Assembly: GCF_000155675.2 (NCBI RefSeq)
Contig: NC_020911.1
Span: 2,842,501 to 2,906,500, forward strand
Length of the DNA stretch: 64,000 nt
Direction of reading: 5' to 3'
Source: Octadecabacter antarcticus 307
GTDB lineage: Bacteria > Pseudomonadota > Alphaproteobacteria > Rhodobacterales > Rhodobacteraceae
A model generated the notes under the pieces. That model did not search any database. It was given only the letters and a program-made list of their open reading frames with translations, and was not told where the DNA came from. Of the stretch, positions 1-64,000 are shown piece after piece. A program made the translations under genes and the position numbers. How positions within the stretch are numbered: position 1 is the stretch's first letter; each line of letters starts with the position of its first letter.

Positions 1-1
1 A

Positions 2-106
2 TCACCGCAGCCGCAAGGCCCGAGCGACGGTCCACGCCGACCAAAAACAGACTGCAATCAAAACGCGGCCCAGAAACACCACGCTTTGCTCAAGCTGATT
101 CTCCAT
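2..106 (-). CDS. possible 34-residue single-pass membrane protein
   Basis: A short reading frame starts at ATG (106) and stops at TGA (2-4). It would encode a protein beginning MENQLEQSVV, with one hydrophobic stretch (about residues 9-27) and an arginine-rich end. No strong ribosome binding site is visible. It lies divergently upstream of the first gap gene. I do not recognise the family; it may be a real small protein or chance. Confidence 0.22.
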   Translation of the reverse strand: MENQLEQSVVFLGRVLIAVCFWSAWTVARALRLR

Positions 107-134
107 CCGGACGTTCAGTTTTGTTGTCATCGAA

Positions 135-212
135 CGTTAGCGCAAACGTTCGCACCTGTGTGCCGGGTTGTTAGCGCAAACCTGAGGTCATCACGCACAG
201 TTATCGCTAACA
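135..212. promoter_or_regulatory. three LacI-family-like operators upstream of gap1
   Basis: Three related 14-bp half-palindromic sites occur within 80 bp: CGTTAGCGCAAACG at 135-148, TGTTAGCGCAAACC at 169-182 and AGTTATCGCTAACA at 199-212. All approximate the dyad TGTTAGCGCTAACA, the kind of site used by LacI-family central-carbon regulators in Rhodobacterales (CceR type). A fourth copy precedes the second gap gene, which suggests common control. Which regulator binds is inference. Confidence 0.5.
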
Positions 213-298
213 TATTGAAAAAATACACATTTCCCTTGGTATCAGGTTTGACCCAACCTAAGAAAGGCCAGATTTTAGACGATTAAGGAACCGCTATC

Positions 299-1300
299 AT
301 GACCGTCACAGTTGGTATCAACGGATTTGGCCGCATTGGTCGTTGCACGCTGTCCCATATAGCCGAGGCCGCGCGCAACGATATCCAAGTCGTTAAAATT
401 AACGCAACGGGTCCAGTGGAAACCAACGCCCACCTGTTGCGCTACGATTCAGTGCATGGCCGCTTTGCGGGGGACATCACGGTCATTGACGGCAAACTCG
501 ACCTTGGGCGCGGTCCTATTGACATGATGTCGACCTACGATCCGAACAAACTCGATTGGGACGGATGCGATGTGGTCCTCGAATGCACGGGTAAATTCAA
601 TGACGGTTATCTGTCGGCGGTTCATCTGGAACGCGGCGCGGGGAAAGTGTTGATTTCTGCGCCCGCTACAAATGTTGATCGCACCATCGTTTACGGTGTG
701 AACCACCGCGATCTCACCGCCCATGACCGTATGGTGTCAAACGGGTCGTGCACCACAAATTGCCTCGCGCCGCTGGTCAAAACCCTGAATGACGCGATTG
801 GTATCGAACGCGGCATCATGACGACAATCCACAGCTATACCGGCGATCAACCGACGCTGGACCGGCGCCACGATGATCTGTACCGCGCCCGCGCCGCCGC
901 CCTTGCGGTGATCCCGACCAGCACGGGGGCCGCCAAAGCGCTGTCACTTGTCTTGCCGGAAATGGAAGGCAAACTTGATGGCACCGCCCTGCGCGTTCCG
1001 ACACCCAACGTGTCCGCCGTTGATCTCACATTCGAGGCCGCAAAATCCGTGACCGTCGAAGACGTTAACGCTGCTGTCGCGAACGCCTGCGCGGGTCATA
1101 TGGGCATGGTCATGTCTTATGATCCTGAACCCAAAGTATCGATTGATTTCAACCACACGCCACAATCGTCGATCTTTGCCCCCGATCAAACCAAAGTTGT
1201 CGGCGGCCGCACCGTGCGCGTGCTGGCGTGGTATGACAACGAATGGGGCTTTTCAGTGCGCATGGCCGACGTCGCGGCACACATGGGTCGGTTGAACTAG
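299..1300 (+). CDS. gap: glyceraldehyde-3-phosphate dehydrogenase, paralogue 1
   Basis: Type I GAPDH of 333 residues, a usual length. It catalyses phosphorylating oxidation of glyceraldehyde 3-phosphate (or the reverse reaction) in the cytoplasm. The N-terminal Rossmann motif NGFGRIGR, the active site SNGSCTTNC with Cys151, and the C-terminal WYDNEWGFS are all present. The start ATG at 299 follows a weak AAGGAA. Unlike the paralogue at 2238, the usual Asp-Leu after the second beta strand is replaced by Ala36-Thr37 (NATG), which removes the carboxylate that normally excludes NADP. It may therefore accept NADP(H) and work in the gluconeogenic direction; this is an inference. Three operator-like repeats lie upstream. 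Confidence 0.95.
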   Translation: MTVTVGINGFGRIGRCTLSHIAEAARNDIQVVKINATGPVETNAHLLRYDSVHGRFAGDITVIDGKLDLGRGPIDMMSTYDPNKLDWDGCDVVLECTGKFNDGYLSAVHLERGAGKVLISAPATNVDRTIVYGVNHRDLTAHDRMVSNGSCTTNCLAPLVKTLNDAIGIERGIMTTIHSYTGDQPTLDRRHDDLYRARAAALAVIPTSTGAAKALSLVLPEMEGKLDGTALRVPTPNVSAVDLTFEAAKSVTVEDVNAAVANACAGHMGMVMSYDPEPKVSIDFNHTPQSSIFAPDQTKVVGGRTVRVLAWYDNEWGFSVRMADVAAHMGRLN

Positions 1301-1866
1301 TGACCCTCGACAAGTGGCCAGTTGAGCGCTCTCAACTCTGCTTTGAAAATACAAAGAAAGTCTTCTGTCTGGACAGCAGTCAATTTCATTGAAATCGCTT
1401 CAGGCAATTGGCTTATATCGATCTTATCGCCGCCAAGACCAAAAGCCCTAGCACCTTTCGCGGTTCCCGAATGAAGATATACATACGTAGGCTCAAGCCC
1501 TAGGAAATTTCCGATGCGAGACGCAACATCATAGACCAGTAAAGGTCCGACACCATGGATCACACGACATTCATCAACAATTGCATGAAGCTCATCAAAA
1601 TTGCCTGCAGCACCCAAACGCGCCTTTTGGGCCAGCAGTGCAAGAGTCATATTCCCTAGGACTGCATGCGGTATACGCCGTTGATGGCTAAGCCTGCGGT
1701 TCGATACCGACAAGCTCGCGCAAGCGATCCTGACACTATCGGCAATACCATCCATAAATGGTAATTCCTCGTCGAAACAATTTGGACCGCAGTACGGCCC
1801 CTTCAAGTACCGGCCAACCAGCGCACTGAGGCGTTCAATCTGATGCTGTGATGGAAATTGTAACAT
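1297..1866 (-). CDS. conserved-looking protein of unknown function, 189 aa
   Basis: I do not recognise this protein. It is convergent with gap1, overlapping its last four bases. The sequence appears soluble, with a CGPNC pair near residues 27-31. A segment IHGVGPLLVYDVASRIG (about residues 104-120) resembles a helix-hairpin-helix turn and is followed by a YVYLHSGTAKGARA stretch. The DNA is visibly richer in A/T than the flanking gap genes, which suggests a different origin. ATG at 1866 is preceded by GAGGAGC, a good ribosome binding site. A DNA-binding or nuclease-related role is only a guess. Confidence 0.6.
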   Translation of the reverse strand: MLQFPSQHQIERLSALVGRYLKGPYCGPNCFDEELPFMDGIADSVRIACASLSVSNRRLSHQRRIPHAVLGNMTLALLAQKARLGAAGNFDELHAIVDECRVIHGVGPLLVYDVASRIGNFLGLEPTYVYLHSGTAKGARAFGLGGDKIDISQLPEAISMKLTAVQTEDFLCIFKAELRALNWPLVEGH

Positions 1867-1966
1867 TTTTGCTCCTCATTTGGGATTTGGCTATCAAAAT
1901 TCACAATCAACTATTCGGGTAACAGATTACTTTGGCAATTCCATACGACCTCAGTAAAAGAACCCT

Positions 1967-2110
1967 ATGACCACCAAGATCGCCCTCAGCCTCGCCCTGC
2001 TAATTGTGGGCTTTTTCATGCTCGATCACTTTGTCCTGCAGATGAATACTGGCGTTTTTCTTGGCAAAAGAATGATTGGACTGATCAATCAAATGGCAGT
2101 CTGGCGCTAA
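1967..2110 (+). CDS. 47-residue membrane protein between the gap genes
   Basis: ATG at 1967 to TAA at 2108-2110 encodes 47 residues beginning MTTKIALSLALL, with a hydrophobic N-terminal helix (about residues 4-19) and a short basic tail. It lies on the same strand as both gap genes and has normal codon use for the region. No domain is recognised. The orientation and placement suggest a real small membrane protein co-located with central carbon genes. Confidence 0.45.
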   Translation: MTTKIALSLALLIVGFFMLDHFVLQMNTGVFLGKRMIGLINQMAVWR

Positions 2111-2173
2111 GCGGACCAGTGCGGTGGATACCTAAGGCCGCGTCACGGGTTGACCTTTGCGCGTTTTTGGGGA

Positions 2174-2187
2174 TGTTAGCGCCAACA
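2174..2187. promoter_or_regulatory. operator-like palindrome upstream of gap2
   Basis: TGTTAGCGCCAACA differs by one base from a perfect 14-bp dyad and matches the sites upstream of gap1. It sits about 50 bp before the gap2 start codon, where a repressor or activator could act. Confidence 0.5.
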
Positions 2188-2237
2188 GTGGTCGCGCCCT
2201 GCCGCCACATACGTTTACCCACATTTCGGAGGCTCCT

Positions 2238-3242
2238 ATGACCGTCAAAGTAGCAATCAATGGCTTCGGCCGCATCGGACGCAACGTTTTGCGCTCCATC
2301 ATCGAATCCGGCCGTACCGACATTGAGGTCATCGCGATCAACGATCTTGGCCCCGTGGAAACCAACGCGCATCTGCTACAATACGATTCAGTTCACGGCC
2401 GTTTTCCATATCCCGTCACCACAACCGACACCACAATTGATGTGGGCCGCGCCCCGATGGCCGTCACCGCCATGCGCAACCCTGCCGATCTGCCATGGGC
2501 CGACGTGGACATCGTGCTGGAATGTACGGGTATCTTTACCTCTAAGGAGGCCTGTCAGGCCCACCTCGAAAACGGCTCCTCCCGTGTGCTGATTTCCGCG
2601 CCGGGCAAAAATGCTGACAAGACAATCGTTTACGGCGTGAATGATAAAACACTGACAGCGGACGACATCGTCGTATCCAATGCGTCGTGCACCACCAATT
2701 GTCTCGCACCCGTGGTCAAAGTGCTGAACGACAACATCGGCATCGTCAAAGGCTTTATGACAACAATCCACAGCTACACAGGCGACCAGCCAACGCTGGA
2801 CACCATGCACCCAGACCTTTACCGCGCCCGCGCCGCCGCCCTGTCGATGATTCCGACCAGCACGGGGGCTGCAAAGGCCGTCGGGCTGGTGTTGCCGGAA
2901 CTTGATGGCAAACTTGATGGCGTGGCGATCCGCGTTCCCACCCCGAATGTCAGCTGCGTCGACCTCACCTTCGAAGCCGCCCGCGACACGTCGGTTGAAG
3001 AAATCAACGACGTCATCCGCGCCGCCGCCCAAAGCGGTCCATTAAAAGGCGTGCTGGCCTTCACAGATTCCAAACTGGTGAGCTGCGATTTCAACCACGA
3101 CCCACATTCGTCGACCTTCGCCACCGACCAGACAAAGGTCATGGGCGGAACGATGTGCCGCATCCTGACGTGGTACGACAACGAATGGGGTTTCTCAAAC
3201 CGGATGGGCGACACGGCCGTGGTCATGGGCAAACTGATATAA
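2238..3242 (+). CDS. gap: glyceraldehyde-3-phosphate dehydrogenase, paralogue 2
   Basis: A second type I GAPDH, 334 residues. The start ATG at 2238 is chosen over an upstream in-frame start because CGGAGG sits just before it and the protein then begins MTVKVAINGFGRIGRN. Catalytic Cys151 lies in SNASCTTNC, and the NAD-type Asp36-Leu37 pair is present (INDLG). It is probably the glycolytic NAD-dependent enzyme. It is followed by a clear intrinsic terminator, so the two gap genes and the small gene between them may form one transcription region. Confidence 0.96.
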   Translation: MTVKVAINGFGRIGRNVLRSIIESGRTDIEVIAINDLGPVETNAHLLQYDSVHGRFPYPVTTTDTTIDVGRAPMAVTAMRNPADLPWADVDIVLECTGIFTSKEACQAHLENGSSRVLISAPGKNADKTIVYGVNDKTLTADDIVVSNASCTTNCLAPVVKVLNDNIGIVKGFMTTIHSYTGDQPTLDTMHPDLYRARAAALSMIPTSTGAAKAVGLVLPELDGKLDGVAIRVPTPNVSCVDLTFEAARDTSVEEINDVIRAAAQSGPLKGVLAFTDSKLVSCDFNHDPHSSTFATDQTKVMGGTMCRILTWYDNEWGFSNRMGDTAVVMGKLI

Positions 3243-3267
3243 ACTAAAAAACCTTATGTGTTTAAGG

Positions 3268-3293
3268 GCCACCCTTCTGGGTGGCATTTTTTT
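3268..3293 (+). terminator. intrinsic terminator after gap2
   Basis: A perfect 7-bp stem, GCCACCC/GGGTGGC, with a four-base loop is followed by a run of seven T, 26 bases after the gap2 stop codon. Confidence 0.9.
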
Positions 3294-3417
3294 GTGCAAG
3301 ATTTAAAATAACTATGCAGTAAATTCAACACCATGAGCGTAAAAAAGGGCCTCGTCCTGCGCTGTGCCGTGGCTGTGTATACATCACAAAAACACAGTAA
3401 CCCCAACAGGAAAACCA

Positions 3418-3654
3418 ATGATCATGGCGTCAAGCCTGCGAAACCGCATTGCAAATCCGACCGCATTCGTTCGCACACGCAACGAAATCGCAGCCCGCGC
3501 GGTATACGGCCAAGGTGTTCGATCAAAAATGGATGTCCCGAAATTTTACCCAGCGGGCCATCAGTGGCGGGCCAAAAAGCATGCCAAAGGCAACAATCTA
3601 AGTCTGAAACCGCGCTGCAAGGGCCTTGTTCACCGCAGGCGTGACGAACTTTGA
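3418..3654 (+). pseudogene. possible shrunken DUF1127-like small protein
   Basis: The reading frame from ATG 3418 begins with a basic segment ending TRNEIAARAVYG. Rhodobacteraceae DUF1127 proteins carry a similar basic N-terminal half and often end in a KAVYG-like tail. Here the two parts look joined with the middle missing. The frame then runs on into the antisense of coaD. It may be a deleted remnant; the call rests on motif resemblance only. Confidence 0.25.
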
Positions 3655-4092
3655 CACATCACCGTCCAGCCGCGCGATTTCTTTGACCAGTTTTGATGCA
3701 ATCGCCTGATGCTGGGCTTCGGCCATCAAGAACACTGTTTCGACAGTGTTGTCTAACTGGCGATTCATCCCAACCATCTGATATTCGTATTCAAAATCGG
3801 CCACAGCACGCAGCCCACGGATGATGATCGTGGCACCAACGTCTTTGGCACAATGGATCAGCAAGTTTTCAAACGGGTGCGCCACGATCTCGCATCCAGT
3901 CTGCGCCGACAGGTCTGCACATTCCGCTTCGATCATCGCCACCCGTTCTTCCAAACTAAACAACGGCCCTTTATCGCGATTGATCGCGACCCCGATGACC
4001 AGCTTATCCACTAGCGAACAAGCGCGCAGGATAATGTCCAGATGGCCCAACGTGAGAGGATCGAACGTCCCCGGATATAGCCCAATACGCAT
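3598..4092 (-). CDS. coaD: phosphopantetheine adenylyltransferase
   Basis: A 164-residue protein of usual CoaD length. It transfers AMP from ATP to 4'-phosphopantetheine, the penultimate step of coenzyme A synthesis, in the cytoplasm. The nucleotidyltransferase signature GTFDPLTLGH is at residues 9-18, followed by the conserved IIRGLRAVADFEYE segment and a C-terminal SKLVKEIARLDG helix. The gene stands alone, followed on the same strand by the region of the gap2 terminator. Confidence 0.95.
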   Translation of the reverse strand: MRIGLYPGTFDPLTLGHLDIILRACSLVDKLVIGVAINRDKGPLFSLEERVAMIEAECADLSAQTGCEIVAHPFENLLIHCAKDVGATIIIRGLRAVADFEYEYQMVGMNRQLDNTVETVFLMAEAQHQAIASKLVKEIARLDGDVSKFVTPAVNKALAARFQT

Positions 4093-4152
4093 GGTGGCCC
4101 CTTAATTTATCTGGGCGCAAGACACCCGATCACGTGCCCAAAGGCAAGCGAT

Positions 4153-4590
4153 CTAATGACCCATCACCATTCCGGTCAGGGCGTCGCGTTCCGCCGCCAG
4201 TTCCGACAACCGCGCCTTAACCGCGTCACCAATAGAAATCAGGCCGACCATCTTGCCGCCATCCATCACCGGCATGTGGCGAAACCGCCCTTGGGTCATT
4301 TTGACCAGCACTGAATCGGTCGTGTCGGACGGGCTGCATGTCACCAGCTTTTTGGTCATCATATCGCTGACCACGAGGGCCATGCAGCTTGGGCCCTGTT
4401 TGCCCAATTCGCGCACGATGTCGCGTTCCGATAAAATTCCTGCTGGCGTTGCGCCACCGTCATCGCTGATCACGACCGCACCAATGCGCTTTTCGGACAT
4501 GATCCTCGCCGCATCCGCAACATTAGCATCCGACGTCAGCGTTAACACGCCACCCGTCGCTTTGGATTTAAGGATTTGTGAAACAATCAT
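4153..4590 (-). CDS. CBS-domain protein
   Basis: A 145-residue protein made almost entirely of two CBS domains (about residues 8-66 and 74-130), including the typical repeats RIGAVVISDDGG and FRHMPVMDGGKMVGLIS. CBS pairs bind adenosine nucleotides and act as energy or redox sensors. No catalytic domain is attached, so the partner is unknown. It lies between coaD and the LysR gene on the same strand. Confidence 0.85.
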   Translation of the reverse strand: MIVSQILKSKATGGVLTLTSDANVADAARIMSEKRIGAVVISDDGGATPAGILSERDIVRELGKQGPSCMALVVSDMMTKKLVTCSPSDTTDSVLVKMTQGRFRHMPVMDGGKMVGLISIGDAVKARLSELAAERDALTGMVMGH

Positions 4591-4628
4591 TGCAAGCTCC
4601 CCAGCCTATTGAACCAAATTTGTTAACT

Positions 4629-5555
4629 TTAAGTGTCGCGTCCGCCCCCTTGACTGTCAACAACCTTGCGTTCAAGACACGAAATCTCAGCGCGCAGCCC
4701 GCTGTGTAACGCAGCGGCAAAACGGTTCAGGCGGTCGGACGTGCGATCACTGGCATGGCGCACCAGATAGAAGGACCGCGTCAAAGACACCTCATCCATG
4801 AGCACCCGTTTAAGTTCGGGTGCAAACGGCAGCGCAAAATCGTGCACGATACCCACACAAGGTTTTTCAATATTTGCCGCAGCCGCCCGCAATGCCATCA
4901 CCTGCACCGCAACAGAATTAGACGCAATCTGCACACCGTCTGCCCCAAGATCACCTAGATAGTCCAATTCCTTATCAAAAATCATATCGGGGATATACCC
5001 GACGATCCGCTGGCCTTTTAGGTCCGCGAGACTGTCAATCTGGGCCGCCTTCGGTGCCGCAAGATGCAGGCGATAATCGCTCACTTTTTGCACGGTTAGT
5101 CGCCCCGCCTGCGGTCGCGATACCGTGATCGCCATATCCGCTTCGCGTTTGGACAGGTTCACGACGCGCGGCAGCGCAAGGATCTGGATTTCCAATCCTG
5201 GATTGTCCGCCCCGATCGCCGCACAAACCTGTGGCAGCAGGTAATTCGCCGCACCATCTGGCGCACCGATCCTGATTTGCCCCGTCAGCCCCGCCTGATC
5301 ACCATGGGCTTCTTCAATCGCCAACAACATTGACGCTTCCGCCTCTGCCGCGTGGTCGCGCATCCGCGCGCCAAGGTCGGTCAACGCGTAGCCCTGCGGT
5401 GATTTCACGAACAGCACCGCGCCCAGTTCGCCTTCAAGCCGCGCAATCCGTCGGCCAACTGTGGCAGCGTCCATGCGCAAAATCGGTGCAGCACGGCTTA
5501 AGCTTTCGGCGCGGGCCACAGCCAGAAACACCCGCATATCGTCCCATCGAGTCAT
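4629..5555 (-). CDS. LysR-family transcriptional regulator
   Basis: A 308-residue protein with an N-terminal winged helix-turn-helix (residues 4-63; LSRAAPILRMDAATVGRRIARLE) and a periplasmic-binding-protein-like effector domain. It is transcribed divergently from mmsA across a 182-bp gap holding phased TGTGTACA repeats. Its effector domain has the LSKREADMAITVSRP pattern of LysR proteins near aldehyde dehydrogenase genes. Regulation of mmsA and valine catabolism is a reasonable inference from position. Confidence 0.88.
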   Translation of the reverse strand: MTRWDDMRVFLAVARAESLSRAAPILRMDAATVGRRIARLEGELGAVLFVKSPQGYALTDLGARMRDHAAEAEASMLLAIEEAHGDQAGLTGQIRIGAPDGAANYLLPQVCAAIGADNPGLEIQILALPRVVNLSKREADMAITVSRPQAGRLTVQKVSDYRLHLAAPKAAQIDSLADLKGQRIVGYIPDMIFDKELDYLGDLGADGVQIASNSVAVQVMALRAAAANIEKPCVGIVHDFALPFAPELKRVLMDEVSLTRSFYLVRHASDRTSDRLNRFAAALHSGLRAEISCLERKVVDSQGGGRDT

Positions 5556-5662
5556 AATTGGCCTCTACCGTTGATGCCTTTGCATTTTTGCAAAATGAAT
5601 TTGTTATACTGGGTCTTTTCATGACGAAAACGCAAGGCTATGATGTGGTCAGAAATCCAAAC

Positions 5663-5706
5663 GTGTACATACGTGCTGTGTACAGGCTGTGTACACCCTG
5701 TGTACG
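5663..5706. promoter_or_regulatory. four helically phased TGTACA repeats before mmsA
   Basis: The hexamer TGTACA (last copy TGTACG) occurs at 5664, 5679, 5690 and 5701. The last three lie exactly 11 bp apart within CTGTGTACA-type units. Phasing by one helical turn between divergent LysR and mmsA genes suggests an array of regulator sites on one face of the DNA. Confidence 0.55.
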
Positions 5707-5737
5707 CCTGTCACCGCCCAAAAACCGGAGCTTGATC

Positions 5738-7240
5738 ATGACAACCGAATTCACCCACTTCATTGGCGGCGAACACGTCAAAGGCACATCTGGCCGTTTC
5801 GCCGATGTCTTCAATCCGGCAACGGGCGAGGTACAGGGCCGTGTGCCACTGGCCACCGCTGCTGAACTGGATCACGCAGTCACAATCGCCGCCGCCGCCC
5901 AACCCAAATGGGCTGCAACGAACCCACAACGCCGTGCGCGCGTGTTGATGGCCTTCGTGGGCTTACTGAACCGCGACATGGATAAGCTCGCTGAAGCGCT
6001 ATCGCGCGAGCATGGCAAAACCATCCCCGATGCCAAAGGCGACGTTCAACGTGGCCTTGAAGTTGTGGAATATTGCATCGGTGCGCCCGAACTGCTGAAG
6101 GGCGAATATACCGACGGTGCAGGCCCTGGAATCGACATTTACTCCATGCGCCAAGCCCTTGGTGTAACTGCAGGAATCACGCCATTCAACTTCCCGGCAA
6201 TGATCCCCATGTGGATGTTCGCGCCTGCCATCGCCTGTGGCAACGCCTTCATCCTAAAGCCCTCCGAACGCGATCCGTCCGTGCCATTGATGCTTGCTGA
6301 ATTGCTCGAAGAAGCCGGCCTGCCTGCCGGTATCATCCAAGTTGTGAACGGTGACAAAGAAGCAGTCGATGCGATCATCGACAACGACACGATCCAATCC
6401 ATCGGCTTTGTCGGATCCACCCCAATCGCTGAATATATCTACGGTCGCGGCTGTTCTAACGGCAAGCGTGTCCAGTGTTTTGGCGGCGCGAAAAACCACA
6501 TGATCATCATGCCTGATGCTGACCTCGATCAAGCGGCTGATGCACTGGTCGGCGCAGGCTACGGTGCTGCGGGTGAACGCTGCATGGCGATTTCTGTTGC
6601 TGTCCCCGTGGGCGAAGAAACTGCGGACCGTCTGATCGAAAAGCTGATCCCACGCATCGAAAAACTGCGTGTCGGCCCCTACACAGGTGGCGATGATGTT
6701 GACTACGGTCCGGTCGTGACCGCAGCCGCAAAAGCGAATATTCTCAAGATGATAGAAGGTGGAATTGATGCAGGTGCTGAGCTTGTGGTTGATGGTCGCG
6801 GCTTCAAACTGCAAGGCTATGAAGACGGCTTTTTCGTTGGCCCACACCTGTTTGACCGCGTCACACCAGACATGGAAATCTATCAGAAAGAGATTTTTGG
6901 ACCCGTCCTGTCCTGCGTGCGCGCCGCATCCTACGAAGAAGCGCTGGGTCTCGCGATGGATCACGAAATGGGCAACGGCACTGCGATTTTCACCCGCGAC
7001 GGCGACGCCGCGCGTGACTTTGCCAGCCGCGTCAACGTCGGCATGATCGGCATCAACGTTCCGATCCCCGTGCCGCTGGCCTATCACACCTTCGGCGGCT
7101 GGAAAAAATCCGTCTTTGGCGACCTGAACCAACACGGCCCTGACGCGTTCAAGTTCTACACACGTACGAAAACCGTAACCTCGCGCTGGCCGTCTGGCAT
7201 CAAACAAGGTGGCGAATTCAACTTTAAAGCAATGGACTAA
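5738..7240 (+). CDS. mmsA: methylmalonate-semialdehyde dehydrogenase (acylating)
   Basis: A 500-residue aldehyde dehydrogenase. It converts methylmalonate semialdehyde to propionyl-CoA with NAD and CoA, late in valine and myo-inositol breakdown. The start at 5738 gives MTTEFTHFIGGE after CGGAG; an open frame continues upstream but lacks a good site. The family motif GAAGERCMAIS with catalytic Cys282 is present, as are the ITPFNFPAMIP and GNTFILKP-like nucleotide-binding segments. It starts the valine catabolic region that continues with the genes at 9988-13054. A long perfect hairpin follows the gene. Confidence 0.94.
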   Translation: MTTEFTHFIGGEHVKGTSGRFADVFNPATGEVQGRVPLATAAELDHAVTIAAAAQPKWAATNPQRRARVLMAFVGLLNRDMDKLAEALSREHGKTIPDAKGDVQRGLEVVEYCIGAPELLKGEYTDGAGPGIDIYSMRQALGVTAGITPFNFPAMIPMWMFAPAIACGNAFILKPSERDPSVPLMLAELLEEAGLPAGIIQVVNGDKEAVDAIIDNDTIQSIGFVGSTPIAEYIYGRGCSNGKRVQCFGGAKNHMIIMPDADLDQAADALVGAGYGAAGERCMAISVAVPVGEETADRLIEKLIPRIEKLRVGPYTGGDDVDYGPVVTAAAKANILKMIEGGIDAGAELVVDGRGFKLQGYEDGFFVGPHLFDRVTPDMEIYQKEIFGPVLSCVRAASYEEALGLAMDHEMGNGTAIFTRDGDAARDFASRVNVGMIGINVPIPVPLAYHTFGGWKKSVFGDLNQHGPDAFKFYTRTKTVTSRWPSGIKQGGEFNFKAMD

Positions 7241-7274
7241 TCTTTTCGTTTGATCATCGCGTCCGCCCCATTGT

Positions 7275-7312
7275 TTTACCCCCCTTCGGATTGTTTTCCG
7301 AAGGGGGGTAAA
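7275..7312 (+). terminator. perfect 16-bp inverted repeat after mmsA
   Basis: Arms 7275-7290 and 7297-7312 pair perfectly (TTTACCCCCCTTCGGA and its complement) around a six-base loop. Only a short AAATTT follows, so it may terminate transcription weakly or protect the mmsA transcript end. Confidence 0.65.
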
Positions 7313-7326
7313 TTTGAAGGTAAAAA

Positions 7327-7760
7327 ATGCCTGTTGTGTACGCTTTTTTTTCGAATTCACAGTTATATTACATTCGCTATCACGGGCGTGTCACCTTCGA
7401 TGAGATCACGAATGCCCTGCGGGAATTCTCACGCGAACCCGCGTTGGAGCATGGCCAGCCGCATTTTTCGACTTTAGCCAGATCACCAGTTATGAAGTTG
7501 ACTACCCGAAATTCCTTAAATTGATGGCTATACTTGTCGATGTTCACCCCAGCAGCGAGGGGGGACTGATGAACGTTTTTCACGCGCCGTCCGGTTCGCA
7601 TACTGAAATGGCGGAAATGGTGCGTAAACTTTGGGAAGGATCTGGCACGATCTTAGTTCGTGTCTGCAACACCCGAGAACAGGCCTTCGCCATTTTGGGT
7701 GGCATGCGCAACGATCTGCTTGCACACATAAAAACGTTTCGTGAAGGTCTTTCTTTCTGA
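7327..7760 (+). pseudogene. frameshifted gene of unknown function
   Basis: Two overlapping frames (7327-7524 and 7521-7760) read as one protein if a single T is added to the five-T run at 7464-7468. The join then gives QPHFFDFSQITSYEVDYPKF in continuous frame. The repaired product would be about 144 residues, beginning MPVVYAFFSNSQLYYIRYHG. I do not recognise the family; it resembles small proteins of unknown function. A homopolymer sequencing error cannot be excluded. Confidence 0.6.
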
Positions 7761-7865
7761 ACGCTTCAACAGTTTTTGCAGATATACGAAACCAAATGCG
7801 CGCAGCATGCGTTGCGCATACAATCCGTCTATTTTGGGCGGGTCCAATATTTGAAAGGATACATC

Positions 7866-8198
7866 ATGACCACCACCCGTCGCAATTTCCTCCGCACAGG
7901 CGCCGCAACACTTGCCGCCCTGCCTGTTCTGGCCGCTCAGGCGCAAACAACGCATACCGTTACCATCAAGAATTTCGCGTTTTCCCCCGCCGATCTGACA
8001 ATCGCTGCTGGCGACACAGTGACATGGGTTAACGACGACAGCACATCTCATAGTGCATGGGAAGACAGTGGCAACACGTTCGATACTGGCCTGATCCGCC
8101 CCGCTGGCTCGGCCAGCCAGACGTTTTCCGGCACTGGCTCATTCTCCTACCGCTGCCGCCCACACGGCAATATGCGCGGCTCGATCACCGTCGGGTAA
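7866..8198 (+). CDS. Tat-exported cupredoxin (plastocyanin/amicyanin-like)
   Basis: A 110-residue blue-copper-type protein. A twin-arginine signal (TRRNFLRTG, then a hydrophobic stretch ending AQA) directs export to the periplasm. The predicted type 1 copper ligands are His62, Cys97, His100 and Met103 in the HSAWED and YRCRPHGNM segments. AAAGGA precedes ATG 7866. It probably serves as a periplasmic electron carrier; its partner cannot be seen from the neighbours. Confidence 0.85.
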   Translation: MTTTRRNFLRTGAATLAALPVLAAQAQTTHTVTIKNFAFSPADLTIAAGDTVTWVNDDSTSHSAWEDSGNTFDTGLIRPAGSASQTFSGTGSFSYRCRPHGNMRGSITVG

Positions 8199-8245
8199 TG
8201 CGCGGATTCACGTAGGCGTGAATTGACGTGGCTTGATCCAACAGC

Positions 8246-8280
8246 CCATCCGTGTGAATGCTTAAATAACACACGGATGG
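8246..8280 (+). promoter_or_regulatory. hairpin overlapping the ribosome binding site of the L,D-transpeptidase gene
   Basis: The 11-bp arms CCATCCGTGTG (8246-8256) and CACACGGATGG (8270-8280) pair perfectly. The last two G of the second arm are part of GGAG (8279-8282), the ribosome binding site for ATG 8289. The structure could end the cupredoxin transcript or limit translation of the next gene. Confidence 0.5.
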
Positions 8281-8288
8281 AGACCCTT

Positions 8289-8831
8289 ATGCAGACCAAA
8301 CGCAGCTTTATTATTGGCGCCGCAGCTACCCTTGCGACCCCGCTCGTTGTGAACGCACAAGAAGCGCCGGACCGCAATTCGTCGTCCTTCGCCGCGCAAG
8401 ACTGGCAGGATCATTTTTCCACTTTGGGCAATGGCGCGATATTGGCAGACATCACGTCACGTGCGCTGCACTATTGGGGGTCCGATGGCAGCTACCGATT
8501 GTACCCGTCCTCAGTGCCAATGTCCGAGGAACTAACACGACGTGGATATTCCGAAATTGTGCGCAAACGTGTTGGCCCCACGTGGACGCCCACACAATCC
8601 ATGCGTGAACGCGATCCTACCCTGCCCCAAATGATGGAGTCAGGTGAGCCGGGAAATCCACTAGGAACCCATGCGATGTACCTTGATTGGCCAGCTTACT
8701 TAATACATGGAACGCACGACACGCGCAAAATTGGCCGCCAAAGCTCGTCCGGTTGCATCGGCCTTTACAACGATCATATAGCAGAGCTGTTCGCAGTCGT
8801 GCAAACAGGGACACAAGTCCGCCTTCTTTAG
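8289..8831 (+). CDS. L,D-transpeptidase (YkuD family)
   Basis: A 180-residue exported protein. The N-terminal signal MQTKRSFIIGAAATLATPLV is followed by a YkuD catalytic domain with the motif HGT (His140) and SSSGCIGL (Cys156). These enzymes make 3-3 peptidoglycan cross-links or attach lipoproteins in the periplasm. ATG 8289 follows GGAG; an earlier in-frame ATG at 8277 lies inside the hairpin and is less likely. Confidence 0.9.
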   Translation: MQTKRSFIIGAAATLATPLVVNAQEAPDRNSSSFAAQDWQDHFSTLGNGAILADITSRALHYWGSDGSYRLYPSSVPMSEELTRRGYSEIVRKRVGPTWTPTQSMRERDPTLPQMMESGEPGNPLGTHAMYLDWPAYLIHGTHDTRKIGRQSSSGCIGLYNDHIAELFAVVQTGTQVRLL

Positions 8832-8866
8832 CTAGACGTCACCGCCAATTCGGGTCACGCTAAGAC

Positions 8867-9985
8867 ATGATTGAACCGAATTTCACCATTGGAGTTGAGG
8901 AAGAGTACCTCCTCGTTGATGTGAAAACCCGCGCACTGGCGACAGTACCAGGTTCTCTCATGGTAGAATGCGAAACCGCGCTCGGCAGCAAAGTCAGTCC
9001 CGAATTCCTGCAATGTCAGATTGAGGTCGGCACCGGTATCTGCGCCACGGCAAACGAAGCGTTTGATGATCTCGCACACCTGCGCCGCACGATCCGCGAT
9101 TGCGCGGCAAAATACTGCCTCGCCCCGATTGCCGCGTCCTGCCATCCGTCGGCGGATTGGAAAGACCAGAGCCACACCAACGAAGACCGTTACAACCAGC
9201 TAAAGGATGATCTTGGCGGCGTCGGTCGGCGCATGTTGATCTGTGGCATGCATGTCCACGTTGGGCTGGATGACGATGCGCTGCGGGCTGATCTGATGGG
9301 ACAACTCAGCTATTTCCTACCGCATCTTTTGGCGCTCTCAGTGTCCTCCCCATTTTGGCAGGGCGACGACACGGGCCTTGCATCCTACCGTTTGTCGGTC
9401 TTTGACAATCTGCCCCGTACGGGTTTGCCACCCAACTTGACCAGCTGGGGCGAATACCAACGTTCCGTGCAAGCGCTTGTCGATCTTGGCGTGATCGAAG
9501 ACAGTTCAAAAATCTGGTGGGATCTGCGCCCGTCGGCCAATTTTCCGACGCTGGAAACGCGAATATGCGATGTTTCCCCACGTCTTAGCCACACAGTCGG
9601 GTTGGCCGCTTTGGTGCAGTGTCTGACACGGATGCTGTGGCGGCTGCGCATCAAAAACCAGCGCTGGCGGCAATATGACAGCTTTTTAGTGCAGGAAAAT
9701 CGCTGGCGTGCGCAGCGGTATGGCATTTCAAAAGGTCTGATCGACTTTGGTCGTGGGGAAATCGTGCCATTCGCCGATCTATTTGATGAATTGCTTACCT
9801 TGGTCGAAAAAGACGCAGATATTTTGCAATGCACCACCGCCCTAGAAGGCCTGCGTGACATTATCACCGGCGGCACCAGCAGCGACCGCCAACGCGCGGT
9901 GTTTGCGGCGACGAACGGCGATACGTCAGCCAAAATGAATGCCGTCGTCGACCACCTTATCGCTGAATTCAGTGAGGACCTGTAG
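8867..9985 (+). CDS. carboxylate-amine ligase, GCS2/YbdK family
   Basis: A 372-residue member of the glutamate-cysteine ligase family 2. The start is [18 protein letters not shown], where GVEEEY is the family hallmark, followed by HVHVG ([11 protein letters not shown]) in the metal and ATP site. These enzymes join an amino acid to an amine or cysteine using ATP; the substrate is unknown here. It ends three bases before the acyl-CoA dehydrogenase start, so it is probably co-transcribed with the valine genes. Confidence 0.9.
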
Positions 9986-9987
9986 AC

Positions 9988-11124
9988 ATGGATTTCGCGC
10001 TATCGCAAGAACAAGCTGCCATCTATGACATGGCCCACGCGTTCGGCGCAGAGCACATCGCGCCGCATGCCCGCGATTGGGACGCTGCGGGCATAATCCC
10101 ACGCGATCTATGGCCCAAGCTTGCAGAACTCGGGTTCGGTGGGCTTTACGTGTCTGAGGCGTCTGGCGGTACCGCGCTGACCCGCCTTGATGGGACGCTG
10201 GTCTTCGAGGCGCTATCTGCGTCCTGTGCATCCGTCGCCGCATTCCTGTCGATCCACAATATGTGTGCAAAAATGATCGACGACTTCGGCTCAGAAGCGA
10301 TGAAGGCCCGTTTTCTGCCGACAGTTCTTTCAATGGAAACCATCCTGTCCTACTGCTTGACCGAACCCGCCAGCGGGTCGGACGCAGCATCCCTTAAGAC
10401 CAAAGCGGACGTCACAGACACTGGATACGCCCTGACTGGTAACAAGGCATTCATCTCAGGTGGCGGCTATTCCGACGCCTACATCGTTATGGCCAGCACG
10501 GGCGTGTCAGGACCAAAAGGCATCTCGGCATTCGTTGTTGAAAGCGGCGCTGAGGGGGTGAGTTTTGGCGGCTTGGAAGACAAAATGGGGTGGCGTTCAC
10601 AACCCACACGCCAAGTCCAATTGGAAAAGTGCAATATTTCTGGTGATAATTTGCTGGGTGTGATCGATCAAGGTTTCAAATATGCAATGAAAGGCCTTGA
10701 TGGGGGGCGTTTGAACATTGCGGCATGTTCCATTGGTGCAGCGCAATCCGCGCTCGATAAAACCATTCATTACATGGCCGAACGCCAAGCCTTTGGTCAA
10801 TCGCTTGACCAGTTCCAAGCTCTGCAATTTCGTCTTGCGGATATGGAAATTGACATGCAATCCGCCCGCACATTCCTGCGCCAAGCTGCGTGGAAACTTG
10901 ACTGCCAAGACCCCGACGCAACGGTCTTTTGTGCCATGGCCAAAAAGCTGTGCACCGAAACCGGATCACGCATCGCCGACCAATGCCTGCAACTGCACGG
11001 TGGCTACGGCTACCTTGCTGATTATGGCATTGAAAAAATAGTACGCGACCTGCGCGTGCATCAAATCCTCGAAGGGACCAACGAAATTATGCGCGTCATC
11101 ACTGCACGGCATCTGATCAAATGA
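9988..11124 (+). CDS. acyl-CoA dehydrogenase, probably isobutyryl-CoA dehydrogenase
   Basis: A 378-residue FAD-dependent acyl-CoA dehydrogenase. It contains YCLTEPASGSDAAS (FAD/substrate loop), FGQSLDQFQALQF, and the C-terminal QILEGTNEIMRVI segment bearing the catalytic Glu region typical of short/branched-chain enzymes. In this cluster it most likely oxidises isobutyryl-CoA to methacrylyl-CoA in valine breakdown. Its stop overlaps the next start by four bases (11121-11124), indicating translational coupling. Confidence 0.9.
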   Translation: MDFALSQEQAAIYDMAHAFGAEHIAPHARDWDAAGIIPRDLWPKLAELGFGGLYVSEASGGTALTRLDGTLVFEALSASCASVAAFLSIHNMCAKMIDDFGSEAMKARFLPTVLSMETILSYCLTEPASGSDAASLKTKADVTDTGYALTGNKAFISGGGYSDAYIVMASTGVSGPKGISAFVVESGAEGVSFGGLEDKMGWRSQPTRQVQLEKCNISGDNLLGVIDQGFKYAMKGLDGGRLNIAACSIGAAQSALDKTIHYMAERQAFGQSLDQFQALQFRLADMEIDMQSARTFLRQAAWKLDCQDPDATVFCAMAKKLCTETGSRIADQCLQLHGGYGYLADYGIEKIVRDLRVHQILEGTNEIMRVITARHLIK

Positions 11125-12164
11125 GCGACATAAACATCCGCAAGGACGGCGTCGCGGGCCGCATCACACTAAACCGCGCCGACGCATTAAATGCGTTGAC
11201 GTGGGACATGTGTTTGACGATCGAAACCGCCCTCGACACTTGGGCGGACAACCCTGACATCTCACTTCTCATCATTGATGGCGCAGGCGACAAAGCGTTC
11301 TGTGCCGGTGGCGATATCCAGGAAATGTACGCAACTGGAACGGCGGGTGATTACAGCTACGGGACCCGTTTTTGGCGTGATGAATACCGCATGAACGCGA
11401 AACTGTTCCAATTCCCCAAGCCCGTTGTCACATTGCTACAGGGCTTTACCATGGGTGGCGGTGTCGGGGTCGGTTGCCACGGATCGCATCGCATCGTCTG
11501 CGAAAACAGCCAGATCGCCATGCCCGAAGTGTCCATTGGCCTTGTACCCGACGTCGGTGGATCGCTCATCCTCGCCCGCGCGCCCGGGCGTTTGGGCGAA
11601 TATCTTGGCCTCACGGCTGATCGCATGGACGCCGCTGACGCCATCTACACGGGCTTTGCCGACTATTTCATCCCGCAAATCGAATGGCCCACCCTGATCA
11701 AAGGACTGACAGAAACCGGTGATTGGTCCGCCGTTGATCGCGCCGCACAATCACCGCCCGCCGCCCGTCTTGCCACATGGCAGGCCGATATCGATGCCGT
11801 TTTTGGCGGCCAATCTCTCGCTGATATTTGGCGCGCTATGCCGGCTAAATTACCAGACGCTTTGGTCCACGCGCAAAAACTGATGAACCGCCATTCGCCA
11901 TTATCCCTGTGCGCCACCGTCGGTTTGATCCACAAAGTCCGCATGACCGACACGATTGAGGCTGCTTTGATGCACGAATTCCGCTTCACGTCCCGCGCGA
12001 TGGAACGCGGTGACTTTATCGAAGGCATACGCGCCGCGATTATTGATCGTGACAAAACCCCAAAATGGCGTCACCCGTCTTGGCGCGACGTTACCGGCGC
12101 AGATGTGGTTGCGATGACATATCCAGCCAAGCCGCCGCTTGATTTAACAGGAAAAACAAAATGA
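11121..12164 (+). CDS. enoyl-CoA hydratase/3-hydroxyisobutyryl-CoA hydrolase family protein
   Basis: A 347-residue crotonase-fold protein, longer than simple enoyl-CoA hydratases (about 260) and matching the hydrolase branch. Oxyanion-hole segments AFCAGGDIQEM and GFTMGGGVGVGCH, and the acid residues in MPEVSIGLVPDVGG, are visible. It probably releases 3-hydroxyisobutyrate from its CoA ester, feeding mmsB immediately downstream. It overlaps mmsB by four bases. Confidence 0.88.
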   Translation: MSDINIRKDGVAGRITLNRADALNALTWDMCLTIETALDTWADNPDISLLIIDGAGDKAFCAGGDIQEMYATGTAGDYSYGTRFWRDEYRMNAKLFQFPKPVVTLLQGFTMGGGVGVGCHGSHRIVCENSQIAMPEVSIGLVPDVGGSLILARAPGRLGEYLGLTADRMDAADAIYTGFADYFIPQIEWPTLIKGLTETGDWSAVDRAAQSPPAARLATWQADIDAVFGGQSLADIWRAMPAKLPDALVHAQKLMNRHSPLSLCATVGLIHKVRMTDTIEAALMHEFRFTSRAMERGDFIEGIRAAIIDRDKTPKWRHPSWRDVTGADVVAMTYPAKPPLDLTGKTK

Positions 12165-13054
12165 AAATCGCATTTATCGGTCTTGGTAATATGGGCGCAC
12201 CGATGGCGCGCTGTCTGATCGCTGCGGGGCATGACGTGACAGGGTTTGACCCCATTGCCACACCTGATGGCGTCCCCTGCGCACCACGCCTGCAAGACGC
12301 AGTGGCGGATGCGAATGTGGTTATCACCATGCTGCCCAACGGGGATATTCTGCGCGCTGTGGCGGGAGACATTCACCCCACAATGACGCAAGGTGCGGTG
12401 CATCTGGATTGCTCAACAGTGGACGTGCAATCAGCACGCGATGTCGCCCAAGCTGCTGAAGGTGCGGGTTTATTTGCAATTGATGCACCCGTATCTGGCG
12501 GCATGGGCGGGGCTGCAAACGGCACACTGACCTTTATGGCGGGCGGACCCGCTGACGCCTTCGCCACCGTGCAACCCCTCTTTGACATCATGGGCCAGAA
12601 GGCCGTTCATTGCGGCGACGCGGGCGCGGGACAGGCGGCGAAAATATGCAACAACATGATCCTCGGCGCGACGATGATCGCGACCTGCGAGGCCTTTGCG
12701 CTGGCCGACAAGCTTGGCCTTGACCGCCAATCCATGTTCGATGTGGTGTCAACATCGTCAGGCTATTCATGGTCGATGAATGCCTATTGTCCGGCCCCCG
12801 GCATTGGCCCGAACAGCCCTGCCGACAATGCCTATACGCCCGGATTTTCTGCCGCATTGATGCTTAAGGACCTGCGCCTTAGCCAGCAAGCAGCCGAGGC
12901 TGTTGACGCCGACACGCCAATGGGGGCCCGCGCAACGCAGCTTTACGCCGACTTCGTGGAATTGCACGGCATGGGCGGCATGGATTTTTCAGCCATGCTG
13001 CCGCATTTGATGGACAAGCCCCGAGATCAACCCCGTGACAAGCTCCCTAGCTGA
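12161..13054 (+). CDS. mmsB: 3-hydroxyisobutyrate dehydrogenase
   Basis: A 297-residue beta-hydroxyacid dehydrogenase. The NAD-binding motif GLGNMGAPMA is at residues 7-16, and the substrate and catalytic segments DAPVSGGMGGAANGTL and GQAAKICNNM carry the conserved Lys. It oxidises 3-hydroxyisobutyrate to methylmalonate semialdehyde, the substrate of MmsA upstream. It is the last gene of the run, convergent with uvrA with no gap. Confidence 0.93.
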   Translation: MKIAFIGLGNMGAPMARCLIAAGHDVTGFDPIATPDGVPCAPRLQDAVADANVVITMLPNGDILRAVAGDIHPTMTQGAVHLDCSTVDVQSARDVAQAAEGAGLFAIDAPVSGGMGGAANGTLTFMAGGPADAFATVQPLFDIMGQKAVHCGDAGAGQAAKICNNMILGATMIATCEAFALADKLGLDRQSMFDVVSTSSGYSWSMNAYCPAPGIGPNSPADNAYTPGFSAALMLKDLRLSQQAAEAVDADTPMGARATQLYADFVELHGMGGMDFSAMLPHLMDKPRDQPRDKLPS

Positions 13055-15913
13055 TTATTCTGCTGCGACGGAATTGGGCAGTAACATCTGTTTGAGATAG
13101 CGCCCGGTGTGGGATGCCTCGACCTCAGCGATCTCTTCGGGCGTGCCCACAGCCACAACCTGACCACCTTTGTCGCCACCTTCGGGGCCAATATCAATCA
13201 CATGATCAGCAGTTTTCACAACATCCAGATTATGCTCGATCACAATAACCGTGTTGCCGCCTTCAACCAGTTCATGCAGCACCTCGAGCAGTTTCCGAAC
13301 GTCCTCAAAATGCAGACCCGTCGTAGGTTCATCAAGAATATACAATGTACGACCCGTTGACTGCTTGGCGAGTTCTTTGGACAGCTTCACGCGCTGCGCC
13401 TCCCCACCCGACAATGTCGTCGCTTGCTGGCCAACCTTAATATAGCCAAGTCCGACGCGCACCAACGCATCCATCTTGGTGCGAATACTCGGTACCGCCT
13501 TAAAGAACACCTGTGCTTCTTGGACATTCATGTCCAAAATGTCGGCAATTGACATGCCTTTGAACCGGACTTCCAGCGTCTCGCGGTTGTAGCGTTTACC
13601 TTTACAGGTCTCACACTCCACATAAACGTCAGGTAGAAAGTGCATCTCGATCTTGATCACTCCGTCGCCTTTACACGCCTCACAGCGCCCACCTTTAACG
13701 TTGAAACTAAACCGTCCGGGTTTGTATCCGCGCGCCTTTGATTCTGGCAATCCAGCGAACCAATCGCGAATTGGCGTGAATGCACCGGTATAGGTCGCGG
13801 GGTTGGACCGCGGCGTGCGCCCAATCGGGCGCTGGTCAATATCGATGACTTTATCGAGGTGTTCGAGCCCCTTTATCGTCTCACACGGTGCAGGCGTCTG
13901 GCGCGCACCGTTCAGCGCCATGGACGCCGTTTTGAACAAGGTCTCAATCGTCAACGTTGATTTACCGCCACCCGATACACCCGTCACGCAGACAAACATG
14001 CCAAGCGGAAAATCTACGGTGATCGCTTGAAGATTGTTACCGCTAGCCTTTTTGACGGTGACTATCTTCTTGTTACCTCTACGACGGATTTTGGGGATCG
14101 CAATGGATCGACGGCCCGCCAGATAATCCCCTGTAATGCTATCAGGGTTCGCAATAATTTCAGCTGGCGTGCCTTTGGCAACCACGCGGCCACCATGAAT
14201 CCCCGCCCCCGGTCCGATGTCGAAAACATAATCCGCTTCACGCACAGCTTCTTCGTCATGTTCGACGACGATCACAGTATTACCTTGATCGCGCAGGTTT
14301 TTTAGCGTTGTCAGCAGACGGTCATTGTCGCGTTGGTGCAACCCAATCGACGGTTCATCAAGCACATACAGCACACCCTGCAAGCCCGACCCGATTTGGC
14401 TGGCAAGCCTGATCCGCTGGCTTTCGCCACCCGACAAGGTGCCCGAATTGCGCGACAGCGACAGATATTCAAGGCCAACATTGTTCAGAAACCCAAGCCG
14501 TTCACGGATTTCTTTCAGGATCGCCACCGCGATCTCATTCTTCTGCTTGCTCAGCGCGTCAGGCACCGATTTGCACCATTCATACGCTTCTTTGATCGAC
14601 ATCTGTACAATTTGACCAACATGCAGACCGCCGATTTTCACCGCCAATGCCTCTTCGCGTAGACGGTATCCCCCACAGGTGCCACAGGACCGATTATTTT
14701 GATAACGTTCAAATTCTTCGCGAATCCAACTGCTGTCCGTCTCACGGTAGCGACGTTCCATATTCGGGATCACGCCCTCGAAAGAGCGGGACACTTCATA
14801 GACCCGCCCGCCTTCGTCATAGCGAAATTTAATCTCCTCATCGCCTGACCCATGCAGGAATACCTGCTGCACAAACGCCGGTAAATCCTTCCAGCGGTCG
14901 TTCCCGTTGAATTCATAATGCTTGGCAATCGCCTCAATCGTTTGCAGGAAATACGGGCTTTTGCCTTTACGCCACGGGGCCAAGGCGCCGTCGTAAATCT
15001 TTAGCGTTTGATCCGGCACCACCAGTTGGTCATCAAAAAACAGCTCAACCCCGAGCCCGTCACAGGATTGGCAAGCCCCAAACGGCGCGTTGAACGAAAA
15101 CAGACGCGGCTCAATCTCGGGAATGGTGAATCCTGACACGGGGCAGGCAAACTTCTCAGAGAATGTGAGCCGCTCAGCCTCACCTTCCTTTGGCGCAGTC
15201 TCAAGAACCGTGATGCCATCCGCCAGATCAAGTGCTGTGCGGAAACTGTCGGCAAGCCGTGTTTCCAAACCTTCGCGGACCACGATGCGGTCCACAACCA
15301 CGTCGATGTCGTGGCGGAATTTTTTGTCCAACGTGGGCGGTTCATCAAGCTCATAGAACTCCCCATCCACCTTGACCCGCGTAAATCCCTGCTTGCGAAG
15401 CTCAAGAAATTCCTTGCGATATTCGCCTTTGCGGTCGCGCACAATCGGGGCCAAAAGGAACCCTCGTGTCCCCTCCTCCATAGCCATGACGCGATCCACC
15501 ATGTCCTGCACTTGTTGGGCTTCAATTGGCAAACCGGTCGTCGGCGAATACGGCGTGCCGACGCGTGCGAACAGCAAACGCATGTAGTCGTAAATTTCAG
15601 TCACCGTACCGACAGTCGATCGCGGATTCTTCGATGTCGTTTTCTGTTCAATCGAAATCGCAGGCGACAGACCGGAAATGTGATCCACATCCGGTTTTCC
15701 CATCATATCAAGAAACTGACGCGCATAAGCCGAAAGCGATTCTACATACCGGCGCTGCCCCTCGGCATAGATCGTATCAAAGGCCAGCGATGACTTCCCC
15801 GATCCAGAAAGCCCCGTAATAACAACGAGTTTATTACGAGGAATATCAACATCGATGTTCTTGAGGTTATGTTCGCGCGCACCGCGTACTTCGATATTTT
15901 TCAGCTCAGCCAT
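13055..15913 (-). CDS. uvrA: excinuclease ABC subunit A
   Basis: A 952-residue DNA damage sensor of nucleotide excision repair, full length. The first Walker A is GLSGSGKSS near residue 34 and the second [12 protein letters not shown] signatures [11 protein letters not shown] and [11 protein letters not shown] follow. The C-terminal zinc module has CEACKGDG and CETCKGKR. In the first zinc module the leading pair reads CPVSG, with one Cys missing; this appears common in alphaproteobacterial UvrA rather than a defect. The gene stands alone. Confidence 0.97.
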
Positions 15914-16003
15914 GTCATAACCCCATAATTCTTCCTACCACATAGTGACCCAACTCGCTGTGACCAGCCCCCATCTAGAACATAATGCGAACATATGGAA
16001 GAA

Positions 16004-17164
16004 TTAACCGATGTCTGCTGATATTGGTACGGCGCGGGGCGCAGCTTGGCGCGCGGCGCGGTAAGCCAGCCCCGAAAAGACAGCGCCCGCGATGCAAATT
16101 GCGATGCTGACCCCGGCAATCCCCCAAAGGCTGCCCGCAACCAGTGCGAAGATCGGCGTGCCACTGAACGTGCCAATATTTCCGAGCTGCGCCATGGCCC
16201 CGTTTGCGCGGGCTTGATCGCGCGGCGCGTCGTTCAATTCCGGTACGGCAGCAAAATTCGCGCCCGCTGTCAGGCCCGTTGCAAACATCGCGCAAAGTGC
16301 CACCACGATGGATCCCGTTGCACCCATGACCGTAAACAAAACCCCTGCCACAACAAACCCCCAAACCGACAATTTTGATGCCGCGATTTTGCGGGCAACA
16401 AAGCCGCTGACAAACGTGCCAGACAGATTTGCCAGCGGCAAAACTGCCGTCAGCCATTTTGCGTTTAACGCCGATGGTAGGAATGCCACCAATGCAATAA
16501 AGATCGACGTGTAAATTCCGTGTCCCAATCCCGGCGCAAAATACCGCGGGCTTGAATATATCGCGCGGTGAACGGCCACGACATTGGGCATCGCGCCGCC
16601 GCCTGCCATCACCCGCGGCAATATCCACCACAAAACCGGAAACAGAATCGCCAACAACAGGCCATGCCCGAGATAAACCGCGTGCACACCGCCCCATGCC
16701 TGAACATCCGGCACGATCAAGGCCAGCACCGCATAACTTACGCCAAAAAACGTGCCCCAGATTCCCATTACGACACTTTTGTCGGATGGTTTTGCCAAGG
16801 CCACCATCATAGTCGGCAGGGCCACGACCAATAGTAAGTGTCCAAACCCTTCCAGCACCCGGGTCGCCATGAACGCGGCAAACGGCATCTCTAAATCTTG
16901 TAAGATTGACAGCGCCGCCGACATGACAACAGCCCACAAAACCGCCCGTCGCACACCGATTTTAGACACAAAAAAGCCCGCCAGCGCGCCGCCCAAAATA
17001 CCAACAATCGACACGCCTGAAACCGCCAAAGGCACCGACCCGTTTGGATAAAGAGCCTGCAGCGCCCCCAACGTCAGTGTCAGTTTGCCAAATTGCGCAG
17101 CGGCCAAAAGGCCTGTGGTCCACAACAGTAAAATCAACGGCCACTTGGTTTTAAAATCTCTCAT
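16004..17164 (-). CDS. MFS transporter
   Basis: A 386-residue protein with about 12 hydrophobic segments and the loop VSKIGVRRAVLWAV between helices 2 and 3, the MFS signature position. It belongs broadly to the CynX/NimT-like small-molecule transporters, but the substrate is not evident. It lies downstream of the lpdA terminator and is therefore likely a separate unit. Confidence 0.8.
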   Translation of the reverse strand: MRDFKTKWPLILLLWTTGLLAAAQFGKLTLTLGALQALYPNGSVPLAVSGVSIVGILGGALAGFFVSKIGVRRAVLWAVVMSAALSILQDLEMPFAAFMATRVLEGFGHLLLVVALPTMMVALAKPSDKSVVMGIWGTFFGVSYAVLALIVPDVQAWGGVHAVYLGHGLLLAILFPVLWWILPRVMAGGGAMPNVVAVHRAIYSSPRYFAPGLGHGIYTSIFIALVAFLPSALNAKWLTAVLPLANLSGTFVSGFVARKIAASKLSVWGFVVAGVLFTVMGATGSIVVALCAMFATGLTAGANFAAVPELNDAPRDQARANGAMAQLGNIGTFSGTPIFALVAGSLWGIAGVSIAICIAGAVFSGLAYRAARQAAPRAVPISADIG

Positions 17165-17205
17165 GGCGCGTGGCTACGCCTGTGCGCACGGCCGCGCAAG
17201 ACACG

Positions 17206-17230
17206 AAAAAGGGCACCGTTGCAGGTGCCC
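17206..17230 (-). terminator. intrinsic terminator of lpdA
   Basis: Read on the minus strand, GGGCACC and GGTGCCC pair around a six-base loop, followed by five T. It lies about 90 bp past the lpdA stop codon. Confidence 0.85.
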
Positions 17231-17320
17231 TTCTGGAAAGTGGTGGGTCCTTGAAACATGCGCGAAATCTATTGGCTTTGCCAATCTCTGCCTCGCACAC
17301 ATGTAAATCGCTTCTGCAAT

Positions 17321-18739
17321 TTACATGTGAATAACGCGATCATAGGCATCCAGAACGCTTTCGTGCATCATTTCCGACAAAGTCGGGTGCGGGAAAACGG
17401 TTTCCATCAAGTCTTCTTCGGTGGTCTCAAGCTTGCGACCAATGACGTAGCCCTGGATTAGTTCGGTGACTTCTGCACCAATCATGTGCGCGCCCAAAAG
17501 TTCACCGGTTTTGGCATCGAAAATCGTCTTTACCATGCCATCGACCTCACCCAAAGCAATCGCCTTGCCGTTGCCAATGAACGGGAAGCGACCAACCTTG
17601 ATCTTATATCCCAATTCTTTGGCCTTGGCTTCGGTGTAACCAACGGATGCAACCTGCGGGTGGCAGTAGGTGCAGCCAGCAATGGTTTCGGGCTTCACCG
17701 GATGCGCTGATTTGCCAGCGATCAGATCGGCCACCATGGTGCCTTCGTGGGATGCTTTGTGGGCCAACCAAGGCGCGCCCGCGATGTCGCCGATGGCATA
17801 AATTCCATCCACACCAGTACGGCAATATTCGTCCGTCACCACATGCGTGCGATCAAGCTTCACACCGACCTCTTCCAGGCCAAGGCCTTCGACATTCCCG
17901 ACAATACCAACAGCGGAAATGACAGTGTCAAATTCCATCTTCTCGACTTTGCCGCCGACTTCGATGTGCGCCGTCACCTTTCCGCCGCCGTTCTTGTTGG
18001 GGGCACGATCGAGCTGTTTGACCATCGCCTTTTCCATTATTTTCATGCCCTGCTTAACAAAGGCTTTCTTTGCGAAGGCCGAAATCTCAGCGTCCTCAAC
18101 AGGCAAAACACGATCCATGACCTCTACCACTGTCGTGTCCGCACCCAAGGTGTTGTAAAAGCTTGCAAATTCAATGCCGATTGCACCCGATCCGATGACC
18201 AGCAACTTCTTTGGCATGCGCACCGGTTCCAACGCCGCGCGGTAGGTCCAGACCAGATCGCCATCCGCCTCAAGTCCTGGCAATTCGCGCGCGCGCGCGC
18301 CGGTCGCAACGACGATGTTCTTGGCGGTCAATTCTTCAACGCCCTTGTCAGTCTTAACCGAAACTTTTCCCTTGGTGGTAATTTTCGCTTCACCCATGAT
18401 GACGCTGCATTTGTTCTTTTTCAAAAGGTGGCCAATGCCCCCTGACAATTGCCCCGCAACCCCGCGTGAACGTTTCACGACGGCTGGAAGATCGAATTTA
18501 ATACCGTCTGCAGACAGGCCAAATTCTTTGGCGCGGTGCATTAGGTGGAACACTTCGGCGCTGCGCAACATTGCTTTGGTCGGGATACATCCCCAATTCA
18601 GGCAAATCCCACCCAGACTTTCGCGTTCAATAACGCAGACCTTCAGCCCCAATTGCGCGCCTCTAATAGCCGCCACATACCCACCAGGGCCTGCACCGAT
18701 TACGATCATATCAAACTGTTTTGCTGCGTTCTGGGCCAA
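17321..18739 (-). CDS. lpdA: dihydrolipoyl dehydrogenase
   Basis: A 472-residue E3 flavoprotein that reoxidises dihydrolipoamide for 2-oxoacid dehydrogenase complexes. The FAD motif GAGPGG (residues 15-20), the redox disulfide Cys46/Cys51 in GGICLNWGCIPTK, an NAD-binding GSGAIGIEFA and the C-terminal HPTLSE with the catalytic His are all present. It is monocistronic here, with a 10-bp perfect dyad upstream and a terminator downstream. No E1 or E2 gene is visible in the window. Confidence 0.95.
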   Translation of the reverse strand: MAQNAAKQFDMIVIGAGPGGYVAAIRGAQLGLKVCVIERESLGGICLNWGCIPTKAMLRSAEVFHLMHRAKEFGLSADGIKFDLPAVVKRSRGVAGQLSGGIGHLLKKNKCSVIMGEAKITTKGKVSVKTDKGVEELTAKNIVVATGARARELPGLEADGDLVWTYRAALEPVRMPKKLLVIGSGAIGIEFASFYNTLGADTTVVEVMDRVLPVEDAEISAFAKKAFVKQGMKIMEKAMVKQLDRAPNKNGGGKVTAHIEVGGKVEKMEFDTVISAVGIVGNVEGLGLEEVGVKLDRTHVVTDEYCRTGVDGIYAIGDIAGAPWLAHKASHEGTMVADLIAGKSAHPVKPETIAGCTYCHPQVASVGYTEAKAKELGYKIKVGRFPFIGNGKAIALGEVDGMVKTIFDAKTGELLGAHMIGAEVTELIQGYVIGRKLETTEEDLMETVFPHPTLSEMMHESVLDAYDRVIHM

Positions 18740-18760
18740 GCTGGAATCCTCCTTATCCGA

Positions 18761-18784
18761 ATTTAGTTTAGTATTAAACTAAAT
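18761..18784. promoter_or_regulatory. perfect palindrome upstream of lpdA
   Basis: ATTTAGTTTA and TAAACTAAAT pair perfectly over a four-base spacer, 22 bp upstream of the lpdA start codon. It is AT-rich with no T-run, so an operator is more likely than a terminator. The binding protein is unknown. Confidence 0.5.
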
Positions 18785-18790
18785 TTCAGA

Positions 18791-19457
18791 TCAGAACCAG
18801 TGACCCGGTGTCAATTCAGCTATGCGTCGCCGACACAGCTTGGGTAAGCTAGGATTTTGCGACTTCGACGCGGATGCGCCCTCCCCTGCTTTAGCGACGC
18901 AAAGCGCCTCATCCGCGCACTTCATCAGAACGCTCGGCGGAGTGGAATTACCTGTGTAGGCCACCACACCCGACGAGATAGTGACGCATGGCAGTGGCCC
19001 GAGTGCAATCCGCACCTCAATGGCTGCAACATCGCTGCGCAGACGTTCGGCACGGGCGACCGCTTCGTCCAGATCGGCTTTGGGCAACGGCAGCGCAAAT
19101 TCCTCGCCGCCGGTACGGACACAAACCGCGTCATCAAGCATCACAGCAACCATTCGTTCAGCCAGTGCGCGTAGCACTATATCACTCGCCTCATAGCCAT
19201 GATTGTCGTTGAACGTCTTAAATATAGGCGATATTATATTAGACTAACCAGCTATCAGTTCGGAGTGAATCATTCAGCTTGCTGGCGATCCTGATGGCAT
19301 CACGATCAAGGTCAAGCACGTCGAAAACGCGGGTGTTGTTCAAGTCACAGGTGCCATCAGGCGACCAGACGGTAATCCCCTGCTCCATCACATTCATAAT
19401 CTGCGTGGTCAGCATCAGATCGCCAGCATCGTCCCCACGAATGTCCTGCCAAGACAC
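18791..19457 (-). pseudogene. deleted PAS-GGDEF diguanylate cyclase
   Basis: Two adjacent frames are remnants of one gene. The upstream part (19239-19457) is PAS-like (MNVMEQGITVWSPDGTCDLN). The downstream part continues from IFKTFNDNHGYEASD through RTGGEEFALPLP, the GGEEF active site of a cyclic-di-GMP synthase. The start of the GGDEF domain and the linker are missing and the frame is broken at about 19238. No functional product is expected. Confidence 0.75.
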
Positions 19458-19560
19458 AGGCGCGCCTGCTTAAATCTTTTCTGGTTTAGTCATGCTTGTC
19501 CATTGCCGATCAACGGCGAACCAGCATCAAAGCCCGTTACGATCCAGTTAAAGGCTCACT

Positions 19561-20145
19561 TTAGGCGGGTGTTTTCGCATCAACAATCCGAAGTGCCGAT
19601 GCGTATCCGCCGTCTTTCATCCAGCTCGCTTCTGCAGATGTGGTCGCGCGATCAAGGGCTTCGTTGCGAAATGGAAACCGCCCGAACTGGCGAATAATCT
19701 CACGATGTACGCGGGCATGGCGCAAGCTGTCTGGCCCACCTTCCGGCATCCGCGTTTTCATCAACCGACAGCATCGGTCTTGATCAATCAGGTTTTCGGA
19801 ATGCATCAAAGGCATATAAAAGAATTGGCGTACGGGTTCGGGGATGCGCAAATCCCAGTCGCGTTCAATGGCAATCTTAGCCGCCGCACGCGCGCTTTTA
19901 TCTGTCGCAAAGGCATCTGCATGACCACGATGCATATTGCGCGGCAATTGGTCGGCCAGCACGATATAGCCAAGGATTCCAACCGGTGACGTCAACCAAA
20001 GCCCACAGGCGCCCATGCGCGCCTCACGCCAAGTGGTGGCAAATTTCTCACGTACCTCGTCGTCAAGTTCGGCGCTGCCGCTGTACCAACCAACGGGCCC
20101 GACTTCATCGACCCAATACGATAATACCTGTTCAGGAGTGACCAT
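19561..20145 (-). CDS. DUF924 family protein
   Basis: About 194 residues starting at MVTPEQVLSYWVDEVGP; an in-frame ATG lies 33 bases upstream, but AAAGGGA favours 20145. The family features VLADQLPRNMHRG, FYMPLMHSE and FGRFPFRNE are present. DUF924 proteins are all-alpha, TPR-like and of unknown function. Confidence 0.85.
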   Translation of the reverse strand: MVTPEQVLSYWVDEVGPVGWYSGSAELDDEVREKFATTWREARMGACGLWLTSPVGILGYIVLADQLPRNMHRGHADAFATDKSARAAAKIAIERDWDLRIPEPVRQFFYMPLMHSENLIDQDRCCRLMKTRMPEGGPDSLRHARVHREIIRQFGRFPFRNEALDRATTSAEASWMKDGGYASALRIVDAKTPA

Positions 20146-20224
20146 CGTCGTCCCTTTCAATCCCATCTCATGCCCCAAATCTAACCGTTACAGAAACCAT
20201 AAGCTCTGGCAACCTTTAGGAATT

Positions 20225-21490
20225 TTACTGGGCCTCTGCCGCTTGGTCTTCCAGATCAGTTTCGATGTAAATCTCTTGCGCAACCCCCATGGCGACAGGC
20301 GACGCGCTGGCCATAACCGGAGAGTACGACACCTGATCCTCAACGGCAGTATCACTTGGCCGTTGCAAAATACGCACCAATCCATAAGCAGCCATCGCCA
20401 ACATCAACAGCGCAACAACAACCCAGAAATAAGCCTCACCAAAGACACCCATAACATAGCCCAGCAAGATCGGACCCATGATCGCGCCAACACCGTTGAT
20501 AAAGATAAATCCGGCAGAGGCTGCTGGCATGTCTTCGTGTTCTAGAAAGTCGTTGGCGTAAGCAATATAGAGCGCATAAAGCGGGTTCGACGTGCCGCCG
20601 ACAATAGCGGCTCCGATCAGAATGATATAGTAATCTCCACCCGACATGGCGGACAGCAACGCCCCCACGCCACCCAATGTGGCCACCCCGATGATCAGTA
20701 TCCGTCGATCCATCCGGTCTGACGCCCAGCCGATCGGATACTGCGCAGTCAATGCCGCAATATAGATCACGGAGACGAGCAGCGAAATCTGCCCGACGCT
20801 CAGCCCCGCTTGCGTGCCGTAAACCGCCGTCATACCAAACTGCGCCGCAAACACACCGCCCAGCAAAAACATCCCCACAGAGGCAAATGGCGATGTTTTT
20901 ACTAGATTATGGATACTCATGGGTCGTGTGGTTTCGAAGGTGGGTGTCGGCGACACCGACAACAAAATCGGCGCAAAGGCCAGCGACACCAGAACTGACG
21001 GGATGATGAACAACACAAAGCCGCCAACGTCACCGATGCTAAGAATACCCTGCGCCACAACGATGCCCGACATCTGCGCCAACATATATACGCTAAGCGA
21101 TTTGCCGCGGTTTTCGTTGGTTGCGGCGTTGTTAAGCCAACTTTCCGCCGTTACATAAACGCCAGAAAAACAGAACCCGATGACAACACGGCCAAGCGTC
21201 CATGCCCAGACTTCGATCAACACAGGGTACAATATCAAAACGGCTGAAACCGTCGACCCAAGCGCGGCAAACACCCGCACGTGCCCAACCCTGCGGATCA
21301 TTTCCGGCGCGAGGCGTGACCCACCCAAGAACCCAAGGAAATAAGCCGACATGATGATCGACATATGAAAGGTCGAAAAGTTCTCAAGCCCGCCACGGAT
21401 ACCCAGCAATGTGCCTTGCAAACCGTTGCCGACCATCAACATAAACATGCCAAGGAACAGTGCCCATGACCCTACCAAAACCTTAAGCAT
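20225..21490 (-). CDS. MFS transporter, YcaD/UMF-like
   Basis: A 421-residue transporter with about 12 membrane helices. The segment FLGFLGGSRLAPEMIRRVGH and the later ASDRMDRRILIIG fit the helix 2-3 and 8-9 MFS signature loops. The acidic C-terminal tail (about 40 residues) is cytosolic. Substrate unknown. Confidence 0.85.
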   Translation of the reverse strand: MLKVLVGSWALFLGMFMLMVGNGLQGTLLGIRGGLENFSTFHMSIIMSAYFLGFLGGSRLAPEMIRRVGHVRVFAALGSTVSAVLILYPVLIEVWAWTLGRVVIGFCFSGVYVTAESWLNNAATNENRGKSLSVYMLAQMSGIVVAQGILSIGDVGGFVLFIIPSVLVSLAFAPILLSVSPTPTFETTRPMSIHNLVKTSPFASVGMFLLGGVFAAQFGMTAVYGTQAGLSVGQISLLVSVIYIAALTAQYPIGWASDRMDRRILIIGVATLGGVGALLSAMSGGDYYIILIGAAIVGGTSNPLYALYIAYANDFLEHEDMPAASAGFIFINGVGAIMGPILLGYVMGVFGEAYFWVVVALLMLAMAAYGLVRILQRPSDTAVEDQVSYSPVMASASPVAMGVAQEIYIETDLEDQAAEAQ

Positions 21491-21672
21491 CCTGCGCCCT
21501 TTTCAGACTTTAACGATCCGCTGGCTAAGACATGCACCCGTCGTCAATTTGCGTCGGCTCTAAAGGCGACAAATTCCCGCCACAAGCCGTCATTTTGCGC
21601 CACAAGCGGCTTCTAGCGCATTAGTAATTGCAAAGGTATGACCCCGTGAACGAGCACTGCGACTTGGCGCAC

Positions 21673-21894
21673 TTATTTTAGGGCTTGATCGGACTTGCCA
21701 GTCGTAAGCTTTGCCGCGATCCAGTGGCGAAACCGCGCGAACCGCATCGCGATACTCAGGCCCAATCCGACAACGATCAGCCCAAATGCCATCCCCGACC
21801 ATTCCAGCACAAACATCGCGATCAGTGCCAATACCAGCACCCCCCAACGCAGCCCAAGAATGACGTTCGGCACCTGTTCAACCTTCATTGGCAT
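21673..21894 (-). CDS. 73-residue membrane protein
   Basis: Two hydrophobic helices (about residues 14-31 and 34-50) separated by a short turn. The start is three bases downstream of the queA stop codon, so it is probably co-transcribed with queA. Function unknown. Confidence 0.6.
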   Translation of the reverse strand: MPMKVEQVPNVILGLRWGVLVLALIAMFVLEWSGMAFGLIVVGLGLSIAMRFARFRHWIAAKLTTGKSDQALK

Positions 21895-21897
21895 CCG

Positions 21898-22950
21898 CTA
21901 ATCCTTTGGCAGTAAAATGGATGAATCGCCGTAGCTGAAGAACCGATATTCGTTGGCAATCGCATGGGCGTAAATGTCCTTGATGCGCTGCGAGCCCATC
22001 AACGCGCTCACGAGCATCATCAGTGTCGATTTTGGTAGATGGAAATTGGTCATCAAGCCGTCGGTGATCTGAAATTCGAACCCCGGCGTGATGAAGATAT
22101 CCGTCTCGCCTTCCCACGCCGCAAGCGTGCCAGACGCCCCGGCAGTTTCAATCAGACGACACGCGGTTGTGCCAACGGGGATCACACGGCCACCCGCCGC
22201 CTTTGTCGCCATGATGTCGGACGCCGACAACGCGCTGACCTGTCCCCATTCGGAATGCATGACGTGATCGGCCACATCATCAACCTTCACCGGCAAGAAC
22301 GTCCCCGCCCCCACGTGCAGCGTCACGTAGCTGAATTTCACGCCCATCGCCGCCAAATCATCCAGCAACCATTGTTCAAAATGCAGGCTTGCAGTCGGCG
22401 CGGCCACTGCGCCGGAACGTGCCGCCCAAACCGTTTGATAATCCTCCTTATCAAGGTCATCCGCTGGCCGTTTGGCGGCAATATAGGGCGGCAAAGGCAT
22501 CGCGCCCGCCGCGTTCAACGCCGCATCAAAATCATCACCAGTGACGTTAAAGTCCAGATACCCCATCCCATCAAAGCGGTGCACCAACACTGCCGACAGA
22601 TCGTCAGAAAACACCACACGTTCCCCATCGCGCACTTTGCGCAGCGGCTTGATCAACGCAGCCCACGTGCCGTCCGCCTGCGGTTCCAGCAACGTGACTT
22701 CGATCTTGGCCAGACCCGCACCATCCGTACTTTTGCGCATACGTTCCCCGACCAGCCGAGCGGGGATCACCTTTGTGTCGTTTAGCACCAGATGATCGCC
22801 CGCCCGCAGCACCGATACGAGGTCTGTAACGCGCAAATCGCGCGTCCCATCACCGCCAGCCACCAACAGCTTTGCCGAACTGCGGGGCCGCGCGGGGCGC
22901 ACGGCGATCAGCGAGTCCGGCAGATCGAAATCAAAATCGCTCAGTTTCAT
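21898..22950 (-). CDS. queA: S-adenosylmethionine:tRNA ribosyltransferase-isomerase
   Basis: A 350-residue enzyme of queuosine synthesis that transfers and rearranges the ribosyl part of SAM onto preQ1 in tRNA. It has the N-terminal [18 protein letters not shown], the central [30 protein letters not shown] and the C-terminal [16 protein letters not shown]. Length is normal. It lies between the YhdP-like gene and a small membrane-protein gene on the same strand. No tgt gene is in the window. Confidence 0.95.
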
Positions 22951-22992
22951 TGTCGGGGTCCTATTTTGTCAGTGTTCTATAGATCGGGGGTC

Positions 22993-25900
22993 CTATTGGC
23001 CCACGGTAGGGGGCGAGCGGCGGAAGATATCGCGAAACATCCCCGGCGTAAGCGCGGACAGCGGATTGACCAGAACGGTTGGGTTGTCAACGGGGCCGCG
23101 CAGGTTGAAATTGAACCCGATCAGACCTTCCCCGGGGCGCGTAAAGATCGCGCCGATCCCGTTGATCAGAAAAAATGGCGACACAACGCCCTGAAAATCC
23201 ATCGTGCGCGCGGCTTGATTGTAAATCCCGTCCAGTGAAATCCCAAGACTCGGACCAACCGCGCTTGATTGGGTGACGATCACACGATCTGGGGTTAGTC
23301 GGAATTGCGCTTCGACATCTGAGAACAACAACCCTTGTCCCCTCATCTGTGCCAGCAACCCAACGACCGAAATCCCGTCCAGAAGCGACGCGAGCGCAGG
23401 CGCATCGCGGATGCGCAACGTGGTGCCGATCAGTGTGCCGTCATAACTGCCCTCAGCGCCCGCTGGGATCAACGTCATCTCCATTGCACCGCCGTAGACA
23501 TTGCGCAAAATCCCCGCGGCGCGAAACAGACCACCAGCGTCATCGCTGACGATGCGCACAGCGGCCCGCCCGCCCACAGGTACCAACGTGCCACGGATCG
23601 GGGTCGTGCCATTCACGTCACCTTGAAATTGCCCCTGAAGACCCGCTGGCGATGTAAATGTGCCACGAAAATTCTCGATTGCGATGCCGTCGGTGATTTG
23701 CAGCCGATCCAGCGCGATGTCCAGCGGCGCGCCTTCGCCGCCACCACCAGTGTCGAAATTCGCCTCACGCAGGTCCAGCGACCCGCCTGCAATTTGCACC
23801 TGAAAAGGCCGCCCTGCACCGTGTCCGAGTAACACCACCGGCGCATCAAGCCAGCCACCCAAACGCACTCGTTCGAACGCCGCTCGATAAAGCCCGCCAC
23901 CGGACGCCAATCGGATCGTGCCCGTGGTCTGTAAACCAGGCGCAGCGATCGATAATTCATCAATGCGCGGCGCATTACCCAACTGCCCGACAATCGTCAG
24001 CGATCCTGCCACATCGCGCGCCTTGGACCAGCCGAAACCGACCAGCGATAATCCCACGCCGCGCAAATCAGACGTCAGCCGAAACGCGGATGCATTTGGA
24101 TCGCTGAGGTCGATGGCAATCTGTGCGGGCGCCGCGCCGGTGATCATTTCGGGAGGCAGATTGATGTTGAACGCGTCCAGAAACGCAGGCCCGAAACTGA
24201 CAGTCGCATCAACCCGCGCCGTGCCTTGCGACCCCGCCCCAAGCGCGCGCGAAAACGTCATCGTCGCTGCCACATCCCCAAGTTGCACCGGCCCACGCAC
24301 TACCAAACTTTCCGGGTCTGCCACCACTTCCAGCGCCGATGCTGTGATCGTGCGGTTCGGGATCAACAGGTCCGATTTCACATTTCGCACTTGCGCGCTT
24401 ACTGACCACACCCGCTGATCAGGCGTAACGCCCTGCCCCAACGGGGTTTCAAGCACCGCTTGAATGCTTGCGCGGCCCTGCGCAAAACTCACAGGTAAAT
24501 CTACGTTGCGCAGTATGTCAAATGGTTCGAGGTTCAGGATCGCCATCACCGCTGTCAAACGCCCTTGCATAGACAGATCAAAACGCGCGGGCGTGTTCGG
24601 GACGCCCGTGCGCGGGATCACCATAGTGCTGCCCGCCATCTCAATCCGCCCACCAACCGGGGCTGTCACGTGGCCGCGGTCCAACGTCATCGCCACGCGG
24701 CGATCAATGATCGATAATGTGCCGCCTGCGTCTTCGATGGGTGGTAGTGTGGGCATGATAGCGACGTTTGCGTCGCTAAATTCCATCGACAACGCTAACG
24801 ACGGTGGTGCATCGGGCCGCGCGCGAAACACAACAGTTGAATCGTAAAAATCGCCGCCCTGTACGTTTTCAACCAGCCAGTCGCGGGTCAGTGCAGCCAC
24901 GCCCGTTGGCCAAAGGGCAATCACCTGATCGGTGCCAATCACGTCCGTTTGTAAATCCAGCGCCACCGACCAGCCTTGTAATCCCGCCGAAACCTGCCCC
25001 CGCAGGCGCAGCGGCACAGCGTCACTGACCAACACGGCCTGTCCGATGTCCAGCGTAAACGGATCAAGGCGCAATCGGAAATCAAGGTTCGCCTGCGACA
25101 TGTGAACAGGGCTGTCAAAAATCACGTCTGGCGCACTGGATATCTCAGAAAATTGCAACTGCCCCAACAGCGCCAACGGCCAGCCGTCCTCAAATTCACG
25201 CAGATAGGTGCGCGCAGTCCCCGCCACGCGCCCAAGTGCACTGTCAACTTCGATCAGATCGAATGTCAGCCGTTTGGCCAAGGGATCATAACTGATATAG
25301 GTACGGGCAGAATTGAACGGGATGGGCCGCGTTTGGGAATTGGGGCGCAATTCACCCGCCCCAATTTGCAACGTGGCCGACACGGACGTCAGCCGGCCGT
25401 CCTCGTTCAACTTACCACGCACCGCCCCTGAAATCGGCGCATCTAAAACGCCAAGCCATGATAACAACGGCGATTGGCTGGCAATATCCGCAGCCGCTGC
25501 ATCTGTGATCGTAAGGCCGATCTGCGCCGTTCGGCTGCCGCGCGGCGACCTGTAAGTCAGTTCTGCGTTGGTCACGTACGACCGCCCCGACAACAACGCC
25601 ACATTCGCGCGCAATTGCCGCCCGCCATCTTGTAAATCAAGCGCAATGCGTCCGTCATCAATGACCCAAGACCGCCCCGCGCGCGCATCAATATGATTGA
25701 TAATCAGACCTGTTGCGCGCACCTGTTCAAGCGCCTCAAGCGCGCCTTGGCTAAACACCTTATCGATCTGATCCAGCAGGCCCAGAAAACCATCAGCCGA
25801 CCCAATTGCCGTTGCACCCTGATCAAACGCAAGCGCCACAGTGCCATCATTGGAACGACGCAGCGAAACTTGGGCCCCACGCAGCCTGATTTCCTGCGCC

Positions 25901-26304
25901 AGAAAACGCCCCTGCAAAACACCGCGCGGCGACACGAGAGTTTCGATACGTGGCACCCGCGCCAAAATCCCGCCCTCCGCGTCGCGCAGCACTGCATTCA
26001 CCAGCACCAATCGCGGGTGAAAATCTCGCCCGATGGTGACTTTCATCGCGCCGAACCCCAACGATCCGCCTGCCAAAACCTCAGCCGCACGCACTTCGAC
26101 GTCACGCACGATCCATGACGGCGCTGACACCTCGCGGCCAATCAGCAAAACTGCGGCGATAATCGCCATCAACACCGGCGCGCCAATCAACAAGATCAGG
26201 GCACGCAGCCACCACAACGCGCGCAAACGGCGCGACGGAACAGGGCGGCGGCTCTCCGCCTCCGGCACGTCAATTTCCGCTGTGGTGTTCTTGTTCTCTC
26301 TCAT
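22993..26304 (-). CDS. giant AsmA/YhdP-like membrane-anchored protein
   Basis: A 1103-residue protein with a basic N-terminus, one transmembrane helix (about residues 32-53), then a long beta-rich periplasmic region and a C-terminal AsmA-like portion (LFSDVEAQFRLTPDRVIVTQ). Proteins of this group (DUF3971/YhdP) bridge inner and outer membranes and are implicated in phospholipid transport. The assignment is by architecture; the gene is upstream of queA on the same strand, 42 bases apart. Confidence 0.8.
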   Translation of the reverse strand: MRENKNTTAEIDVPEAESRRPVPSRRLRALWWLRALILLIGAPVLMAIIAAVLLIGREVSAPSWIVRDVEVRAAEVLAGGSLGFGAMKVTIGRDFHPRLVLVNAVLRDAEGGILARVPRIETLVSPRGVLQGRFLAQEIRLRGAQVSLRRSNDGTVALAFDQGATAIGSADGFLGLLDQIDKVFSQGALEALEQVRATGLIINHIDARAGRSWVIDDGRIALDLQDGGRQLRANVALLSGRSYVTNAELTYRSPRGSRTAQIGLTITDAAAADIASQSPLLSWLGVLDAPISGAVRGKLNEDGRLTSVSATLQIGAGELRPNSQTRPIPFNSARTYISYDPLAKRLTFDLIEVDSALGRVAGTARTYLREFEDGWPLALLGQLQFSEISSAPDVIFDSPVHMSQANLDFRLRLDPFTLDIGQAVLVSDAVPLRLRGQVSAGLQGWSVALDLQTDVIGTDQVIALWPTGVAALTRDWLVENVQGGDFYDSTVVFRARPDAPPSLALSMEFSDANVAIMPTLPPIEDAGGTLSIIDRRVAMTLDRGHVTAPVGGRIEMAGSTMVIPRTGVPNTPARFDLSMQGRLTAVMAILNLEPFDILRNVDLPVSFAQGRASIQAVLETPLGQGVTPDQRVWSVSAQVRNVKSDLLIPNRTITASALEVVADPESLVVRGPVQLGDVAATMTFSRALGAGSQGTARVDATVSFGPAFLDAFNINLPPEMITGAAPAQIAIDLSDPNASAFRLTSDLRGVGLSLVGFGWSKARDVAGSLTIVGQLGNAPRIDELSIAAPGLQTTGTIRLASGGGLYRAAFERVRLGGWLDAPVVLLGHGAGRPFQVQIAGGSLDLREANFDTGGGGEGAPLDIALDRLQITDGIAIENFRGTFTSPAGLQGQFQGDVNGTTPIRGTLVPVGGRAAVRIVSDDAGGLFRAAGILRNVYGGAMEMTLIPAGAEGSYDGTLIGTTLRIRDAPALASLLDGISVVGLLAQMRGQGLLFSDVEAQFRLTPDRVIVTQSSAVGPSLGISLDGIYNQAARTMDFQGVVSPFFLINGIGAIFTRPGEGLIGFNFNLRGPVDNPTVLVNPLSALTPGMFRDIFRRSPPTVGQ

Positions 26305-26369
26305 TGGGGTTTATATTCGCCGCTGACGGGCTAGAACGCAAAGGGATTACAACATGATTGGACCTCGAT

Positions 26370-26831
26370 ATGTCAGAACTTCGTGAAGGCGATACTGCGC
26401 CCGCCATCTCCCTGCCCCGTGACGGCGGCAGTACCGTAATTTTGGCCGACCTGAGGGGCCCCGTTGTGGTTTATTTCTATCCGCGCGACGACACACCGGG
26501 CTGCACGACCGAAGCCATTGGGTTCACCGACCAACTGGCCGCATTTGCCGCAAGCGGCGCCACGATCCTTGGGGTCAGCAAAGATACCGTCACCAAACAT
26601 GAAAAGTTCATTGCCAAACACGACCTCAAAATCGCCCTGTTGTCTGACGCGGATGGCGACGTCTGCGAACGCTACGGCGTCTGGGGCGAAAAAAAGATGT
26701 ATGGCAAGGTTTTCATGGGGATCGAACGCACCACTTTTTTGATCAATGATGGAAAAATCGCCAAGATCTGGCGCAAAGTAAAAGTACCGGGGCATGTTGA
26801 TGACGTCTTGGACACCATCCGCGCGCTCTAG
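26370..26831 (+). CDS. bcp: thioredoxin-dependent peroxiredoxin, Bcp/PrxQ type
   Basis: A 153-residue peroxiredoxin reducing hydroperoxides in the cytoplasm. The peroxidatic Cys is in DDTPGCTTEA. The position five residues later, Cys in many Bcp proteins, is Ile here (TTEAIGF), so this copy is probably of the one-Cys type. The ATG at 26370 is preferred over a TTG four codons upstream. It is divergent from the YhdP-like gene. Confidence 0.92.
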   Translation: MSELREGDTAPAISLPRDGGSTVILADLRGPVVVYFYPRDDTPGCTTEAIGFTDQLAAFAASGATILGVSKDTVTKHEKFIAKHDLKIALLSDADGDVCERYGVWGEKKMYGKVFMGIERTTFLINDGKIAKIWRKVKVPGHVDDVLDTIRAL

Positions 26832-26889
26832 ACAGAAAATCTAATGCGCTCCGTAAACATTTATCCCGTCCAAAATCGGATAGTACAAA

Positions 26890-27645
26890 ATGCGCAGCCG
26901 TAGAACCTTCCTTGCCGGTTCTGACGCAGCGATTGCATTGCTGCCCTTTGCCGCGCGCGCCGACGGCCACGCGCCGGATAAGTTTACAACATCAATGGGC
27001 AATCTCATCGTCCATCCCATCGCGCACGCATCTTTGGTGCCGGAACTGGCTGATGGCACAATCTACGTCGACCCGGTATGCGATCCTTCGGCCTACGCAG
27101 GTCTGCCAGCGGCGGCCATGATCCTGATCACCCATGAACACGGTGATCATTTCAATGCAGCAACGCTTGCAGCCCTCGACACTAGGGCCAGCATTTTTAT
27201 CGCCAATACAGCCGTATCTGACATGCTAACTGAAGACCAACAGGCCCGCGCGACGTCGCTGGCCAATCGCGAAACCATGGGACTGGGCGATCTGACGATT
27301 GATGCAATCGCCGCCTATAACATCACCGAGGACCGCCTGAGCTTTCACCCAGAAGGGTGCGACAACGGTTATGTGCTGACCTGCCGCGACTTCCGCGTCT
27401 ACATTTCCGACGACACCGAAGACACGCCCGAAATGCGTGGCCTTGAAAACATCGACCTCGCGTTTGTCTGCATGAACTTGCCCTTCACGATGGACGCAGC
27501 GTCCGCCGTGGTTGAATTTGCCCCGACTTATGTCTAAGCTTACCACTACCGTTGCCGCGACAACGGCACACAGGACCCCCCCCCCCAATTCGCCGCAATG
27601 CTGTCAGATGGGATCGAGGCGAAAATGGGTGATTGGTACAGCTAA
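26890..27645 (+). pseudogene. MBL-fold metallohydrolase with premature stop
   Basis: The frame encodes a Tat-like signal (RSRRTFLAGS) and an MBL hydrolase domain with the metal motif THEHGDH. It stops at TAA 27535-27537, but the same frame continues after it as AYHYRCRDNGTQDP to a second stop at 27643-27645 (GDWYS end). This C-terminal part is normal for the family, so a Tyr codon has probably become TAA. An 11-C run lies at 27576-27586 and keeps frame. The truncated product (215 residues) lacks the last beta strand and probably is inactive. Confidence 0.75.
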
Positions 27646-27854
27646 CCACAGTTCTCGTTTTGCGGACTGCCCACCTTGCGGATCGGCCCAGACTGGGTGT
27701 CGATCCGCAAAACAGCATTGCACATCAAATTTTTTGCACGCCAAGTCCGACGTCACGATCGTGATCAATCAGCACCGGCCGCGACAGCCTGTACCATGAT
27801 GTGATTTCAGGCAGGACGTTCATGTCCTGCGACGTCTGCCATTTTTAAAAAACG

Positions 27855-28284
27855 TTGCAAAACAGCTTAGTCGAACCGAATTTCTCCGCCAAGCTTGGCT
27901 TTTACGACAGACTGACTGGAGGTTATTGTTTCAAAAAAGTGACAAATTGCTGTATCTTAGAATACTCTTCGACTCTTGCGCTTAGCGTTGTGGCCCTCGC
28001 GCTGCCTGTAACGGCTGACAGAATTTCAATGACAGTGAACAACAACCTCAAACTTGAAGTCAATGAAATCTATATAGATGGTAATAACGTCGTAAATTGG
28101 CCGTCCCAACGTTTGCAAGGGCGCATAATCGCGCTCGGTGCAAGCCGCGAAATTAGCGCTGAGCAGAACCCCCGATAACTGTACATACGATGTCTGGGTC
28201 CGCCAGACGTTCGTGGATGGGAGTGTTAATGACATGGTAACCCAGCACGAGCTTTGCGGCTCTGGCGATATCCTTCTGCGCTAA
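27855..28284 (+). pseudogene. frameshifted exported protein of unknown function
   Basis: The first frame carries a hydrophobic signal-like segment (LALSVVALALPVTADRI) and then MTVNNNLKLEVNEIYIDG. It stops at 28178. The +1 frame continues as PDNCTYDVWVRQTFVDGSVNDMVTQHELCGSGD, ending at 28284. Read together they resemble small periplasmic proteins with a conserved Cys pair. The break lies near 28155-28170. Function unknown. Confidence 0.5.
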
Positions 28285-28322
28285 CGATCCGGTGTGACGT
28301 CACAGCCACCCAAATTCGAAAA

Positions 28323-28349
28323 GGCCATCCATTTTGATGGCCATTTTTT
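28323..28349 (+). terminator. intrinsic terminator
   Basis: GGCCATC and GATGGCC form a 7-bp stem around a six-base loop, followed by TTTTTT. It terminates the preceding (broken) gene. The remaining 240 bases up to 28587 show no gene. Confidence 0.85.
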
Positions 28350-28587
28350 ATCGTCTGCGCCGTTGCGCCCGTCACCAAACGATCCCAACGTTAACTAATT
28401 ACTGCGCCCCATGCGCCCCAATCTCCCAATCATAATCGGCGGTTTGCTGCCAACATCACCTCGTACCGGGCTGTATCTTCAATCTTTTGGCCAAAAACCT
28501 TGCCAGCGATTCCACCACCCGTTAACACGGACATGACGTGATTGTTGGGCCCACGTTAACGGCTAGGGATGGGATCAGGACATACAC

Positions 28588-29907
28588 GTGAAAGCACGCT
28601 TGATACATAAGATGCATGTCGCTTTGGAAAAGCGCTTCCCTGAGAAGCGTCTATTCTTGCGATCAGACACCGAGACGCGGTTTATCCGCCTCAAGCCTGA
28701 AACCCAACTTGTTGCGTGGGCGGGTAGCGCCCTTATTGTAGGTTGGACGATTATTGCCACCGCTGTGCTGTTGATGGACAGCATCGGTGCGGGCAACTTC
28801 CGCGCCCAGGCACAACGCGACCAGACCACCTACGAAGACCGCCTCAACGCGATGTCTGTTGAACGCGATGTGCGTGCCAACGAAGCTGTCGCCGCGCAAC
28901 AACGGTTCTCCTCCGCGCTTGATCAAGTCTCTCTCATGCAGTCAGAATTACTTCGCTCCGAGGATCGCCGCCGTGAATTGGAAACTGGCCTCGAAGTTGT
29001 GCAAGTCACGCTGCGCCGCACAATGGGCGAACGCAAAGACGCGCAAGAACAGATCTTGGTGCTTGAAACCGCCATCAACGGGGATGGCGACCTGCCGATC
29101 GGTTATGCGCAGGCAAGCCAAGCGGACGGCACAGTTGATATATTGGCAACCGCCCTCGCGGATACCGCCGCTGAGCGCGACCAGATCGCCAGCGACGCCG
29201 AGTTCGCCCTCAGCCATGCCGCTGACATGGAACTCGAACTGCGCCTTCTGCAAGAACGAAACGACCAGATTTTCCGCCAACTCGAAGAGGCATTCACGGT
29301 TTCTGTCGCTCCGCTCGATAATATGTTTCGCGCCGCTGGTATGAACCCCGAAGATGTGCTTGAACAGGTGCGCCGCGGCTATTCTGGCACCGGTGGCCCG
29401 CTTACGCCGCTGCAATTTTCCACTCGTGGCGGGCAAGAAGATCCCGACGCCGCCCGTGCCAACGGTATCCTCGGGTCGATGGACCGTTTGAACTTGTACC
29501 GCATCGCGGCGGAACGTATACCGTTCGATATGCCTGTGCGCTCCGGCTTTCGCTTTACCTCCGGCTACGGCATGCGCTGGGGCAGAATGCACAATGGCAC
29601 CGACTTTGCAGCCCCGATTGGCACGCCGATCTACGCTCCGGCGGACGGTGTGGTAACGTTTGCCGGCTGGTCCTCAGGATATGGACGTTTAGTCAAGATA
29701 CAGCATGCGTTCGGCATTGAGACCCGATATGCGCACCAAAGTCGAATTCGCGTCGAAGTTGGACAAAGACTCTCGCGTGGCGATCGGATTGGTGATATTG
29801 GAAACTCCGGACGGTCAACTGGTCCGCACCTTCACTACGAAATCCGCGTTGGCGGACGACCCGTAAACCCCATGATTTATATAAGAGCTGGACAAGATGT
29901 TTTCTAA
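28588..29907 (+). CDS. M23 family murein endopeptidase
   Basis: A 439-residue inner-membrane-anchored peptidase acting on peptidoglycan in the periplasm. It has a cytoplasmic N-terminus, one membrane helix (residues 41-63), a coiled-coil region (about 80-260) and a C-terminal LytM domain. Zinc ligands are His335 and Asp339 (HNGTD) and the HLH pair at 414-416. The start is GTG 28588; an alternative ATG lies eight codons in. It overlaps the bactofilin gene by 11 bases, a pairing known from other proteobacteria where the two act together in cell shape. Confidence 0.93.
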   Translation: MKARLIHKMHVALEKRFPEKRLFLRSDTETRFIRLKPETQLVAWAGSALIVGWTIIATAVLLMDSIGAGNFRAQAQRDQTTYEDRLNAMSVERDVRANEAVAAQQRFSSALDQVSLMQSELLRSEDRRRELETGLEVVQVTLRRTMGERKDAQEQILVLETAINGDGDLPIGYAQASQADGTVDILATALADTAAERDQIASDAEFALSHAADMELELRLLQERNDQIFRQLEEAFTVSVAPLDNMFRAAGMNPEDVLEQVRRGYSGTGGPLTPLQFSTRGGQEDPDAARANGILGSMDRLNLYRIAAERIPFDMPVRSGFRFTSGYGMRWGRMHNGTDFAAPIGTPIYAPADGVVTFAGWSSGYGRLVKIQHAFGIETRYAHQSRIRVEVGQRLSRGDRIGDIGNSGRSTGPHLHYEIRVGGRPVNPMIYIRAGQDVF

Positions 29908-30415
29908 AAGCAAAATCAACGAACCCGGCAGCCCTGCCGCCCCTTCCACACCGGACACGGCTCGGCCTTCTGGCGGGTCCCCTGTCCCCTCGCAGAGCGA
30001 TTTCAAATCCTCCGCGCCCAAGGCAAAACCACCGGCGTCGCAGTTGTCCACGGACCTGCACATCACAGGCAACCTGAAGACGACTGGCGACATCATGATT
30101 GAAGGCACCGTTGATGGCGACATTCGCGCGCATCTGCTGACAGTTGGCGAAGGTGCGACAGTGAACGGCGAATGCATGGCCGATGACGTCGTCGTTAATG
30201 GCCGCATCGTTGGCACCGTTCGCGGTCTCAAGGTCCGCCTAACGTCGACCGCACGGGTCGAGGGTGACATAATCCACAAGACCATCGCGATTGAATCCGG
30301 TGCACACTTCGAAGGCTCGGTTCAGCGCCAAGACGACCCACTCAACACTGGCGCGCCCAAAAGTGCGCCAAAAGCAGCAGCACCGGTCGCCCCACCAGTC
30401 GCGCCAAAAGCCTAA
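29897..30415 (+). CDS. bactofilin
   Basis: A 172-residue polymer-forming cytoskeletal protein. It has a disordered Pro/Ser-rich N-terminus (1-48), the bactofilin beta-helix (about 50-140, with repeats such as GDIMIEGTVDGDIRA and GRIVGTVRGLKV) and an Ala/Pro tail. It would form membrane-associated filaments that position the M23 enzyme encoded just upstream. A terminator follows. Confidence 0.94.
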   Translation: MFSKSKINEPGSPAAPSTPDTARPSGGSPVPSQSDFKSSAPKAKPPASQLSTDLHITGNLKTTGDIMIEGTVDGDIRAHLLTVGEGATVNGECMADDVVVNGRIVGTVRGLKVRLTSTARVEGDIIHKTIAIESGAHFEGSVQRQDDPLNTGAPKSAPKAAAPVAPPVAPKA

Positions 30416-30437
30416 ACGTTTTCTGAATGTATAAAAC

Positions 30438-30467
30438 GGGGCCGCGCACCAGCGCTGGCCCCTTTTT
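30438..30467 (+). terminator. intrinsic terminator after bactofilin
   Basis: GGGGCC and GGCCCC enclose a GC-rich loop, followed by five T, starting 22 bases past the stop codon. Confidence 0.8.
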
Positions 30468-30505
30468 CGTGTCCGCCCAGTTTTCAAATCCGCTCGTTCA
30501 CGCCC

Positions 30506-31285
30506 CTAAAGCGGATCATAAAGCGCGCGGCGATACAGATGCCACGTCGCATGGCCTAGTATAGGCAGCACAAACAGCAAGCCTAAAAACCATGGTAAAA
30601 GTGCGATAAACGTCAGCGCCGCAACAACAAATGCCCAGCACAGCATAACCCAAATATTCGCGCGCACGCAGCGCAGGCTTAACAGAATCGCCGTGATGAA
30701 ATCGATCTCTTTCTCAAGCAACAGCGGTAGACTGACGACCGTCAACGAAAACAAAAAGAACGCCAGCACCGCCCCCACAGCCATTTCTACACCCATCATC
30801 GCCAGTCCTGTTGGCGTCAGAAAGGCCTCCCAGGATGTTGAAATATTGGTCAGCGTACCAAGCCCCATAAACAGCGCAAAAATCATATGCGCGAGAAACG
30901 TCCAGAACAGGAAATAAAGCACGATGATCGCACCCAGCAACAGCACTTGCCGCGTGCGTTCCTGCGATACAACACCCAAGATCGCGCGCCATTTCAGCGA
31001 CACCCCAGCCTCCAACCGGCGTGACACTTCATAAAGCCCCACTGCCGCGAACGGCGCGGCCAGCGGAAACCCCAATGATGTCACCAAAATCCATGACACA
31101 TGCCCTGCCCCAAGCCAAAGCATGAAAAATCCGGCCAAAACATAGACCGCAGAAAAGAACAGGCCGAATTGCGGCGCCGCCCGAAAATCAGCGACGCCTG
31201 CCTTCAGGCAAGTCCAGAGCTCGTGCACCGTAACAGTGCCGATACTTGGAATTGGTGACGCGACTGGTGTCGAAGTTTCGGACAT
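30506..31285 (-). CDS. DUF2189 integral membrane protein
   Basis: A 259-residue protein with about six membrane helices. The soluble N-terminus (about 45 residues) leads into FFSAVYVLAGFFMLWLG, and later segments include LPLLLEKEIDFITAILLSLRCVRAN, typical of DUF2189. Function unknown; members often sit near cytochrome or envelope genes. Downstream of prfB on the same strand but separated by a hairpin. Confidence 0.85.
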   Translation of the reverse strand: MSETSTPVASPIPSIGTVTVHELWTCLKAGVADFRAAPQFGLFFSAVYVLAGFFMLWLGAGHVSWILVTSLGFPLAAPFAAVGLYEVSRRLEAGVSLKWRAILGVVSQERTRQVLLLGAIIVLYFLFWTFLAHMIFALFMGLGTLTNISTSWEAFLTPTGLAMMGVEMAVGAVLAFFLFSLTVVSLPLLLEKEIDFITAILLSLRCVRANIWVMLCWAFVVAALTFIALLPWFLGLLFVLPILGHATWHLYRRALYDPL

Positions 31286-31382
31286 AACATTCCTCCAGCT
31301 TCAATCATCCCGCGCCAACCCCACCGCGTCAAGCGGCACACAGCTTCTTTGGTTTATAAATACCTGTCCGCCGCAGGCACCG

Positions 31383-31404
31383 CCAAAATCCGAAAGGATT
31401 TTGG
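31383..31404. terminator. hairpin between prfB and the DUF2189 gene
   Basis: CCAAAATCC and GGATTTTGG pair perfectly around a GAAA tetraloop. There is no strong T-run on either side, so its role as terminator for prfB is tentative. Confidence 0.5.
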
Positions 31405-31452
31405 CCCCCACTCGCCGCAGGCGTAGGTCGCCCCAGACCTTAGTCTTCAGCC

Positions 31453-32580
31453 TCAATCCTCGGCGTTGGCATCCGCACGGCTTTTGCCACTGACGTCCAT
31501 CGCCAGTGTTGCGCCCATGAACGCGTCCAAATCGCCGTCCAACACACCTTGCGTGTCTGACGTTTCATGGCGGGTGCGCAGATCTTTGACCATCTGATAG
31601 GGCTGCAACACATAGGACCGGATTTGGTTGCCCCACCCTGCATCGCCTGCGTTCTCATGGACCTCGTTGACCAGTGCTGAGCGCTTATCCAGCTCAATCT
31701 GATACAATCGGCTCTTCAACGCTTTCATCGCAATATCGCGGTTCTGGTGTTGTGATTTCTCGGATGACGTCACAACAATTCCCGTCGGCGCATGAGTGAT
31801 CCGCACCGCGGAATCGGTTGTGTTCACATGCTGACCGCCAGCACCGGACGATCGGTAGGTGTCGATGCGAATGTCGGACGGATTGACCTCGATCTCGATG
31901 TTATCATCAACAACAGGGTAGACTTTCACAGATGTAAACGACGTGTGCCGCTTGGCTGCGCTGTCAAACGGTGAAATCCGCACCAATCGATGTACACCAC
32001 TTTCAGACTTCAACCACCCATAGGCGTTATGACCGCTGATCTTATAGGACGCCGATTTAATGCCAACTTCTTCGCCTGCCGACTCAGATTGTAGGTCTAC
32101 CTTGTAGCCCTTGCGCTCGGCCCAACGGATATACATCCGTGCCAACATCGCGGCCCAGTCGCAGGCTTCGGTGCCGCCAGCGCCTGAATTAATCTCAAGG
32201 AAGGTGTCATTGGCGTCCGCTTCGCCGTTTAGCAGGGCTTCGAGCTCTTTCTTGGCCGCCTTCGCCGCTAGGACCTTGAGCGCTTCCTCAGCCTCGGTGA
32301 CAATGTCCGAGTCGTCCTCCATCTCGCCCATCTCGATCAGCTCAATATGATCCGACAGCTCTTGTTTGATGACCTCATAGCTTGCGATGGCATCGACCAA
32401 CGACTGGCGATCACGCATCAACTTTTGCGCGGCCTCTGGGTCGTCCCACAGCGTCGGATCTTCAACCCGCGCGTTGAATTCTTCAAGGCGGTGGGACGCC
32501 GTGTCCCACTCCATTCGCTGCGCCAGCAGCGACAAGCTTTTTTCAATTTCAACAACGATCGTTTGAATTTCAGCGCGCAT
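31453..32580 (-). CDS. prfB: peptide chain release factor 2
   Basis: A 375-residue RF2 that recognises UGA and UAA stop codons. The GGQ motif occurs in RSSGAGGQHVN and the codon-recognition SPF motif in RISPFDSAAKRH. The reading frame is continuous from ATG 32580, without the programmed +1 frameshift seen in many bacteria. It lies 80 bases from the PBP1A gene, probably in one transcript. Confidence 0.96.
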   Translation of the reverse strand: MRAEIQTIVVEIEKSLSLLAQRMEWDTASHRLEEFNARVEDPTLWDDPEAAQKLMRDRQSLVDAIASYEVIKQELSDHIELIEMGEMEDDSDIVTEAEEALKVLAAKAAKKELEALLNGEADANDTFLEINSGAGGTEACDWAAMLARMYIRWAERKGYKVDLQSESAGEEVGIKSASYKISGHNAYGWLKSESGVHRLVRISPFDSAAKRHTSFTSVKVYPVVDDNIEIEVNPSDIRIDTYRSSGAGGQHVNTTDSAVRITHAPTGIVVTSSEKSQHQNRDIAMKALKSRLYQIELDKRSALVNEVHENAGDAGWGNQIRSYVLQPYQMVKDLRTRHETSDTQGVLDGDLDAFMGATLAMDVSGKSRADANAED

Positions 32581-32660
32581 ATCAGACTTCTACTAAGGGG
32601 TGCCAAGGTGGACTTCCGGGATCCTTTATCGCATCGTCCCAAGAGGGGCAATCAACCCCG

Positions 32661-35186
32661 TCAATACAGCCCGCCCGAAGACAGCGACCCGAAACTGGCG
32701 TTGGAATTGATTGTCGCCGTATTACCGTCTGACGTCGTGACGCTGACCGCATCACGCGGACGCGCTTCTTCAAACAGTGGCAGGTCCGCCGCCATTGCAA
32801 AACCACCATCAAAGGTGATGCCAAAGATAGGCTCTTCGCCAATACGGAAACATTCGCGTACAACATTGCTGCCCGACACACCATCCGGAAGGCGCGCACC
32901 GGTAAAGCGATCAATGTTAATGAACATGCACTCATCGGGCACTGCAAACGCGCCGCCACCGTATTTCGCAATCGCCGTCTCCATAAACGCATTGAACACT
33001 GGGGCGCATAACGCGCCGCCAGACCCCCCACGTCCCATGGGGCGCGGGGTGTCAAAGCCGATGTAGCAGCCGGCCACAATATTGCTTGAAAAGCCGACAA
33101 ACCACGCATCTTTCTCGTCGTTAGTGGTGCCTGTCTTGCCTGCAATCGGCACCGGTAGATTAACCGCGCCACGCGCAGTGCCGCGAATAACCACGCCTTC
33201 CAACATTGACGTCAACTGATACGCTGTCACCGCATTCATCACACGTTCGCGATCCGAAACGATGCGCGGGCCACGTCCCTGTTCAAGGGTCGCGTCAGAA
33301 CATTCCGCGCAAATCCTTTGATCGTGACGATAAATTGTATCGCCGAAGCGATCTTGCACCCTGTCAACCAACGTCGGCTCCACCCGCTCACCACCATTTG
33401 CGAACATCGCATAGGCCGCGACCAGTCGGTACAGCGTAGTTTCCTCGGACCCGAGGGACGCTGACAAAAATGCCGTCATATTGTCATATACACCAAACCG
33501 TTCGGCATATTCCGCAATAACCCGCATCCCAACCTCTTGCGCCAAACGCACTGTCATCACGTTGCGCGACTGCTCAATTCCGGTGCGCAGCGGTGTAGGG
33601 CCGTAAAACTGGTTGGAATAGTTCTGCGGACGCCAAATCTCACCACCAGCCGACACTTCAACCGGGGCGTCAACCACGACCGTGGCGGGCGTGTAGCCAG
33701 AATCCAACGCTGCTGCAAAAACGAACGGCTTGAACGCCGAGCCTGGCTGGCGCTGTGCATAGGCACGGTTAAGCTCAGAAATAACGATTTCATAGCCAAA
33801 CCCACCCTGCATTGCCAGAACGCGGCCCGTGTTGACGTCCATCGCCATAAACGCGCCCTGCACTTCTGGCACTTGACGCAGTGTCCAACGAATAAACGCG
33901 CCGTCAGAGTCTTGCGTCAGCCGGCGCACATGGACCACATCACCCGCATCAAAATTGTCCGCGAAACTGCCGCGCATCCATTCAATGTCACCGCGCGGCA
34001 CGATGGGGTCTTCATCGCCCGCAACCCAACCTTCGATGCCCATCCGCATCTCGGTCTCGTCCACGTCAAGCACAACCGCAGGAAACCACTGGCTTTCAAG
34101 CGAAATCGTACGAATAATAGGTGCGCTTCGCAATACAGCCCGCCATTGTTCTTCGTCTGACAACATCTCAACAGGGATCGTCAGCCCCGTGCCCCGCCAG
34201 CGGCCAATGCCGCGATCATAGGTTTCCAACTGGCGCTGCAGCGCATCACGCGCCGCCGCCTGCAGTTCTTCGTCCACAGTTGCACGGATCGACAAACCGG
34301 CGCTGCCCATTTCTTGATCCGGGAACAGCCCCTCGACTTCGTTTGCAATAGCGGCGGTGAAATAATCGCGGTCTGGACGCTCTACTTGGTAGCTCGGAAA
34401 ATCGCCGCCTTGCACGGATAGCAAGGGCAGGTCCTCTTCTGTTTCATAATTGGTCTCAGATATGTATCCGTTTTCAAACATCTCACGCAGGGTGTTGTTT
34501 CGGCGAAACAACGCAACATCTCGGTTGCGTACGGGGTGCATATCCGAGGGTCGCCGCGTCACGGACGCCAGATAAGCCGCTTCGCCCGGCGTCAATTCGC
34601 TGAGCGTCTTGTTGAAATAGGTACGCGCCGCTGCTGTCACGCCATAGGAATTCTGCCCGAGAAAAATCTCGTTCAGGTACACTTCTAAGACGCCTTGCTT
34701 GCCCAAAACCGCTTCAAGCCGAGGCGCGAGGATAATTTCTTGCACTTTGCGCTCAATTGTCCGCGATCCATCCAACAACAATCCTTTGGCAACTTGCTGC
34801 GTAATTGTTGAACCACCGCGAACCGTCTGCCCTCCCGTCGTGATAAAATCACGGGCCGCAGACAGAATGGCAGTTACAGAATAGCCGTCATGTTCAAAGA
34901 ACTCTTTGTCCTCTGCACTGATGAAAGCATGCACAACAAGATCAGGAATTCCTTCGATCGGTGTGAACAATCTCTGTTCTTCGATAAATTCATCAATCAC
35001 CTGGCCTTCGCCGGAATACACGCGGCTGATCGTCTTGGGCTGATAATTTGCCAATGTCTCATAGGTTGGCAAGTTTCTGCCATACATGTAGAAAATCGCA
35101 CCCAGTGTCAGGGCGGCCATTCCAGCACCAAGCGTCAGCGTCGAAAAAATGCCGCCAAAGAACGAAAAGATGAAACGCAGGATCAT
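32661..35186 (-). CDS. mrcA: penicillin-binding protein 1A
   Basis: An 841-residue bifunctional peptidoglycan synthase. A membrane helix lies near residues 5-33, followed by a glycosyltransferase domain with catalytic EDKEFFEH (about residues 92-99) and a transpeptidase domain with the SxxK motif PGSAFKPF, the SRN motif and KTGTT. ATG 35186 (MILRFIFSFFGG, after AGGGG) is chosen; 56 extra codons upstream would encode non-family sequence. It is downstream of the amidase gene (35953) on the same strand, separated by a broken methyltransferase gene. Confidence 0.95.
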   Translation of the reverse strand: MILRFIFSFFGGIFSTLTLGAGMAALTLGAIFYMYGRNLPTYETLANYQPKTISRVYSGEGQVIDEFIEEQRLFTPIEGIPDLVVHAFISAEDKEFFEHDGYSVTAILSAARDFITTGGQTVRGGSTITQQVAKGLLLDGSRTIERKVQEIILAPRLEAVLGKQGVLEVYLNEIFLGQNSYGVTAAARTYFNKTLSELTPGEAAYLASVTRRPSDMHPVRNRDVALFRRNNTLREMFENGYISETNYETEEDLPLLSVQGGDFPSYQVERPDRDYFTAAIANEVEGLFPDQEMGSAGLSIRATVDEELQAAARDALQRQLETYDRGIGRWRGTGLTIPVEMLSDEEQWRAVLRSAPIIRTISLESQWFPAVVLDVDETEMRMGIEGWVAGDEDPIVPRGDIEWMRGSFADNFDAGDVVHVRRLTQDSDGAFIRWTLRQVPEVQGAFMAMDVNTGRVLAMQGGFGYEIVISELNRAYAQRQPGSAFKPFVFAAALDSGYTPATVVVDAPVEVSAGGEIWRPQNYSNQFYGPTPLRTGIEQSRNVMTVRLAQEVGMRVIAEYAERFGVYDNMTAFLSASLGSEETTLYRLVAAYAMFANGGERVEPTLVDRVQDRFGDTIYRHDQRICAECSDATLEQGRGPRIVSDRERVMNAVTAYQLTSMLEGVVIRGTARGAVNLPVPIAGKTGTTNDEKDAWFVGFSSNIVAGCYIGFDTPRPMGRGGSGGALCAPVFNAFMETAIAKYGGGAFAVPDECMFINIDRFTGARLPDGVSGSNVVRECFRIGEEPIFGITFDGGFAMAADLPLFEEARPRDAVSVTTSDGNTATINSNASFGSLSSGGLY

Positions 35187-35342
35187 ACGGCGAAGTGCCC
35201 CTAATGGAATTCCACCGCTTATAAGCAGTTTGTGCGAGATCGTCAAAAGATCACCACGCGTTTTTGGCTTCTTTGCGCTGGTTCGATTACGGTGCGTGTC
35301 ATGGCCGCTGCACGACCCGCCCTGCCAGCACACAGCGACGCC

Positions 35343-35942
35343 ATGACAGCCCAATTAGCCCCGCAGACATCATCACAACCTATGACCGTGTCGCGGCTGA
35401 TTATCAGTCTCAGCGCAATCGCAGCTTGTTTGAAAAACCTATATTGGACAGCATGTTAGGCATCACGCCGCACAATGTGTCGCTGCGCCACCTTCTTGAT
35501 CTGGTCTGCGGCCCCGGTGCGCCAATCGCCACCTGTCTGGCCAAACGCGGTATGGCCATGACGGGGGGCGACGGGACCGCAGCGATGGTCGATCTGTTCG
35601 CGCAAACCCTGCCAAACGCCACCGCCGTTCACGCAGATATGAGAACCCTTGATCTGGGCGAAAAATTTGATGCCATCCTCGCGCGGAACACGCTTTTTCC
35701 ATCTAAGCCAAACCGACCAGCGGGCGATGTTTGCAACCTTTGCCGCCCAAGCTGCCCCCAAAGCCTCATCGATGTTCACATCCGGTCACTGCGCCAGAGA
35801 TGTCTGGGGCCAGGCCACAGGCGCACCCGTCTATCTCACCAGCCTTGATCCTGATGAATATCGCGCAATGTTGCAGAACCTTGGATTTAAGGCCCTCACC
35901 TTTCGCCCCGAAGACCCCAACTACCAAGGCCACAGCATCTGA
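35343..35942 (+). pseudogene. broken SAM-dependent methyltransferase
   Basis: Fragments of a class I methyltransferase in two frames. The N-terminal part reads TTYDRVAADYQSQRNRS and LLDLVCGPGAPIATCLAKRG (SAM-binding motif I). After about 35690 the homologous sequence continues in another frame (FHLSQTDQRAMFATFAAQA, then LDPDEYRAMLQNLGF). The likely start codon (35343) is in a third frame. The end reads GHSI then TGA where homologues have a Trp codon. At least two frameshifts and possibly a nonsense change make it non-functional. Confidence 0.75.
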
Positions 35943-35952
35943 CTGGCGCTTT

Positions 35953-37182
35953 TTACTGCTTGATCAGCGGCGCAAGCGCGGCTTCTTGGATTGCCCAACG
36001 CCCAACTGCCAGCGTTACCGCCGCCACAATCGGCGCGCGCCCTTGCGGGCTGGTCAGCCGTGCGCGGTCCACGTTATTGGACAAAAATCCGACCTCCAAC
36101 AAAACGGACGGAAAATCAGCCGCGTTCAAAACGGCCAGTTCCGCCTGCCGCCTTGGTCGCGAATTCAAAACCGCGCCCGTGTCGCGCATCGCTTGAACCA
36201 ACTGATCGGCAAACCGCTCCCCCGCTGCCGCCGTTTCGACCCGCAACATGTCTTGCAATACCATCGCGACTTCATCGCCCTGCCCGCGCAGATCGACGCC
36301 CGCCAGTAAATCACCGCCCTCATGACGTTCTGCCATCCGCTGGGACGCGCCTTCAGCCGCAACATCCGTTAATGTATAGACCGACGCGCCCGTTGCCTGC
36401 AAACCTTCCAAGGCATCTGCATGCAGCGAAATGAACAAATCCGCGCGCGCGCCGCGTGCCAATGTCAGGCGTTCTTGCAGCGCCACAAACGTATCATCCG
36501 CCCGGGTAACAGCAGGCTGAACGCCCTCAATCCGGCCCAATGCCGCAGCCAATTCCAGCGCCAACGCCAGCATTACGTCAGCTTCTTGCACATTGGCGTG
36601 TTCTGCGCCGGGATCAAGCCCGCCATGGCCAGGATCAATCACAATAATCAACGGCCCTTCGTCGTCTTGTGGTGCCACAAATACAGGATCCGCCGCCATC
36701 AGAAACGCCCAATCGGGATCGTTCGGCGGACCTGCCGCCGCCGCAAAACCCGCCTGTGTCGCAGCACGCAACACAACGTCAATCTGCGCGGTTCCGTCAA
36801 CAGCGTTCACTGTCATGCCCGCCTGATCGACGCGGACGGGGTCCACCAGATCAAGGATCATCCGGCTCCACCCCGGACGTAGCGCCCCAAATCGTGCGCC
36901 CGAAATCCAATCACTTTTGGTAAATGCCATTTCATCAACGGCGCGAAAATCAACCTCGCGAAAATCCATCACCAAACGATTCGGACCCTCCAGAGTAAAC
37001 ACGCGGTAAGGCACCGGCTGGGACAAATACAGAGCGACCTCGGCGCGGCGAAACTGATCAACGGCGCCCGATTGCGCGACATCCAGCCGCGCCAGTCCTG
37101 AAAGCTCCTGCGCGCCAAGGCCCGTTGAGAACGCCAACCACAGCGCCAAAACCCCTAATTTCGCTTTGCCCCAAAACCTCAA
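35953..37182 (-). CDS. N-acetylmuramoyl-L-alanine amidase with AMIN domain
   Basis: A 409-residue periplasmic amidase (AmiC type) that removes stem peptides during septum splitting. It has a signal peptide (LGVLALWLAFSTGLGAQ), an AMIN domain (about residues 30-140) and an Amidase_3 catalytic domain starting at IVIDPGHGGLDPGAEH with zinc ligands His and Glu, then FISLHADA. The stop and start overlap with the upstream aminotransferase gene by four bases. Confidence 0.93.
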   Translation of the reverse strand: MRFWGKAKLGVLALWLAFSTGLGAQELSGLARLDVAQSGAVDQFRRAEVALYLSQPVPYRVFTLEGPNRLVMDFREVDFRAVDEMAFTKSDWISGARFGALRPGWSRMILDLVDPVRVDQAGMTVNAVDGTAQIDVVLRAATQAGFAAAAGPPNDPDWAFLMAADPVFVAPQDDEGPLIIVIDPGHGGLDPGAEHANVQEADVMLALALELAAALGRIEGVQPAVTRADDTFVALQERLTLARGARADLFISLHADALEGLQATGASVYTLTDVAAEGASQRMAERHEGGDLLAGVDLRGQGDEVAMVLQDMLRVETAAAGERFADQLVQAMRDTGAVLNSRPRRQAELAVLNAADFPSVLLEVGFLSNNVDRARLTSPQGRAPIVAAVTLAVGRWAIQEAALAPLIKQ

Positions 37183-38333
37183 ACGACTGCCTCCCGATGG
37201 GCCATAAACGCCGTCAGTCGCACAAGACCTTCACGAATATCTTCCGTGGATCGGGCATACGACATTCGCACCCAACGGTGCCCTTCAACCGGATCAAAAT
37301 CTAGACCCGGTGTGATCGCAACGCCCGCCTTTTCAAGGACCTGTGCGCAGAACTTTACGCTGTTGTAAGTATAATCAGACACGTCAACATAAACATAGAA
37401 CGCCCCATCAGGCGGCGCGAACTTGCCGAGGCCGGCCTTTGGCAGTTCCGCAAGCATCAGCGCACGATTGGCGCGGTAGACGTCCACATTCAGATCCAGA
37501 TCCGCCCCGCATTCCATCGCATGCAGCGCCAATCGTTGCGACGCATGCGACGGGCAGATAAACATGTTTTGCGCCAAGCGTTCAATCGTGCGCACTTGAT
37601 CACGGGGCACAACCATCCACCCAACGCGCCAGCCCGTCATGGAAAAATACTTGGAAAACGAGTTGATGACATAAACCTCGTCCGTCACCTCCAACGCGCT
37701 CACGGCGCGGCCATCGTAGGCCAGCCCGTGATAAATCTCATCGCTGATAAACGCGGCCCCAGTTGCTTCACAGGCGTCCGCCAGTGCGCGCATGGCATCA
37801 ATGTCCAGCATCGTGCCTGTGGGGTTCGCAGGTGACGCGACAATTAGACCTGACAAATCATGTGCGATAACGTCCGCCGCCACAGGCTGCATGCGCGCCG
37901 CCATCGTTGTGGGCATATCAACTGGCACCAAATCCAACGCCTTCAGAATCTGGCGATAAGACGGATAGCATGGCGCACCAAGGCCGACCCGTTCGCCGGT
38001 GTCGAACAACGCCGAAAATGCCAGTAAAAATGCGCCCGACGCGCCTGCGGTGATCACCACGCGATCCGCGTCCAGCTCAACCCCGTACCAATCGCGGTAG
38101 TGCTGTGCGATCCGAGCGCGCAATTCCGGCAACCCAAGTCCAACTGTGTAGCCCAATGGATCACGCGACATATCGGCAGACAACCGCCGCACCGCGTCTT
38201 GCGGTGCCCCCGTCCCCGGTTGGCCCACTTCCATGTGGATAATATGGCGCCCAGCGGTTTCAGCCGCCCGCGCTGCTTCCATCACGTCCATCACGATGAA
38301 GGGATCAACGTTGCCCCGTCTTGAATTCCGCAT
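37179..38333 (-). CDS. class I/II pyridoxal-phosphate aminotransferase
   Basis: A 384-residue fold-type I aminotransferase. The PLP lysine lies in INSFSKYFSMTGWRVGW, with the phosphate/ring contacts in SPANPTGT and SDEIYHGL. Close to aspartate and aromatic aminotransferases, but substrate specificity cannot be told. It overlaps the amidase gene by four bases and is divergent from the M48 peptidase gene. Confidence 0.9.
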   Translation of the reverse strand: MRNSRRGNVDPFIVMDVMEAARAAETAGRHIIHMEVGQPGTGAPQDAVRRLSADMSRDPLGYTVGLGLPELRARIAQHYRDWYGVELDADRVVITAGASGAFLLAFSALFDTGERVGLGAPCYPSYRQILKALDLVPVDMPTTMAARMQPVAADVIAHDLSGLIVASPANPTGTMLDIDAMRALADACEATGAAFISDEIYHGLAYDGRAVSALEVTDEVYVINSFSKYFSMTGWRVGWMVVPRDQVRTIERLAQNMFICPSHASQRLALHAMECGADLDLNVDVYRANRALMLAELPKAGLGKFAPPDGAFYVYVDVSDYTYNSVKFCAQVLEKAGVAITPGLDFDPVEGHRWVRMSYARSTEDIREGLVRLTAFMAHREAVV

Positions 38334-38390
38334 CTGCTCTGCCTTACGTTGCTTTGAAACCTGTTTGCCCTGTCCCGCCGGAGCCCGTCA

Positions 38391-39710
38391 ATGCGCCTTT
38401 CAGTCTTGTCCCTCTTCCTAGGCGCCGCTCTCACGCTGATGAACGTCGCGGCACCCGCCCATGCGGTAAACCTGATCCGTGATGCAGACATCGAACACAG
38501 CCTTGATCAGTTGGCGGGCCCCATCCTGCGCGCAGCGGGGTTGAACCCAAACAATGTGGGGATCTTGGTTGTCAACGATAGCAGCATGAATGCCTTTGTC
38601 ATCAATGGCCGCGCGATCTTTATCCACTCGGGCCTGTTGCAACGGGTCAACAGTGCGGGCCAGTTGCAATCCATCATCGCCCATGAGGCTGCGCATATTG
38701 CCAATGGCCACATCTCACGTCGGCTCACAAATCTACGCGGTGCCAACAATGCCGCGGGTTTCGGCCTCGCGCTGGCAATGGCTGTCGCCCTTGCCTCTGA
38801 CAGTGCTGCGGCGGCGGGTGGTATTGCTGCTGGTGCAACTGGTGCCGCGCAGCGTCAGTTTTTCGCCCACACCCGCGCCGAAGAATCAGCCGCCGATCAA
38901 TCCAGCGTCCGCTTTATGCTGCGCGCAGGCGTGGACCCTGCGAGTGCTGCAGAAGTGCTTGAATTGTTTCGCGGCCAAGAAGTGCTGTCTGTGTCACGCC
39001 AAGATCCATACGCGCGCACGCACCCGCTGACATCAGATCGCATTCGCGCTTTGCGCGGTCTGATCGCCGCTAATCCTGGCACCGCGCAGCCCAATCCGAA
39101 CGCCGATTTCTGGTTCGAGCGCGCGCAAGGTAAACTCAGCGCGTTCACGCAAAACCCCGGCTGGACCCTGCGCCGGGTGCGAAATGACACCTCCCCCATT
39201 GGCATCATGCGCGCCGCAGTCGCCTATCACCGCCAAGCGGACGCCAATCGTGCCATTCAAGCGATGCAGTCGCTTCTGGCGCAGTATCCCAACGATGCCT
39301 ACTGGTATGAACTTTACGGTCAAATCCTGCTCGAAAGCCGTCAGGCGGGACCCGCGGTGCAAGCCTACCAGAACGCCGTCGCGCTCAATGGCAATGAACC
39401 GCTGATCTTGGCGGGTTACGGTCGTGCTTTGCTGGCGCTGGATACGGCTGACAGCAATGCGCGCGCAGTAGCGGCACTGGAACGTGCGCGCGCCTTGGAC
39501 GGGCAATCATCAAATACCTTGCGCGATCTTGGGCAGGCCTATGCGCGCACCAATCAATTGGGCCTCGCGTCGCTGGCCACGGCGGAACGATACGCGCTTC
39601 AGGGACGGATGGATGACGCAACACTCCATGCGACCCGCGCGGCGGATCGGCTTTCGCGCGGCTCTGCCCCTTGGCAGCGTGCGCAAGACGTGCTTTCTGC
39701 TGGTCAATGA
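38391..39710 (+). CDS. M48 metallopeptidase with TPR region (BepA/YfgC-like)
   Basis: A 439-residue exported protease and chaperone for outer-membrane protein quality control. It has a signal peptide (residues 1-25), the zinc motif HEAAH at 98-102 with a later AEESAADQ glutamate, and a C-terminal tetratricopeptide region (about 270-430). It is followed 19 bases later by a DsbA-like gene. Confidence 0.92.
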   Translation: MRLSVLSLFLGAALTLMNVAAPAHAVNLIRDADIEHSLDQLAGPILRAAGLNPNNVGILVVNDSSMNAFVINGRAIFIHSGLLQRVNSAGQLQSIIAHEAAHIANGHISRRLTNLRGANNAAGFGLALAMAVALASDSAAAAGGIAAGATGAAQRQFFAHTRAEESAADQSSVRFMLRAGVDPASAAEVLELFRGQEVLSVSRQDPYARTHPLTSDRIRALRGLIAANPGTAQPNPNADFWFERAQGKLSAFTQNPGWTLRRVRNDTSPIGIMRAAVAYHRQADANRAIQAMQSLLAQYPNDAYWYELYGQILLESRQAGPAVQAYQNAVALNGNEPLILAGYGRALLALDTADSNARAVAALERARALDGQSSNTLRDLGQAYARTNQLGLASLATAERYALQGRMDDATLHATRAADRLSRGSAPWQRAQDVLSAGQ

Positions 39711-39729
39711 TTTATCCGGAGTTTCCCCC

Positions 39730-40485
39730 ATGCGCCTGACATCCACCATCGCAGCACTTTTGCTGACCACAACATCCGTGTTCGCCCAAAACGATGCGCC
39801 AGACGCTGACATGACAGATGCGCAGCGCAACACGTTTCGAGCCGAAGTCCGCGCCTATCTGTTGGAAAACCCGGAAGTGTTGATGGAAGCCATCGCAGTG
39901 CTTGAAAACCGTCAGGAACAGGCCGAAGCGACGCGCGACGAAACGCTGGCACAGGTCAATATGAACGCACTGCTGAATGACGGATTTTCCTTTGTTGGTG
40001 GCAATCCGGACGGCGACATCACGATCGTTGAATTCATCGACTACCGCTGTGGTTTCTGCCGCCGCGCCCATCCGGAAGTGGCTGAACTGGTCACAAGCGA
40101 TGGCAACATCCGCATAATCACCAAAGAATTTCCAATCTTGGGCGAACAATCCATGCTGGCCTCGCAATTCGCTATCGCCACAAAAACCGTTGCGGGGGAC
40201 GCGGCGTATAAACTGATATCTGACGCGCTTATTGCCCTGAACTCCGACGTGACACCGGCCAGCCTCGGCTCGCTTGCTGCGGCATTTGACCTCGACGCAG
40301 ACGCAATCTTTGCCGAAATGGAAAGTGACGCCACGCAAACGGTTCTGGCCAATAATCGCGCCCTTGGGGACCAGATGCAGATCACCGGCACGCCGACATT
40401 CGTGTTTGGCGACCAGCTGGTGCGCGGCTACATCAACCTTGCGCAGATGCGCCAGATCATCGAACAGGAACGCGACGACAGCTAA
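39730..40485 (+). CDS. DsbA-family thiol:disulfide oxidoreductase
   Basis: A 251-residue periplasmic thioredoxin-fold protein. It has a signal peptide ending FAQ, a helical N-terminal extension (about 30-90) and an active site CGFC (Cys107/Cys110), with the cis-Pro loop in GTPTFVFG. The architecture matches the Com1/ScsC-like DsbA group. It probably forms an operon with the M48 peptidase. Confidence 0.92.
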   Translation: MRLTSTIAALLLTTTSVFAQNDAPDADMTDAQRNTFRAEVRAYLLENPEVLMEAIAVLENRQEQAEATRDETLAQVNMNALLNDGFSFVGGNPDGDITIVEFIDYRCGFCRRAHPEVAELVTSDGNIRIITKEFPILGEQSMLASQFAIATKTVAGDAAYKLISDALIALNSDVTPASLGSLAAAFDLDADAIFAEMESDATQTVLANNRALGDQMQITGTPTFVFGDQLVRGYINLAQMRQIIEQERDDS

Positions 40486-40563
40486 TTAACCTGCCCGATT
40501 GCCTCTGACGCTGTATTTGCTTCAAACCTGACGTTGTTTCAAAAATATCCCGGGGGGGCCGAA

Positions 40564-40588
40564 GGACGGGGGCTAGCCCCAAGCGTCC
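40564..40588. other. GC-rich hairpin between the DsbA-like gene and ispG
   Basis: GGACG and CGTCC flank a perfect GGGGCTAGCCCC core. No T-run follows. It lies between the convergent ends of the DsbA-like gene and ispG and may block read-through in both directions. Confidence 0.35.
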
Positions 40589-40635
40589 GCAGCGCAGCCG
40601 CATTGTTCGGATTTAAGCGCCTCGAAATTCGAAAT

Positions 40636-41769
40636 TTATTCCGTCGCAGCAGCCTCAACCGCAGCAGCCGCGTCCAAAACTGCCGCCTTCGCCTCAACCT
40701 GCTCGACGATATGTTCGATCATGTCGTCATTGCTCAGCTTGTGGGATTGCTTGCCAGCAAGATAAACCATGCCCGCACCATTGCCGCCGCCAGTAAACCC
40801 AACGTCGGTCATCAGCGCCTCACCGGGGCCGTTCACAACACAGCCAATGATGCTCAGCGACATCGGCGTTTTGATATGTTCGAGCCGTTTTTCCAACTTT
40901 TCAACGGTTTTGATCACATCAAACCCTTGACGCGCGCAGCTAGGGCAGGAAATGATATTTACCCCGCGATGGCGCAACCCGAGGGACTTGAGGATCTCAT
41001 AGCCAACCTTCACCTCTTCCACAGGATCTGCCGACAGGGACACACGGATCGTGTCGCCGATGCCCGCCCACAGCAAAGACCCCATTCCAATTGAAGATTT
41101 GATCGTGCCGGACATCAGGCCGCCCGCCTCAGTGATCCCAAGATGGATCGGCGCATCCGTTGCCTCAGCCAACTGCTGATAGGCGGCTGCGGCCATGAAC
41201 ACGTCGGACGCTTTGCAGCTGATTTTAAAATTGTGAAAATCGTTGTCCTGCAATAGTTTGATATGGTCCAAACCGGACTCAACCATCGCATCAGGGCAAG
41301 GTTCGCCATATTTATCAAGCAGATGCTTTTCGAGCGATCCGGCATTCACCCCAATGCGCATAGCACAATTGTTGTCTTTCGCAGCCTTGATAACTTCGCG
41401 CACCCGCGCTTCGGACCCGATGTTGCCCGGGTTGATACGTAGACACGCCACCCCCGCCTCAGCCGCCTCGATGCCGCGTTTGTAATGAAAATGAATATCC
41501 GCAACGATTGGCACAGGGCTGGCCGCGCAAATCTCTTTTAGCGCCTTGGAACTATCTTCGTCCGGAACTGACACCCGCACAATATCAACGCCTGCATCGA
41601 CACAGCGCTGAATTTGCGCCAGCGTGCCGCTCACATCCGGTGTCAGTGTGTTAGTCATCGTCTGCACCGTGATCGGCGCGTCGCCCCCCACAGGGACTTT
41701 TCCCACCATGATCTGGCGGCTTTTGCGGCGGTAAATATTGCGCCAAGGGCGGATAGGGTTCAGCGACAT
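40636..41769 (-). CDS. ispG: 4-hydroxy-3-methylbut-2-enyl diphosphate synthase
   Basis: A 377-residue iron-sulfur enzyme of the MEP isoprenoid pathway. The 4Fe-4S ligands lie in [14 protein letters not shown] and in the C-terminal [12 protein letters not shown]. The N-terminal TIM barrel begins [15 protein letters not shown]. It follows the RodZ-like gene on the same strand, with a 90-base gap. Confidence 0.96.
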
Positions 41770-41858
41770 CGCGGGTTCACCTGTCAGGGAGAGTTATTCA
41801 TTATTTAGCGCCGGCGCAGCGCGCGAACAACGGCCTGCGACAGTTTAACTGGCGGTTA

Positions 41859-43085
41859 TTAGTCAGTGTTTTGTGTCGGCGTCAGAACCTGAAGTTCGGC
41901 CACGCGCACGACGTCGGCCAGATCACTGTCGGCCGTCAGATCGGCAACCGCAAAGCTGGTCGTCAGGTTGTCCACAGACAGCGCCAGATTAGACGTCACC
42001 TGCCCGCTTGGACCAACTGGACCATAATGCGCCCCGTTCACCAAGAAATAAACCGCGCCGGATTCACCTATGCGCAGTGTTGCGGGTTCGATCGTTTGCG
42101 GCACGTTAAACGTGTCACCAGCGACCATCGTCGCCTCATAGATGACAGTCCCGTCAGCCGCGCGCACCCGCACCCACGCATCCCGAACAGCCACAAGCTG
42201 CACACCAGGAGGCGGATTTTCTGTCACTTGGATGTTGGGTGCCACACCCGCCAGCGTCATCGCACCAACTTCTGATAGAAGGCCGTCCTGCCCCATAAGG
42301 CCGGGACGTTCCCCTATTGTGGGTGCAAACCTGCCATTTGCATACGGTGAAAGCGACGCAATTGGACCATCACGTGGCACCAACACGGGCGCATCCAGCG
42401 CTTGCGGGCGATACAGACGATCCAGACTTTCAGTCGACGGCGCGTCAAATCCGGCAACGACATTCACGCCCGCATCGTTGGCAGGCAAACCGCCACCCGC
42501 CAGCGGGTCAATGCTGGCCACAACCGTCGGCGTGTTCTCAACCGGCGCCAATTGTACCTTTTGCACCTCTTGCAGCACCGTGTAGCCGCCGTAGCCTAGG
42601 CCACAAATCAGCGCGATCAAGACCGCAAAAGAACCAACAGCGCGCGGTTCAACAGCTGCAAACATCGCATCGCCTGCTGGAATAAACGGCATTGCTGGCG
42701 AGGCAAAAATGTCTTTGTCAAATGGTGCTTGGCGCGTCGACTTTGCGCCGGAAGCCTGCTCGGACATGCCGTGCGCGGTAGCAAACCCACTTTCGGTACA
42801 GAACGTGTCGAACGCCCAATCGGGATCCATATTCAAATACCGTGCGTAGGACCTTACATAACCAGCAATAAAACCTGGTGTGTCAAAGGCTGTAGGATCG
42901 GCGTTCTCAATCGCTGCAATATAGGCGGCTTTGATTTTGAGTTCACGTTGCACGTCCAAAAGGCTTTTGCCCATGGTCGCACGTTCGCCACGCATCAGAT
43001 CACCAAGACGCAAATCAAACGCGTCAAAACCTGCCGCTTTAACGACCTGTTCATCTTTAGAGCGTCTGAACCCTTTTCGGATCAT
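41859..43085 (-). CDS. RodZ-like helix-turn-helix membrane protein
   Basis: A 408-residue protein with a cytoplasmic HTH_25 domain (about residues 24-95; MGKSLLDVQRELKIKAAYIAAIE), one membrane helix near 150-172, a Pro-rich linker, and a C-terminal DUF4115 domain (about 290-360; VRAADGTVIYEATMVAGDTF). RodZ connects MreB to the wall-synthesis machinery. It lies just upstream of ispG, an arrangement known in several proteobacteria. Confidence 0.88.
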   Translation of the reverse strand: MIRKGFRRSKDEQVVKAAGFDAFDLRLGDLMRGERATMGKSLLDVQRELKIKAAYIAAIENADPTAFDTPGFIAGYVRSYARYLNMDPDWAFDTFCTESGFATAHGMSEQASGAKSTRQAPFDKDIFASPAMPFIPAGDAMFAAVEPRAVGSFAVLIALICGLGYGGYTVLQEVQKVQLAPVENTPTVVASIDPLAGGGLPANDAGVNVVAGFDAPSTESLDRLYRPQALDAPVLVPRDGPIASLSPYANGRFAPTIGERPGLMGQDGLLSEVGAMTLAGVAPNIQVTENPPPGVQLVAVRDAWVRVRAADGTVIYEATMVAGDTFNVPQTIEPATLRIGESGAVYFLVNGAHYGPVGPSGQVTSNLALSVDNLTTSFAVADLTADSDLADVVRVAELQVLTPTQNTD

Positions 43086-43192
43086 CCGTAACCCTTGCCT
43101 GTATGCCCCATCGAAACGGTCCGATTCGTCTCGTTACCGTTCCTTGCCCTCTCGATACCACAAGGAAAACCATTTTGCACATGCGGCAATTT

Positions 43193-44416
43193 TCAGCCGG
43201 CAAGCTCGGCACGATTCAGCGCACAATGGGACCACAAAGCGTCCAGAGCCTTCACAAGCGCGTCCATTTCCTTCGGTCCATGAACCGGAGATGGCGTAAA
43301 ACGCAACCGTTCGGTTCCCCGTGGCACTGTCGGGAAATTGATCGGCTGCACATACATGCCGTGTTCCCGCAACAACATATCGGACAGTTTTTGCGTATGA
43401 ACCGGATCGCCAACAATCAGCGGCACGATATGGCTACCATGATCAATGATCGGCAATCCAAGGCCGCGCAGACGGGTTTTCAAGATTTTCGCCTGTGTTT
43501 GATGGCGGTCACGTAGCTCTTGATCGGTTTTCAGATGCGCAACTGACGCCGCCGCCCCCGCCGCAACAGCGGGTGGGATAGACGTCGTAAAAATGAAACC
43601 CGGCGCGTAAGATCTTACTGCGTCACACATTTTCGCGGATGCAGCGATATAGCCGCCCATGACGCCAAACGCCTTGGCCAGCGTTCCATTGATGATATCG
43701 ACGCGGTGCGCCAACCCGTCGCGTTCGGCAATACCGCCCCCGCGCTTCCCATACATGCCGACGGCGTGAACTTCGTCGATATAGGTCAACGCGCCATATT
43801 CATCTGCCAGATCACAAATCGCTTTGATCGGGGCGAAATCGCCATCCATGGAATACACAGATTCGAAGGCTATCAGTTTTGGCGCGTCAGGATCATCAGC
43901 AGCCATAATCCGTCGCAGATCATCCAGATCGTTATGTTTGAAGATACGCTTTTCGCCGCCGTTGCGTCGAATACCTTCGATCATCGACGCGTGGTTCAGC
44001 GCATCAGAATAAATAATCAGCCCTGGAAACAAGCGTGGCAAAGTTGATAGTGTCGCGTCATTGGCAATGTAGGCGGACGTAAACAGCAGCGCGTCTTCCT
44101 TGCCATGCAGGTCCGACAATTCCGCCTCCAGACGCTTATGATAGACCGTCGTGCCCGAAATATTGCGCGTTCCACCTGATCCGGCACCCGTGGCGTCCAG
44201 CGCCTCGTGCATCGCGTCCAACACCACAGGATGCTGACCCATGCCAAGATAGTCGTTGCCACACCACACGGTGATATCCAATTCCTCACCCTCGGGCGTG
44301 GTCCAGACCGCATGGGGATACTGACCCTTTTTACGTTCAATATCGATAAACGTGCGGTAGCGGCCTTCATCATGAAGGCGGGCCAATGCCACGTCGAGTT
44401 TATATTCAAAGTTCAA
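43193..44416 (-). CDS. hemA: 5-aminolevulinate synthase
   Basis: A 407-residue PLP enzyme condensing glycine and succinyl-CoA, the first step of tetrapyrrole synthesis in alphaproteobacteria. The best start is TTG 44416 ([22 protein letters not shown]), preceded by AAGGGA. This gives the standard length; the open frame continues 50 codons upstream without family similarity. The PLP Lys lies in NGTLAKAFG and the [11 protein letters not shown] and HNDLDDLRR segments are typical. An FNR-type box lies about 160 bp upstream. Confidence 0.96.
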
Positions 44417-44574
44417 AGCATAAGTTCCCTTGTCATACAGACTTGGGACAGATCCCAAGGTCAAGGCATAGACCCTGTTATATCCCCATCCTAAGTCAGG
44501 CAACACTTGGCGCACCAGTTTTACGTGCCTGTTACCGTTGGTCGCACATATAGCGCCCCGTGCCATCTGCCTCT

Positions 44575-44588
44575 TTGATTTGCATCAA
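44575..44588. promoter_or_regulatory. FNR/FnrL box upstream of hemA
   Basis: TTGATTTGCATCAA fits the consensus TTGAT-N4-ATCAA exactly. In Rhodobacter sphaeroides hemA is under FnrL control, so an oxygen-responsive site here is expected. It lies about 160 bp before the chosen hemA start. Confidence 0.75.
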
Positions 44589-44739
44589 TTCCCGCGCTGC
44601 ACCAAAGGGTCTAGAAACCTTGACCATAGCGGTCGCCAGCAACGTGTAAAAATTAGCCCAACGTTATTTTTTATCACAGGATGAGTGATGAGTGCCGCAC
44701 ACCCAAGCCACGCATCTAACCACAAAATGACTCCACCAT

Positions 44740-45083
44740 GTTTTAACAATCGATTCCGACAGCCGCCCTTTTGTCGGTTGTGATCACGTCGTCAGGATAT
44801 GCCTTCGTCACAGTCGGGATGCAAATCGCCAGCAGTGGACAGGTATTTTCCGCATTGGCAATCTTAACTATCAGACCTTACGGACGCTGTGATTCCTGAA
44901 ATCGTTTTGCTGCGCCACCTTAGCCTGAAGATGATCTATTTCAGCATTGCTTTGCTCAAAAGCCTGCTGGTGCTGGACTATGCGTCCTATGTTACTGGGA
45001 TGGTGAACATAGATCAGGGCGCGGGCGCCTTAATGGCTCTGGGCAGCTTTGCCCTCTTGATTCTGGCGGACACGCACCCTTAA
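44740..45083 (+). pseudogene. possible decayed small membrane transporter
   Basis: The plus strand holds hydrophobic stretches in two frames: LLSVVITSSGYAFVTVGMQIASSGQVFSAL, then, after a break near 44880, a 64-residue frame with helices (MIYFSIALLKSLLVLDYASYV and GALMALGSFALLILAD). The pattern of four short helices recalls small multidrug resistance-type proteins, but identity is unsure. The rest of 44589-45170 shows nothing else. Confidence 0.3.
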
Positions 45084-45170
45084 GCATCCCGGCACACCTG
45101 CACCGTCTAGAACACTGAGGGCGACACTGCTAGGCTTTGCCTGATCCCATGCCTTTCAGGAGCTTCCCCC

Positions 45171-46544
45171 ATGTCTCTCGACACCGTCCTTGCGAAAATC
45201 GACACTGACCTTGATGCGTCCCTTGACCGTTTGATGGGGCTGCTGCGGCTGCAATCGGTGTCCACCGACCCCGCCTATAAAGACGAGGTCGACAAAGCCG
45301 CCGATTGGCTGGTTGATGACCTGAAATCGCTTGGTGTTGATGCCTCAAAACGCGAAACCCTGATGCATCCAATGGTCGTCGGGCATGTTGGCGACACCGG
45401 CCCCCACTTGCTGTTTTACGGCCACTACGACGTGCAACCTGTTGATCCTGTTGAATTATGGGATCACGATCCGTTTGCGCCGTTTATCGAAGACAGGGAC
45501 GGTAAGAAAGTCATCCGCGGTCGCGGCACGTCGGACGACAAAGGCCAGTTGATGACCTTCATGGAAGCGTGTCGCGCGTGGATCGCTGTGAACGGCGAAC
45601 TGCCCTGCAAAATCACCTTCCTGTTTGAGGGCGAAGAAGAAACCGGATCGCCGTCCCTCGTGCCGTTTATGCAGGCGAACGCCGATGAACTTAAAGCTGA
45701 TCTCGCGCTGATCTGCGACACTGGGATGGTCGCGCCGGGTGTGCCGTCTATTGCCAGCCAGCTTCGCGGCATGCTGAAAGACGAATTCACCCTGCACGGC
45801 CCCGCGATGGACCTTCATTCGGGGCATTACGGCGGGCCAGCCGTGAACCCACTTCGTGAAATTAGCCGCATCATCGCGTCCTTCCATGACGACCAAGGCC
45901 GTGTGACCATTAATGGTTTTTATGACGATGTTATCGAAATCGGCGATAACCTGATCGCGCAATGGAAAACCTGCGGCTTTGACGAAGCCGAATATATGAC
46001 GGGCGCGGGGCTCACGACGTCTGCTGGCGAAAAAGGCTATTCCATCCTTGAACAGCAATGGTCACGGCCCACGTTGGAAATCAACGGACTTTGGGGTGGT
46101 TATCAAGGGGCCGGGTCCAAAACCGTGATCCCCGCCGATGCCCATTGTAAAATCACCTGCCGTTTGGTGGGCGACATGGACCCCGACAAACTGCGCATCG
46201 CACTGCGCAAACACGTCGAAAATCAGCTACGGCCTGACACCACAGTCACATGGGACAACGACCTTGAGGGCGCGCCCGCGTCCGTGATGAACACCGACCG
46301 CCCAGAATTCGAACTGGCGCGTCAGGCGCTGTCTGATGAATGGAACCGCGAGGCCGTGTTCGTCGGCATGGGCGGATCAATCCCCATTGCGGGGCATTTC
46401 AAATCGGTGCTGGACATGGACGCAATGCTGATTGGCTTCGCGTCCGAGGACGACCGCATCCATTCCCCGAATGAAAAATACGACGTTGAGGCGTTTCACA
46501 AAGGCATGCGGTCGTGGGCCCGCGTGTTGGATGCTTTGACCTAG
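45171..46544 (+). CDS. M20 family dipeptidase/deacylase
   Basis: A 457-residue zinc-dependent peptidase of the ArgE/DapE/CPG2 family. Metal ligands are in YGHYDVQPVDP and RGTSDDKGQ, the catalytic Glu is in FEGEEETGSPS, and the dimerisation lid contains DLHSGHYGG. It acts on small peptides or acyl amino acids in the cytoplasm. A separate S41 peptidase follows 18 bases later. Confidence 0.9.
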   Translation: MSLDTVLAKIDTDLDASLDRLMGLLRLQSVSTDPAYKDEVDKAADWLVDDLKSLGVDASKRETLMHPMVVGHVGDTGPHLLFYGHYDVQPVDPVELWDHDPFAPFIEDRDGKKVIRGRGTSDDKGQLMTFMEACRAWIAVNGELPCKITFLFEGEEETGSPSLVPFMQANADELKADLALICDTGMVAPGVPSIASQLRGMLKDEFTLHGPAMDLHSGHYGGPAVNPLREISRIIASFHDDQGRVTINGFYDDVIEIGDNLIAQWKTCGFDEAEYMTGAGLTTSAGEKGYSILEQQWSRPTLEINGLWGGYQGAGSKTVIPADAHCKITCRLVGDMDPDKLRIALRKHVENQLRPDTTVTWDNDLEGAPASVMNTDRPEFELARQALSDEWNREAVFVGMGGSIPIAGHFKSVLDMDAMLIGFASEDDRIHSPNEKYDVEAFHKGMRSWARVLDALT

Positions 46545-46562
46545 AATGTTGAAGGTCTGAAC

Positions 46563-47894
46563 ATGAAACGCTTTCTCAACCAAATCTGGATCGTGATTGG
46601 CGCGTTCGTTGCGGCCATAGTGGTGTCATGGGTTATCTACATGCCAAACGGCGATGAACGCGGCGTCTGGCGGGCGCAAACCGGTGGCACGATCATCACG
46701 CTGACGCCATTCACCGCAAAGATGTATTCAGAAACCAGCGTTTCATGCCTGCACCAACTGTCATTCCCCGCCCATCTGAAACTGGTCGAAATGGCCGAGG
46801 GCGCAACCGTTTCCGTGATCGATTCCCAGCTGCATCTTAACGTCGATGGATCGCTCGATCCGATGATCCTTGAACGCATCGACGCACTGCCAGATAATTG
46901 CAGCGCCGCCAATCCTGACGCCACACCGCGTGATGTGTTTGACTCCATGTGGACGGCCATGGATGAACATTATGCGTTCTTTGATCTGCACGGCGTCGAT
47001 TGGGATGCACGCCGCGCGTTGGCACCTGCGATGGGCGACACTATGACGGACAGCGCCCTGCTGGCGCTGCTGTCAGACACGCTACAGGGCCTTGATGATG
47101 GCCACGTCCAGATCGGCGCGCCCATTGGATATGTCTCTCCTGCTCAGGACCCCGATTGGCTGGTGGACACACTCAACCGCGACGCCTTGACCCAAATCGC
47201 GCGTGACACGCTTGGCACTGACCTCACGCCTGTGGACCTGACGGGCATCGAATACGTCTTGCTGCCCGACGGCGTTGGCTACGTACTGATCCGGCACATG
47301 GGGTTAGACACACCGTTCGGCACCACAAGCGAAACCGCGATGGCACTGGCGTTTTCGCAAGTCGCTGACGTTATGACCGACGCCAATTCGATGATCATCG
47401 ATCTGCGCTACAACCCCGGTGGATCAGATTCCGTATCGTTCGGCGTCGCCAGCCATTTCATTGACGCCCCGCTGGATGTGTTCACCAAAACCACCCGCGA
47501 CGGATCGGAAAATGGGTCAGGCCAATCCGCGCCCTTCACTGCCGTACTCCAACCGTTTGACGCCACCCCGCTGACCCAACCCGTAATCGTGCTAACCAGC
47601 CAACTCACTGGATCTGCGGCAGAAATCCTGATAATGACGATGCGTGAACTGGCGCAGGTCATAACGATGGGCCAGCCTACATCCGGTGGATTGTCCGACA
47701 TCTTAGGGTTCAAACTGGCGAACGGTTGGGACCTTGGTCTGTCACACCAGACCTACCGCGCGATGGACGGCCAATCGTTTGAGGGTGTGGGCATCCCACC
47801 TGACATCCCGTTTGCAATCACCGCCGCGCCCCTGCTGGCCGGCGAAGACCCCCTACTACGGGCGGCCTTTGTACGGGCGCGATCCGCAAATTAA
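46563..47894 (+). CDS. S41 family C-terminal-processing-like peptidase
   Basis: A 443-residue protein with an N-terminal membrane helix (about residues 9-27), then a domain with DDGHVQIGAP and the tail-specific protease core: DLRYNPGGSDS and the catalytic TGSAAEI (Ser351). The end reads SFEGVGIPPDI as in S41 peptidases. No clear PDZ domain is visible. It probably acts in the periplasm. Confidence 0.88.
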   Translation: MKRFLNQIWIVIGAFVAAIVVSWVIYMPNGDERGVWRAQTGGTIITLTPFTAKMYSETSVSCLHQLSFPAHLKLVEMAEGATVSVIDSQLHLNVDGSLDPMILERIDALPDNCSAANPDATPRDVFDSMWTAMDEHYAFFDLHGVDWDARRALAPAMGDTMTDSALLALLSDTLQGLDDGHVQIGAPIGYVSPAQDPDWLVDTLNRDALTQIARDTLGTDLTPVDLTGIEYVLLPDGVGYVLIRHMGLDTPFGTTSETAMALAFSQVADVMTDANSMIIDLRYNPGGSDSVSFGVASHFIDAPLDVFTKTTRDGSENGSGQSAPFTAVLQPFDATPLTQPVIVLTSQLTGSAAEILIMTMRELAQVITMGQPTSGGLSDILGFKLANGWDLGLSHQTYRAMDGQSFEGVGIPPDIPFAITAAPLLAGEDPLLRAAFVRARSAN

Positions 47895-47920
47895 CCCGAT
47901 CAAATCGCGCCATCCCAGCG

Positions 47921-48196
47921 TGCCTCACAAAAGGTACGTTCATCAATACTCCGAACGGTCCAACGGTGGCGCAAGACCTGCGCGCCAAATCGATCGTCGA
48001 CACGCAAAATGGCCCGCGCCCGCTGCAGTGGATTGGCCGCATTGTCGCACGGCGCGCGCCTTGGAATCCTAACGCTGTTTGCAGAATTGGCGCAGGGCAT
48101 CACCCCTGCCCTGCGGCCCCTATTCCGGCGCGACGCCAACAGATCAAACTGATCGCGCGGCACAACCGAAACGGCCACCTTTTGGCACAGGTTTAG
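47921..48196 (+). pseudogene. Hint (Hedgehog/intein) domain remnant
   Basis: Starting at a Cys codon (47921), the frame reads CLTKGTFINTPNGPTVAQDL and GPRPLQWIGRIVARR. This matches the beginning of the Hint domain found in Rhodobacteraceae surface proteins (CFTPGT...TP.G....DL then RWIG). No start codon or upstream domain is present and the C-terminal part is lost. Sequence up to 48361 shows no further gene. Confidence 0.55.
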
Positions 48197-48361
48197 AACA
48201 CCATATATGCGAATTACACGTGCGGGATAAGGCGCGCGGACGGCGTGTGCCCGCGCTCAATATATACTGGATGCTTTGGCGCGCACGCTGGATCTGCCCA
48301 AGCACGATGGACATTACCAGGATCACCACTTTCATGCAGCAGGACCCAGCCCACATCACTG

Positions 48362-48997
48362 TTATGATGTGGTGGGAAAATCAATCGAATCCGTATCAGC
48401 CAGCGTCACCCCAAGCTCTTCAGGGGTATACAGACCGTCAAAAACCAATGTGGGGGTACCGTCCAACGACACCGTGGTGTTGTCGGCATCCGTATCAACG
48501 ACATAGCTGATAATCGGCGCGGTCTCTGCGATGCTGAGGTCATCGACGTAAAGAACGACGTTATCCTCGTCAGGGTCAAAATCTATGATTTGTTCGACAC
48601 CTTCATCGGACAAAATCATGCCAAACGTATCAGCACCGGCGCCGCCCGTTGCGACATCACCATCCGAAAAGTACTTCTGATCGTCGCCCGCCCCAACATC
48701 CAAGATTTTAGCTTCGCCAAGTGACCAAATCGCATCGTCGTCAAACTGGTCGCTTGACAAAATATCGCCGCCCTCTCCGGAAATCGTGTCATTGCCTGTT
48801 TGGCCAAGCACATTGTCATCCACATCGGTGCCGACAAACGGATCATCACCCAATCCTAAAGCGGTAAACTCACTGAGGGGGTCAACGACCACTTTATCGT
48901 CAGAATTGCTCTCAAACAAACCGCTGAACAGATCAGACGCAAGCAAACCAGACGCCACCAGCAGCCAATTCAATAACATTGCCGGTTCATACGTCAT
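48362..48997 (-). CDS. RTX-type calcium-binding protein
   Basis: A 211-residue protein with a short hydrophobic N-terminus (MLLNWLLVASGLLA) and two clusters of glycine-aspartate nonapeptide-like repeats: NVLGQTGNDTISGEGGD and DVGAGDDQ...ATGGAGADTF. These bind calcium outside the cell. An upstream extension to 49174 is rejected because it reads through the antisense of a tRNA. Acidic composition fits secretion through a type I system. It is followed by a Hint remnant of the same protein world on the other strand. Confidence 0.75.
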   Translation of the reverse strand: MTYEPAMLLNWLLVASGLLASDLFSGLFESNSDDKVVVDPLSEFTALGLGDDPFVGTDVDDNVLGQTGNDTISGEGGDILSSDQFDDDAIWSLGEAKILDVGAGDDQKYFSDGDVATGGAGADTFGMILSDEGVEQIIDFDPDEDNVVLYVDDLSIAETAPIISYVVDTDADNTTVSLDGTPTLVFDGLYTPEELGVTLADTDSIDFPTTS

Positions 48998-49112
48998 GAT
49001 CGCAGCCCCCAAACTGCGACAGTTGGGTGCAGCGCTTTGTTTTGGGGGATATTTATACAGCAAAAGTATCAGGGGGAGCAACTTATTTGCCAAAAATTTC
49101 TGACAAATAAAG

Positions 49113-49189
49113 TGGCGCGGTTGACGGGACTCGAACCCGCGACCCCCGGCGTGACAGGCCGGTACTCTAACCAACTGAGCTACAACCGC
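49113..49189 (-). tRNA. tRNA-Asp (anticodon GTC)
   Basis: The minus strand folds into a full cloverleaf with acceptor stem GCGGTTG/CAACCGC, discriminator G and an encoded CCA. The anticodon loop is CTGTCAC (GTC, Asp). Length 77 with CCA. Confidence 0.97.
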
Positions 49190-49249
49190 GCACTTTTTGC
49201 TTTTATCCTCAAGCAGAGCAATCCAATCCTTGGATCAAAGGGACAGCGG

Positions 49250-49326
49250 TGGCGCGGTTGACGGGACTCGAACCCGCGACCCCCGGCGTGACAGGCCGGT
49301 ACTCTAACCAACTGAGCTACAACCGC
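49250..49326 (-). tRNA. tRNA-Asp (anticodon GTC), second copy
   Basis: It appears identical over its length to the copy at 49113-49189, 60 bases away. The two are probably co-transcribed. Confidence 0.97.
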
Positions 49327-49560
49327 CCACTGTCCGCTGATTTGCATCAACGTGCTGCGCTTCTAGGCACGGCTGCGCACCCCGTCAAGCCACAAGCGCG
49401 GCTCAATCGCAGCTTTTCACGCATCAACCGCCACAAGATGCAGTGTGTGTGCGGCGCACGGGCGCTACGCAACCACGAATTCGCGAAAAACCCTTTGATT
49501 TCAGGGCAGAATCCCGCCAGCTATCTTATTGTCTGCTTACGAATCCCTGGGGAGGGTCAT

Positions 49561-50328
49561 ATGGTACGTCTTTCGCGTCGCCACGCGCTGGTGGCTGGTC
49601 TTGGCGCATGCGCTGCAGCTTTGGGTGGCACGCAAGCCAGCGCGCGTGCGCTGATTGCTTTACCTGATGATATCGTGAACGCGGATGCAGCGACGATCAG
49701 GGCCGTCAGCACACCGTCCCCTGTGGTTGCCATGACGTTTGATGATGGACCCCACCCAACCCAGACGCCCCGCCTTCTCGATATGCTGCGCGAACGCGGA
49801 ATTCGCGCCACGTTCTATCTGATCGGCAACCGCGTCGTGCAATATCCAAGCATCGCACAGCGCATTGCCGAAGAAGGCCACGAAATCGGCAATCACAGTT
49901 GGTCGCATCCATTTCTTGATCGCATGGCCACGTCGGCCGTCACCCGTGAAATTGACCAGACCAGCGACGCCATTTTTCAAGTCACAGGTCGCCCGCCCGT
50001 CACGTTTCGCCCGCCCTACGGCGCATTAACCCGTAGCCAACGCACGGGGCTGCACACGGCACGGGCCCTGCCGACAATCTTGTGGTCTGTCGACCCACAA
50101 GACTGGCGTCGTCCCGGTGCCAGCGTTGTCGCCAACCGCATCCTGCAAAACGCCCATCAGGGCAGTATCATCCTCAGCCACGATATCCACCGCGGCACGG
50201 TTGACGCCATGCCCCGGACCCTTGACGGCCTCGCAGCGCGCGGACTGCAATTTGTCACCGTCAGTCAGATGATCGGCTGGCCACTCTGGCAAACGCGCAC
50301 GTTTCGGCGGGTCGTGCAGACGCGTTGA
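49561..50328 (+). CDS. polysaccharide deacetylase
   Basis: A 255-residue exported NodB-type deacetylase. It has a Tat-like signal (RLSRRHALVAGLGACAAALGG), catalytic Asp in MTFDDGPHP (Asp61/Asp62), metal ligands in HSWSHPFLD, and the later RPPYGALT and LWSVDPQDWR motifs. ATG 49561 follows GGAGGG; an open frame extends back through a tRNA and is discarded. It removes acetyl groups from a polysaccharide; the substrate may be peptidoglycan or an exopolymer. Confidence 0.92.
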   Translation: MVRLSRRHALVAGLGACAAALGGTQASARALIALPDDIVNADAATIRAVSTPSPVVAMTFDDGPHPTQTPRLLDMLRERGIRATFYLIGNRVVQYPSIAQRIAEEGHEIGNHSWSHPFLDRMATSAVTREIDQTSDAIFQVTGRPPVTFRPPYGALTRSQRTGLHTARALPTILWSVDPQDWRRPGASVVANRILQNAHQGSIILSHDIHRGTVDAMPRTLDGLAARGLQFVTVSQMIGWPLWQTRTFRRVVQTR

Positions 50329-50471
50329 AACCCGAAACTGCATATAAGCCTGCCACCCAAACGCCCTATACAAGCGCGTTCCAACAGGTTAGGGCCGCTC
50401 AAACAATCACGCGCGCTCTCATACTCCGTTGGGGGACTGCGCACAAACCCAATGTAGAAAAGTGAAATCTC

Positions 50472-52580
50472 GTGAAACAGGCTCTTGCTGATGCCATCAA
50501 AGCGCGTGGCTACGACACGCTGACCCCCGTCCAAGAGGCGTGCTCTGACCCCGCGTTGGAGGGCCGCGACCTGCTGGTCTCTGCGCAAACTGGATCGGGA
50601 AAGACGCTGGGCTTTGGCATTGCCATCGCGCAAAGCCTGCTTGGCGATGCGGAACGCTTTGATCGTGCCGACGCGCCGCTGGCCTTGGTGATCGCACCGA
50701 CACGCGAATTGGCGTTGCAAGTGAAACGCGAACTGGAATGGCTGTACGAAAAAACCGGCGCGGTGATCGCGTCAACTGTTGGCGGCATGGATATGCGCGA
50801 CGAACGCCGTGCATTGGGGCGCGGTGCGCATATCGTCGTGTCCACGCCGGGCCGTCTGCGCGACCACATCATGCGCAAATCCATCGACCTGTCTAGCCTC
50901 AAGGCGGTCGTGTTGGACGAAGCCGATGAAATGCTCGACCTTGGGTTTCGCGAAGACCTTGAATTCATCCTCGATGAATCGCCCAAAGACCGTCAGACGT
51001 TAATGTTTTCGGCGACCGTTCCGGCCTCTATCGCTAAGCTCGCACAGCGCTACCAGCGTGATGCAGAGCGCGTCGCCACGACGACAGGCGAAAAGCAGCA
51101 CGCGGACATTGAATACCGTGCCTTCTGCGTGTCGGCCCGTGACACCGAAAACGCCATCATCAACGTATTGCGCTACTTTGAGGCGCCAAATGCCATCGTG
51201 TTTTGCAACACCCGCGCCACAGTCAACCGCATGACCACCCGCCTGTCCAACAGAGGCTTTAGCGTTGTGGCCCTTTCTGGCGAATTGTCTCAATCCGAAC
51301 GGACCCACGCGCTGCAATCCATGCGTGACGGCCGCGCCCGGGTTTGTGTAGCCACTGACGTTGCAGCACGTGGCATCGACTTGCCGAACCTCGACCTAGT
51401 GATCCACGCAGAACTCCCAACCAACCAAGACACGCTGCTGCACCGCTCTGGCCGTACAGGTCGCGCGGGACGCAAGGGCACATCAGCGATGATCGTCCCA
51501 CCTGCTGTGCGCAAAAAGGCCGAGCGTTTGTTGGGCTGGGCAAAGCTGACGGCAACCTGGGCCGACGCGCCCTCAGCCGACGAAGTCACCGCCAAAGATG
51601 AAGAACGCATGTTGGAAGACACCGATTGGTCCGCCGACGTCGACGAATCGGCACAGGCAATGGTCGCAACGATGGCCGAACGCTTCGCGCCAGAACAGCT
51701 CGCCGCAGCTTACTTGCGTCTTTACCGCGAAAAGCACACAGCACCCGAAGAACTGGCCGATGTAGGTGAACCCGCAAAACCACGCCAAGCCTTTGGCCCA
51801 AGCGTGTGGTTCTCCCTGCCCGGTGGTCGCGATGCCGGCGCTGAACCGCGCCGCATCCTGCCGATGATCTGCAAAATGGGCAACATCACCAAGGACGACA
51901 TCGGCGCGATCCGCATCCAGCCTGACATGTCCTATATTGAGGTCCGCGAGGCGTCGGTCAAAACCCTCACCGCCGCACTTGGTACTGATATGACACTGGA
52001 AAACGGTGCACCTCTGACTCGCATCGCCAACCCGCCCAGCTTTGAGCGAGGCCCCGCGCGCAAGGATGCCAAACCGCGCTATGATGGTCCAAATTCTGGC
52101 GGCAAGCCCGACTACAAAAATAAGGACAAGCCTGCGTATAAGTCAAAAGATAAATCCGACTACAAACCCGCCGCTGAAAAATCCTTTGAAAAGCCCACCG
52201 CCAAACCAAGCGGCAACACCACGCCTGTCGATTGGAATGACACATCCACGCCCAAGCCGAAAAAGCCAAAAGTCGGTGCAAAACCAAAATACGACAGCAA
52301 CAAACCCTTCGCGGGTAAGAACGATAAAAACAAAGCCTCTGACGACACGATCGAACCGATCAAGGCGCGTAAACCTTACGATGGCAATTCTGGCGGCAAA
52401 CCCAGCGGCAAGCCTTATGCAGGCAAGCCATCTGGCAAGCCCTACGCTGGAAAAGGCCCGAAAACCGACGCAAATGGCACGCCGACACAGAGCAAACCAT
52501 CCAGCAAGAAAAACCGTGCCCGTCAACTGGCCGCAAAGGGTGGCAACGCCGCCCCGCGCAAACCGCGTACGACGTCCTAA
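50472..52580 (+). CDS. DEAD-box RNA helicase, DbpA-like
   Basis: A 702-residue RNA helicase starting at GTG 50472. The helicase core (about residues 1-370) has AQTGSGKT, PTRELAL, DEADEM, SAT and HRSGRTGRAG motifs. Then comes a DbpA-type RNA-binding domain (about 440-515; GNITKDDIGAIRIQPDMSYIEV). The last about 185 residues are a low-complexity Lys/Pro/Ser/Asp tail with repeats such as PDYKNKDKPAYKSKDK and KPSGKPYAGK. It probably acts in ribosome assembly; the basic tail may aid RNA annealing in the cold, which is inference. Confidence 0.92.
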   Translation: MKQALADAIKARGYDTLTPVQEACSDPALEGRDLLVSAQTGSGKTLGFGIAIAQSLLGDAERFDRADAPLALVIAPTRELALQVKRELEWLYEKTGAVIASTVGGMDMRDERRALGRGAHIVVSTPGRLRDHIMRKSIDLSSLKAVVLDEADEMLDLGFREDLEFILDESPKDRQTLMFSATVPASIAKLAQRYQRDAERVATTTGEKQHADIEYRAFCVSARDTENAIINVLRYFEAPNAIVFCNTRATVNRMTTRLSNRGFSVVALSGELSQSERTHALQSMRDGRARVCVATDVAARGIDLPNLDLVIHAELPTNQDTLLHRSGRTGRAGRKGTSAMIVPPAVRKKAERLLGWAKLTATWADAPSADEVTAKDEERMLEDTDWSADVDESAQAMVATMAERFAPEQLAAAYLRLYREKHTAPEELADVGEPAKPRQAFGPSVWFSLPGGRDAGAEPRRILPMICKMGNITKDDIGAIRIQPDMSYIEVREASVKTLTAALGTDMTLENGAPLTRIANPPSFERGPARKDAKPRYDGPNSGGKPDYKNKDKPAYKSKDKSDYKPAAEKSFEKPTAKPSGNTTPVDWNDTSTPKPKKPKVGAKPKYDSNKPFAGKNDKNKASDDTIEPIKARKPYDGNSGGKPSGKPYAGKPSGKPYAGKGPKTDANGTPTQSKPSSKKNRARQLAAKGGNAAPRKPRTTS

Positions 52581-52814
52581 AACCGAGTATTGCTTACTGG
52601 CAATCCACCCTAAAAATGGTTGTGTTGAAAACAAGAATTTTTGCGGCAAGATAAGCCAAGGAGATTCACTATGGAAAAATCACGTTATTCAGAGGCGCAG
52701 ATTGTCTCAGTTTTGAAAGAAGCTGAGAGTGGTGTGCCTGTAACGGTGCTGTGCCGTATCCACGGAATGAGCAGTGTTGCGTTTTTTCAGGGGCGTTCAA
52801 AGTATGGGGGCATG

Positions 52815-52853
52815 CATTGCCAGCAGGCGATTGCGTAGCAATCTGCAGAGAGG
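52815..52853 (+). repeat. mini-element copy 1
   Basis: 39 nt inserted between the Met and Asp codons of IS3 OrfA (GGCATG and GACGCG). Stem GATTGC-gta-GCAATC. The left block reads CATTGCCAGCA and the right block AGAGAGG. Removing it restores the OrfA frame. Confidence 0.8.
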
Positions 52854-52984
52854 GACGCGTCACTCATTTCTGCGATGAAACAATTGCAGGCAGAGAATGC
52901 GCGTTTGAAACGTATGTATGCGGATGTGAGCATGCAAAATGCGCTGGTTTATGGAAGCGCTGGCAAAAATGGAATGAGGCCGTC

Positions 52985-53024
52985 CATTGCCCTGCAGGGT
53001 TATGGGTAGCATGATCCCGAGAGG
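52985..53024 (+). repeat. mini-element copy 2
   Basis: Left block CATTGCCCTGCA, hairpin GGG..ATG-ggt..CAT..CCC and right block CGAGAGG. It lies at the OrfA/OrfB border of the IS3 remnant. Confidence 0.75.
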
Positions 53025-53090
53025 GTTTCTGACGAGAGATGGCCCAACAAGCAGTCGCTGTGCGCGGTGTCAGCATTGCACTGGCATGCC

Positions 53091-53127
53091 CGCTGCCCGG
53101 CAGGGCATGTTTACATGCCTGAGAGGG
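53091..53127 (+). repeat. mini-element copy 3
   Basis: CGCTGCCCGGCA, then stem GGCATGT/ACATGCC, then TGAGAGGG. 37 nt inside OrfB of the IS3 remnant; removal rejoins CRAFT in frame. Confidence 0.8.
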
Positions 53128-53262
53128 GGCATTCACGATCTGCCAGCGGTGCTTTCGGTATGTGCCGCTGTTGGCTAACGAAAATGAAGAGATTGAAGAT
53201 TGGCTGATTGCTTTGACCAAGGCCCGTAAGAACTGGGGTTTTGGGCTGTCTTATCCATCGAC

Positions 53263-53274
53263 TGCCGGGCAGTG
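53263..53274. repeat. mini-element half copy (copy 4)
   Basis: Only the TGCCGGGCA block remains, exactly at the point where the IS3 transposase lost its middle section. Confidence 0.45.
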
Positions 53275-53358
53275 AATGAGTGGCTTGGGGTGAATATCTT
53301 TCACAGCATTCAGGAGGTACAAGATTACGCCACACAATGGTTGTGGACTTACAACAAT

Positions 53359-53395
53359 CCCTCTCGGGACATACTTCGTATGCCCTGCCGGGCCG
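53359..53395 (-). repeat. mini-element copy 5
   Basis: Inverted orientation: CCCTCTCG, stem CATAC-ttc-GTATG, then CTGCCGGGC. It lies at the junction between the IS3 remnant and the truncated IS200-type transposase. Confidence 0.8.
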
Positions 53396-53409
53396 TCAAC
53401 AACTTTCAG

Positions 53410-53751
53410 CTATAACTCCGAGAAATATCCACGGGCCCAAAACCGCCTTCCCCAATACCGTTTGCGCAACTCTGGGAACTCCATCTGAACCCGCCGCGAC
53501 GAGCGCCCTTTGATCCGCTGCATCACCTTGGACAGCGCGATCTGTGGCGGGACAGATATGAACATGTGGACGTGGTCACTTGCCAGAACACCCTTCATAA
53601 TATGCACGCCCATCTCGGCACAAGACTGTCGAATGATATCGCGGATCCGTTCGCGCATCGGCCCGCGCAAAACCTTATGTCGATATTTCGTCGCCCAAAC
53701 GACGTGATAACGGTGATAAAATCTGGTATGTGATCCTGTAGAATAGGCCAT
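53410..53751 (-). pseudogene. tnpA: truncated IS200/IS605-family Y1 transposase (TnpA)
   Basis: 113 residues of an HUH endonuclease-type transposase: FYHRYHVVWATKYRHKVL, the HUH motif in DHVHMF, and FWARGYFS. Family members have about 140-150 residues; the C-terminal helix that carries the catalytic Tyr is missing, the frame ending at SEL. The start ATG (53751) and GGAGAG are buried in a 27-bp hairpin. Not active as encoded. Confidence 0.88.
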
Positions 53752-53816
53752 GATCTCTCCTTCACATTTTGAAGCCTTACCCCAATCGGGGCTTCAAAAT
53801 GTGAAGGAGAGATCAT
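53750..53816 (-). promoter_or_regulatory. 27-bp stem sequestering the tnpA start
   Basis: Arms 53750-53776 and 53790-53816 are perfectly complementary around a 13-base loop. On the minus-strand transcript the second arm holds AAGGAGAG and most of the ATG, so translation would be blocked unless the stem is melted. IS200 is known to repress its transposase by such structure. Confidence 0.8.
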
Positions 53817-53837
53817 TAGAATTTCCGCTGAAGCGAA

Positions 53838-53852
53838 CCGGCTTAAAGCCGG
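53838..53852. repeat. IS200/IS605-type end hairpin
   Basis: CCGGCTT-A-AAGCCGG, a perfect 7-bp stem, lies just outside the tnpA gene where the left-end recognition hairpin of IS200/IS605 elements is expected. Confidence 0.55.
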
Positions 53853-54063
53853 CGGCTTATCTCCATTGGGGGCTTTGTTGCACAAAGCAGCACGAGGTCT
53901 GACTTCCCCTTACCCCTGATGGAGCTACGCTACGACAACGGTTCTGGGGATGCCAAGTGCGGTGAAGCCATTGAGTATCACTGCGCGGATTTGGATTTCC
54001 GCAACCTGCCGTTCGAAGTCGCGCGCTGCCAAGCTCTGACCAAGTAGTTTCATACAATGCATC

Positions 54064-54103
54064 CGCAGCCAGGCAGGGTATTGCGCAGCAATGCCCGAGA
54101 GGG
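54064..54103 (+). repeat. mini-element copy 6
   Basis: Stem GGGTATTGC-gca-GCAATGCCC between degenerate left block (CGCAGCCAGGCA) and GAGAGGG. It splits RVET from KMHCMK of the IS5 transposase. Confidence 0.8.
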
Positions 54104-54379
54104 TTTGTCTCAACACGACTCCTGCGGTGTTATCCGTTCAAGCGACGCCATTGATGAGCGCGGCCGAGATCCTTTGAGGACTGTACGGCGTCGTTTCGGG
54201 CTATGGCCCCCAGCGTATCCGGCTTCCATAGCTTGGCATTCTTGCGTGGCGGTATGACAGCACGGGCATTGCGGGCCGCAATTGCTTCATGACATTTGTG
54301 GGGTGACGGGCGTCTTGGAATTGATCCCACGGATCAGTTCAGCCCAGAACGGGCGACGCCCCGGGGCATATGCCCCATC

Positions 54380-54416
54380 CATTGCCCGGCAATGCATGTT
54401 TACATGCACGAGTGGG
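54380..54416 (+). repeat. mini-element copy 7
   Basis: 37 nt: CATTGCCCGGCA, stem GCATGT-tt-ACATGC, right block CGAGTGGG. Removal rejoins SVSA and DGAY of the IS5 transposase exactly. Confidence 0.85.
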
Positions 54417-54508
54417 CGCTGAAACGCTGCAGATCATCTGATCTGGTGCGATCTGATCGAGAAGGTTGGGCAACATGGACGGGTCCCCAATGCTGCTACT
54501 GATCATGT

Positions 54509-54548
54509 CCCTCTCGGCAGATTGCTTTGCAATCGCCTGACGGCAATG
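54509..54548 (-). repeat. mini-element copy 8
   Basis: Inverted: CCCTCTCGG, stem GATTGC-ttt-GCAATC, then CTGACGGCAATG. 40 nt after EIRAV of the IS5 transposase. Confidence 0.8.
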
Positions 54549-54582
54549 GACGGCGCGTATCTCCAACGTTTCTTCATCACCC

Positions 54583-54623
54583 CCCTCTCGGGACATTGCT
54601 GCGCAATGCCCTGCCGGGCAAGG
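54583..54623 (-). repeat. mini-element copy 9
   Basis: Inverted: CCCTCTCG, stem GGGACATTGC-tgc-GCAATGCCC, then TGCCGGGCAAGG. It follows KIHI of the IS5 transposase. Confidence 0.85.
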
Positions 54624-54662
54624 AATGTGGATCTTGCGCCACAACCGGCGTTTCGATCCGCT

Positions 54663-54702
54663 CTTTGCCCGGCAACACATGCTTGCATGTGTGAGAGGAG
54701 GG
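54663..54702 (+). repeat. mini-element copy 10
   Basis: CTTTGCCCGGCA, stem ACACATGC-tt-GCATGTGT, then GAGAGGAGGG (three extra bases in the right block). It lies between ARK and the following GGSKRR segment. Confidence 0.8.
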
Positions 54703-54719
54703 CTTGCGAGCGTTCCACT

Positions 54720-54760
54720 TATTGCCCGGCAGGGTTATGCGCAGCATGATCCCGAGAGGG
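54720..54760 (+). repeat. mini-element copy 11
   Basis: TATTGCCCGGCA, hairpin GGG..ATGC-gca-GCAT..CCC, then GAGAGGG. Same hairpin plan as copy 2. It splits the EGEGEWNA region of the IS5 transposase. Confidence 0.85.
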
Positions 54761-54773
54761 CACCTTCGCCCTC

Positions 54774-54815
54774 CACTGCCCGGCAAGCGCATCCGCAGGA
54801 TGCTGCCGATAGGGG
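54774..54815 (+). repeat. mini-element copy 12
   Basis: CACTGCCCGGCA, stem GCATCC-gca-GGATGC, then CGATAGGGG. It follows DSTGIK. Confidence 0.8.
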
Positions 54816-54834
54816 GCTTTGATGCCGTACTGTC

Positions 54835-54874
54835 CGTTGCCCGGCAAGGTATTGCGCAGCAATGCACGAGAGGG
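54835..54874 (+). repeat. mini-element copy 13
   Basis: 40 nt: CGTTGCCCGGCA, stem GTATTGC-gca-GCAATGC, then CGAGAGGG. It is inserted at CTGTC^GACA between LLV and DST of the IS5 transposase. Confidence 0.9.
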
Positions 54875-55108
54875 GACAAGGAGATTTAACGGGCCTTTTG
54901 ACCCTTGGTAGGGAATGGCAACCAACAGAGTTTTCTGACGACAACATAACGCGCTGAAATCTGGAGCCTCCCAGTCAAGGTAGATCAATTTCAACAGACT
55001 TTCCACAAAGCCTGTCGCCTGCCTCAAAGGCATTCCAAACAGCACTTTCAACGTAAGACAGGTTTGGATCGCCGCATCGCTGTAGCGTGGCTGACGGCCC
55101 CGTTTGCC

Positions 55109-55145
55109 CCCTCACGTCGCGGCAAAGCAGCGACTGCCGGGCAGT
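55109..55145 (-). repeat. mini-element copy 14
   Basis: Inverted, 37 nt: CCCTCACG, stem GTCGC..GC-aaa-GC..GCGAC, then TGCCGGGCAGT. Removal rejoins VPT and GKRGRQ of the IS5 transposase. Confidence 0.85.
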
Positions 55146-55340
55146 GGTCGGTACAGCTTTCCACGTGACCTCTGGGTTGAACCAAATAGTCAGAGACCCG
55201 CGCTGTTTCAGGGCCTTGTTGTACTCAGGCCAGTTCCTTGTGCGGTAAATCGGGGGGATAGGTTTGCTCATAAACACAAGCTACCATGCTGGATTCACAA
55301 CATGAATCCCAAATACATGACTATTTGTGCAACAAAGCCC

Positions 55341-55613
55341 ATACAAATCGTCAAACGTAAGCTGCTTGACTGGCTCTTTTTTCTTAGCTCGCAAGCGAAG
55401 GTCGTCGTACTTGTCCAAAGCGTACCGTTTCGCTTCTTCTCAATCCGTTTCGCCCGTGCTTTCTCGCACGTAAGTAACTTTATTTACATAAACGTCCTGC
55501 ATTTCCCTAACGTGTATGCGCACGTGATAAACGGGGCGCTTGGCATGTTGGCGATGAAACAGAATTACTTGTCCGTCTTTAAGCTCGAATTTGTTCAAGT
55601 AGCTTTCACTCAT
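55341..55613 (-). pseudogene. tyrosine recombinase/integrase N-terminal fragment
   Basis: Starts MSESYLNKFELKDGQVILFHR and continues RESTGETD. It then hits TGA at 55440-55442, with the frame continuing EEAKRYALDKYDDLRLRAKKK up to the IS5 end at 55340. This resembles the N-terminal SAM-like part of site-specific recombinases. The catalytic domain is absent; interruption by IS5 and the in-frame stop leave it dead. Confidence 0.55.
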
Positions 55614-55666
55614 AGCAGTACCGCCAGCATCATTTCCTCGTAAAACAACTGTAAAATCAGTATCTG

Positions 55667-55855
55667 TCAACGCCGGGCTAAAGCAAGTAGGTAGACGGCT
55701 AGCATCTGAAAAGCGCACGTCTCCTGCACCCAAGATACCACCAACCTGTCGTCTTCTTTTGGTGCAATGGCAGCTGTCTCACGAGTTCCGCCAAAGACAT
55801 GCGCCATGAAGGAAATCAAGGTGATGATGGCGACGATTAAGACAGGAATATTCAT
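55667..55855 (-). pseudogene. truncated membrane protein fragment
   Basis: The frame MNIPVLIVAIITLISFMAHVFGGTRETAAIAP then VQETCAFQMLAVYLLALA looks like the first two helices of a small four-helix membrane protein. It ends at a stop at 55667, where the integrase region begins. Probably the 5' part of a gene cut by integration or deletion. Family unnamed. Confidence 0.4.
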
Positions 55856-56007
55856 AGGTTCAGTTTCCATTTTTAGCTACAAAGGTGGGCTAAACCTACC
55901 GCCCCACCTTTACCATCCAATCTGCGAAACAAGGGCCCGAGGTTATCCAAGAACGTTCAAAAAGGAGCGTTTCAGGCATTTAAAACCTGAACACCGAAAG
56001 CACGATT

Positions 56008-56517
56008 TCACGCCTTAATGACCATCCAATACATGTTGGCGAGTGGCACCACGGTTGCCAAGGCTCCAAAAGAAAGCCATATTTTTCCGTACGGCCAGTA
56101 CCGCTCTGGAATCTCGTCGGTCACTGTAAATTTTTGCGACATGCGGGACTGGATAATCTGTATTGGGATCAAAACAACAACCCAGATTACTCCCGAAATT
56201 ATGAACAGCGTATACCCCCACCACAACCAACGCTGCGCATAAAGTTCCTCCATGATGTTCTCCTTCATATGGAAAACCATACCACATCCAGCAATCGCCA
56301 AAATGACCACTCCACCAAAGGTAAATACCATGTCCGTCAGAACGACCTGTCTTTGCGCAAATGCGATGACACGGTAATCACCTGTCCGGTCTGCCATCAC
56401 CCTCCACCACGCGGTGACAATGATATTCCCCATAAAAAGAATGATCCCGAACAGGTGCAGGATTTTTAGAGCATTATAATCAAGGTACCCTGCGATAATT
56501 CCACCAAATACGCTCAT
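56008..56517 (-). CDS. DUF2269-type integral membrane protein
   Basis: 169 residues with four membrane helices. Start MSVFGGIIAGYLDYNALKILHLFG, with a His in the first helix as in the DUF2269 family, and ending near YWMVIKA. It overlaps the upstream small gene by four bases (ATGA), so the two are translationally coupled. Function unknown. The pair is divergent from a TetR regulator that probably controls them. Confidence 0.8.
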   Translation of the reverse strand: MSVFGGIIAGYLDYNALKILHLFGIILFMGNIIVTAWWRVMADRTGDYRVIAFAQRQVVLTDMVFTFGGVVILAIAGCGMVFHMKENIMEELYAQRWLWWGYTLFIISGVIWVVVLIPIQIIQSRMSQKFTVTDEIPERYWPYGKIWLSFGALATVVPLANMYWMVIKA

Positions 56518-56738
56518 TCTTCGCCGTGCCCGTGCTGTGTGGCCGCGCGTGAGTTCAACCATCGGGAAATGGCCCCCTGCTTCCACATCCAGACACCAGA
56601 AAGTGCCAAAGCCGGAAAGGCCACCCATTGCGCGAGGCCCATGACGACAGCGGTATTTCCATAAAGTGCCCACCCGATTAAACCAGAGCCAATCAGGTGG
56701 AGTGTCCGCAACTGCGGCCTTTGTTTTATCGTTATCAT
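56514..56738 (-). CDS. 74-residue membrane protein
   Basis: Start MITIKQRPQLRTLHLIGSGLIG after AGAGGGAA. It has two hydrophobic segments (about residues 14-32 and 34-50) and a His-rich end (QHGHGEE). It is the first gene of the pair with the DUF2269 protein. Function unknown. Confidence 0.65.
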   Translation of the reverse strand: MITIKQRPQLRTLHLIGSGLIGWALYGNTAVVMGLAQWVAFPALALSGVWMWKQGAISRWLNSRAATQHGHGEE

Positions 56739-56793
56739 GTTATTCCCTCTTTTGCTTGCTAGGGTATGGACAGTGCGTCTCAAGAAGTGCACG

Positions 56794-56828
56794 TTGTAAA
56801 CATAAGCAGGATGTGAGCATTGTCAACA
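56794..56828. promoter_or_regulatory. imperfect inverted repeat between the TetR gene and its neighbours
   Basis: GTTGTAAACAT and ATTGTCAAC face each other across 15 bases in the 89-base divergent gap. A TetR operator is plausible, as TetR proteins often bind their own divergent promoter. Confidence 0.4.
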
Positions 56829-57376
56829 TGTCAAAACCCTATCACCATGGCGAATTGCGCAACGCGCTGATTGCAGCTGGCACGGCTGCGCTTGAAGAGA
56901 CCGGAAACGCCGATATTTCGTTGCGTGAAACTGCGCGGCGTGCCGGTGTCTCCCCCACTGCAACCTACCGGCACTTTGCCTCCAAAGAGACTCTGCTCGC
57001 CACCATCGCAGGCAACGGCTTCGTAGATCTTGGACAGCGGTTTGCCGAGGCTGAAGATGGTCTTGCTGGATTTGGCCGTGCCTATATCGGGTTTGCCCGC
57101 GACCGCCCTGCCATGTTCCAGCTCATGTTTGGCGGAGCTTATTCGATTGGCACATTAAGCGAGGGTGAGCAGAAGGTCGGGCATAATGCTTACGGCGTCT
57201 TGATCGACGCCGTTGCTAAACATGCAGAGCTGCCGCCTGACGACCCGAAGGTTCTCAGACGCGCTGTCCGCGTTTGGTCACTCGTGCATGGCTACGCGAT
57301 GCTGCTGTTGGACGACCGGTTGCCGGATGCTGCACAATCGGATGCATTTCTAACCGAAATGCTCAGTCAAAATTAA
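56828..57376 (+). CDS. TetR-family transcriptional regulator
   Basis: 182 residues. An N-terminal helix-turn-helix (about 10-56; ISLRETARRAGVSPTATYRHFASKETLL) is followed by a TetR_C_33-like ligand domain (FARDRPAMFQLMFGG). The start at 56828 directly follows the putative operator. Divergent from the DUF2269 pair, its likely target. Confidence 0.9.
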   Translation: MSKPYHHGELRNALIAAGTAALEETGNADISLRETARRAGVSPTATYRHFASKETLLATIAGNGFVDLGQRFAEAEDGLAGFGRAYIGFARDRPAMFQLMFGGAYSIGTLSEGEQKVGHNAYGVLIDAVAKHAELPPDDPKVLRRAVRVWSLVHGYAMLLLDDRLPDAAQSDAFLTEMLSQN

Positions 57377-57479
57377 GGCGCAGTAGTTTCAACTGATTTG
57401 AATGCTCTCGAAGCGTCTCCTATCCGCTAAATCAGGCTACTAGCTGTTCCATTCCGGATGATCACATTGAGGGCCGAAG

Positions 57480-57765
57480 CTTTACTTCTGGGCGTTCGCC
57501 CGCGACGATCGCTCCTGGAATGGACGGGAACCACCGGGCTTCGCCTTGACCTATGCGCCGGGGCGTGCGGAAAAATACGCACCCGGGTTGTTGCAGGGAT
57601 TTGGTAGCATCCTGAAAGTACCCTCTCGGTGATGCTGCGCAACACCTGTCAGATAATAAACGGCTATGCAGGGTACAACCGCGTGCTGGACCTGCGGGAT
57701 AATGCGCCGATCCAATTGGCGTATTACTGGGCGCATGCCCGTCGTAAACTTCATGGACTAAGCAG
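57480..57765 (+). pseudogene. IS66-family TnpC fragment
   Basis: The frames FALTYAPGRAEKYAPGLLQG and, after a degenerate mini-element, NGYAGYNRVLDLRDN and LAYYWAHARRKLH follow the central part of IS66 transposase (DGYAGYN..CWAHARRK). Neither end of the element is present. Confidence 0.75.
57620..57660 (-). repeat. mini-element copy 15 (degenerate)
   Basis: CCCTCTCGG followed by a weak ATGCTGCGCA core; the right part CTGTCAG is eroded. It separates SILKV from GYAGYN in the IS66 fragment. Confidence 0.5.
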
Positions 57766-57778
57766 AAGGGCATCGATC

Positions 57779-57808
57779 AACTGCTTTGCAATCAACTGTC
57801 AGGCAACG
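57779..57808 (-). repeat. mini-element copy 16 (partial)
   Basis: TGCTTTGCAATC core and GTCAGGCAACG, matching copy 8, with the outer left block lost. It sits where IS66 sequence changes to IS3 sequence. Confidence 0.5.
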
Positions 57809-58087
57809 GACAGCGGCCCAGAATACATCAGTGGGACCTTGATGACATGGGCCGAAAAACACGGTGTTCGGCTTGAACACATCCAGCCAGGCAAACCTCA
57901 GCAGAACGCCTATATCGAGCGATACAATCGCACCGTTCGTGGCGAATGGTTGAGCCAGTACATCTTTGAAACGATCGAGGAGGCCCAAAACCAGGCGACA
58001 GAATGGCTCTGGACTTACAACAATGAGAGACCCAACATGGGCATCGGCGGCATAACACCCGCAATGAAACTGAAAACAGCCGAGTGA
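57809..58087 (+). pseudogene. IS3-family OrfB C-terminal fragment
   Basis: DSGPEYISGTLMTWAEKHG, then PQQNAYIERYNRTVRGEWLS and LWTYNNERPNMGIGGITPAM. This is the DDE C-terminal half of an IS3-type integrase, complete to its stop. The upstream part is replaced by IS66 sequence, with a mini-element at the joint. Confidence 0.85.
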
Positions 58088-58463
58088 ATTCTACGGCTGA
58101 GCCCTATTAAAAATGGGGGAATTACCCACTGTTCTCCATCATTAGTGGAAACAAGGCTTCTGGCTCTGGGGCGGAGTACCGAGTCCCGACCTCAATCCCC
58201 CTCGCTTGTTACCACCGTAAAACCCTATTCGATCGCCACCCCGGATACCCGCTGCGAGGCGCTCCCGAACTGCGAACAACCAGTGTGTAGGGCAGGATTT
58301 AGAAACGTCTGAAACGTCGCGCTCTGCGCCCCCCGCGACGGCTAGGAAACGCTGGGAAGGACCCGAAGCCAGAACGCCTTGGAAACATTCTAGTTCTCTA
58401 CTGGAAACAGACAACCGGACAATCGGGGGACGCTTGGCATCCCGTGACACCGCGACACCTTGA

Positions 58464-58492
58464 GACCGGGACCGGGACCGGGACCGGGACCG
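58464..58492. repeat. hexanucleotide tandem repeat GACCGG
   Basis: Almost five perfect tandem copies of GACCGG. It lies in a stretch (58088-58530) where I see no convincing gene. Confidence 0.9.
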
Positions 58493-58530
58493 CGTGGCAC
58501 CAGGTCGCGCGCCATTAGACAACCGCAAAC

Positions 58531-58743
58531 ATGCGACGCCACCACGACTCAATCGCCACGCGATTGGGTACGGGAGGCATCCGCCCACCCGAGCGTGTGA
58601 GATCGCGTTTGGCGCTGACCCTTATTGAACGTAAGGAGATATCGAGGGATATTGTGCGCCTGCAGCGAGGGTCCGCCATGAGTTCAGATCGCGTATTTTC
58701 TGCAGTGCAGCGAATGGCCGATTGTACGGCGGGATCAGATTAG
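58531..58743 (+). pseudogene. IS30-family transposase N-terminal fragment
   Basis: GGIRPPERVRSRLALTLIERKEISRDI matches the N-terminus of IS30-type transposases (GGIRP...ALTLAEREEISRG). The helix-turn-helix and DDE parts that should follow are missing. Confidence 0.55.
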
Positions 58744-58945
58744 TCGGGGGTGTTTTAGATAGACACCAATGTATTCAGGCAGCGGATTGTTATATCTGTT
58801 TTGGTGATTGATTAGAAATGAGTGCAGGTCCAATCGTAGCGTTCAGACAATTTCTTAGAAATCTGTGGCGCGCATTCAGCCACCTGACGAAAATAGTTCG
58901 TGAACCCGCTTGTATACCTGCACTCGAATTGTTTAAGTCAGTATC
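58744..58945. other. intergenic stretch before the riboswitch
   Basis: No gene is recognised in these 200 bases. A minus-strand open frame covers them (VRWLNARHRFLRNCLNATIG), but it lacks a ribosome binding site and shares no family features I know. The promoter of the riboswitch operon must lie here. Confidence 0.4.
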
Positions 58946-59036
58946 ACCACAGGGGTGTCGCATAATGCTGCGGCTGAGATTTGGGCGACAAGCCCACGGA
59001 CCCTCAAAGCTGATCTGGATAATGCCAGCGTAGCAA
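58946..59036 (+). promoter_or_regulatory. TPP riboswitch (THI element)
   Basis: The conserved blocks appear in order: GGGGTGTC, GGCTGAGA (58972-58979), ACGGACCCTC and CTGATCTGGATAATGCCAGC, followed by GTAGCAAGGAGG. The last part overlaps the ribosome binding site of the next gene, ATG 59048, so thiamine pyrophosphate probably blocks translation initiation. Confidence 0.95.
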
Positions 59037-59047
59037 GGAGGACTGAT

Positions 59048-59656
59048 ATGTTTGCAGGCGCACAAATTTCACTTTATCCGATGACCGACGGGTTCGTTGA
59101 TGTCATTTTGACATCGCTGGTCGCGCTTGATCCTTGGCGAGACCGGTTGCGGATTGAGACCGATGATATTTCGACGCTGATTGTCGGTCCACCCGAGGTT
59201 TTGTTTCCCGCATTGCGCGATCTTTACGTGGCTGCCGCCAAATCAGGGCAGCACGTGGTTTTACGCGCCACCCTATCGCGTGGATGTCCGGGAGAGCCGG
59301 ATGACCCGATCTGCCTGACGAGCGCGCTGGCCAACCCATCCGAGCCGCTGGCGTCACGGCAAGAGGCGTCACTTGCTGCTTTGGCCGCGACCCGTGAATT
59401 GGGTCAGGCAGCAGACGCGCAATTTTCGCTGTATGTGATGGGTGAGGGCGATCATATGGCTGAAATCATGGGCTGCATCGACTTTCTAAAGCAAAGCGGA
59501 ACGTTTGACCGGTCCAAGAATTTCTGCACGCGCCTGACGGGTGATGCGGGGCCCGTGTTCGGGACGCTGCAACAGGCGTTTTGCCAGTTTGGCCCGCCAG
59601 ATGGACATGTCACAATCGATCTAACGGTGTCCGCCAACAGCCCCTCCAAGCGCTGA
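59048..59656 (+). CDS. YkoF-family thiamine/HMP-binding protein
   Basis: 202 residues with tandem ferredoxin-like halves: GAQISLYPMTDGFVDVIL near the start and AQFSLYVMGEGDHMAEIMGCIDF in the second half. YkoF proteins bind thiamine or its hydroxymethylpyrimidine moiety and sit with ABC importers. The start follows AAGGAGG, which the TPP riboswitch can occlude. Five bases separate it from the permease gene. Confidence 0.9.
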   Translation: MFAGAQISLYPMTDGFVDVILTSLVALDPWRDRLRIETDDISTLIVGPPEVLFPALRDLYVAAAKSGQHVVLRATLSRGCPGEPDDPICLTSALANPSEPLASRQEASLAALAATRELGQAADAQFSLYVMGEGDHMAEIMGCIDFLKQSGTFDRSKNFCTRLTGDAGPVFGTLQQAFCQFGPPDGHVTIDLTVSANSPSKR

Positions 59657-59660
59657 TCTG

Positions 59661-60449
59661 ATGCAAAATTTCTTACCTCACCCCACGGGCGGAGGTCTGG
59701 CACGCGGCATCCCTGCCGTCTTAAGTGTGGCCAGCGCCTTCGTTATTTGGGAAATCTACGTCCGTGTGTCAGGCATTTCCCCTCTGATGCTGCCTGCACC
59801 GTCAAGGGTACTGGGACAGATAGTGCTGAACCGCGCGCTTTTGTGGGACAACACCCTGCCCACGATCACGGCCACACTAGCTGGCTTCACTTTGTCGCTC
59901 GCGGTGGCTTTTGTGCTGTCGATTGTGCTAGATTTCATGCCATGCGTGCGGCGGGCGCTGTTTCCGATTTTTGTGGTCAGCCAAACCTTGCCACTGGTCG
60001 CCATCGCTCCGCTTGTGGTGTTGTGGTTCGGGTTTGATCTTACACCCAAGATTTTACTGGTCGCGCTTGTGACGTTTTTTCCGATGTTGGTGGCACTGGT
60101 TGACGGGTATGAATCGACAGACCCCGAAATAGAAGACTTGCTGCGGTCCATGGGGGCGTCGCGCCGTGTTGTGTTTCGAACAGCGCGCCTACCGTCCGCG
60201 ATGCCTTACTTTTTCGCGGGGTTGCGTATCTCGATAACCTACGCCGTTGTTGCGGCGATCTTTGCTGAATATGTCGGTGCGCGTGCGGGTCTGGGGATCG
60301 TGATCCTGAACGCCAAGAATAGCTTTCGCCCTGATCTCGTGCTGGCCGCTGTCGTGATCAGTTCGGCGCTGACGTTGGTATTGTTTGCGATCACGGCCAC
60401 GCTGCAACGCGTCGTCTTACGCTGGCGAAACGTCGGTGATGGTCGATGA
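59661..60449 (+). CDS. thiX: ABC transporter permease (ThiX-like)
   Basis: 262 residues, about six membrane helices, of the SsuC/TauC-type permease family. The EAA loop reads DLLRSMGASRRVVFRTARLPSAMPYFFAG. In this riboswitch-controlled context it imports a thiamine pyrimidine precursor (formylaminopyrimidine or HMP). It overlaps the ATPase gene by four bases. Confidence 0.9.
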   Translation: MQNFLPHPTGGGLARGIPAVLSVASAFVIWEIYVRVSGISPLMLPAPSRVLGQIVLNRALLWDNTLPTITATLAGFTLSLAVAFVLSIVLDFMPCVRRALFPIFVVSQTLPLVAIAPLVVLWFGFDLTPKILLVALVTFFPMLVALVDGYESTDPEIEDLLRSMGASRRVVFRTARLPSAMPYFFAGLRISITYAVVAAIFAEYVGARAGLGIVILNAKNSFRPDLVLAAVVISSALTLVLFAITATLQRVVLRWRNVGDGR

Positions 60450-61201
60450 GCATTTTGAACATGCAAGGTGTTGGCGTCACGTTGGGCAACACTGAGGTCC
60501 TTGCCGATATTTCCATGTATCTGGCGCAGGGTGAGTTTGTTTCCATTCTTGCCCCATCGGGGGCAGGGAAATCCACGATCTTTCGGCTGCTCACAGGTGC
60601 GCTGCGCCATGATCGCGGCACGATCACCTGCGATGATCGCCTGCTTGATCAAAACACGCCGAACTTTGCTTTCATGCCGCAGCGCGACGCCTTAATGCCA
60701 TGGCGGCGCATCTTGGGTAATCTGACCTTGGGGTTGGAGGTTCAGGGCATGGCGCGCAAAGACGCGCGCGCCCGCGTTGTGCCGTTGCTTTCTGATTTCG
60801 GCTTGAAGGGTTTTGAGCAACACTACCCCGCCCAGCTATCGGGTGGCATGCGCCAGCGCGCGGCATTGTTACGTACGATCATCCAAACACGGCCCGTCCA
60901 GCTGTTGGATGAACCGTTCGGCGCACTTGATGCGCTGACCCGAACGCAAATGCAGACGTGGTTTGAGGAACGCTGGCGCGCTGCCCGCTGGACCACCCTG
61001 CTCGTTACCCACGATGTACGCGAGGCTGTGGCATTGTCCGATCGGATCTATGTTTTGTCGCGCCGCCCGGCCCGTGTGATCGCCGAAGTCGCCGTGCCTG
61101 CGGCGCGGCCCCGTCTTGGGCAGCCCGTCCACGCGGATGCCCATGCACTAGAGGCGCATCTGCTCGAAATCCTACTTAACCAAACTGGAGATACACCATG
61201 A
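60446..61201 (+). CDS. thiZ: ABC transporter ATPase (ThiZ-like)
   Basis: 251 residues. Walker A APSGAGKST (residues 36-44), signature LSGGMRQRAALLR and Walker B LLDEPFGALD, then the H-loop in VTHDVREAV. It powers the permease encoded upstream and overlaps the binding-protein gene by four bases. Confidence 0.93.
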   Translation: MSILNMQGVGVTLGNTEVLADISMYLAQGEFVSILAPSGAGKSTIFRLLTGALRHDRGTITCDDRLLDQNTPNFAFMPQRDALMPWRRILGNLTLGLEVQGMARKDARARVVPLLSDFGLKGFEQHYPAQLSGGMRQRAALLRTIIQTRPVQLLDEPFGALDALTRTQMQTWFEERWRAARWTTLLVTHDVREAVALSDRIYVLSRRPARVIAEVAVPAARPRLGQPVHADAHALEAHLLEILLNQTGDTP

Positions 61202-62181
61202 AACATTTACTTTCTGCCGCCTTCCTCTGCGCAGCGTTGCCTGTCGCGGCCCAGGAGACCGTCAGCGTTGCGCTGGATTGGACGCCAAACACCAATCATG
61301 TAGGCTTGTATGTGGCGCAGTCGAAAGGCTGGTTTGACGAGGCCGGATTGGATGTCGATGTTTTACCATACACCGATACCTCGTCGGGTGTCTTGGTGGC
61401 GACGGGCGTCGCAGAATTTGGTATCTTAAGCGCTGTCGGATTTCACAGTCAGCGCGCGACAGGTGCGGATATGACTGTAGTGATGGCCGTTGTGCAGCAT
61501 GAAACTGGGCGGTTGGTGTTCAATGGCGAACGCGACGATATCCAACGCCCAGCCGATCTGGACAGTAAGATATACGCAGGATTTGGCAGTGCTTGGGAAG
61601 AGGCGCTCATTTCTACGATCATCCGCAATGATGGTGGCAAAGGTACGTTTGATACGGTCACACTAGGCACTTCGGCCTATGAGGCACTGGCCAATGGCCG
61701 CGTTGATTTCACGCTTGAAGTCAGCACATGGGAAGGCGTGAATTCGGCTTTGCTGGACCGTCCACAACGGGCCTTTCGATATGCGGATTACGGTGTTCCA
61801 GACCAGCATACGACTTTCCTGGGTGGTAACGGGACTTGGTTGGCCGCTAACCCAGAAACAGCACGCGCATTCGTTCAGGCGGCACAGCGTGGCTATGAAT
61901 ACGCGGCCAAAAATCCAGCAGATGCCGCTGAAATCCTGATCGCTGAGACGGCGGGAATGTTGTCGAGACCAGAGCTGGTGCGTGCCTCAATGGAGGCTTT
62001 GGTTACGGGTGGCTATCTTCAAGACCCCGGCGAGCCTGCTGGGCTGATCGACGACGAAATGTTCGCCAACATCACGGAGTTTTTGTTTGAGGCGGGCATT
62101 CTGCGTGACGAAGACGGCACACCGCTTACAACAATGCCGGATGTCTCGAGCTGGTATACAAACGACTATCTGGCGCGTTGA
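61198..62181 (+). CDS. thiY: NMT1/THI5-like substrate-binding protein (ThiY-like)
   Basis: 327 residues with a signal peptide ending AAQ (MKHLLSAAFLCAALPVAA). The mature start VSVALDWTPNTNHVGLYVAQ is the hallmark of NMT1/THI5 pyrimidine-binding proteins. It captures the pyrimidine precursor in the periplasm for the permease and ATPase encoded upstream. Last gene of the operon; IS481 sequence starts soon after. Confidence 0.92.
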   Translation: MKHLLSAAFLCAALPVAAQETVSVALDWTPNTNHVGLYVAQSKGWFDEAGLDVDVLPYTDTSSGVLVATGVAEFGILSAVGFHSQRATGADMTVVMAVVQHETGRLVFNGERDDIQRPADLDSKIYAGFGSAWEEALISTIIRNDGGKGTFDTVTLGTSAYEALANGRVDFTLEVSTWEGVNSALLDRPQRAFRYADYGVPDQHTTFLGGNGTWLAANPETARAFVQAAQRGYEYAAKNPADAAEILIAETAGMLSRPELVRASMEALVTGGYLQDPGEPAGLIDDEMFANITEFLFEAGILRDEDGTPLTTMPDVSSWYTNDYLAR

Positions 62182-62592
62182 TAGCGGCATCATGACTGTG
62201 GGTTGGGGTTTGAATCGGTGCGATCGGGTCAAAATCCAACCCCTAGGTTTTTGATCCCCTGGTTTGATGGTGCGATCTATTCTTTGGAATGGAAGGAAGC
62301 ATTATGGGACAAATACGTCATGGCTGCGCCACGACTACGCACGCCATCAGAGCAACAATACAGCGATCGCAAGCTACGACCGCAGCTTTGAGTCGAGAAC
62401 TTGGTATAAATGTCAAAACGGTCTCCAAATGGCGCAAGCGCAAAACTGTAGAAGACCGCAAGACTGGCCCCACGGACCCCAGTTCGACCGTTCTCAGCGC
62501 GGGTGAAGAGGCGATGATCGTCTCTTTTCGACGTCATACGCTCCTACCGCTGGATGATTGTCTTTATGCCTTGCAGCCAACTATCCCACATC

Positions 62593-62632
62593 CATTGCCC
62601 GGCAGTTGCTTGCGGAGCAAGCAATGAGAGGG
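62593..62632 (+). repeat. mini-element copy 17
   Basis: 40 nt: CATTGCCCGGCA, stem TTGCTTGC-gga-GCAAGCAA, then TGAGAGGG. It splits codon CGG of the IS481 transposase. Confidence 0.92.
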
Positions 62633-62808
62633 GGACGCGATCTTCCCTGCATCGTTGTTTGCAACGGCATGGGATATCCCGACTGCCAGATATGGAGGGC
62701 GACAAGCCGAAACGACAAAAGTTCAAACGCTATCCGATCGGATATTTTCATATCGACATTGCAGAGTTGCGCACCAACGAAGGAAAACTTTATCTCTTTG
62801 TTGCCATT

Positions 62809-62848
62809 CATTGCCCGGCAGTGAATCGCAAAGCGATGTCACGAGAGG
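62809..62848 (+). repeat. mini-element copy 18
   Basis: 40 nt: CATTGCCCGGCA, stem GTGAATCGC-aaa-GCGATGTCAC, then GAGAGG. It is inserted exactly between ATT and GAC codons of the IS481 transposase. Confidence 0.92.
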
Positions 62849-63463
62849 GACCGAACCAGCAAGTTTGCCGTGGCACGGCTTGTAGAAAAAGCAAATCGCA
62901 AGACGGCCTGGGAGTTCCTGGAGGCTGTGCTGGAAGCGGTGCCATACAAGATCCACACAATTCTGACGGACAATGGCATTCAATTTTGTGAGCAACCACG
63001 TAACCGGAACACACCATATTCACGGCCTATGCGGTTCGACATGATCTGCGATGCCAACAGGATTGAGCACCGGCTGACCAAGCCCAACCATCCATGGACC
63101 AATGGCCAGGTTGAGCGGATGAACCGCACGATCAAGGACGCAACAGTCAAGCGGTATCACTATGACAAGCATGATCAGCTGCACACCCATCTCGCAGACT
63201 TCATAGCGGCCTACAATTTTGCTCGAAGGCTGAAGACGCTCAACGGCCTGACGCCGTACGAATACATCTGCAAGATAGGGACTTCAGAACCAGAAAGATT
63301 CATCGTTAATCCGATCCAACAGATGCCGGGACCGAACACCTAGCTGTCTATTTAGTGTTGTTGATGTTTTCGTCGGGTTTTGATTATTTATCCTATCTGA
63401 AGTGGTCCGGCAAAACTGGACAGCGTGCTAAGATGTATCCAACACGAACGAATGGATACGAGA

Positions 63464-63772
63464 ATGACAAAGCGACGGAACTTTTCAGACAACTTTAAAG
63501 CTACTGTGGCGCTTGAGGCGCTGCGCGGTGACAAGACGGTTCAGGAGATTGCGGCCAAGCGGCAGCTCCACCCAACGCAGGTGAGCACATGGAAACGACA
63601 GGCGATCGAAGGCATGGCCGGGTTTTTTACCGACAAGGTCAAAAAGGCTGAGAACAAGGTCGGTGAGATTAAAGAGCTGCACGCCAAGATTGGTCAGTTA
63701 GCGGTGGAGAACGTTTTTTTGTCACAAGGGCTGAAGACAGGTTATTTCGCTAAAGCGAATTCACCGGGGTGA
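63464..63772 (+). CDS. IS3-family OrfA
   Basis: 102 residues. Helix-turn-helix domain MTKRRNFSDNFKATVALEAL, DKTVQEIAAKRQLHPTQVSTWK, then a leucine-zipper-like helix (KELHAKIGQLAVENVFLSQG). The tail TGYFAKANSPG is unusual for the family and is encoded by a small palindrome. OrfA ends within a four-base overlap (GTGA) with OrfB. Confidence 0.88.
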   Translation: MTKRRNFSDNFKATVALEALRGDKTVQEIAAKRQLHPTQVSTWKRQAIEGMAGFFTDKVKKAENKVGEIKELHAKIGQLAVENVFLSQGLKTGYFAKANSPG

Positions 63773-64000
63773 GCCCATCAAAACGCCGCGAGATGATCCG
63801 CAAAGAGAACACAAAACTGAGCCTGACGCGCCAGTGTAAGCTGCTCAAGATCAGCCGTTCGTCGATCTATTACACACCAGTTGGGGTGAATGCTGAGACG
63901 CTTAAGCTGATGCATGAGATTGATCGGATATTTACGAAATATCCATTCTTTGGCAGCCGACAGATAGCAGCCTATTTGCCCCAGTCAGGGTTCTCTGCGG
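63769..64000 (+). CDS. IS3-family OrfB, partial
   Basis: The frame from GTG 63769 reads SPSKRREMIRKENTKLSLTRQ and LLKISRSSIYYTPVGVN, then YPFFGSRQIAAYL, the start of the IS3 integrase. It is open to the window edge. Expression probably uses the overlap with OrfA. Confidence 0.85.
   Translation, partial: MSPSKRREMIRKENTKLSLTRQCKLLKISRSSIYYTPVGVNAETLKLMHEIDRIFTKYPFFGSRQIAAYLPQSGFSA

Follow-up and report, generated by a model that had tools for sequence, protein, structure and literature searches.

Results and Discussion

Hairpin elements in the insertion sequences of the window

The window, that is the whole 64-kb stretch of Octadecabacter antarcticus 307 DNA analysed here, carries between positions 52813 and 62849 a series of insertion sequence (IS) genes, in which 15 clear copies of a short hairpin element were recognised by a covariance model (Table 1). 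The model was built from these same 15 copies, picked by hand, and recovers them at E ≤ 6.1e-7 by construction. With the threshold relaxed to E 5, eight further, weaker matches appeared: three resemble decayed copies, all in the IS area, three correspond to the opposite strand of known or decayed copies (54359, 53258 and 62794; E 0.047–0.97), and two fall within positions 1–52600 (48771, E 0.021; 34782, E 0.19), apparently by chance. An independent strict scan, for which 1.8 matches are expected by chance per 284 kb (block-shuffled sequence), found 12 elements in the last 11.4 kb and none in the first 52.6 kb, in agreement with the first-pass annotation, which had seen none in 52 kb of ordinary genes.

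Table 1. Hairpin elements and neighbouring transposase genes in the window.
Feature	Position	Strand	Evidence
Hairpin element in IS3-like gene	52813..52854	+	covariance model, E 3.1e-11
Hairpin element in IS3-like gene	52983..53025	+	covariance model; empty homologous site, 85.5% identity
Hairpin element in IS3-like gene	53089..53128	+	covariance model
Decayed copy, left block only	53254..53276	-	covariance model, E 0.011
Hairpin element, broken 3' edge of IS3-like gene	53359..53399	-	covariance model
IS200-type Y1 transposase gene, no element inside	53410..53751	-	PF01797, E 5.8e-37
Hairpin element in IS5-like gene (gene on - strand)	54062..54103	+	covariance model
Hairpin element in IS5-like gene	54378..54416	+	covariance model
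Hairpin element in IS5-like gene	54509..54550	-	covariance model
Hairpin element in IS5-like gene	54583..54625	-	covariance model, best score, E 6.9e-16
Hairpin element in IS5-like gene	54661..54700	+	covariance model
Hairpin element in IS5-like gene	54718..54760	+	covariance model
Hairpin element in IS5-like gene	54772..54814	+	covariance model
Hairpin element in IS5-like gene	54833..54875	+	covariance model
Hairpin element in IS5-like gene; site also used in 22-copy IS5-like family (flank comparison)	55109..55148	-	covariance model
Probable decayed copy among IS66/IS3 fragments	57621..57660	-	covariance model, E 0.078
Probable decayed copy among IS66/IS3 fragments	57771..57810	-	covariance model, E 0.44
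Hairpin element in IS481-like transposase gene (sense)	62591..62633	+	covariance model
Hairpin element in IS481-like transposase gene (sense); 40-nt net insertion vs plasmid copy	62807..62849	+	covariance model
3' part of IS481-like transposase	62870..63343	+	rve_3, rve_2, rve

The unit, mostly 37–43 nt long, consists of a 12-nt left (5') block, CAYTGCCCGGCA, a hairpin, and a right (3') block, GAGAGGG; the two-block layout described in the first-pass annotation was retained, with the sequences of both blocks corrected to these. The stem is of about 7–9 bp and, in the larger classes, contains one unpaired base on the 3' arm, mostly T (37 of 47 in the 22-nt class). Covariation was evaluated in the 22-nt class, on 47 distinct hairpins chosen by their termini only: at eight pairs 91.5% of the cells were paired, whereas 2000 shuffles of the arms among copies gave 63% on average and never more than 72%, and at pair 4–18 the combinations GC (18), CG (14), TA (6) and TG (2) were found. 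The fold is therefore conserved through compensatory stem changes, as the varying stems had indicated at first sight. In Rfam no family matched the element, and only the TPP riboswitch exceeded its gathering score.

Genome-wide, the pattern TGCCCGGCAN{12,26}GAGAGG gave 297 matches and the reversed pattern none, which, together with the clear copies of the window, establishes the hairpin family as real. Many of the genomic copies are inherited within multi-copy IS and are not separate insertions.

Precise insertion after a short target

The comparison of occupied sites with their homologues in other IS copies revealed empty sites and identified the segments as insertions. Three occupied/empty pairs within the same genome are 98.6% identical over 495 nt, 98.4% over 500 nt and 98.0% over 347 nt, showing recent mobility of the element within one genome. 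In the cleanest of them GTGTC^AGGC became GTGTC[element]AGGC, with zero duplication, and the remaining two had small extra differences at the junctions. An empty homologue of ≥75% identity was available for 53 contexts, although a few of the alignments are visibly poor; in 32 of these contexts the net insertion was exactly the hairpin length plus 19. A target logo of 111 sites showed C-R-T-C directly before the element, and no common target was found beyond CRTC. Thus, insertion of the element is precise, leaves the target unduplicated and takes place just behind a C-R-T-C-like target. In some IS, such as the 22 copies of one IS, the elements are inherited parts; still, the empty sites mark them as insertions.

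Bias for transposase genes and occurrence in relatives

In the O. antarcticus genome, 117 of 142 distinct sites touch transposase homology, 24 more have it within 700 nt and 1 has none, as measured with a panel of 42 transposase stretches (7 of them without Pfam scan) that derives partly from the same loci and hence favours the 'touch' counts. Contexts with flanks of at least 250 nt were considered; when the named genomes were compared with this panel, 150 nt sufficed. Among 40 open stretches at elements, picked for length or coding score, 29 matched Pfam at E ≤ 0.01 (17/20 from this genome and 12/20 from relatives, 4 of the 29 below the curated cut-off), and the best family was in all 29 a transposase, an IS-associated or a recombinase family. 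The host IS are unrelated in sequence and include IS3, IS5, IS481, IS110, IS66, IS256, IS91, IS21 and others. Moreover, a 272.6 kb sample chosen regardless of elements contained nine elements, all in IS copies: seven in the intervals scored as transposase-homologous, which make up 3.4% of the sample, some IS escaping the panel used, and two within a known IS copy, in its first gene. The bias of the element for transposase genes is thus extreme in this genome, and the confinement claimed in the first-pass annotation holds here for 141 of 142 sites, if those within 700 nt are included, but it is not absolute in other genomes.

The family is found throughout the Rhodobacteraceae and is rare outside. 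Pattern counts contain chance matches: among the first 30 loci taken from relatives, 7 lack the hairpin. In a viral collection, 19 of the 80 stretches listed (of 120) passed a stem test of low stringency, in many cases by chance. In the named genomes, transposase homology was touched by 45 of 75 sites, was near 11 more, and was lacking at 19, of which two (L257 and L353) are of IS256 type by Pfam and one (L296) showed HTH domains only. The few copies outside transposase genes in other genomes include some near ordinary or phage genes, with elements at the edge of an ornithine cyclodeaminase gene (L333) and of a phage tail-type gene (L386). A Pfam scan of 90 stretches gave counts per family, not per site, with 25 of 51 families listed; matches to amidase, pyruvate kinase and TPR genes were discarded as hosts, being chance pattern matches as judged from their hairpins. 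The relative G406, probably O. arcticus, had 49 pattern matches against the 297 reported above, while a published table lists for O. arcticus about twice the transposon genes (PMC3646047), so that the element load does not simply follow the IS load.

Reading frame and spread of the interrupted IS

Because a 13-residue insert is bridged in many protein alignments, maintenance of the reading frame looked likely at first; however, such alignments favour in-frame cases. Counting nucleotides, net lengths modulo 3 of 0, 1 and 2 occurred in 14, 20 and 19 of the 53 contexts, and frame maintenance was rejected: insertion disregards the reading frame. Both orientations occur, with the element antisense in 60 of 94 orientable contexts (a rough, tblastn-based figure), and every insert in the first five families examined was in the sense direction.

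Interrupted IS are well multiplied. All three IS whose copies were counted carry inserts; among them are an IS5-like element with 22 near-identical full copies and an IS481-like one with 8, every copy bearing inserts, and no insert-free close copy of either was present among the scored matches (40 of 162–180 first-look candidates, in which close copies are expected to rank first). Within the IS481-like family we counted 12 synonymous and 19 non-synonymous SNPs (expected synonymous fraction 0.26), with a nonsense change common to three places; a second frameshifted family had 2 and 8, giving 14 synonymous of 41 for the two, against 26% expected. The changes in these families look near neutral, which led us to infer mobilisation in trans rather than splicing or bypass. 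In a further family (236k) silent changes were in excess (14 synonymous, 18 non-synonymous; expected synonymous fraction 0.25), and an IS5-like clade, in which four other members are interrupted at the same site as the 22-copy IS, showed a dN/dS of 0.13–0.17 relative to the latter; this would fit function despite the insert, provided that the insert is ancestral.

Comparison with known hairpin elements

Bacterial genomes commonly contain small palindromic repeats. Substrates of IS200/IS605-type and RAYT enzymes have a hairpin with an unpaired T, a short target on the 5' side and no target duplication. The unpaired base (mostly T), the lack of duplication and the short fixed 5' target are all found here, whereas the element has one hairpin only and no Y1 gene of its own.

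According to one survey, REPs tagged with GTAG or CGTC are hairpins of 20–40 bp with a short conserved tag and stems that vary but stay paired, the CGTC type being mainly alphaproteobacterial and with no known transposase (PMC3733652, Di Nocera 2013). The short hairpin with conserved pairing is common to both; on the other hand, the REP tag lies at the stem foot, whereas here C-R-T-C belongs to the flanking target and is separated from the hairpin by 12 nt, and the element has a 12-nt 5' block, a GAGAGGG 3' block and no target duplication. REPs are mainly extragenic, unlike our elements, nearly all in or at transposase genes in this genome. A RAYT (Y1) gene flanked by copies is associated with REPs.

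Two other families are described in PMC2229807. The pneumococcal RUP, a small non-autonomous repeat that reportedly struck more than six IS families and inactivated their transposase genes, is a precedent for the striking of IS genes in several families; RUP is a 107-bp element with TIRs and TA targets, tied to IS630-Spn1 and mostly intergenic, while ours is a single hairpin of about 40 nt for which no parent IS was found among the loci examined. MITEs, including RUP, duplicate their target site, unlike the cleanest pair reported above. The Rickettsia RPEs are, likewise, palindromes inside alphaproteobacterial protein genes, but they are 105–146 bp long and form in-frame fusions with protein genes, often conserved ones, while the shorter inserts described here ignore the frame and have transposases as hosts. 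No earlier description of the family was found in the open-access literature, as the first-pass annotation had supposed; REP, RPE and RUP share parts of its layout, and a new REP/RPE-like kind of hairpin element is the best reading.

Origin and maintenance of the elements

We favour, with a probability of about 0.55, an explanation in which the elements are non-autonomous mobile hairpins with a putative HUH/Y1-type mover, persisting mainly in IS that spread in trans once broken. A single-strand-specific enzyme of this kind would read the hairpin and the short target and move the element. IS are dispensable, and insertions would persist mainly in their genes because these are both dispensable and copied; the broken copies could go on spreading since related intact transposases would act on their ends in trans, and the element would gain copies by hitchhiking, with damping of autonomous IS as a by-product. 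Dispensability alone does not account for the near-absence from non-IS intergenic DNA, and this counts against the explanation that we prefer.

It is in fact this near-absence outside IS in the O. antarcticus genome, with hosts so unrelated in sequence and all nine elements of the 272.6 kb sample in IS copies, that speaks for a targeted system, in which a dedicated enzyme would steer the hairpins into transposase genes, perhaps by acting on single-stranded or circular transposition intermediates; such a system would parasitise many IS families or restrain them, perhaps in the service of the host. This is doubtful in view of the absence of a common target beyond CRTC, of the copies near ordinary or phage genes elsewhere, and of the multiplication of the three counted IS, all with inserts, which would make any brake leaky. 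The lack of frame preference and the dispensability of IS would also suit passive REP/RPE-like repeats, inserted at random everywhere and then purged by selection from all but dead IS DNA; such repeats should have left many intergenic copies, and with a single site of 142 lacking transposase homology within 700 nt, and the low count in G406 despite its probably more numerous transposon genes, we consider this unlikely. Splicing from RNA or bypass by ribosomes, by which transposases would stay functional, was considered since insert-bearing IS have multiplied, without insert-free siblings among the scored matches, and the sense direction in the first five families and the low dN/dS of the IS5-like clade point the same way. 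The SNP counts in the frameshifted families make it quite improbable, as do the antisense majority, the movement of IS481-like copies sharing a nonsense codon, and the lack, by reading, of matching take-off and landing codons at two IS481-like sites. Finally, whole multi-copy IS carrying elements could suggest fixed internal parts of certain IS; as a general account this is refuted by the empty homologous sites in many contexts and the three recent pairs, and with near-identical elements (as short matches) at many places outside that IS its probability is close to nil.

In its own genome, the family lies almost wholly within genes of other mobile elements, departing from the usual extragenic pattern of small palindromic repeats. 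Recurring across a bacterial family, it constitutes a natural record of mobile elements parasitising one another, and it can serve to test whether transposons are held in check by short hairpins.

Search for the mobilising enzyme

The near-identical occupied/empty pairs reveal what the reaction produces, so that a direct search for the mobilising enzyme is possible. None of the 24 Y1_Tnp matches in the genome was bounded by bare element termini, nor was any of them a RAYT-like gene flanked by copies, which also weighs against the explanation preferred above. IS200 was rejected as the mobiliser, the element termini being absent at its ends and its target apparently different (TTSAY-type by eye in the local group, not CRTC). 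With regard to a longer parent element carrying the same ends, as expected of MITEs, only 5 distinct left termini without a right terminus within 36 nt were present among the loci examined. Whole elements do occur in IS neighbouring Y1_Tnp genes.

Structure and Relationships of the Hairpin Element

The unit, as defined by 111 distinct sites, reads C-R-T-C, then C-R-Y-T-G-C-C-C-G-G-C-A, a hairpin, mostly in size classes of 18–24 nt, and a terminal G-A-G-A-G-G-G that is often followed by further G residues. The 22-nt hairpin class, analysed on copies picked by their termini alone and with the viral-collection loci excluded, has a 3-nt loop closed by nine pairs and one unpaired base on the 3′ arm, which is a T in 37 of 47 hairpins. 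As the first-pass annotation had proposed from covarying stems, the fold is maintained while the stem letters change, since pairing at eight stem pairs was found in 91.5% of the cells, compared with 63% (maximum 72%) when the arms were shuffled among copies. Apparently nested copies, one hairpin element within another, were also observed.

A search of the open-access literature for the terminal sequences returned only papers unrelated by title, and searches by topic found no description of the family among the papers listed. The element shares a hairpin with REP and RPE and an IS bias with RUP, but it lacks at least one tested defining feature of each of the three; we place it among the small palindromic mobile repeats as a new variant.

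Genomic Context

In the genome of O. antarcticus 307 (4.81 Mb chromosome and 62.9 kb plasmid) 297 exact two-termini matches were counted, with 12–26 nt between the termini, and none with the reversed pattern. The genome paper describes a chromosome of 4.8 Mb and a plasmid of 63 kb and counts 626 genes and pseudogenes associated with transposons; its main text makes no mention of palindromes or repeats (PMC3646047).

When the elements were masked before scoring, 117 of 142 distinct contexts touched transposase homology, which lay within 700 nt in 24 and was absent in 1; the panel comprised 42 stretches, partly from the same loci, 7 of them called transposase by reading alone. An element-blind sample of 272.6 kb (nine chromosome pieces at 3.1–4.7 Mb, 40 kb of plasmid and window 1–52600) contained nine hairpin elements, all inside IS copies, seven in scored transposase intervals and two within a known IS copy, in its first gene. 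Pfam matches were obtained for 29 of 40 open stretches at elements, four under the curated cut-off and three with HTH_21 alone, a domain known from IS3 transposases; the best match was always a transposase, IS-associated or recombinase family, and the hosts include IS3, IS5/IS4, IS110, IS91 with tyrosine recombinase, and IS21. IS66- and IS256-type hosts are present in the named genomes.

Insertion and Possible Mobilisation

Joined flanks were aligned to uninterrupted homologues. For 53 contexts the empty homologue was at least 75% identical; in 32 of these the net insertion was exactly the hairpin plus 19 nt, and in the others it was 1–8 bases off. Three occupied/empty pairs within the genome are 98.0–98.6% identical outside the element, which shows recent movement, and in the cleanest pair nothing was duplicated and nothing lost. 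The reading frame is not maintained, given that net lengths fall into the classes 0, 1 and 2 modulo 3 in 14, 20 and 19 cases. Roughly, among the 94 contexts of 164 that could be oriented, 34 elements are sense and 60 antisense to the host gene.

Substrates of HUH/Y1 single-strand transposases insert precisely, without duplication, at a short fixed 5′ target, are small and carry a hairpin with an unpaired T. The hairpin element resembles them in the precise insertion, the lack of duplication, the short fixed 5′ target, the unpaired T and the small size, and from these observed features of its structure and insertion product we infer that a Y1-like enzyme would move it. Unpaired left termini were few, with five distinct ones among the loci examined; by eye, the ends and target of the local IS200 are unlike those of the element. 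None of the 24 Y1 (IS200-type) matches in the genome contains a recognisable hairpin element, and this may either hint at the mobiliser or simply reflect recency. IS neighbouring these matches often carry elements.

Multiplication of Interrupted IS

Three IS families were searched for copies, each by scoring the best 40 of 162–180 first-look candidates. A 1093 bp IS5-like element occurs in 22 full copies, 100% identical (rounded), with the same insert in all, its closest insert-free relatives among those scored being 79% identical. For an IS481-like element the search gave 8 full copies (99–100% identity) with two inserts in each, the closest insert-free copy among those scored lying on the plasmid at 77% identity. 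A third family likewise comprises 8 full copies, 99–100% identical and with two inserts. Such near-identical full copies, all bearing inserts, indicate that interrupted elements have transposed. By our own reading, the 22-copy element has a single frame through the insert, interrupted by one UGA codon, and small amounts of transposase could arise by leaky readthrough.

Recent changes in two frameshifted families were S 12/N 19 and S 2/N 8, both close to the silent fraction of 26% expected without constraint, and in the former one nonsense change was found at three places; families with other inserts gave S 14/N 18, S 2/N 2 and S 1/N 0. Since interrupted IS have transposed and changes in the two frameshifted families look near-neutral, with the nonsense change at three places, we read the interrupted IS as mobilised in trans. 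Four IS5-like relatives with the same insertion site, however, show dN/dS of 0.13–0.17 against the 22-copy IS, which counts against mobilisation in trans; if the shared insert is ancestral, function partly survived in this clade. Low dN/dS and a shared site would be equally expected if the element had inserted there independently, at one and the same target, or if gene conversion had acted locally.

Distribution across Genomes

Among 394 genomes from the same family, 171 carry at least one two-termini match, whereas the reversed pattern, used as a control, gives at most one per strand in any genome. Some of the 171 are due to chance, as 7 of the first 30 loci of relatives have no hairpin. Matching genomes mostly carry a few matches, some 17–36. 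Within the genus 11 of 19 genomes match, one of them, G406, with 49. G406, probably O. arcticus, has about one sixth as many matches as O. antarcticus 307; a table in the genome paper gives O. arcticus about twice as many transposon genes (PMC3646047). In a class-wide draw 13 of 240 genomes match, and by eye only G603 and G525 have hairpin-bearing copies outside the family.

The named genomes hold at least 119 loci, at least 90 with a loose hairpin. Among the 58 of the latter with a listed title, all but five are Rhodobacterales by our own reading, the five being Vreelandella, Labrenzia, a Rhodospirillales assembly, an alphaproteobacterial assembly and one chance match. With a small panel, 45 of 75 strict sites touched transposase homology and 11 more were near it. 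Well-formed elements on two viral-collection contigs, one (L386) about 140 nt upstream of a DUF2460 tail-type domain and one (L412) inside a long ORF, point to possible routes of spread.

Copies in the Window

The window's final 11.4 kb hold IS3-, IS200-, IS5-, IS66/IS3- and IS481-type sequences, the names IS3, IS5 and IS66 resting on how we read the translations and on transposase homology. All 15 clear copies lie there, with probably three decayed ones; no convincing copy was found on scanning the first 52.6 kb. A TPP riboswitch and the genes downstream of it likely form a thiamine-precursor transport operon.

Locations of hairpin elements, host IS and neighbouring features
Feature	Location	Strand	Remarks
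Most multiplied IS5-like element	L003:638-1730		21 further copies
Single IS5-like gene	window ~53850-55300		nine hairpin elements, six +, three -
Nested copies, examples	C2:2054910-2054943; C2:902516-902580		and similar
Elements on viral-collection contigs	L386:3028-3062; L412:8881-8913
Perfect 27-bp inverted repeat	window 53750-53816		13-nt loop; adjoins IS200 gene
TPP riboswitch	window 58941-59054	+	Rfam RF00059, exceeds gathering score
Genes downstream of riboswitch	window 58955-62181		YkoF-domain gene, ABC permease, ATPase, NMT1/THI5-like protein
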